The translations under genes and the position numbers were made by a program. This document shows positions 1 through 64,000 of a DNA stretch of 64,000 nucleotides, piece by piece. The notes under the pieces were generated by a model that had not been told where the DNA came from, ran no database searches, and was given only the letters and a program-made list of their open reading frames with translations. How positions within the stretch are numbered: position 1 is the first letter of the stretch; each line of letters opens with the position of its first letter. Source of the stretch: Allacma fusca (taxonomy: Eukaryota > Arthropoda > Collembola > Symphypleona > Sminthuridae); assembly GCA_947179485.1 (NCBI GenBank), contig OX359248.1, positions 48,060,847-48,124,846 on the forward strand. Direction: 5' to 3'.

Positions 1-3000
1 AAATTAACTACAAAATTAACTACAAAATTAACTACAAATTTAACTACAAAATTAACTACAAAATTAATTACAAAATTAACTACAAGATTAACTACAAAAT
101 TGAATACAAAATTAACTACAAAATTAACTACAAAATTAACTACAAAATTGAATACAAAATTAACTACAGAATTAACTACAAAATTAACTACAAAATGAAC
201 TACAAAATTAACTACAAAATTAACTACAAAATTAACTACAAAATTAACTACAAAATTAACTACAAAATTAACTACAAAATTAACTACAAGATTAACTACA
301 AAATTAACTACAAGATTAACTACAAAATTAACTACAAAATTAACTACAAAATTAACTAAAAAATTAACTAAAAAATTAACTACAAAATTAACTACAAGAT
401 TAACTACAAAATTAACTACAAAATTAACTAAAAAATTAACTACAAAATTAACTACAAAATTAACTACAAAATTAACTACAAAATTAACTACAAAATTAAC
501 TACAAAATTAACTACAAAATTAACTACAAAATTAACTACAAAATTAACTACAAAATAGCCTACAAAATTAACTACAAAATGAACTACAAAATTAACTACA
601 AAATTAACTACAAAATTAACTACAAAATTAACTACAAAATTAACTACAAAATTAACTACAAAATTAACTACAAAATTAACTACAAAATTAACTACAAAAT
701 TAACTACAAAATTAACTACAAAATTAACTACAAAATGAACTACAAAATTAACTACAAAATTAACTACAAAATTAACTACAAAATGAACTACAAAATTAAC
801 TACAAAATGAACTACAAAATGAACTACAAAATTAACTACAAAATGAACTACAAAATTAACTACAAAATTAACTACAAAATTAACTACAAAATTAACTACA
901 AAATTAACTACAAAATTAACTACAAAATTAACTACAAAATTAACTACAAAATTAACTACAAAATTAACTACAAAATTAACTACAAAATTAACTACAAAAT
1001 TAACTACAAAATTAACTACAAAATTAACTACAAAATTAACTACAAAATTAACTACAAAATTAACTACAAAATTAACTACAAAATTAACTACAAAATTAAC
1101 TACAAAATTAACTACAAAATTAACTACAAAATTAACTACAAAATTAACTACAAAATTAACTACAAAATTAACTACAAAATTAACTACAAAATTAACTACA
1201 AAATTAACTACAAAATTAACTACAAAATTAACTACAAAATTAACTACAAAATTAACTACAAAATTAACTACAAAATTAACTACAAAATTAACTACAAAAT
1301 TAACTACAAAATTAACTACAAAATTAACTACAAAATTAACTACAAAATTAACTACAAAATTAACTACAAAATTAACTACAAAATTAACTACAAAATTAAC
1401 TACAAAATTAACTACAAAATTAACTACAAAATTAACTACAAAATTAACTACAAAATTAACTACAAAATAGCCTACAAAATTAACTACAAAATGAACTACA
1501 AAATTAACTACAAAATTAACTACAAAATTAACTACAAAATTAACTACAAAATTAACTACAAAATTAACTACAAAATTAACTACAAAATTAACTACAAAAT
1601 TAACTACAAAATTAACTACAAAATTAACTACAAAATTAACTACAAAATTAACTACAAAATTAACTACAAAATTAACTACAAAATTAACTACAAAATTAAC
1701 TACAAAATTAACTACAAAATTAACTACAAAATTAACTACAAAATTAACTACAAAATTAACTACAAAATTAACTACAAAATTAACTACAAAATTAACTACA
1801 AAATTAACTACAAAATTAACTACAAAATTAACTAAAAAATTAACTACAAAAATAACTACAAAATTAACTACAACATTAACTACAAAATTAACTACAACAT
1901 TAACTACAAAATTAACTACAAAATTAACTACAACATTAACTACAAAATTAACTACAAAATTAACTACAAAATTAACTACAAAATTAACTACAAAATTAAC
2001 TACAAAATTAACTACAAAATTAACTACAAAATTAACTACAAAATTAACTACAAAATTAACTACAAAATTAACTACAAAATTAACTACAAAATTAACTACA
2101 AAATTAACTACAAAATTAACTACAAAATTAACTACAAAATTAACTACAAAATTAACTACAAAATTAACTACAAAATTAACTACAAAATTAACTACAAAAT
2201 TAACTACAAAATTAACTACAAAATTAACTACAAAATTAACTACAAGATTAACTACAAAATTAACTACAAAATTAACTACAAAATGAACTACAAAATTAAC
2301 TACAAAATTAACTACAAAATTAACTACAAAATTAACTACAAAATTAACTACAAAATTAACTACAAAATTAACTACAAAATTAACTACAAAATTAACTACA
2401 AAATTAACTACAAAATTAACTACAAAATTAACTACAAAATTAACTACAAAATTAACTACAAAATTAACTACAAAATTAACTACAAAATTAACTAAAAAAT
2501 TAACTACAAAAATAACTACAAAATTAACTACAAGATTAACTACAAAATTAACTACAACATTAACTACAAAATTAACTACAAAATTAACTACAACATTAAC
2601 TACAAAATTAACTACAAAATTAACTACAAAATTAACTACAAAATTAACTACAAAATTAACTACAAAATTAACTACAAAATTAACTACAAAATTAACTACA
2701 AAATTAACTACAAAATTAACTACAAAATTAACTACAAAATTAACTACAAAATTAACTACAAAATTAACTACAAAATTAACTACAAAATTAACTACAAAAT
2801 TAACTACAAAATTAACTACAAAATTAACTACAAAATTAACTACAAAATTAACTACAAAATTAACTACAAAATTAACTACAAAATTAACTACAAAATTAAC
2901 TACAAAATTAACTACAAAATTAACTACAAAATTAACTACAAAATTAACTACAAAATTAACTACAAAATTAACTACAAAATTAACTACAAAATTAACTACA

Positions 3001-6000
3001 AAATTAACTACAAAATTAACTACAAAATTAACTACAAAATTAACTACAAAATTAACTACAAAATTAACTACAAAATTAACTACAAAATTAACTACAAAAT
3101 TAACTACAAAATTAACTACAAAATTAACTACAAAATTAACTACAAAATTAACTACAAAATTAACTACAAAATTAACTACAAAATTAACTACAAAATTAAC
3201 TACAAAATTAACTACAAAATGAACTACAAAATGAACTACAAAATTAACTACAAAATTAACTACAAAATTAACTACAAAATTAACTACAAAATTAACTACA
3301 AAATTAACTACAAAATTAACTACAAAATTAACTACAAAATTAACTACAAAATTAACTACAAAATTAACTACAAAATTAACTACAAAATTAACTACAAAAT
3401 TAACTACAAAATTAACTACAAAATTAACTACAAAATTAACTACAAAATTAACTACAAAATTAACTACAAAATGAACTACAAAATGAACTACAAAATTAAC
3501 TACAAAATTAACTACAAAATTAACTACAAAATTAACTACAAAATTAACTACAAGATTAACTACAAAATTAACTACAAAATTAACTACAAAATTAACTACA
3601 AAATTAACTACAAAATTAACTACAAAATTAACTACAAAATTAACTACAAAATTAACTACAAAATTAACTACAAAATTAACTACAAAATTAACTACAAAAT
3701 TAACTACAAAATTAACTACAAAATTAACTACAAAATTAACTACAAAATTAACTACAAAATTAACTACAAAATGAACTACAAAATTAACTACAAAATTAAC
3801 TACAAAATTAACTACAAAATTAACTACAAAATTAACTACAAAATGAACTACAAAATGAACTACAAAATTAACTACAAAATTAACTACAAAATTAACTACA
3901 AAATTAACTACAAAATTAACTACAAAATTAACTACAAAATTAACTACAAAATTAACTACAAAATTAACTACAAAATTAACTACAAAATTAACTACAAAAT
4001 TAACTACAAAATTAACTACAAAATTAACTACAAAATTAACTACAAAATTAACTACAAAATTAACTACAAAATTAACTACAAAATTAACTACAAAATTAAC
4101 TACAAAATTAACTACAAAATTAACTACAAAATTAACTACAAAATTAACTACAAAATTAACTACAAAATTAACTACAAAATTAACTACAAAATTAACTACA
4201 AAATTAACTACAAAATTAACTACAAAATTAACTACAAAATTAACTACAAAATTAACTACAAAATTAACTACAAAATTAACTACAAAATTAACTACAAAAT
4301 TAACTACAAAATTAACTACAAAATTAACTACAAAATTAACTACAAAATTAACTACAAAATTAACTACAAAAATAACTACAAAATTAACTACAAAATTAAC
4401 TACAAAATTAACTACAAAATTAACTACAAAATTAACTACAAAATTAACTACAAAATTAACTACAAAATTAACTACAAAATTAACTACAAAATTAACTACA
4501 AAATTAACTACAAAATTAACTACAAAATTAACTACAAAATTAACTACAAAATTAACTACAAAATTAACTACAAAATTAACTACAAAATTAACTACAAAAT
4601 TAACTACAAAATTAACTACAAAATTAACTACAAAATTAACTACAAAATTAACTACAAAATTAACTACAAAATTAACTACAAAATTAACTACAAAATTAAC
4701 TACAAAATTAACTACAAAATTAACTACAAAATTAACTACAAAATTAACTACAAAATTAACTACAAAATTAACTACAAAATTAACTACAAAATTAACTACA
4801 AAATTAACTACAAAATTAACTACAAAATTAACTACAAAATTAACTACAAAATTAACTACAAAATTAACTACAAAATTAACTACAAAATTAACTACAAAAT
4901 TAACTAAAAAATTAACTACAAAAATAACTACAAAATTAACTACAAAATTAACTACAAAATTAACTACAAAATTAACTACAAAATTAACTACAAAATTAAC
5001 TACAAAATTAACTACAAAAATAACTACAAGATTAACTACAAAATTAACTACAAAATTAACTACAAAATTAACTACAAAATTAACTACAAAATTAACTACA
5101 AAATTAACTACAAAATTAACTACAAAATTAACTACAAAATTAACTACAAAATTAACTACAAAATTAACTACAAAATTAACTACAAAATTAACTACAAAAT
5201 TAACTACAAAATTAACTACAAAATTAACTACAAAATTAACTACAAAATTAACTACAAAATTAACTACAAAATTAACTACAAAATTAACTACAAAATTAAC
5301 TACAAAATTAACTACAAAATTAACTACAAAATTAACTACAAAATTAACTACAAAATTAACTACAAAATTAACTACAAAATTAACTACAAGATTAACTACA
5401 AAATTAACTACAAAATTAACTACAAGATTAACTACAAAATTAACTACAAAATTAACTACAAAATTAACTACAAAATTAACTACAAAATTAACTACAAAAT
5501 TAACTACAAAATTAACTACAAAATTAACTACAAAATTAACTACAAAATTAACTACAAAATTAACTACAAGATTAACTACAAGATTAACTACAAAATTAAC
5601 TACAAAATTAACTACAAAATTAACTACAAAATTAACTACAAAATTAACTACAAAATTAACTACAAAATTAACTACAAAATTAACTACAAAATTAACTACA
5701 AAATTAACTACAAAATTAACTACAAAATTAACTACAAAATTAACTACAAAATTAACTACAAAATTAACTACAAAATTAACTACAAAATTAACTACAAAAT
5801 TAACTACAAAATTAACTACAAAATTAACTACAAAATTAACTACAAAATTAACTACAAAATTAACTACAAAATTAACTACAAAATTAACTACAAAATTAAC
5901 TACAAAATTAACTACAAAATTAACTACAAAATTAACTACAAAATTAACTACAAAATTAACTACAAAATTAACTACAAAATTAACTACAAAATTAACTACA

Positions 6001-9000
6001 AAATTAACTACAAAATTAACTACAAAATTAACTACAAAATTAACTACAAAATTAACTACAAAATTAACTACAAAATTAACTACAAAATTAACTACAAAAT
6101 TAACTACAAAATTAACTACAAAATTAACTACAAAATTAACTACAAAATTAACTACAAAATTAACTACAAAATTAACTACAAAATTAACTACAAAATTAAC
6201 TACAAAATTAACTACAAAATTAACTACAAAATTAACTACAAAATTAACTAAAAAATTAACTACAAAAATAACTACAAAATTAACTACAAGATTAACTACA
6301 AAATTAACTACAAAATTAACTACAAAATTAACTACAACATTAACTACAAAATTAACTACAAAATTAACTACAAAATTAACTACAAAATTAACTACAAAAT
6401 TAACTACAAAATTAACTACAAAATTAACTACAAAATTAACTAAAAAATTAACTACAAAAATAACTACAAAATTAACTACAAAATTAACTACAAAATTAAC
6501 TACAAAATTAACTACAACATTAACTACAAAATTAACTACAAAATTAACTACAAAATTAACTACAAAATTAACTACAAAATTAACTACAAAATTAACTACA
6601 AAATTAACTACAAAATTAACTACAAAATTAACTACAAAATTAACTACAAAATTAACTACAAGATTAACTACAAAATTAACTACAAAATTAACTACAAAAT
6701 TAACTACAAAATTAACTACAAGATTAACTACAAAATTAACTACAAAATTAACTACAAAATTAACTACAAAATTAACTACAAAATTAACTACAAAATTAAC
6801 TACAAAATTAACTACAAAATTAACTACAAGATTAACTACAAAATTAACTACAAAATTAACTACAAAATTAACTACAAAATTAACTACAAAATTAACTACA
6901 AAATTAACTACAAAATTAACTACAAAATTAACTACAAAATTAACTACAAAATTAACTACAAAATTAACTACAAAATTAACTACAAAATTAACTACAAGAT
7001 TAACTACAAAATTAACTACAAGATTAACTACAAAATTAACTACAAAATTAACTACAAAATTAACTACAAAATTAACTACAAAATTAACTACAAAATTAAC
7101 TACAAAATTAACTACAAAATTAACTACAAAATTAACTACAAAATTAACTACAAAATTAACTACAAAATTAACTACAAAATTAACTACAAAATTAACTACA
7201 AAATTAACTACAAAATTAACTACAAAATTAACTACAAATTTAACTACAAAATTAACTACAAAATTAACTACAAAATTAACTACAAAATTAACTACAAGAT
7301 TAACTACAAAATTGAATACAAAATTAACTACAAAATTAACTACAAGATTAACTACAAAATTAACTACAAAATTAACTACAAAATTAACTACAAAATTAAC
7401 TACAAAATTAACTACAAAATTAACTACAAAATTAACTACAAAATTGACTACAAAATTAACTACAAGATTAACTACAAAATTGAATACAAAATTAACTACA
7501 AAATTAACTACAAGATTAACTACAAAATTAACTACAAAATTAACTACAAAATTAACTACAAAATTAACTACAAAATTAACTACAAAATTAACTACAAAAT
7601 TAACTACAAAATTAACTACAAATTTAAGTACTCTGCGTTGATACCACTGCTTAACATCGTCGTGTCGTGGATTAACTACAAAATTGAATACAAAATTAAC
7701 TACAAAATTAACTACAAAATTAACTACAAAATTGAATACAAAATTAACTACAAAATTAACTACAAAATTAACTACAAAATTAACTACAAAATTAACTACA
7801 AAATTAACTACAAAATTAACTACAAAATTAACTACAAAATTAACTACAAAATTAACTACAAAATTAACTACAAAATTAACTACAAAATTAACTACAAAAT
7901 TAACTACAAAATTAACTACAAAATTAACTACAAAATTAACTACAAAATTAACTACAAAATTAACTACAAAATTAACTACAAAATTAACTACAAAATTAAC
8001 TACAAAATTAACTACAAAATTAACTACAAAATTAACTACAAAATTAACTACAAAATTAACTACAAAATTAACTACAAAATTAACTACAAAATTAACTACA
8101 AAATTAACTACAAAATTAACTACAAAATTAACTACAAAATTAACTACAAAATTAACTACAAAATTAACTACAAAATTAACTACAAAATTAACTACAAAAT
8201 TAACTACAAAATTAACTACAAAATTAACTACAAAATAACTACAAAATTAACTACAAAATTAACTACAAAATAACTACAAAATTAACTACAAAATTAACTA
8301 CAAAATTAACTACAAAATTAACTACAAAATTAACTACAAAATTAACTACAAAATTAACTACAAAATTAACTACAAAATTAACTACAAAATTGAATACAAA
8401 ATTGAATACAAAATTAACTACAAAATTAACTACAAGATTAACTACAAAATTGAATACAAAATTAACTACAAAATTAACTACAAGATTAACTACAAAATTG
8501 AATACAAAATTAACTACAAAATTAACTACAAAATTAACTACAAAATTAACTACAAAATTAACTACAAAATTAACTACAAAATTAACTACAAAATTAACTA
8601 CAAAATTAACTACAAAATTAACTACAAAATTAACTACAAAATTAACTACAAAATTAACTACAAAATTAACTACAAAATTAACTACAAAATTAACTACAAA
8701 ATTAACTAAAAAATTAACTACAAAAATAACTACAAAATTAACTACAAAATTAACTACAAAATTAACTACAAAAATAACTACAAGATTAACTACAAAATTA
8801 ACTACAAAATTAACTACAAAATTAACTACAAAATTAACTACAAAATTAACTACAAAATTAACTACAAAATTAACTACAAAATTAACTACAAAATTAACTA
8901 CAAAATTAACTACAAAATTAACTACAAAATTAACTACAAAATTAACTACAAAATTAACTACAAAATTAACTACAAAATTAACTACAAAATTAACTACAAA

Positions 9001-12000
9001 ATTAACTACAAAATTAACTACAAAATTAACTACAAAATTAACTACAAAATTAACTACAAAATTAACTACAAAATTAACTACAAAATTAACTACAAAATTA
9101 ACTACAAAATTAACTACAAAATTAACTACAAAATTAACTACAAAATTAACTACAAAATTAACTACAAAATTAACTACAAAATTAACTACAAAATTAACTA
9201 CAAAATTAACTACAAAATTAACTACAAAATTAACTACAAAATTAACTACAAAATTAACTACAAAATTAACTACAAAATTAACTACAAAATTAACTACAAA
9301 ATTAACTACAAGATTAACTACAAAATTAACTACAAAATTAACTACAAAATTAACTACAAAATTAACTACAAAATTAACTACAAAATTAACTACAAAATTA
9401 ACTACAAAATTAACTACAAAATTAACTACAAGATTAACTACAAAATTAACTACAAAATTAACTACAAAATTAACTACAAAATTAACTACAAAATTAACTA
9501 CAAGATTAACTACAAAATTGAATACAAAATTAACTACAAAATTAACTACAAAATTAACTACAAAATTAACTACAAAATTAACTACAAAATTAACTACAAA
9601 ATTAACTACAAAATTAACTACAAAATTAACTACAAAATTAACTACAAAATTAACTACAAAATTAACTACAAAATTAACTACAAAATTAACTACAAAATTA
9701 ACTACAAAATTAACTACAAAATTAACTACAAAATTAACTACAAAATTAACTACAAAATTAACTACAAAATTAACTACAAAATTAACTACAAAATTAACTA
9801 CAAAATTAACTACAAAATTAACTACAAAATTAACTACAAAATTAACTACAAAATTAATTACAAAATTAACTACAAAATTAACTACAAAATTAACTACAAA
9901 ATTAACTACAAAATTAACTACAAAATTAACTACAAAATTAACTACAAGATTAACTACAAAATTAACTACAAAATTAACTACAAAATTACCTACAAGATTA
10001 ACTACAAAATTAACTACAAAATTACCTACAAGATTAACTACAAAATTAACTACAAAATTAACTACAAGATTAACTACAAAATTAAATACAAAATTACTAA
10101 AAAATTAACTACAAGATTAACTACAAAATTGAATACAAAATTAACTACAAAATTAACTACAAAATTAACTACAAAATTTACTAAAAAATTAACTACAAAA
10201 TTAACTACAAAATTAACTACAAAATTAACTACAAAATTAACTACAAAATTTACTAAAAAATTAACTACAAAATTAACTACAAAATTAACTACAAAATTAA
10301 CTTCAAAATTAACTACAAAATTAACTACAAAATTAACTACAAAATTAACTACAAAATGAACTACAAAATTAACTACAAAATTAACTACAAAATTAACTAC
10401 AAAATTAACTACAAAATTAACTACAAATTTAACTACAAAATTAACTACAAAATTAACTACAAAATTAACTACAAAATTAACTACAAAATTAACTACAAAA
10501 TTAACTACAAAATTAACTACAAAATTAACTACAAAATTAACTACAAAATTAACTACAAAATTAACTACAAAATTAACTACAAAATTAGCTACAAAATTAA
10601 CTACAAAATTAACTACAAAATTAACTACAAAATTAACTACAAAATTAACTACAAAATTAACTACAAAATTAACTACAAAATTAACTACAAAATTAACTAC
10701 AAAATTAACTACAAAATTAACTACAAGATTAACTACAAAATTAACTACAAAATTAACTACAAAATTAACTACAAGATTAACTACAAAATTGAATACAAAA
10801 TTAACTACAAGATTAACTACAAAATTAACTACAAAATTAACTACAAAATTAACTACAAGATTAACTACAAAATTGAATACAAAATTAACTACAAGATTAA
10901 CTACAAAATTAACTACAAAATTGAATACAAAATTAACTACAAGATTAACTACAAAATTAACTACAAAATTAACTACAAAATTAACTACAAAATTGAATAC
11001 AAAATTAACTACAAGATTAACTACAAAATTAACTACAAAATTAACTACAAAATTAACTACAAAATTAACTACAAAATTAACTACAAAATTAACTACAAAA
11101 TTAACTACAAAATTAACTACAAAATTAACTACAAAATTAACTACAAAATTAACTACAAAATTAACTACAAAATTAACTACAAAATTAACTACAAAATTAA
11201 CTACAAAATTAACTACAAAATTAACTACAAAATTAACTACAAGATTAACTACAAAATTAACTACAAGATTAACTACAAGATTAACTACAAAATTAACTAC
11301 AAAATTAACTACAAAATTAACTACAAAATTAACTACAAAATTAACTACAAAATTAACTACAAAATTAACTACAAAATTAACTACAAAATTAACTACAAAA
11401 TTAACTACAAAATTAACTACAAAATTAACTACAAAATTAACTACAAAATTAACTACAAAATTAACTACAAAATTAACTACAAAATTAACTACAAAATTAA
11501 CTACAAAATTAACTACAAAATTAACTACAAAATTAACTACAAAATTAACTACAAAATTAACTACAAAATTAACTACAAAATTAACTACAAAATTAACTAC
11601 AAAATTAACTACAAAATTAACTACAAAATTAACTACAAAATTAACTACAAAATTAACTACAAAATTAACTACAAAATTAACTACAAAATTAACTACAAAA
11701 TTAACTACAAAATTAACTACAAAATTAACTACAAAATTAACTACAAAATTAACTACAAAATTAACTACAAAATTAACTACAAAATTAACTACAAAATTAA
11801 CTACAAAATTAACTACAAAATTAACTACAAAATTAACTACAAAATTAACTACAAAATTAACTACAAAATTAACTACAAATTTAACTACAAAATTAACTAC
11901 AAAATTAACTACAAAATTAACTACAAAATTAACTACAAAATTAACTACAAAATTAACTACAAAATTAACTACAAAATTAACTACAAAATTAACTACAAAA

Positions 12001-13230
12001 TTAACTACAAAATTAACTACAAAATTAACTACAAAATTAACTACAAAATTAACTACAAAATTAACTACAAAATTAACTACAAAATTAACTACAAAATTAA
12101 CTACAAAATTAACTACAAAATTAACTACAAAATTAACTACAAAATTAACTACAAAATTAACTACAAAATTAACTACAAAATTAACTACAAAATTAACTAC
12201 AAAATTAACTACAAAATTAACTACAAAATTAACTACAAAATTAACTACAAAATTAACTACAAAATTAACTACAAAATTAACTACAAAATTAACTACAAAA
12301 TTAACTACAAAATTAACTACAAAATTAACTACAAAATTACCTACAAAATTAACTACAAAATTAACTACAAAATTAACTACAAAATTAACTACAAAATTAA
12401 CTACAAAATTAACTACAAAATTAACTACAAAATTAACTACAAAATTAACTACAAAATTAACTACAAAATTAACTACAAAATTAACTACAAAATTAACTAT
12501 AAAATTAACTACAAAATTAACTACAAAATTAACTACAAAATTAACTACAAAATTAACTACAAAATTAACTACAAAATTAACTACAAAATTAACTACAAAA
12601 TTAACTACAAAATTAACTACAAAATTAACTACAAAATTAACTACAAAATTAACTACAAAATTAACTACAAAATTAACTACAAAATTAACTACAAAATTAA
12701 CTACAAAATTAACTACAAAATTAACTACAAAATTAACTACAAAATTAACTACAAAATTAACTACAAAATTAACTACAAAATTAACTACAAAATTAACTAC
12801 AAAATTAACTACAAAATTAACTACAAAATTAACTACAAAATTAACTACAAAATTAACTACAAAATTAACTACAAAATTAACTACAAAATTAACTACAAAA
12901 TTAACTACAAAATTAACTACAAAATTAACTACAAAATTAACTACAAAATTAACTACAAAATTAACTACAAAATTAACTACAAAATTAACTACAAAATTAA
13001 CTACAAAATTACCTACAAAATTAACTACAAAATTAACTACAAAATTAACTACAAAATTAACTACAAAATTAACTACAAAATTAACTACAAAATTAACTAC
13101 AAAATTAACTACAAAATTAACTACAAAATTAACTACAAAATTAACTACAAAATTAACTACAAAATTAACTACAAAATTAACTACAAAATTAACTACAAAA
13201 TTAACTACAAAATTAACTACAAAATTAACT
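1..13230. repeat. 12-bp satellite array (AAATTAACTACA)n, about 1,100 units
   Basis: An almost unbroken head-to-tail array of the 12-mer AAATTAACTACA runs from the window start to 13230, where unique sequence begins. The left end is outside the window. Recurrent variant units include AAATTGAATACA, AGATTAACTACA, AAATGAACTACA, AACATTAACTAC, AAAATAACTACA and AAATTAACTAAA. The unit has no G, so the plus strand is almost G-free and the minus strand almost C-free over 13 kb. Because 12 is a multiple of 3, two plus frames stay open and give tetrapeptide ORFs (INYK or KLTT repeats, up to 992 codons). I read these as a by-product of the period, not genes. Phase breaks occur at the adapter (7627-7652) and near 8237 and 8270, where single bases are missing. 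Exact length is unreliable because the array is collapsible and contains an adapter. Confidence 0.97.
7627..7652 (-). other. Residual amplification adapter (assembly artefact)
   Basis: The minus strand of these 26 bases reads AAGCAGTGGTATCAACGCAG followed by AGTACT. This is the SMART-type PCR primer sequence used for cDNA amplification and, to my knowledge, in a long-read low-input genomic amplification kit. It sits inside the 12-bp satellite and breaks its phase. The next 18 bases or so (7653-7672) are also not satellite and of unknown origin. A natural 26-base match is implausible, so two molecules or two ends of amplified fragments were probably joined here. Confidence 0.95.
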
Positions 13231-13770
13231 GTATTAATTTTTTATTTTGGGTTTCGGGTTGGTCCGAAATTATAAATTTACTGAATATTCGACTAGAGTT
13301 GAATTTAGAACAGATAAGTTGCGTGCATAATTGACGTTGCTCATAATTAATTCATTTCTTTCGTGTATTTGCATGCTTTTGTCGTTAACTGTATTTTATA
13401 CGTACACATGCTTTATAATTTAGAAACGTTCATTTAAGCATGATAGTTTGTCTTCAAAAATTTTCAGAGCCAATAAGTTTTTTTCCGATGAATGTGGTGA
13501 TTTGTAATGGATAGTATTTCAATATAATAGAATATGGAAATAGATGATTCACAGCAGATTTAGTTTTTACTGAAAATGCTGTTTTTTCATCGAGTTTTTA
13601 AACAATTTGAAGTTGAAACAAAAGTGCATAAAACGGGCTTGGTTGAACATCGAATATTAAACCCGTTGGCTGGCCAGGTCAGGCTAACAGAGTATTTGTT
13701 CGGGTTTCTTCTGGGTTCGGGACTAAAGTCAAGTCCGAATCCCACCTTTAGGTATAAGCACCACTATCTA
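13231..13770. other. Unique AT-rich spacer after the satellite
   Basis: No gene is supported. The spacer begins abruptly after the last 12-mer. It holds short GGGTTTCGGG / GGGTTCGGG-like repeats near both ends (about 13249-13262 and 13702-13722), which could be the edges of an old transposon, but I see no convincing terminal inverted repeat or target duplication. The only ORF (13576-13800) has no recognisable domain. Confidence 0.5.
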
Positions 13771-14496
13771 CTGAGCTGTCCAAGATACATTGTATTTTAA
13801 ATACATGTATTTTAAATACATATTTCAAATACGTATTTCAAATACATTTTTGTATTTTTTATTTTAGTGGCTAGATTTGTATTTTGGAGTTTGTATTTTA
13901 GTGCCTAGATATGTATTTTGTATTTTGTAGTTTGTATTTTGTCTTACGACGCAATGTATTTTGTAGTTTGTATTTTTTGTTACTTAAGTAAAGTAAGCAA
14001 TGTAGTTTGTATTTTGTGTTACTTAAGTAAAGTAAGCAATGTATTTTGTAGTTTGTATTTTGTGTTACTTAAGTAAAGTAAGCAATGTATTTTGTAGTTT
14101 GTATTTTGTGTTACTTAAGTAAAGTAAGCAATGTATTTTGTAGTTTGTATTTTGTTCGCTATATAAGCTACTTGTGTTTTTTGTTGGCGCACTTTCTTTG
14201 GGTTTGAAATTTCCGTTTATGCCAAAAACCAATCACATCAATGAAGTTAAACGAAATTCAATCGTTTTTACATCCCATAAAGCTAAATTCAAGATTTTGC
14301 ATTTTCTAAGTTTCAAGTATGTATTTAGTATTTTGTAGTTTGTATTTTCGTCGCTTGAAGAATGTATTTTGTATTTTGTAGTTTGTATTTTCGACGCCTG
14401 AGGAATGTATTTTGTAATTTGTATTTTCGACGCCTGAAGAATGTATTTAGTATTTTGTGATTTGTATTTATGGAGCATGTATTTTGGACAGCTCTG
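13771..14496. mobile_element. hAT-like non-autonomous element with GTATTTT subterminal arrays
   Basis: The two ends are imperfect inverted repeats: left CTGAGCTGTCCAAGATACAT, right (reverse complement) CAGAGCTGTCCAAAATACAT. The interior is dominated by the motif GTATTTT / AAATAC. It includes a short tandem repeat with starts at 13979, 14017, 14063 and 14109 (units of 38-46 bp containing TGTTACTTAAGTAAAGTAAG) and a related set at 14330-14470. No transposase frame is present. Terminal CAGAG-type inverted repeats with repeated subterminal motifs are typical of hAT elements. I see no matching 8-bp target duplication, so it is old or was altered after insertion. The tandem-duplicated region starts just to its right. 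Confidence 0.65.
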
Positions 14497-14968
14497 TTAA
14501 TCCCTTGCAATTAATTAAAATTGCCTGGTGTCATTGGTTCGGCAGTTATCGTGACGATAGACAAGCAGACATCCCGACTTCGCAATAGGGATTTTCAACT
14601 TCGCTTCGCCCCTTATAATCGGGAATATGACGAATTTACTTGAGAGTAAGAGTGGCAGTTTATTTTGCAGACTAAAATTTATGTCTATGCAATTTTATCA
14701 GCATACATAGATAATAAATTGTAGATTGTGTATAATGTGTATGCAAAACCCAAAATGACATACACTATCAGGTGTCTCGTTCCAGCGTCCAAACGGCTAA
14801 AATGGCATGACATTTACTTGAAAACTTTGTATGTTTTATTCTCTTATTAAGTACTTATATTACCAGTGTTATAAGTTCGAGCCTTTTGCCTGTACAGTTC
14901 TTGATGGATCCTTACAATTCAGCTACATATATAAGCCTCACTCACTCAGTGTGAAAAGGAATAAAAAA

Positions 14969-15240
14969 GTAGGGCCACATATTGTATGTGAGGATCCCAA
15001 TTGGGAGGGAGAAGCGCTATTGTAGCTTAAACTTATAGCTTATAAGCATTGGTAAAAGTGAATAGTCAAGGTCAAAGAACCACTCTGAGTATGTACAAAC
15101 AGGCCAGTGCTGACATATTGATAATTTTTGCAGTTCATATATGCAGAGACTCCAGCTAAACGGATGATAATTCAACCTCCAAAAAGTGAGTGTTTAGAAG
15201 CATTTAATTTTACCACTCTTGACAGGCACTCATTAAAAAG
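14969..15240 (+). other. Shared exon-like segments of unknown gene
   Basis: Two short open stretches are conserved in both duplicate flanks. The first, ending at the TAG at 15023-15025, reads like GPHIVCEDPNWEG. The second, from about 15134, reads YAETPAKRMIIQPPK and is preceded by TTTTGCAG and followed by GTGAGT, as a small exon would be. The copy B equivalents are at 53915-53965 and 54081-54135. I do not recognise the protein. They could be exons of an upstream or alternative transcript, or relics of a transposon. Confidence 0.25.
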
Positions 15241-15846
15241 TCTTAAAAATTATTAAATCTCGATCCATTCAATAAGATTATACAGGGTTGGGACTGATCC
15301 GATCCAAATATTTATTCTGGTCCAATTTAGTTCTAAGTTCGAATTTGAATTAGCCCAAGTTTTGTGTTGAACCAATGAATCTGTTCTAAAGTTTTGAATC
15401 ATATGAGAACCGTTTCTGTATGAGAACCAGACAGGACATTCAGTTGGACCAAGCATACATATGTAGATATATGGACACTCCCGTTAAAGCTAATCCCTAT
15501 TTTGACCGATCTTGCCCATAGCGTAATGACATCCGGTTTCTTCATGAAAATCCCATAACATTTCACATAACGGAGCGTCAATACATATTCGTACAATAAT
15601 TTATGGTGAAATAAGCAATTATTATTAATTTTAATATCCTTAAAAACATTGACTTTACTTCATGTCTGTTAACCAGAACTTGTTCTAGGACATTGGAACA
15701 AATATTTAGAAGTTTGGAAAAGTATTTGCTCCTACTACAGGAATCTAAGTTTGTATTTGTCACTCACGTATGAAACCTAGATTGGGGACATTGTTTCGTA
15801 TCACTCAGATTGAAAGAATTTCTGGAAACAAATAAATAGTACTAAC

Positions 15847-17182
15847 CATGGTAAATAGAATATATATGGTAGTGACAATCCCCATAAGAGCAAACCGCGC
15901 GAAACAAAATCGAACGCGTGACGTCACCGTGGAAGTTTCTTTAGACGAGTTCCCTGTATTCTTATTGTTAGATGTGTTTAGAGGCCTTTTATTTGAGTTT
16001 AATTATAGTTCTAATTCGAAGTAATTTAAAAAATATATATTAATTTGTTCGCTGAAAAACAGGGCATTTAATATGTCATACGCGTGTGCTGCAGCAACAT
16101 GTCCCAGAACAAAAACAACAAAAGTAGTGAGAGGGACGTCTTTGACACTCCACACGTTTCCCAAACATGATAAAATACTGTCAAAAGTTTTGGGGAAGAA
16201 GCGCAAAAGAAAACATAAATTCAAGGTTTTTTCCAAACACCAGTACTGCTGATTACGAAAAATATTTAAAAAGTGAATTGATGGGACTACCGTCAAACAA
16301 ATTACTGAAAAAAGATTCCGTGCTAGAAGTGTTTTCTAATCCTAAGACAGCTTAGCAGACTCCATTAAAAAGCCTTAGACAGTATAGACATTTGTATATA
16401 ATGACAGGAAGGATTTATTTAAAATCAACTAGCCAAGGAGAAAATAAGCAATTAGTAAGTAATATTTTACGCTATAATCCGTTTCCAAAGGCACTATTAG
16501 ATTTACAGATCATTGACGAACATTTGGAAGAAAGCCACAAGTTTGGGATATATGTATTAATTTTGCAATAATTGCTCATTTATATTTGTTTTGCATTATC
16601 TAGTTGCTTTTCTGTGGGTTTCTTCCAAATTTAAAGCAACTAGATTACACAAAAAATATAAACTATGGTCTAAACACAACGGTCATTCAAAATTAGTTTA
16701 TTGCAACCCGGATCTATTGCCACAGAACCTTCGTCCACGAATCAAAATGACACCGAAAAGCAGTCTCTATTCTATTTTTGGGCTACATTTCGTTTAAATC
16801 AAATAAAAAGGTGGGTGAAAATAAATTTGACATTGCTGGTTGTTTAGGATCAATAAGATAAACTTCAAAATCAATATTGTCTCATAGAGGGTTTTGTAAT
16901 TTGAGCAACTTGCGAAAAGCTGCTCCGTATTTGATTATTCAAAAGTTATACTACTGAAATAATATTTACAAATTTTGAAAGGAAAATAAAACTAATAATT
17001 GTCGATTTCTTTTAACTTTAATTAATTACTTTAAGTACTAATTAGCGTCGCAAACAATGGGAAGAAAGACACTTGTTTACAAGTGTAGGGTATGGATGAA
17101 AAATTAATCATCTTCCCCCGTGACGTCACCATAAGTGAAACTCCGCCCTCTTTTCTACTGTGTAGGGATTGTCACCCCGTTG
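15847..17182. mobile_element. DNA transposon (hAT- or P-like) with 8-bp target duplication
   Basis: The element is flanked by the 8-bp direct repeat GTACTAAC (15839-15846 and 17183-17190). The paralogous flank near 54325 lacks it, so this is a confirmed insertion. The ends share an inverted core: GTGACAATCCC near the left end (15876) and, reversed, at the right (17163-17176). Subterminal palindromes GTGACGTCAC occur at both ends (about 15918 and 17120). Internal plus-strand reading frames at 16167-16354 and near 16399-16570 look like remnants of a coding region, but I cannot assign a transposase family. An 8-bp duplication fits hAT, P or Merlin elements. The frames are short, so this copy is not autonomous. 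Confidence 0.75.
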
Positions 17183-18409
17183 GTACTAACGGAAAATAGA
17201 TATGTTTACAATCCAAATATTTTCTGCTCCAAGTTTTACTCCTTTTGATAGACTTGTCTATGTGCCCAGATCTCAAAAATCTCTCAGCCACAGGTCTTTG
17301 GTCCTGCTCTTGGACCAGGCCTGACCAATACTTGAACTCCACTGATATAGCATCACCCTTTAAAGCATCAGTCTTTAAATGACTGTTTTTATACCAGGAA
17401 AAATTAAAATAGTGGAAAATGGGTATGAGTCAAACTTTTTAGACACCTATAGAGAACATGCTTGTACCTTATTAAGTCAAGCGAACACTTCAGTTTATCA
17501 TTTAATTACCACAGGCATAAGTATTCAATGTAATTTCTGATTTATTTTTTGCGTAAGAGCTACAATCGTCTCATCAAATATTTCCTTTTTTGTGAATCCT
17601 ATTTTCTGATACATGTTTTGACTTTAGTTGTACAGTATGGAATGCATAATGCATTAGGGTACAGTTTTTGTTAATGTTATGTGTTATGTTAAAGTTCACC
17701 TGGGGATGCTATTTATTGTTAATTGTTTAGCTTTTGTTAATTATACCCATTTATTAATTTATACACATCCATTGATCAATAGTAATTGAACAATGCTATT
17801 AGATATGTCTCGATATTCTTTACTGGTGATCGGCTTCATCTCATGGGTTTAGACTTTTAATGACAAGCTCAAACTTCCAATTAGTTTCTAAATGTCTGAG
17901 GTAAATTGAATTGCTGCTGAAGAAAAATGCTGTCACTCAGAGTCACGGACCTGAGATCCCACGCAAATAAATTTTACGGAGATAAATAATCGAGCCTCGC
18001 GCAGGCTTCCTTTTTCATGGGAATTACGTTAGAATTACATAGACAGAGTATTCAGTCATATTCTAGCCCGCACTTGATGATTTCAGTTCTGATAAACTTT
18101 GTCACAAAGGTCTAGCAAAAGGGTTGGAGGAGGTATTACTCCCCTGGCTCATGTCTTTGACTTTCAACAGGCAAAAAATGTTATGACTCAACATTCAACC
18201 ATTGAGTAGTAATTTGAGGTCGAAGTGCTAATAGTAAAAAAGTGTCGTGGATTTGTTGTTGCTCTTGTTTGTCATTCATTCGTTTACTGAACAAATATCA
18301 GTGGAGTCTCTCTGGCTCCATAGAAGTAATAATCCAAGGCTGCGAAGCTTATAGGCAGAAATAGCCGGTGGCCGATAGTGTCACAATATTATTGCGGACT
18401 GGTTTAACA

Positions 18410-31883
<13,474 letters not shown>

Positions 31884-33278
31884 GAGTTCAGCAATAGTGG
31901 GAAATTATTTTTAGTTGTTCGGAATATTTTGAAATACTTCATACTGTATTTCATATAGTATTCTAGAATGCATTCCGTATTTTCTCACCACCTGTTCGCG
32001 TTTTTTGTTTTGCATTTTGTCCCCAGTAAAAATTCTTGTGTATTTTGTATCTCATATTTTGAAAAGTTGTCAGATGGTATTTTGTGGGTTTAATTACCTC
32101 ACTGTGTTATCTGGCCGTCCGTCTTTTTTTTATTCCGGTAGCTGTGTACGTGCTGTATACATATTACGTGACTACTATTTAACGCTAATACCTAAATAAT
32201 TCATATTCGCTTGTTGATTATCGGGTTATTCATAACTTTGTACTCACGGAAAACATACGCGTACACAACCCCAGAATTTAATTAGTAATATTGTAAACAC
32301 ATATATGTTCATCATATTCCCAATTTACTTTACGTCAGGAACGAATAAAATCCTTGGTTGTGCATTTGATTTAAAAAATTCCATAATCCTGTTAAAATCT
32401 AAGACCAGTTTCCTTCCTACCTCAGTAATCCGTTACACTTCTTTTTGAACATGTCTATAATTAATCGTTAACTTAAAGGTTTAACTTGAGGTTAACACAT
32501 CAAAACCCATGTAACTCACCTTTCGACAAGGAAAATAAACTGGAATCCCTTCCTTGCTCAAACGTTTCAACTTCCGTAAAAGGCTTTCGTTTCCGTAACA
32601 TATTTATGCTTTGGCGTGCTTATACTCGCTAGATGGACTTGTCTTACTCGCGCTCCGACCAATGGGAAGATTTTTGATTTTGTGTTTAAACCAACGGAGG
32701 TATTCAAGTGTGAGGATTTCAAAAATAATAAGAAATTCAACTAGTATGTATGTAATTCTTCGTCCTGGATTTTCGAAGTCAGGTGAGTTTTAAAGGAAAA
32801 TTAATTCAATTGTCTACTTAAATTAAGGCTCTGTCACTTATGCGAAAAGGATTCTTAGACATTGGAAATGTCCATGTTAAATCCCTCCAAACAAATTTTG
32901 AAGTTCAGTAAATTATAACGTGATGTCCAAGCCGGAATTTTTTAGGAAAGTTGATTCCGTTTACAAATAAAAGAACTTTAAAGGAGTGCTGACTGACGAT
33001 TGGAAATGTGAGAAAACTGTTTCAGGTTAAATTTTGAAATTCTGAAGGTTGCATGTTACGCCTAGAACACGATTTTCTTGTGAACGTCAATCACGGTTTT
33101 ATGTTGAGCAAAGCATGGAAGCCAATTATTATTCCGAAATTGTTAGATTAAGAAAAAACTAGCACAGCGTCAGCCAGCAATTGCTGGCTCAGCGAGGCAA
33201 ACGTAAATAGGGAAAGCAGTAAATAGTTGTATGAAATAGCATAATAATAGCACAACCCTAATAAAAGTGTAGACTAAC
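31884..33278. other. Downstream region of ABCC copy A, no gene seen
   Basis: This holds the 3' UTR and spacer. An AATAAA at about 32345 is a possible polyadenylation signal. 31916-32090 is rich in GTATTTT / AAATAC motifs like those in the element at 13771-14496. A perfect 16-bp palindrome GCCAGCAATTGCTGGC lies at 33173-33188. No ORF with a recognisable domain. Confidence 0.6.
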
Positions 33279-33282
33279 ATAC

Positions 33283-33839
33283 TGTTAACCAATATTTAGC
33301 TTTATGACTCTCAATACATGTAATGATAACATCAGCATACATATCTATACTACCCAGTTGTAAAAACATATGAAATTACGTTAGGTACCGGCCCTAACTT
33401 AATATTATTGGTCAAAATGAAAACTAAAGAAAATACTGGAGGTGGGCTCTTGTGTGCTCACCTCCGTATAAAACTTCGTGCCTCCGAAGGCACGAAGAGG
33501 AGAGTAACTTCAGAACCCAAGCTAAGCTGAACAAGCAGATCGGGCGTGAGACAAGAACTTTACTGTGTAGCCATACTCGCATAATATCAATAAAGACTAT
33601 ACACGAGTGAGAATTCCGTATTACTGCATACGCATCTTATTTTCGTATCTCTCTCCATACATTGAGAGTGAACCCGCAATCCCTCACTCCAAGTGTGTGA
33701 ATCTCTACCGTCTACACATTTCCCCGTCATTCTCTCTCTCAATTCCTAGTTTTCCTAATTTAATTCCATTATATTGGCTCCCTTTCATTTTCCTCCGAGG
33801 GCAAAGTGATGACATTCCATAACAACATTAATTTTAACA
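33283..33839 (+). repeat. Gypsy 5' LTR
   Basis: 557 bp, TGTTAACC...TTTTAACA. It differs from the 3' LTR at two positions (G/A near 33821 and T/A near 33833). Contains TATAAAA at 33467-33473 and a polyadenylation signal AATAAA at 33589-33594. The 71-codon ORF inside it occurs in both LTRs and is probably incidental. Confidence 0.97.
33439..33497 (+). promoter_or_regulatory. Gypsy LTR core promoter with flanking hairpins
   Basis: TATAAAA at 33467-33473 is preceded by an inverted repeat GGAGGTG...CACCTCC (33439-33465). It is followed directly by a perfect 10-bp stem CTTCGTGCCT / AGGCACGAAG with a 4-base loop (33474-33497). Transcription would be expected to start near 33495-33505. The same arrangement is in the 3' LTR. 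Confidence 0.6.
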
Positions 33840-33863
33840 TGGTCGAGGTGCGGGTCTCGACGG
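33840..33863 (+). promoter_or_regulatory. Candidate primer-binding site of the Gypsy element
   Basis: The bases right after the 5' LTR start TGG, as tRNA-primed sites do (TGGTCGAGGTGCGGGTCTCG). The match to a tRNA 3' end is imperfect; tRNA-Ala is the nearest I can recall, with gaps. Bases 33842-33861 form a hairpin (GTCGAG...CTCGAC), so the priming mode is uncertain. Confidence 0.35.
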
Positions 33864-34060
33864 TTCTCAAAAAATTCAGGTTCGTAAGCCCATTATAAAA
33901 CTATTTTCCTCTATTTTTAGAACAATTCTGTGCAAAAAATACTTGTGGCGTAAGCCGCTAAACAGAAATCTGCCCAAATGTTTCATTTTTTCCTATCACA
34001 TTATCAACCCAAATCCTCGTGGCGTCAGCCGCCGCCGAAGGCTATGCCCAAAATTTCTAA

Positions 34061-36710
34061 AAACTGTCTCACGTCTCCCCGTGTCTCATCTCTCGTCACG
34101 ATATACGTTTTATTAGAGTAATAGAACTCGACAACCATCCAGAATTTATTAGCTGCAATAACCAAAAATATATAGCTCTATTACTAAGTGAAGCAGCACT
34201 CGTTGAACTTACTCCTGAAGACCAAGTGCGTGCACGTGCAAAGTATAGTCACTTATCCGCAACACGTGCACTATATCTATACAAGTTCTACAAACTGTTC
34301 AAAACAAAGCTGCCTCGCTACGTTAATTCTGACATTGAACCCCAACCAGTTGATCGAAGTGATATTAAAGTTATCCGCAAAAATCCCAGCCGCATTCCTC
34401 GGTCAATCAACACCTCTACGAGCTTGCCTGACACCATCGTGGTGACCGTCCCAGACGACATTCTCACCCACGTACCATCGAGTGAAGGCGAAACTGACAC
34501 CGAAGAACCAACACCGGAGCCCACAACACCTCTTGGATGCTTTGCAAGTTTCACCCCTAGTAGGACGTCTACACCTACAGTCTCTTCTGGTCCAGCAGCT
34601 CATGACTCAATCTTCGATCAACGTCACCAAGTAAGTACAAACCTTGACTTATCTTATAATCATACTCTCACGGGAACTCCCGTAGCTCCACATCCACAAC
34701 CAGCATCATCTCGTCTCTTCACTACCCGAGACTACATTGAAGACGTCGCACAAAAATTAGTGGATGACATCAAAACCAAACAAGAAATTGACTCCTCTGG
34801 AACGAGCATTCTCACGTACGCTCATTACCAACAATTACTATATGATCTTCAATTAACAACAGAAGTTACATCTGACGGTACCTTCCTCAACACCAGAGAA
34901 ACATTTACACGGATTGTTGCCCGAATTCTCCGCATCTTTACACTTTGGCAAACAAATTCCACTGAATTTGCATCCATCATAGAAGAAATTGAGGACATAC
35001 AAACGTCATTATTGGCATCTGAATTTTGTCCAACTGTGACTACAACTCCTGTCACGACAACTACTCCTTCTGTGTCCACAACTAAAACCCCTACATTTGT
35101 CATAGAAACACACAGCTATACTCCAGGCATCAACGCCTGGACCACGCGGCTCCAGGCCGCCCAAAAATTCTACTCAGAACATTACCCATCTTCTCAGTTA
35201 CGCATATTACTTAGGCTTGGTACAGGAATTTCATTTAACCTCCAAATACACCCACAACCATTGTCATTTCTCTTCTCAGCAAGCTTACAAGGAAGGTCTC
35301 TTCCTGCTCGACCAGGAATTCATTTCCATTGCTACTCAGACCTATCCTGACCTTTTTTCTGCTCCCGTTATTACTCCAGACACTCACGATAACACTCATT
35401 CCCATACAGCTCCACAGGACAACAAAGCCGTCCTTATCCCGGACGCTGAAACCACAGCCGCCTACGACAGTGACAACCCTATCTATAACATCAACCTAAC
35501 TCCTCCACCTCCTCCTGACTCCGACTCTGACTCAGGATCACTCCACTCAGAATCCCTCCATTTCACGACCGCTACAGACAGCTTTTCCTCTTCTCGTTCA
35601 ACTTCTCCTCTTCCGACTCCTCCACCTATTCCTCCACCTATTCCTCCGAAAACCACAACAATGGACTACAATCGATTCCTTTTTGACAAACCCACTTACC
35701 CTTCATCCAAAATCTCCTCCGAAGAATTATCGGAGTTCTTACTACGCTGTGATGACTTTTTCAACACTTTTCAAACCGATGATAAGATGAAAAAATCTTA
35801 TGTGTATAGGAAACTCTCCGATGCAACAAAAACAGGCAAGGATTATTTATCTCATTATTACAACCTCACATCTACTTCTCGTCAAACTTACGCCCAGTTT
35901 CGCGATGAAATTTTGAACAAAATGCCACGGGATATTCCAGACAGCAAAAGTAAACTTTTATACGCCCTATCCATGACTCCATATCCACATGAACAGCCAA
36001 CCAAGTTTGTATTAAGAGTTAAGTTTGCTTCAAGCACAGACTGGTCCACATTTCCAGAGGCTACTACAGTGAAAACGTTGTTGGAAAAACTCGACACTAC
36101 TGTCAAGATTTTCATAACCAGCAAGAATTTCAAGATCACCAAATTTACTAATCTCCTCGATGCATTACGAGAGTACGAATCATGTACAACTCCACATCCG
36201 GAACATAGTACAACCATCTCTGATTCCCCGGTTCTTTCCACATCATTGGAAAAAACCCTGGCCACGCTTCTAGAGAAAATCGAAAAATTGGAGGCTAAAG
36301 AAACTCCCATTATGGCAGTCACTCAACATGCTCAGCCACAGCGCTCACAGTACAACAATTTTCCACATGCACAAGCTTCTAACATTCCACGAACATACAC
36401 ATGTTACAAGTGTAACCAAACCGGCCACACAGGACGGTATTGTCCGACTCAACCTACTCTGCCTCAGAATCCAGCTAACCAATCCCCAGAAATATGCGGG
36501 CGTTGCTCCCGTCCAGGCCATCATGCAAATCGTTGCAGGCAATCTATGCCCATGCATTACCAGCGATTCCCACAATATCTTCAACAACGACGAGAAGAAA
36601 GACAACAGCAACTGCAGAACCAGCCTTTAAACACCAACGGGCAGGCTCCACAAGGCCTGCCCCGACGCCAGCTTCTGCCTATACAAGCTGCAGATCACCA
36701 AACATCTTAA
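34061..36710 (+). pseudogene. Gypsy gag (frameshifted)
   Basis: Gag-like reading frame with one frameshift near 35180-35216: frame open from 34061 to about 35200, then another frame to the stop at 36708-36710. No in-frame ATG precedes the conserved N-terminal part, so the original start is lost or non-AUG. The C-terminal part has two CCHC zinc knuckles of the CX2CX4HX4C type at 36402-36443 and 36495-36536, typical of nucleocapsid. Low-complexity Ser/Thr/Pro linkers lie between. It would package the element RNA. As it stands it cannot give one full Gag. Confidence 0.85.
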
Positions 36711-39700
36711 GACAACCACTAATAATCCCCTCAATAACTACAGAATGTACTACTCACATCAGTGTACACTCCTTATCATGCTCGCTTAAAATCATTGTCC
36801 ATATCACCGGCATTAGTCTCCCGTGTCTTATCGACACATGAGCAGCCGCCTCCTTAATCCATCCATCTTATGTTCCACCTGGTTCCCCAATCACGGACAG
36901 TAAACTTACACTTATCGACGCATCAGGAAATCACATGCCCAACACAGGACTAACCCTTGTCAAAATCAAGATAGGAAAATGTACATTTCTACACCCCTTT
37001 ATCATTGCTCCTTCCACAGCTCTTCGCTGCATCTTGGAAACAGACTTCTTATATTCTAAAGGAGGATTCCTTATCAACACTGAGAAAAATATCCTATCCA
37101 ACAAGTTTACTGCAGAAATTCCACTAATCCATACTCTTCTACAACACGACAATGCACTTAAGGAACAATGCGAAATACCAGTGGCACCCCAAGAAAAGTC
37201 ATCAACCAGAACACAACTGTCAAATAAATCTCATTCTGACAAAAACCAGGAAGCCAACTTCCGGCCACACCCTTGCTTATCCCTTGCTACACCACCTGTG
37301 ACCTCTTTTCCAGTCTCCACGTCTACCCAAACTATTCCCACTTTTCAAGACACAGCTTCTCAAACAATATCAACAACGAAAACAAAAACTACACATGGGA
37401 ATAAATATTCCCCACCTCAAAACAAATATTCTCCAACTCCAGACACGACTTCTGATGAAACAGACCACGAATACTTTCATAGCTCAACCCATCCACTTCG
37501 CCGACGTATCTCTACTTCCCGTAAAATTACACTCAAAACTCCACCTACTCCCATATCATCCGTATCAACTACACCTTCTCAACCGTCCAAATTTACAACA
37601 ATTCCTATTGTGTGTTTCCAATACCATGGAAGACGATATTCTCCGAGTAAATGGCCAACAGGTCATTCCACCCCGATGCCATATCACAATATCCACTATC
37701 CACACCAGTACAGAAACTTCCCCTCTTTACTTCCAACCTCACAGCTCTTTACATACACAATATCACATACTTGCTCCTCATGCAATTCTCTCTCCAAATT
37801 CATAATTCTTCCTTCTCACAAATCCAACTTCTATGACTATAACTTTACCAGACGGTTTGGGCCTAGGAAACTTAACCCCTTTTGATACACAAGATAATTC
37901 TATGAAACCGATACATATCAATGCGATCAATACTTCCAAATTGGAGAATGAAATAGCATCATTTAAAATTAATCCCGAATTACTTCCGAATGATCAAATT
38001 AAACTCCGCACACTGTTAAAAGAATACAGAAACTCTTTTGCTTTTCATCCCCATGAACTGGGTAAATGTTCAACCATACCTTTTAAGGTTGAGCTTCAAC
38101 ACGGAGGACTCATAGCCCACAAACCATACAAAACATCCGCCTACCAAGACGCTATAATCGACGCAGAGGTGAAAAAATTGTTAGATAATGATATCATTGA
38201 GCCCCCTACTTCTCCATTCAGTAGTCCCGTCATTATAGTATTCAAAAAGCCAAATGACTAGGGCAGACGAAAACCACGCATGGTTATTGATTTCCGATCC
38301 CTCAACGCTATTACTAAGGCAATGCATTCGCCGTTACCTTCTATTGATGAGATTCTCAGAAGACTCCAAAAACAACGCTATTTTTCAACTCTAGACCTCG
38401 CCTCAGGTTTTCATCAGATAACGGTGGAGCCAGCCTCCAGAGAAAAACTTAGCTTCATAACCAGAAATGGACAGTATCAATATAAAGACATGCCATTTGG
38501 AACCAAAAACTCTCCATCGCATTTCTGTAGAGTCTGATGTTATTCTAGCCGATCTCAAGTATAATACTGCCATGGTCTATGTGGACGATCTTGTTATCGC
38601 TAGCCAAACCATTGAGGACCATATTTCTAAACTGAGAAAAATATTCGTACGCTTCGCCCAGCATAATTTAAAGTTTGAGCCAACCAAATGTAAATTTGGC
38701 TACACAATAATCAATCTCCTTGGCTTTACAATCACTGCTTATGGAATCTAGCCCTACGAAGATAACCTCGATGGATTACGGAAGATGCCTGCCCCAACCA
38801 ACATCACTTTAGTCCAGTCGTTCCTTGGAATGGCTAACTTCTTTAGAAGATTTGTCCCGAACTTTGCCCATATAGCTGCGCCTTTACGAGAACTCACAAC
38901 GAAGAACACACCGTTCGAGTGGAGTCACGAATGTGAACAGGCGTTTCAAGCTCTCAAAAATCTCTTATTATGCAAACCAGTCTTAGCACATTATGACCCT
39001 CAAAAAGCAACATATTTATGTACCGACGCTTCCTACCAAGTCTTCTTTCTAAGTAGACGACTAAACAAATATGAAATCAAATACCACATCCGACTTCTAG
39101 AACTTCTAGCCATAACTTGGTCCGTTATGAAACTCAAGGAATATTTACTTGGAATACACTTCACTGTCAAAACCGACCACCACTCTTTGTGTTACATTCT
39201 TAAAAGTAAAGATGATCTCGACCCAAAATTACAGCGTTTACAACTCATGTTAATGCCTTATGATATCAACATAAAATACGTCAAAGGCACCACTCATAAG
39301 GTTGCAGACTGCCTAAGCAGAAATCCATTTCAAGAGCCCACACACTCACAGACAGATGACGATGCCTGCCAGTCTGTTCGTACAATAGACATTGGTACTC
39401 TCCGGGAAGAACAAGCAAAAGATCCAGCACTTATGGAAATAATTAATAAACTTCCAACAAATTGGAGAGTACGTTCAACATACGCTCTTTACAATAATAT
39501 TTTATACAAGCACAACAGAAAAATGGGAGAAAAATCTCTACTCATGATACCACAACACATGGTCCCGGATATAATCAGACGTCACCATAACCCAGTGTCC
39601 CACACAGGACACACCAAGGCTCTGAAGGAAATACAACAAAGTTACTACTGGAAAACCATGAGTAAGGACATCAAGGAATTTATACAATCATGTACATTTT

Positions 39701-41180
39701 GTCAAGAAAGAAAAACTCCCCGTGGACAGAAACAGCCAGGAGAATTTCAGTTCATTCCCATTCCCCTCAGACCCTTCGAAAGAATACAGCTCGACGTCCA
39801 GGGTCCGTTAACCAATAAAGAAGGTCGTCCAAGATATATCATCACTGCCATTTGCTATCTCACTAAATTTCTAGTAACTGAAGTTGTAGCTACAGCAGAT
39901 GCTAACGCTATAGCAAAATTTATTTTCAACAAAATTGCAGCAGTCTATTCCCTTCCAGAAATTATACAGTCAGACCAAGGTACGGAATTTAACAATGCCG
40001 TCATTACTGAACTCTCAAACATATTCGCCTTCAAGATGCAGTACAGCACAACTTTTCATCCTCAGAGCCAAGGGCTCATAGAACGGACCCATCAGACATT
40101 AGGAGATTCCATTGCTATGTACAGAGCTGAAAATAAGGCCGACTGGCCTGCAGCACTTCCAGCTATTACCTTCCACCTCAATAACACTCCACATAGCTCA
40201 CACGGTTTCACCCCATTCTACGTGTTGCATGGTTTTATGCACGCACCCCGTTAAGAAATGCTTTCCCTACCTTTACTCCCGCAAATCCGAATGTCACAGA
40301 CATGACTGCTCTATGGAAGACTACCCATGAAATTTTAACACGTCAAAGAGAAAGATACGCAGCCCGTGTAAATCAGTCTAAACGTACAGTAACCTAAAAT
40401 ATTGGCGGTAATGTACTCCTTGAGCACACGTCCCCCCAAACTGGTACAAGTACAAAGTTACTTCCCCGATGGAAAGGACCATTTTCTGTTATTGACCAAC
40501 CCTCTGAAGTTAACTACACCATTAGAGGTTGGTTATCTGTTGGTAACACAGTTAAAACTCTCACAGTTCACGTGTCAAGATTGAAACTATTCTATGAACG
40601 CCCTAATGTGTTCACCACTAAATCTCTGCTCAATACAGACTATGCACCTCCATAGCAGGAACCTTCTCCAAATCTAAAGGACATTCCTCAAGAACTAACT
40701 AAATCTACAGATAAACTACGTTCTCCAGACCCTGACATTATCCCCGAGATTATTTCTGAAAAGCCCTCAAGTCCGACACCTGACATTATTCTTGCACCAG
40801 AATTACCAACAAATGGAGATCATGCATTCCCGCTACGGGATACAGTGCCTCCATTCCCTGTCCAACCTACTCCTACTCCTTTTCCCGAAATTCAAGAGCA
40901 ACCTAATAAACCTACGTATAGAGACGCTCTATTGTCTATACCGAAAGATTCCACTGTGGAAATTCCACATTCCTCCTCTATAACAATTCCTAATAAACGT
41001 GTTCGCAGAACACAACATCAATTATTAGAGCTAGAATCTAAACAAATTATCCCCTCAGATTATTATACCCGTCAAGATTCACAATTCAGACGTAGTACAC
41101 GGACTAACATTCATGCTATGGATAGTTTATACCACTATGCAACAGTTCGGCCTACCCATAATCACAGTTATCAGCTATGA
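36494..41180 (+). pseudogene. Gypsy pol (protease-RT-RNase H-integrase), broken
   Basis: Pol overlaps the end of gag in the -1 frame, as expected for ribosomal frameshifting. Domains in order: aspartic protease (active-site motif at 36830-36850, cut by TGA at 36839-36841), reverse transcriptase (YVDD at 38578-38589), RNase H (about 39020-39320, with some 20-30 residues missing after its first Asp), integrase with HHCC zinc finger (about 39580-39710) and catalytic D, D, E at 39793, 39973 and 40081 (35 residues between the last two). A proline-rich tail ends at 41180. Other stops: TAA 37803, TAG 38259, TAG 38749, TAA 40395, TAG 40653. Frameshifts near 37600, 38530 and 40250. The longest intact piece is 38785-40254. 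Not functional as read. Confidence 0.93.
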
Positions 41181-41757
41181 TAACACGGACATTGGATCCA
41201 ACTTCATTTGCAAATACATGTTCTATGCTCAGCAAAATTCATGAACAACCCTTCAATTACAACAGAGTTTTATTCCATACACAACACATACAACTCCCAT
41301 TTCGGAGTCGTTTTCAAATCCAACATTCAATATACTAGATAATGCTACTCTAGGTTCACTGACCTCTCTTGACCTCAAAATTTTCTGTCATTATACGCGA
41401 AAATTTTTGGCGTGACCCGTATACGACAGGACCACCCGAGGGTTTCCCCCCAAACCCCCCCTAAGTGGAAGGCCACCCCTCCCTCACGGAGTGACCCTCC
41501 CCCATTGAGAATCAGCCCTTCTAAAAAGAATCACATGATTCCCTATCTTCTTCAACTACTCAGAAGTACTGTATCAAGAAAAAACTACAGAAATTCAATA
41601 ATAATAATCCGTGACTTTCAAAAAAGGTCACGTCCTCAGAAATCTGTCTCCATTCCGTGTACAATGAACTTGTTCCACATTATTAAACACTAGATTGCCA
41701 TTACCAGGCAAAGGTCCCCGAGTCACTCTGAGCACTTGGACCGCAATTTAATTAATT
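41181..41757. other. Gypsy 3' internal region up to the BEL insertion
   Basis: No credible gene. At about 41445-41503 there is a strongly C-rich stretch (runs of 5-7 C), unusual in this AT-rich window, which gives G-quadruplex potential on the minus strand. The last five bases before the BEL LTR (41758-41762, GTAAC) are its target duplication. Confidence 0.6.
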
Positions 41758-41762
41758 GTAAC

Positions 41763-42608
41763 TGTTCAGGCTACATTTGCGTAAACTCCATTTGTATGCT
41801 TTAGCTGGAGCCCAGCTCCTGCCTTTTAACTCATTTACCTTTTATTTTACTGATTATGCGTGCATTTGTTACAATGTCAACTTCGTGAGGCTCCTCAACT
41901 CGAATACCAATATAAGTACTTTTCTTACCTGGACAGTATTCTAATCATTTTTCCTTTAGCCCTGCAACCTACTGAGTGAGTTTAACCATCGGTCAAGCTC
42001 AACTCCTCATATACAATCATTCTTGTATGTATGTATGTACTAATTTTATATGCCTCATCTCATATGTATTTTAACCTAGTTAAGCGCTACACCAATGTAT
42101 AGTAAATTACTCCTTATTCATAATTATTGGATTGTAATACTTTTTCCTCAAAAACACAAAGAACCTCAACCTATAAAAAGGCTCCGAGAATACAACTCGG
42201 AGAGCACTTCTTCTCCAGCCTTCCTATTGTAAGGACCTCAAGTAGTGGGTGTCCTGGCTCCAATTTCCTACTCCTTACGCTGTGTAATTCTACCGCTTGA
42301 CATTACCACGTATTTTTACGCTGTGTAATTCTACGGCTTGACATTACCACGTATTTTACCATAATTGACCCATCTCAAGTTAACATTGGAGTGATTCCTT
42401 TCCAAGGCTCCGTAATTAAATTGTACCCTTTAAACTTAGTGTTTGTAGTAACTATTCTTGTTTTGCAGTAATTAAATTGAGTCTAATTGAGGTTTAACCT
42501 ATTGTTGTTTGCTCCACTTTATTACAACACATTTGCTCCATCTTTCCATCTCATACCATAAGTCTCTCATCTATCAGGAACATAAGTTATCCCGTTTCTA
42601 ACGAAACA
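41763..42608 (+). repeat. BEL 5' LTR
   Basis: 846 bp, TGTTCAGG...CGAAACA. Contains TATAAAAAG at 42172-42180 and a 41-bp direct repeat at about 42278-42358 (TACGCTGTGTAATTCTAC unit). Five substitutions separate it from the 3' LTR. Confidence 0.97.
42172..42202 (+). promoter_or_regulatory. BEL LTR TATA box and adjacent hairpin
   Basis: TATAAAAAG at 42172-42180 is followed two bases later by a perfect inverted repeat CTCCGAG (42182-42188) / CTCGGAG (42196-42202) with a 7-base loop. The same arrangement is in the 3' LTR. Confidence 0.6.
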
Positions 42609-42613
42609 TTTTT

Positions 42614-42633
42614 TGGTCCTTCGAACCGGATCC
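42614..42633 (+). promoter_or_regulatory. BEL primer-binding site, tRNA-Tyr type
   Basis: Five bases after the LTR, TGGTCCTTCGAACCGGATCC is complementary to the 3' end of a metazoan tRNA-Tyr (acceptor strand ...TCGAAGGA plus CCA), with at most a couple of mismatches in the T-arm as I recall that tRNA. Confidence 0.75.
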
Positions 42634-42710
42634 AGTGTAGATCAGAGCCGATTGCACTGAACCCTTTCCTTTAGTTTTAATTTGTGTTCCTGTCGAGAGG
42701 AACTTACAAT

Positions 42711-45700
42711 ATGTCTCTCCCCAGTGAGAAAAACCTCCGCGGCGCCCAGTCGTCCGTTAAGGGTCGATTCACCATCCTTGAGAAGGAAATTGCAAATCGG
42801 GGGATACTGAAGTTTTCCCGGGTAAGGTACGACGCCCTCCTGAAGCAAATCCAAACGGGTTGGAGTAACTTCGAAACAGCCAACAGTCAGCTCTACGTTT
42901 ACCTTGCTGATGATGCTGCGGAAACTGTCCAAGAGAAAGAGGTCAGCGATCTCAGTTCTCGCTACCTGAAGTTACTGGAGGACCTGGAAAACCTCAAACC
43001 AGACGCCATTCCTAGCACATCTAGTACAAAGGTGAAGCTACCCGACCTGGAAGTTCCTGTGTTCCATGGGGAACTTGAGAAGTGGACTTCCTTCTATGAC
43101 CTGTTTTGCGCAGCAGTTCATAGCCAAAGTGGATTGAGCCCTTCCCAGAAGCTTCAATACCTGAAGACCTCACTGAAGGGGGAAGCGGAATCAATCATTG
43201 GCCATCTAACCATCACCGACAGCAACTACACTGAGGCGTGGACGCTGCTAAAGGAACGCTTTGACAATAAGCGTGAGATCATTGAGGCTCATCTCAATCG
43301 TCTCATCAACCAACCCATTATGAAGGAGGAATCTGGAACCGCTCTACGTCGACTAATCGACGTCTCCAGAGAATGCATCCAAGCATTAAGTGTCCTCAAA
43401 GTACCTACCGATCATTGGGATGCCTGGCTTGTCTACACCTTGAAGGACAAGTTGGACCCTGAAACTCGCCGCCAGTGGATTCTTTCTCTGAAGAGCACGG
43501 AAATGCCCACCTTTAAGGAATTCTGCGAATTCATCTCCCAGCGTACCCGTGCAGTAACCGAATCCACCAGCACCAAACCTATCGCCTCTAAGTCCAACGG
43601 TGGTACCAACTCCAAAACGAAGTCTGTCTCCTCCAACCATGGCACCACCGACTCCAAATGTAAGGTTTGTAAAGATCAATTTCATCCTCTCTTCAAGTGT
43701 TCGACTTTCCAAAAGTGGTCAGTCAAGGAGCGAAGGGACTATGTCAAGTCCAAGAACCTGTGCTTCAATTGCTTTAGCACCAACCACAAGAGCCAAGCTT
43801 GTGGGAACAAGACCAGTTGCAAGAAGTGCAACAAGCGCCATCACACGATGGTACACACGGAATTGCCTTCTGATACTCAAGGGGCAGGAGAGACGGCTGC
43901 AACCCATCACGTTGCAAAGAACGAGTCGACCACGACCCATGTTCTCCTCCCCACGGCAGTCGTCAACGTGGAGGACTCCAAAGGAAACCTCCACGCCGTC
44001 CGAGCCCTGTTAGACAGCGGATCTGAAGTTAGCTTCGTGGCTGAACGGATCGTCAAGCAGCTCGGATTGAAGACTCGCACCACCAACATCTCAGTAAGTG
44101 GAGTTTCTAATGTCACCGTGGGTTCGTCCCACAAACTAGCCCATGTTCCTCTTTCGTCCCGTGTATACTCGTACCGCACAACCCTTGAAGCCTTAGTCAT
44201 GCCAAAGGTAACAGGCAGACTCCCAGGTACGAAGAACCCACTCGCGGACATGGAACACCTCCGAGGTCTCCGTTTGGCGGATCCATTCTTCTTCAAACCT
44301 GAAGAAGTTGACCTCATCATAGGCGCAGAACTGTTCTCTGCATTATTAAGGACAACCGCAAAAATCTCTGGACCTCCAGGATTTCCTGACGCGGTTGACA
44401 CCATGTTTGGATGGGTCGTTTTAGGTGTTGATTCGTCAACAAGTTCACGACCATCCGTAACATCCCACCACGCCAGTTGCGACTTAACCAACGCCGTTGA
44501 AAGGTTTTGGGAACTCGAGTCTGTTCCACCTGAGGTAGTTGAGTCCAACGAATCCGCGTTAGCCGAAGACCACTTCAAGTCCACGTACCAAAGAGTTCCT
44601 GACGGTCGCTACATGGTGAGGCTTCCCCTGAAGCCAAACACTCCTGCCCTTGGTCCGTCAAGATACAATGCCGTTCGTCGCCTTCACCAAATGGAGAAAA
44701 GGTTCTCCAAGGACCCCTTGTTCCAACAACAATACATTGCTGCCATGAAGGAGTACCAAGCAATGGGGTACATGGTGAAGGTTCCTACTAAGGATTCGAC
44801 CATCGAATCACCCTCCACATACTACATGCCACATCATGGAGTGGTAAAAGCCTCCAGCAGTACCACACAACTCCGTGTCGTTTTTGATTCATCAGCCAAG
44901 TCCTCTTCAGGAGTGTCATTGAATGACAAGCTCCTTGTAGGACCTAAGACCCAGGAAGACTTGCTGTCACACCTTCTCAGATTCCGTATGTGGAAATACG
45001 CCATATCAACTGACATCAAGCAGATGTACCATCAATTCCAAGTACATCCCAATGACCAGCCATTGCAAAGAGTTGTTTGGCGCGAGGATCCCCAAGGCCC
45101 AATTGAAGATTGGCACATTACCGTTGTCACGTTTGGAAACTGTGCCTCACCTTTCCTCGCCACTCGAGCTCTCAACCAACTTGCAATGGACGAGATGGAC
45201 TCTTTGCCAGCAGCATGTAAGGTAATGCTCCACGATGTTTATGTGGACAATATCATGACCGGTGAAGATGACATAGCCCGGGCACTCGCCATTCAAGATG
45301 AACTGCTCCAGCTGAGCAGCCGGGGGAGAATTCAACTACGTAAATGGATCTCCAACGACGCTGCCCTTCTAAGCCGACTCGACCCAAGCCTGTGTGAAAC
45401 CAAGTTTCCGATGGATATGTATCCAGATGATACATTCAGCACACTTGGTCTCAATTGGAATCCCTTGTCTGACTCGTTTTGCTTCTCCGTAAGGACACCG
45501 TGTAATCAGGGAACCCACACCAAGAGATCCTTCCTATCGGGCGTCTCTAAGATATTTGACCCCATGGGTTGGCTTTCCCCTGTGACCATCAAAATGAAGA
45601 TCTTGTTCCAGTCTTTATGGCAAGAAGACATATCCTGGGATGACCCATTACCCGAAAACGTTTTGTCATCTTGGATGACGATTCTTCAAACGCTGAAGTC

Positions 45701-47807
45701 AGTTGCAAGCATCAAGATTCCGCGCCACGCCAAGCTCTCATCCTTCAAACTGGAACTCCTCGGGTTTTGTGACGCATCTGAAAAGGCATACGCAGCTGCC
45801 GTATATCTAAGATCAGTGAATGCCGGTCAAGTCTCCATCAACCTTCTCATTGCCAAGACTCGTGTAGCACCAAAGAAGCATGAGACACTACCTCGTCTGG
45901 AGCTTTGTGGTGCACTCCTCCTAGTCAAGTTACTGGACACGGTCAAAAGTCACCTTCGACACCCTATCGAAGAGACACATCTTTGGACTGATTCCACGAT
46001 TGTCCTGTCCTGGATAGCTGATCCTTCCAACTGGAAAACCTTCGTATCCAATCGGATATCAACCATTGTCAAGTCTTATCCGAGATCATGCTGGCACCAT
46101 GTCAGAAGTCACGACAATCCAGCAGATTGTGCGTCTCGTGGCATCAACCCTAACGAGTTAGAAGATCACCCACTTTGGTGGCACGGCCCATCCTGGTGTG
46201 TGGATCCGTCGTTTAACTTTGCCAGCGAGTGCAAAATTGAAAAGCCCTTAGTCATACCGGAACTCCGGACTGTAAGGACCCACGCGGTCACAACCGATAC
46301 ATCGATCCTCGAAAGATACTCTTCTCTACAAACTCTCATTCGAGTTGTAGCAGCATGTCTCCGAGTTTCTCCGAAGAAGAGAGTCAGGGACCCTATGTCG
46401 GAGTTCTCAGTTAATGAACTCCACATTGCCCTACAGCGATGCATCATGTCTGCCCAAATGGCTGAATTTCCAAAGGAGATAGCTGCCTGCCAGAATAAAT
46501 CTCCACTACCACGCAAAAGTAAGATACTTTCCCTCAGCCCATTTCTAGATACAACCGGCCTTCTCCGCGTAGGCGGCCGGCTTCGCCACTCCAACCTTCC
46601 AGAAGATCGAAAGTTTCCTATACTGCTCCCTAGCAAGGGTAACCTCACGCAGTTGATCATTCGTGATGATCACCGTCGAGGACTCCACGCAGGTCCACAA
46701 TTGCTACTATCAATGCGCATGCAAAGATACTGGATCATCCGCGGTCGCGCAGTAGTCAAGACCTTCGTCCAGAAATGTGTAACCTGCTTTCGTCACCGCG
46801 CTGCAACCGCATCGCAAAAGATGGGTGATTTGCCACCAATGAGGGCGAATCAATCCCGGGCATTCCTCAAGACTGGTGTCGACTTTGCGGGTCCATTCAC
46901 TCTGAAGAGATCGTTTGGACCAAGAAACACCCAGACTTTCAAGTCATACGTTTGCGTTTTCGTCTGCTTCACAACCCATGCAATCCATCTGGAACCAGTC
47001 AGCGACCTGACTACCGATGCCTTCATTGCAGCCTTGAAACGGTTTGTCTCTCGTCGCGGACTGTGTTCTGATATCTCCAGTGATTGCGGAACCAACTTCG
47101 TGGGAGCCGACAAGGAGCTGCAGAAAGACTTGGAAGTTCTGCGAACATCCGAAAGTCTTTGCAAGGTAACCAGCTCGCTTTCTTCCGTAAGCATCAGGTG
47201 GCACTTCAATCCACCATCCGCTCCTCATTTCGGAGGCCTCTGGGAAGCTGGAGTGAAGCTTGTTAAGAACCACATGAAGCGCGTGATTGGAACTACCACC
47301 CTTAACTTCGAGGAGTTGACAACTGTGCTTGCACAGATCGAGGCATGTGTCAACTCTCGCCCCATCTCACCGTTATCCACAGACCCGGAAGACCTCTCCG
47401 CGCTTACACCAGGTCATTTCCTTATTGGCCAACCGCTCAACTCTGTTCCCGAACCAGATCTCACTGAATTAAAGATCACCCGATTGTCTCGTTGGCAACT
47501 GTGTCAACAACTCACACAGGAGTTCTGGAAACGCTGGCACACAGAGTACCTTGCCACTCTTCAACAACGTCCTAAATGGGCCTCAGCAGAGGACAACATC
47601 ACGATCGGGACCTTAGTTTTGATTAAGGATGACCGACCACCGTCTCTTAAGTGGAAACTTGGTCGCGTTACCGAAGTTCATCCCGGCAAAGATAACCTCG
47701 TGCGGGTTGTAACGCTCAAGACATCCGACGGAGAGCTGAAGAGACCCGTAGCTAAGCTATGCCCACTTCCGCTTGCCGATGAATCCGACACATCCAACGG
47801 TTGTTGA
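42711..47807 (+). CDS. BEL/Pao Gag-Pol polyprotein (1,698 codons, uninterrupted)
   Basis: Start chosen at the first ATG (42711); the open frame extends 27 bases upstream. Domains: Gag-like DUF1759 region (about 109-260), CCHC knuckles (first Cys about 317 and 351, with a further Cys/His group near 380), retropepsin-like protease with D-S-G at 435-437, Pao-type reverse transcriptase (about 690-960), RNase H with D1021, E1064, D1094 and D1139, integrase zinc finger, integrase core D1391, D1458 and E1512, and the C-terminal DUF5641-like tail. The length is normal for the group. The oddity is the RT motif at 844-847, Y-V-D-N, where the second catalytic Asp is Asn. That would be expected to disable polymerisation unless the family tolerates it. 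The codon bias is more GC-rich than the surroundings. Confidence 0.95.
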   Translation: MSLPSEKNLRGAQSSVKGRFTILEKEIANRGILKFSRVRYDALLKQIQTGWSNFETANSQLYVYLADDAAETVQEKEVSDLSSRYLKLLEDLENLKPDAIPSTSSTKVKLPDLEVPVFHGELEKWTSFYDLFCAAVHSQSGLSPSQKLQYLKTSLKGEAESIIGHLTITDSNYTEAWTLLKERFDNKREIIEAHLNRLINQPIMKEESGTALRRLIDVSRECIQALSVLKVPTDHWDAWLVYTLKDKLDPETRRQWILSLKSTEMPTFKEFCEFISQRTRAVTESTSTKPIASKSNGGTNSKTKSVSSNHGTTDSKCKVCKDQFHPLFKCSTFQKWSVKERRDYVKSKNLCFNCFSTNHKSQACGNKTSCKKCNKRHHTMVHTELPSDTQGAGETAATHHVAKNESTTTHVLLPTAVVNVEDSKGNLHAVRALLDSGSEVSFVAERIVKQLGLKTRTTNISVSGVSNVTVGSSHKLAHVPLSSRVYSYRTTLEALVMPKVTGRLPGTKNPLADMEHLRGLRLADPFFFKPEEVDLIIGAELFSALLRTTAKISGPPGFPDAVDTMFGWVVLGVDSSTSSRPSVTSHHASCDLTNAVERFWELESVPPEVVESNESALAEDHFKSTYQRVPDGRYMVRLPLKPNTPALGPSRYNAVRRLHQMEKRFSKDPLFQQQYIAAMKEYQAMGYMVKVPTKDSTIESPSTYYMPHHGVVKASSSTTQLRVVFDSSAKSSSGVSLNDKLLVGPKTQEDLLSHLLRFRMWKYAISTDIKQMYHQFQVHPNDQPLQRVVWREDPQGPIEDWHITVVTFGNCASPFLATRALNQLAMDEMDSLPAACKVMLHDVYVDNIMTGEDDIARALAIQDELLQLSSRGRIQLRKWISNDAALLSRLDPSLCETKFPMDMYPDDTFSTLGLNWNPLSDSFCFSVRTPCNQGTHTKRSFLSGVSKIFDPMGWLSPVTIKMKILFQSLWQEDISWDDPLPENVLSSWMTILQTLKSVASIKIPRHAKLSSFKLELLGFCDASEKAYAAAVYLRSVNAGQVSINLLIAKTRVAPKKHETLPRLELCGALLLVKLLDTVKSHLRHPIEETHLWTDSTIVLSWIADPSNWKTFVSNRISTIVKSYPRSCWHHVRSHDNPADCASRGINPNELEDHPLWWHGPSWCVDPSFNFASECKIEKPLVIPELRTVRTHAVTTDTSILERYSSLQTLIRVVAACLRVSPKKRVRDPMSEFSVNELHIALQRCIMSAQMAEFPKEIAACQNKSPLPRKSKILSLSPFLDTTGLLRVGGRLRHSNLPEDRKFPILLPSKGNLTQLIIRDDHRRGLHAGPQLLLSMRMQRYWIIRGRAVVKTFVQKCVTCFRHRAATASQKMGDLPPMRANQSRAFLKTGVDFAGPFTLKRSFGPRNTQTFKSYVCVFVCFTTHAIHLEPVSDLTTDAFIAALKRFVSRRGLCSDISSDCGTNFVGADKELQKDLEVLRTSESLCKVTSSLSSVSIRWHFNPPSAPHFGGLWEAGVKLVKNHMKRVIGTTTLNFEELTTVLAQIEACVNSRPISPLSTDPEDLSALTPGHFLIGQPLNSVPEPDLTELKITRLSRWQLCQQLTQEFWKRWHTEYLATLQQRPKWASAEDNITIGTLVLIKDDRPPSLKWKLGRVTEVHPGKDNLVRVVTLKTSDGELKRPVAKLCPLPLADESDTSNGC

Positions 47808-47823
47808 ATAACACCAATTATTC

Positions 47824-47836
47824 AAGGCCCGGAGAA
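47824..47836 (+). promoter_or_regulatory. BEL polypurine tract
   Basis: AAGGCCCGGAGAA abuts the 3' LTR and should prime plus-strand DNA synthesis. The purine run is broken by CCC. Confidence 0.6.
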
Positions 47837-48682
47837 TGTTCAGGCTACATTTGCGTAAACTCCATTTGTATGTTTTAGCTGGAGCCCAGCTCCTGCTTTT
47901 TAACTCATTTACCTTTTATTTTACTGATTATGCGTGCATTTGTTACAATGTCAACTTCGTGAGGCTCCTCAACTCGAATACCAATATAAGTACTTTTCTT
48001 ACCTGGACAGTATTCTAATCATTTTTCCTTTAGCCCTGCAACCTACTGAGTGAGTTTAACCATCGGTCAAGCTCAACTCCTCATATACAATCATTCTTGT
48101 ATGTATGTATGTACTAATTTTATATGCCTCATCTCATATGTATTTTAACCTAGTTAAGCGCTACACCAATGTATAGTAAATTACTCCTTATTCATAATTA
48201 TTGGATTGTAATACTTTTTCCTCAAAAACACAAAGAACCTCAACCTATAAAAAGGCTCCGAGAATACAACTCGGAGAGCACTTCTTCTCCAGCCTTCCTA
48301 TTGTAAGGACCTCAAGTAGTGGGTGTCCTGGCTCCAATTTCCTACTCCTTACGCTGTGTAATTCTACGGCTTGACATTACCACGTATTTTTACGCTGTGT
48401 AATTCTACGGCTTGACATTACCACGTATTTTACCATAATTGACCCATCTCAAGTTAACATTGGAGTGATTCCTTTCCAAGGCTCCGTAATTAAATTGTAC
48501 CCTTTAAACTTAGTGTTTGTAGTAACTATTCTTGTTTTGCAGTAATTAAATTGAGTCTAATTGAGGTTTAACCTATTGTTGTTTGCTCCACTTTATTACA
48601 ACACATTTGCTCCATCTTTCCATCTCATACCATTAGTCCCTCATCTATCAGGAACATAAGTTATCCCGTTTCTAACGAAACA
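47837..48682 (+). repeat. BEL 3' LTR
   Basis: 846 bp, 5 differences from the 5' LTR. Followed by GTAAC, the second copy of the target duplication. The ORF 47836-48018 lies in the LTR and is not a gene. Confidence 0.97.
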
Positions 48683-48704
48683 GTAACCCTCAAGCATCTA
48701 TTGC

Positions 48705-49499
48705 TCATAATGTGAACACAAAATACATTGTACAGTGACCAACTTCATAAACAGATTCCCCGGATCTACGAATTGCAAGGGCAAGACAACCGCAGACCCA
48801 TACTCCTAACAAAAATACAAAATACAAGAAAGAAAAGAAGAACACTGTACGAAGAACAAATAATATTAACTGGAACTTCACAAATTCTTCAATGATGACC
48901 AGCGCTAGCACACAGATTCCCGTTGTCACCCTGTAACATTACAAACACAGCGTTATAATTTTTTCTGAGAATAATACTAATGTGCAAATTTCTTTCTGAG
49001 TTCCAGCAAAATTGCCCACTCACTATTGCAGAATTCACAACATGACCCACATTCAGGGATGTTCAGGTCAGCACCCTCTATGATGACAGCTCCAACTGCA
49101 ACCACACATGGGACGCCATGACATTTGCAAGTCATCTAAATTCAAGAAAAATACAAAACAAAATATTATATTTAATTACTAGCAATTTTTCCTAGCTTCA
49201 CAAACACTTTCACATAATTCTCACACATCACATTCTTATATTACACACTTAGCAATTTTTGTCTTACTTCTATACCTATGTACTGTGCGCTGCAGCTCCC
49301 AACACATTTTTCTTCATTTCCAGAAATTGTAATTGATCACTACATTTCGTCACTTCCAATTAGACACCCTGTATACACACAAAAATTCTGTAACTTCTAT
49401 TATACACACACTTTAATTTCATACTATAAGCTCCTTTTCCATTCCAATCTCAAAAAACCCAATAGAAAAATTATTACTCACCGTGTATGAAGTCTCCAT
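48705..49499 (-). CDS. Possible antisense spliced membrane-protein gene in the Gypsy 3' region
   Basis: On the minus strand three pieces join into a 119-codon frame: 49482-49499 (ATG and five codons, donor GTGAGT), 49020-49135 (acceptor TTTAG; Cys-rich, eight Cys; donor GTGGGC, with a better GTGAGT 4 bases upstream that gives a stop), and 48705-48930 (acceptor TTACAG; two strongly hydrophobic segments, likely membrane-spanning). I recognise no family. An antisense gene could keep its introns through retrotransposition because the genomic RNA is sense. Alternatives are a captured host gene fragment or chance open frames. The splice model rests on my reading alone. Confidence 0.3.
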
Positions 49500-49643
49500 C
49501 TTTTAAATCTCTCCTCCAAATTGTACTCCAAATGAACTTCAGAATTCTGAGGACTGAATTTTCTGCCACTCCAGGAAGTTTATACAAACATTTACGCTAA
49601 TACTGCACAATTTTGATGTTATTTTAAAGAAAAATACAGTTTT

Positions 49644-49865
49644 ATGTATATTCTATATGTTAAAATGATAATATTTCAAAGAATAATATTTGCAGAGCTA
49701 AAAAGTTTTATTCAACTCCAGTGGAAAAAGTTCAAGCAAAGAAAACGCGAAGAAGACTACAAGAAACTACGTCGTCCCGGTCCAAATTGGGAACGGCCTA
49801 AAATATCAACAACAGCAAACAATTCCATGACAAAGCTCGACATTTTCCATTACCTAACATTTTAA
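49644..49865 (+). other. Small plus-strand ORF next to the Gypsy 3' LTR
   Basis: A 74-codon frame with a basic stretch (KFKQRKREEDYKKLRRPG), preceded by a splice-acceptor-like ATATTTGCAG at about 49688-49697. It may be a remnant of a third Gypsy ORF. No domain recognised. No ordinary polypurine tract is visible before the 3' LTR; instead AAACAAT...ATTGTTT forms a hairpin at about 49864-49883. Confidence 0.25.
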
Positions 49866-49899
49866 ACAATAGGGACATTGTTTCCTATTCCTCGTAGAA

Positions 49900-50456
49900 T
49901 GTTAACCAATATTTAGCTTTATGACTCTCAATACATGTAATGATAACATCAGCATACATATCTATACTACCCAGTTGTAAAAACATATGAAATTACGTTA
50001 GGTACCGGCCCTAACTTAATATTATTGGTCAAAATGAAAACTAAAGAAAATACTGGAGGTGGGCTCTTGTGTGCTCACCTCCGTATAAAACTTCGTGCCT
50101 CCGAAGGCACGAAGAGGAGAGTAACTTCAGAACCCAAGCTAAGCTGAACAAGCAGATCGGGCGTGAGACAAGAACTTTACTGTGTAGCCATACTCGCATA
50201 ATATCAATAAAGACTATACACGAGTGAGAATTCCGTATTACTGCATACGCATCTTATTTTCGTATCTCTCTCCATACATTGAGAGTGAACCCGCAATCCC
50301 TCACTCCAAGTGTGTGAATCTCTACCGTCTACACATTTCCCCGTCATTCTCTCTCTCAATTCCTAGTTTTCCTAATTTAATTCCATTATATTGGCTCCCT
50401 TTCATTTTCCTCCGAGGGCAAAGTGATAACATTCCATAACAACATTAATATTAACA
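49900..50456 (+). repeat. Gypsy 3' LTR
   Basis: 557 bp, same length as the 5' LTR, two substitutions. Followed by ATAC (50457-50460), matching ATAC before the 5' LTR. Confidence 0.97.
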
Positions 50457-50460
50457 ATAC

Positions 50461-51320
50461 GGTAAAATAATTTTTAAGAAGTTGCTTTTAAAGGAGATGT
50501 GCCCAGGTCTGTGTACGTGCCCAGGTTTGTCCCCTAAAAAAGCAACCTATATGCTTTTACCCATACCTCAAAAAGTGACTTTCTCAGATAACTCGTGAAC
50601 CAATGGTCGTACTTGAAATGTCAAAGGCTTAAAGTCAATGGGAATGCAAGGTGAATCTCCATGAATTTTTACAATCGCATAGCCCGTAAGGTTTGTCATT
50701 CCTTTGCAAAAATTAACAAACAATTAACACCAAATTCCTAAAACAAAACCCGTGGCCTCCGTTCATTTAGCATTGCAAGCTAGAAAAGTGTGTTCCACCC
50801 CTTGGAACTACATGAAATTTTTCAGGAGGGTGCCTTTAGTAACTAGGACCTTAGTATTAAACATTTGGAACTGGGATCTTTAAGGGATCAGCCCTTAAAT
50901 ATAGTTTTTCTTAAACCTGTTGTCAACAACATTTTTAACTTTCATAAATTCTTGCAATCTAAACGATAAAAAAATTTATAATGTATAATCGTCTATTAAA
51001 TTATTAAAATCTTAAACTTGATACTATTCAGCTAAGCTGACGTATCTTCATAATATATGCTGCAATCTAAGCAAGCCACAATAATTCCCTCAAACTAAAA
51101 GTGCCGATCGGGATATACAACTGATATTGAACAACTAATATAGCTAACCAACAGACTATGAAAGACATCCAGAGATTAAGGGATATTTTAGTTTAATATT
51201 GTTTATGGTTTAAATAAATAATTTGTTTTCCTGTGTTGTTAACACTACTGGACGTGAATATCATTTTCCCCCTTAGCATTGGATACCATTGTAATGTTTT
51301 TGCATCAAAAAGTTGAAAAT
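50461..51320. other. Intergenic DNA, nothing recognised
   Basis: AT-rich unique sequence to the right of the Gypsy insertion. No ORF with a domain, no RNA gene and no clear repeat. Confidence 0.5.
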
Positions 51321-51900
51321 AAACTAATAGCTAAAAAAGCTAAAACAGAAGTTGCTTTTGCGCCCTCAAAAGTTAAAAACAAGTTTTCTGTTTGGGTTTG
51401 TCAAAGGAATCAACATTCGGTTACTGAAAATGATGAAAACGCTTGAAACGACGAAAATCAACGCTACGACATGTGTATAGTTTATAGTCAACATAAAGTA
51501 GCCGAGTAGCAGCACCATGCGTTTGTTTCAGAATAAGGATTGATCTAACTTTATGCAATCCTTATATTCTATAATACGAAATTCCGCCGAAGTGTTCTCG
51601 ACAGTATTTCCATGTGAGAATGTCCGAATTTCCTGGAATTATTGCAATAATTGTGTAATCAATGGATAATAAATGCAGTGTATTGTGGGATTGCATAAAG
51701 TTAAGGTATAAAGCTGCTTCTCGGGTACTTTATATGCTGACTATAAACTATACACATATCGTAGCGTTGCTTTTCGTCATTTCAAGCGTTTTCATCATTT
51801 TCAGTAACAGAATATTGATTCCGTTGACAAACCCAAACAGAAAACTTGTTTTTAGCTTTCAAAAGAAACTTCTGTTTTAGCTTTTTTAGCTATTAGTTTT
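51321..51900. repeat. Long inverted repeat (arms about 220-240 bp)
   Basis: 51321-51565 is the imperfect reverse complement of 51683-51900, with roughly 120 bp between. Aligning landmarks: AACTAATAGCTAAAAAAGC at 51322 with GCTTTTTTAGCTATTAGTTT at 51881, and AAACGCTTGAAACGACGAAA at 51438 with its reverse near 51776. Transcription would give a long hairpin RNA. No coding potential. The outer border meets the 12-bp minisatellite directly. Confidence 0.85.
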
Positions 51901-52283
51901 TTAATTTAATTTTAATTTAATTTTGATTTAAAAATTGATTTAAAAATTGATTTAAAAATTGATTTAAAAATTGATTTAAAAATTGATTTAAAAATTGATT
52001 TCAAAATTGATTTAAAAATTGATTTAAAAATTGATGTAAAAATTGATTTAAAAATTGATGTAAAAATTGATTTAAAAATTGATTTAAAAATTGATGTAAA
52101 AATTGATTTAAAAATTGATTTAAAAATTGATTTAAAAATTGATTTAAAAATTGATTTAAAAATTGATTTAAAAATTGATTTAAAAATTGATTTAAAAATT
52201 GATTTAAAAATTGATTTAAAAATTGATTTAAAAATTGATTTAAAAATTGATTTAAAAATTGATTTAAAAATTGATTTGAAAAA
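51901..52283. repeat. 12-bp minisatellite (AAATTGATTTAA)n, about 30 units
   Basis: Regular 12-mers from about 51922 (TTGATTTAAAAA register) to 52283, preceded by degenerate TTTAATTTAA repeats. Variants with TTGATGTAAAAA recur. The minus-strand ORF of NQFL repeats is a by-product of the 12-base period. Confidence 0.95.
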
Positions 52284-53382
52284 ATGTTATAAGTTCTTAG
52301 GAAATTAAAATATCTCATATATATTTTTTAGTCATAATATTAGGCCCTGAAGAAGAGCACTGTTCGTGTTTGAAAGCTTGGCATAATAAAAGTGATTCTA
52401 AGCAATAACCATGTATTCCAATTATTACAATAATTGATTATAATATATTACAAATTTTTAATGACCTCACCGCTTGATTTACTTAAGCTCGACAACAAGG
52501 AATAGATAACTGTTTCAGGGTTATCAAACAATAGCACACATTTACTACTTCCCAGAATTATTCCATCATTTCAGCCTTTTGTCAGCCGGAATTCCCAACC
52601 TCTGAATATTAGCCTTAGAAGAACATACTTTTAACAACCCTTCAATTTGCTATATGCCAGCTGTCATTCTTCTCACTCTAAAAATTATAGCATATGCAGA
52701 TGTATAAAAATCAAATGAGTATATTTTGCTCATGTGGAGGGAATTCCACAAAAATATCACAAGTAATTACATACCTATTCTGACCCATCTTTACTCTTCA
52801 AAGCGCAACGTTATTTTAATTCCTAGTGGAGTGCCAGTCAGACTCATAACAAAATCAGATGTGATCAGAACTACTTCCTAATTCCATACGGGGCAAAGCA
52901 TTACTATCTGATGCAACAGCATGGGCTGGTAACTTTGCGTACTCTGTAAATACCCTAAAACGTTTATATAAATGCCAGTGTGCGTTATAACTGTTGGTCA
53001 TTAAAACGTTAATATAAACCGTTGCCCATTAAAATGTTTTTGGTTATAAACTCAAGAAAGTACGTAAATATAAATTTTTTTTTGTATTGTTTGTATTATC
53101 AATCTGACGATTGAGTTAATTTTCAGCGTATAATCGTTATCAGTATGTCTATTCTGAATTTTGAAAAGCATTTATAATGAAATTCAAATAATGCTTGTGC
53201 GACATCTAAAGGTTGGCGTCAAAGAGAATTTAATCTAAACAACAAATCCGACAATATATGGCACAGGCTTGACATCCCAGTTGCATGTGTTTAAATGTGG
53301 CCTCATTGAATTTTCTGAGGTCAATCTCAAGCACAATAGAGCTTTTCCTTTTTATCTAATGTACTCCCTCGCAAAAAATTAG
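52284..53382. other. Intergenic DNA between minisatellite and duplicated flank
   Basis: No supported gene or element. No obvious similarity to the equivalent position in front of copy A (13231-14514). Confidence 0.5.
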
Positions 53383-56300
53383 AATTGCCTGATGTCATTG
53401 GTTCGGCAGTTATCGTCAGTTCCGTCATCCGCAAAATTTCAACTTCGCTTCGCCCCTAATATTCGGGAAGATGACTAATAAAATTTTTTTTTACTTGAGA
53501 GTGAGAATGGCAGTTGATTTTGCAGACTCCACAATGTGTATCTACGCAATTTTATCAGTATAGATAGTATGATTATAACTCACTGCACGCTGAAAAACCT
53601 GTAAACAAAAGAATAACAAATAAAAAATATATACTCATTGAATCAGACATCAGACAAAAAATAGTAGTTTGTGCATAACGTGTATGTGTAAAACCTAATA
53701 TGCCATACACTATCAGGTGTCCCGTTCCAGTGTCCAAACGGCTAAAATGGCATGGCATTTACTTGTGTGTTTTACTGCATAAAACTGATTGTGAGTAATT
53801 ACTTATATTGCAAGTGATATAAGTTAGAGCCTTTCACCTTTATAGTTCTTGACGAATCCTTACAACTCGGCTATATAAGCCTCACTCAGTATGAAAAAGT
53901 AGTAAAAAAAGTAGGGCCACATATTGTATGTGAGGATCCCAATTGGGAGGGAAAAACGTTATTGTAACTTAAACTTATACCTTACAAGCAGTAAGCATAG
54001 TAAACGTGGATAGTCAAGGCCAAAGAACCACGTTGAGTATGTACAAACAGCCCAGGGCTGGCATATTGATAATTTTCGCAGATCATGTATGCAGAGACTC
54101 CAGGCAAACGGTTGATAATCCAACCTCCAAAAAGTGAGTGTTTAGAAGCATTTCATTTTACCAATCTTTCATGGCACTCATTAAAAAGTCTTAAAAATTA
54201 TTATACCTCGATCTATTCAATAAGATTGTACAGGGCTGGGACTGGTCCGATCCAAATATTTATTCTGGTCCAATTTAGTTCTAACAATCAGATTGAAAGA
54301 ATTTCCTGGAAGCAAAATAAATAAACTAACGGAAAATAGATATGCTTACAATCCAAATATTTTCTGCTCCAAGTGATCTGTTCCTTTTGATAGACTAGTC
54401 TATAAGCCCCAGACCTCAAAAATCCCTCAGCCACTGGTCTTCGGTCCAACTCTTTTGGAGTTCTTTTCTGTGCTTGGACAAGACCAGACCAACACTTGAA
54501 CTCGGCTGATATAGTATCAACCCATAAAGCATTAGTCTTTAAATGACATGCTTTTATACCATGAAAAATTAAAATAGTGGAAAATGAGTATGTGACAAAA
54601 TATTTAGTCCCTATAGAGAACATAATCGTACCTTATTAAGCCAAGTGAAAACATAATTCATTTAATTACCACAGGAATGTGTATTCAAAGTAATTTCTGG
54701 GTTATTTTTTGCGTAAGAGCTACTATCGTCTCATCAAATATTTCCTTTTTTGTGAATCCTATTTTCTGGTACATGTTTTGACTTTAGTTTAGTGCTGCGC
54801 TCGGGTCAAGTATTTACAAAGATCCGACCACGAACTTGACTTGACCCCGACCTCTCAAGTACGTATTTCAAGATTACCCGAACTTGACATTTTCAGTTCA
54901 AGTCATACTTGAATGAAACAAGTTCGGGTTTTCAGGTAATTCTCAGATTACTCGACCATGATTTTATACGCGCGTTTCGGCTCCAACTTCAATTTGACTT
55001 GACCATGACCCGAACTTGACCATGAACTTGAACTTTCAAGTACTTTCAAGTAATCCATTGGACATCAAAATGCTTAAATTTTATTGAATTTATATTTATA
55101 ATGAAAGTGAACCTGGGTTTCTACCACACTAGGTTTCACCCAGCATTTTGCGACCGCCTCTAAAAATAATAATTGTATTTTTGGTTCCTTTCAGTGAATG
55201 TAGAACGATGGTACACTGCAGATCTACTCTGATTTCGTGTAGCGGGTGGGTCTGGTGACTCAGTTGACATTTTCGGTGAACACAGAACTCCTTTTAGGTT
55301 TTGTTGCCGCATACTATTATAAACATGGGTGCTAACATTTCCACGGAGCCATATGAATGTTCAGCTTTCTTTTGTATTTGCGTACACGGAACAAATTAAC
55401 AAATGCCGCTTAAAGTGATGTATTAAATGCCGTTTTAAGTTTCATTTAGTACAGTGAATCGTAAGTGAATTGAAAACTCCCTCAGCCATGAAGAATTGCA
55501 CAAACAAAATTACTTGAACTTGTACACGAAAAACTCAAGTTCGTGGTCAAGTACTTCTTAATATTTACTTGAACATGATCAAGTACTATGGTACAAGTAA
55601 AATAATTATACTTGACCACGAACTTGACTTGAGGTAAGAAATCATGGTCAAGTCCATGAAATACCTGAACACGACCCGAACCGTTCATGGTTTTAAATTT
55701 ATTTACTTGACCACGACCCGAACGCGAACTTGACTTGAAATACTCGTGTACTACTTGTACTTGTGCGCAGCTCTGCTTTAGTTGTACAGTATGGAATGCA
55801 TAATGCATTAGGGTACAGTTTTTCATGTTAAAGTTCACCTGGGGATGCTATTTATTGTTAATTGTTTAGCTTTTGTTAATTATACCCATTAATTAATTTA
55901 TACACATCTATTAAGCAATAATAATTGAAAATTTATTTTATATTAGATATTTATTTAAATTGTTTTTTTTTCTTGATCGGCTTCATCTCGTGGGCTTAGA
56001 TTTTTAATCTGAAAAATTCAAACTTCCAATTAGTTGCTAAATGTCTGAGGTAAAGTGAGTTAATGCTGAACAAATATGTTGTCAATCAGAGTCACGGACC
56101 TGAGATCCCAAGGCAAATAAATATTAAGGCGATAAAAAATCGAGTCTCGTGCAGGCTACCTTTCTCATGGGAATTAAATTAGAATTACATACATAGAATA
56201 TTCAGTCATATTCTAGCCCACACTTCATGACTTCAGTTCAGATAAATGTAACTTTGTCACAAAGATTTAGCAAAAGGGTTTGGGGAGGCATTATATTCCC

Positions 56301-56566
56301 CTGGCCCATCACTTTGACTTTCAAGAGGCAAAACCTTTTATGACTCAACATTCAACCATTGAGTCGTAATTTGCAGTCAAAGTGCTAATAGTAAAAAAGT
56401 ATTGTAGGTTTGTTGTTACTCTTGTTTGTCATTCATTCGTTCACTGGACACACAGCAGTGGAGTCGTTCTGACTCTATAGAAGTAATAATTCAAGGCTGC
56501 GAAGCTTGTATGCAAAAATAGCCGGTGGCCGGTAGTGTCACAACGTTATTGTGAACTGGTTTAACA
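53383..56566. repeat. Upstream flank of ABCC copy B, paralogous to 14515-18409
   Basis: Aligns with the copy A flank apart from insertions on either side. It keeps the empty site of the copy A transposon (near 54325) and carries its own insertion at 54790-55775. It contains the exon-like segments described for copy A (53915-53965 and 54081-54135), with several substitutions. Confidence 0.85.
54790..55775. mobile_element. hAT-like element with ACTTGAC subterminal arrays
   Basis: Flanked by the 8-bp target duplication CTTTAGTT (54782-54789 and 55776-55783). Copy A has one uninterrupted CTTTAGTTGTACAG at the same place (about 17623). Termini: TAGTGCTGCGC on the left and CAGAGCTGCGC (reverse complement) on the right. 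Both subterminal zones are packed with ACTTGAC / GTCAAGT and CCCGAAC motifs. No transposase frame. The minus-strand ORF 55482-55838 crosses the boundary. Confidence 0.9.
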
Positions 56567-63910
<7,344 letters not shown>

Positions 63911-64000
63911 GTAGCATGGAAAAGTCATCTTCATATTACTGGAGTACCCTAACCCCTAACATCTATTTTTGTTTACCCCGATTTTCGATTGAAACAATCA

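Follow-up and report, generated by a model that had tools for sequence, protein, structure and literature searches.

A 43-base barcode and primer block in a satellite array of the Allacma fusca genome assembly

A synthetic block inside a 12-base satellite

How did a laboratory primer come to lie inside a satellite array of a springtail chromosome, and what does its presence say about the array as assembled? The window, by which we mean the whole 64,000-nucleotide stretch of DNA that was analysed, corresponds to positions 48060847-48124846 of C12 (58,810,162 bases), chromosome 4 (58.81 Mb) of Allacma fusca. Repeat analysis assigned window positions 1-13247 (no strand) to a 12-base satellite, AAATTAACTACA, which is the right-hand part of an array beginning 21.8 kb left of the window. 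Within it, the sequence AGTACTCTGCGTTGATACCACTGCTT matches the reverse complement of a SMART-type primer exactly at 7627-7652 and occurs once in the window, just as an earlier reading made from the sequence alone (hereafter, the sequence-only reading) had claimed. That reading placed the feature at 7627-7672 and took it for the 26-base primer alone. The foreign block in fact covers 43 bases, 7627-7669, and includes the barcode bc1020 and two further single Ts, while bases 7670-7672 (GAT) are ordinary satellite and lie outside it.

Read on the minus strand, to which all its parts belong, the block runs CACGACACGACGATGT, T, AAGCAGTGGTATCAACGCAGAGTAC, T, and then satellite. The PacBio 16-base sample barcode bc1020 (CACGACACGACGATGT) lies at 7654-7669, with its reverse complement starting at 7654; the same 16-mer is listed as BC1020_Forward in a table of PMC7962047 and is also used to barcode primers in PMC11069185 and PMC12005355. 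The single T between barcode and primer, at 7653, is the same base in 54/54 copies found across the genome and probably derives from the T overhang of a barcoded hairpin adapter. The 25-base PacBio ultra-low-input or SMART-type amplification primer matches exactly at 7628-7652. A T follows this 25-mer in 51/51 exact copies, and the one at 7627 would be the ligation T contributed by the T overhang of the amplification adapter, an adapter type described in PMC8138834. The 26 bases including this final T are the same as the adapter taken off PacBio HiFi reads with lima in Lecanora helva (PMC12613986). Bases 7627-7669 are synthetic, not biology.

The sequence-only reading also held that the block interrupts the 12-mer register and makes both the contiguity of the satellite and its 13-kb length untrustworthy. 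The first of these claims fails: 12-base units begin at 7624 and 7672, 48 bases apart, and the block thus replaces 43 satellite bases (plus-strand 43-85 being a native counterpart, below) while the register continues. The array as assembled is 35,065 bases long (window -21817 to 13247), contains no Ns, and breaks register at three places, after 8227, 8262 and 10073, none of them at the block. The 13-kb figure is therefore an effect of the window edge, although the caution about length stands, since what holds the two sides together is an overlap of reads within a 12-base repeat. As for contiguity, the adapter alone does not disprove it, because the flanks are in register.

A nearly identical stretch lies 7,584 bases upstream and contains the native counterpart, 43 satellite bases that fill the block's place; there, window positions -198 to 42 and 86 to 168 are identical to the block flanks. 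This partner stands out by rare in-register unit variants, TTGAATAC (17 in the array) and TTGACTAC (2). The match at this offset is exact for those two intervals alone, with scattered mismatches beyond. A best-partner search for 6900-8200 with the block masked preferred other offsets, among them +4245 with 18 mismatches, since consensus units find matches everywhere. Judged from the sequence, the 7,584-base offset may reflect a looped assembly path or a genuine repeat, neither of which is proved.

Other repeats were observed in the window. Degenerate short tandem repeats rich in TGTATTTTGTAG lie at the array edge (13785-14469) and resemble the satellite's opposite strand, and a second, shorter 12-base satellite, TTGATTTAAAAA, occupies 51896-52297 in about 30 copies. 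The interval 41763-48431 looks like a young LTR retrotransposon: a direct repeat of at least 300 bases occurs twice at 99% identity, 6,074 bases apart, a 41-base tandem pair follows each copy, and GC is elevated in between.

Copies of the block across the assembly

The sequence-only reading had proposed a search for the primer in the rest of the assembly. Over 392,743,791 bases (392.7 Mb) in 91 contigs, this search recovered the 25-mer in 51 exact copies, 22 on one strand and 29 on the other, and in no copy with 1-2 mismatches; the backwards control gave none. By our own arithmetic, the 26-mer would be expected about 2e-7 times by chance on both strands. The assembly analysed may be a later or edited version of the published one, since C1 and C9 fall short of their lengths in PMC10427803 by 4.4 and 6.2 kb, and the scaffolds number 91 instead of 95. 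The barcode plus T occurs in 43 exact copies, 40 of which adjoin an exact primer, so the 17 bases corresponding to 7653-7669 are present in full at 40/51 exact primer copies. The other three carry an altered primer, with an inserted base (L060), a deleted base (L062) or several bases missing (L061). The total is at least 54 copies, and the flanks of all 54 (L009-L062) were inspected. The order barcode-T-primer is kept in 54/54. At its outer end the barcode lacks, or differs in, 1-6 bases in 11/51 exact copies, and AAGCAGTGGTATCAACGCAGAGTAC is followed by the ligation T and then genomic DNA in 51/51.

The barcode side is turned toward N runs in 23/54 copies, and the remaining 31/54 lie inside contigs. 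Direct contact with Ns was found in 21/51 exact copies, always on the barcode side; the N run is exactly 200 long in 18 of these 21 and at least 1,937 long in three (L035-L037), where the Ns may represent withheld sequence. Among the altered copies, L061 adjoins Ns directly and L062 is one base away. An account in which a 43-base element was genuinely inserted into the satellite would agree with the occurrence of the element at many places in the genome. It is next to impossible given that the primer is unchanged in 51/54 copies, that the element contains a commercial barcode, that so many copies face N runs, and that a collection of 84,980 prokaryote species genomes contains no exact copy of the 43-mer.

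Short-period satellites hold 25/31 internal copies, 24 with the same satellite on both sides (L060 included) and one, L059, with two different satellites. The six internal copies without short-period repeats on both sides are L009, L017, L019, L022, L024 and L034, and in four of them an N run lies near the barcode side, at 26 (L009), 126 (L034), 407 (L022) and 1,128 bases (L019). Internal copies within 150 kb of one another form seven clusters (20 copies), and orientation is uniform in each, as would be expected if a contig is written from each read's prefix. L011, a gap-facing copy of opposite orientation that lies between two cluster copies, was left out of the clusters as a contig end.

The published assembly, qeAllFusc8.1, was made from one male with the PacBio ultra-low-input protocol, hifiasm 0.16.1 and YaHS (PMC10427803), in agreement with the low-input library that the sequence-only reading had suggested. 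The text of the genome paper, as far as it was available, names neither barcode nor primer trimming. Its genomic protocol bears on the idea that the primer is a template-switch primer from contaminating SMART cDNA rather than a product of genomic amplification. The same 26 bases do occur in full-length cDNA sequencing papers; however, only 1/51 exact copies (L035) has GGG or TTTTT after the primer, and most internal copies lie in satellite, so that we regard a cDNA source as extremely unlikely.

How the block entered the contigs

We consider it very probable that the block is an untrimmed PacBio HiFi read end built into a contig. In the ultra-low-input protocol, barcoded hairpin adapters are added after PCR, and in an actual SMRTbell molecule the hairpin is attached to the barcode's outer end. 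Before receiving the barcoded hairpins, the sheared DNA would have passed through the ultra-low-input steps given in PMC8138834, namely A-tailing, ligation of an amplification adapter with a T overhang, and PCR. A finished read end would then consist of barcode (bc1020), T, primer, T and springtail DNA, the hairpin presumably having been removed by software. Some read ends may have retained these 43 bases and been assembled into contigs by hifiasm. Where a contig ends, the block is turned toward the scaffold gap, and within satellites the assembler would have laid an adapter-bearing read end over the next read, with the adapter displacing satellite bases. Judging from its orientation in the window, the springtail insert of the adapter-bearing read would run leftward from 7626, and another read would supply the sequence from 7670 rightward. 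The claim that an amplification adapter had been left in the assembly is thus borne out, in at least 54 copies that combine primer and barcode.

If the assembler placed an adapter-tipped read over its neighbour, the adapter should take the place of satellite bases and the register should continue with the adapter counted. This exact replacement register was found at 13/25 satellite sites, with L059 scored as a miss, compared to 1.9 expected by chance (P ~5e-9, assuming independent sites, an assumption that copies sharing an array may violate). A pure-insertion model fits 1/25 sites, not above chance, and was rejected. Of the 12/25 sites that miss exact replacement, 10 are off by 1-5 bases, one fits insertion, and L059 joins different satellites; since the largest possible register offset is 6-9 bases, misfits of 1-5 bases are weak evidence. 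Ordinary satellite, sampled at adapter-free control points in the same loci, kept register in 937/1023. The adapter sites do clearly less well, with register lost at about every second join. Distant indels were rejected as the cause of the misfits, because taking the register from only 3 or 5 units per side gave 13/24 both times (L059 left out). Outside the short-period satellites, a 987-base-period repeat at L024 spans the adapter with a spacing of 985 bases if the adapter is included and 942 if it is not.

The misfits at 12/25 satellite joins speak against the read-end account. So does the observation that only 23 of about 1,300 gap-facing contig ends carry the block (744 contigs, 95 scaffolds; PMC10427803), which implies that most read ends were clean or clipped. 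The misfits also agree with a physical chimera, in which two amplicons were joined via the adapter in PCR or ligation and the molecule was sequenced across it. Such molecules seem to exist elsewhere: 8/12 primer-bearing prokaryote species-genome loci have exact head-to-head primer pairs 0-1 base apart, and three more (L181, L183, L191) have a primer pair with one base changed or missing. In A. fusca, by contrast, none of the 51 exact copies has a head-to-head pair, and each block holds a single primer with the barcode outside. A second 26-mer was found within 120 bases of 0/51 exact copies and nowhere in the inspected flanks of the three others, which does not support the PCR chimeras that the sequence-only reading had thought possible.

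A chimeric molecule should also carry a hairpin beside the barcode. The 45-base SMRTbell hairpin gave no genome match at up to 3 mismatches, in a search that may skip simple repeats, and hairpin 14-mers were found in none of the 54 loci (L009-L062). A barcode placed directly against satellite or other sequence with no hairpin indicates that the join was most likely made in the computer. Barcode-to-satellite contact therefore most likely arose in silico and not in a molecule, and we judge a physical chimera to be very unlikely.

Our preferred reading remains that of the untrimmed read end, and the adapter most likely marks the end of a read. At L022, the 252 bases after the adapter are 100% identical to the last 252 bases before the neighbouring gap, and unless this shared 252-mer is simply a repeat, the 407-base stretch separating gap from adapter resembles a false prefix. 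Untrimmed read ends may have survived selectively in satellites, where overlaps tolerate 43 wrong bases, and a scan for barcode and primer would then be a map of satellite-read stitching; we put forward this putative selective survival tentatively, as possible rather than probable. If true, barcode and primer marks could be used to audit satellite lengths in other ultra-low-input genomes.

Comparable cases and affected sites

The block is a known kind of artefact. Adapter contamination of HiFi data, assemblies by hifiasm included, has been associated with contig insertions, truncated duplicate contigs, mis-joins and inverted-duplication neighbours (Sim et al. 2022, HiFiAdapterFilt, PMC8864876). 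The A. fusca copies resemble those cases in that a library adapter was left in HiFi reads and assembled into contigs. They differ in that HiFiAdapterFilt, as described there, screens for the blunt hairpin adapter and the C2 primer, whereas A. fusca carries barcode and amplification primer without a hairpin, and in that the block in the window replaces satellite instead of being inserted. Reads with complete PCR adapters were discarded for two Collembola genomes (PMC8138834); adapters were thus taken out before assembly there and in PMC12613986, whereas in A. fusca they were partly left in. Among the papers listed by a literature search, there was no relevant published report on an adapter or satellite in Allacma fusca.

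The A. fusca reference genome, which is intended for work on paternal genome elimination, carries synthetic bases at at least 54 places. The 31 copies inside contigs include at least one, L022, with the look of a false join, and assembled lengths need care at the 25 that lie in short-period satellites. A screen for the hairpin adapter only would miss blocks of barcode and primer.

Several sites show further sequence relationships around the adapter. Two adapter-capped contig ends, L018 and L020 (C1:60.76 Mb and 73.26 Mb), have 1,498 bases in common at 100% with an offset of 2 bases, a possible false duplication. At L009 (C1:1.79 Mb), an inverted duplication surrounds the adapter: the 1,274 bases that follow it recur exactly, in inverted orientation, on its opposite side, where a 200-N gap starts 26 bases away. 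At the contig ends L045 and L046 (C10:32.20 and 32.92 Mb), the adapter is followed by 63-64 bases that are mutually reverse complementary (98%), and further common stretches lie behind them.

The primer was also observed in other collections. Among GTDB species genomes, the 26-mer occurs at 12 MAG loci (L180-L191), all titled FRAM, and is single at one (L190); the other 11 look like head-to-head amplicon chimeras. In IMG/VR, the 26-mer is found exactly in 114 stretches (L066-L179), of which 110 start with it at contig base 1, which means that adapter-capped viral contigs exist in that collection.
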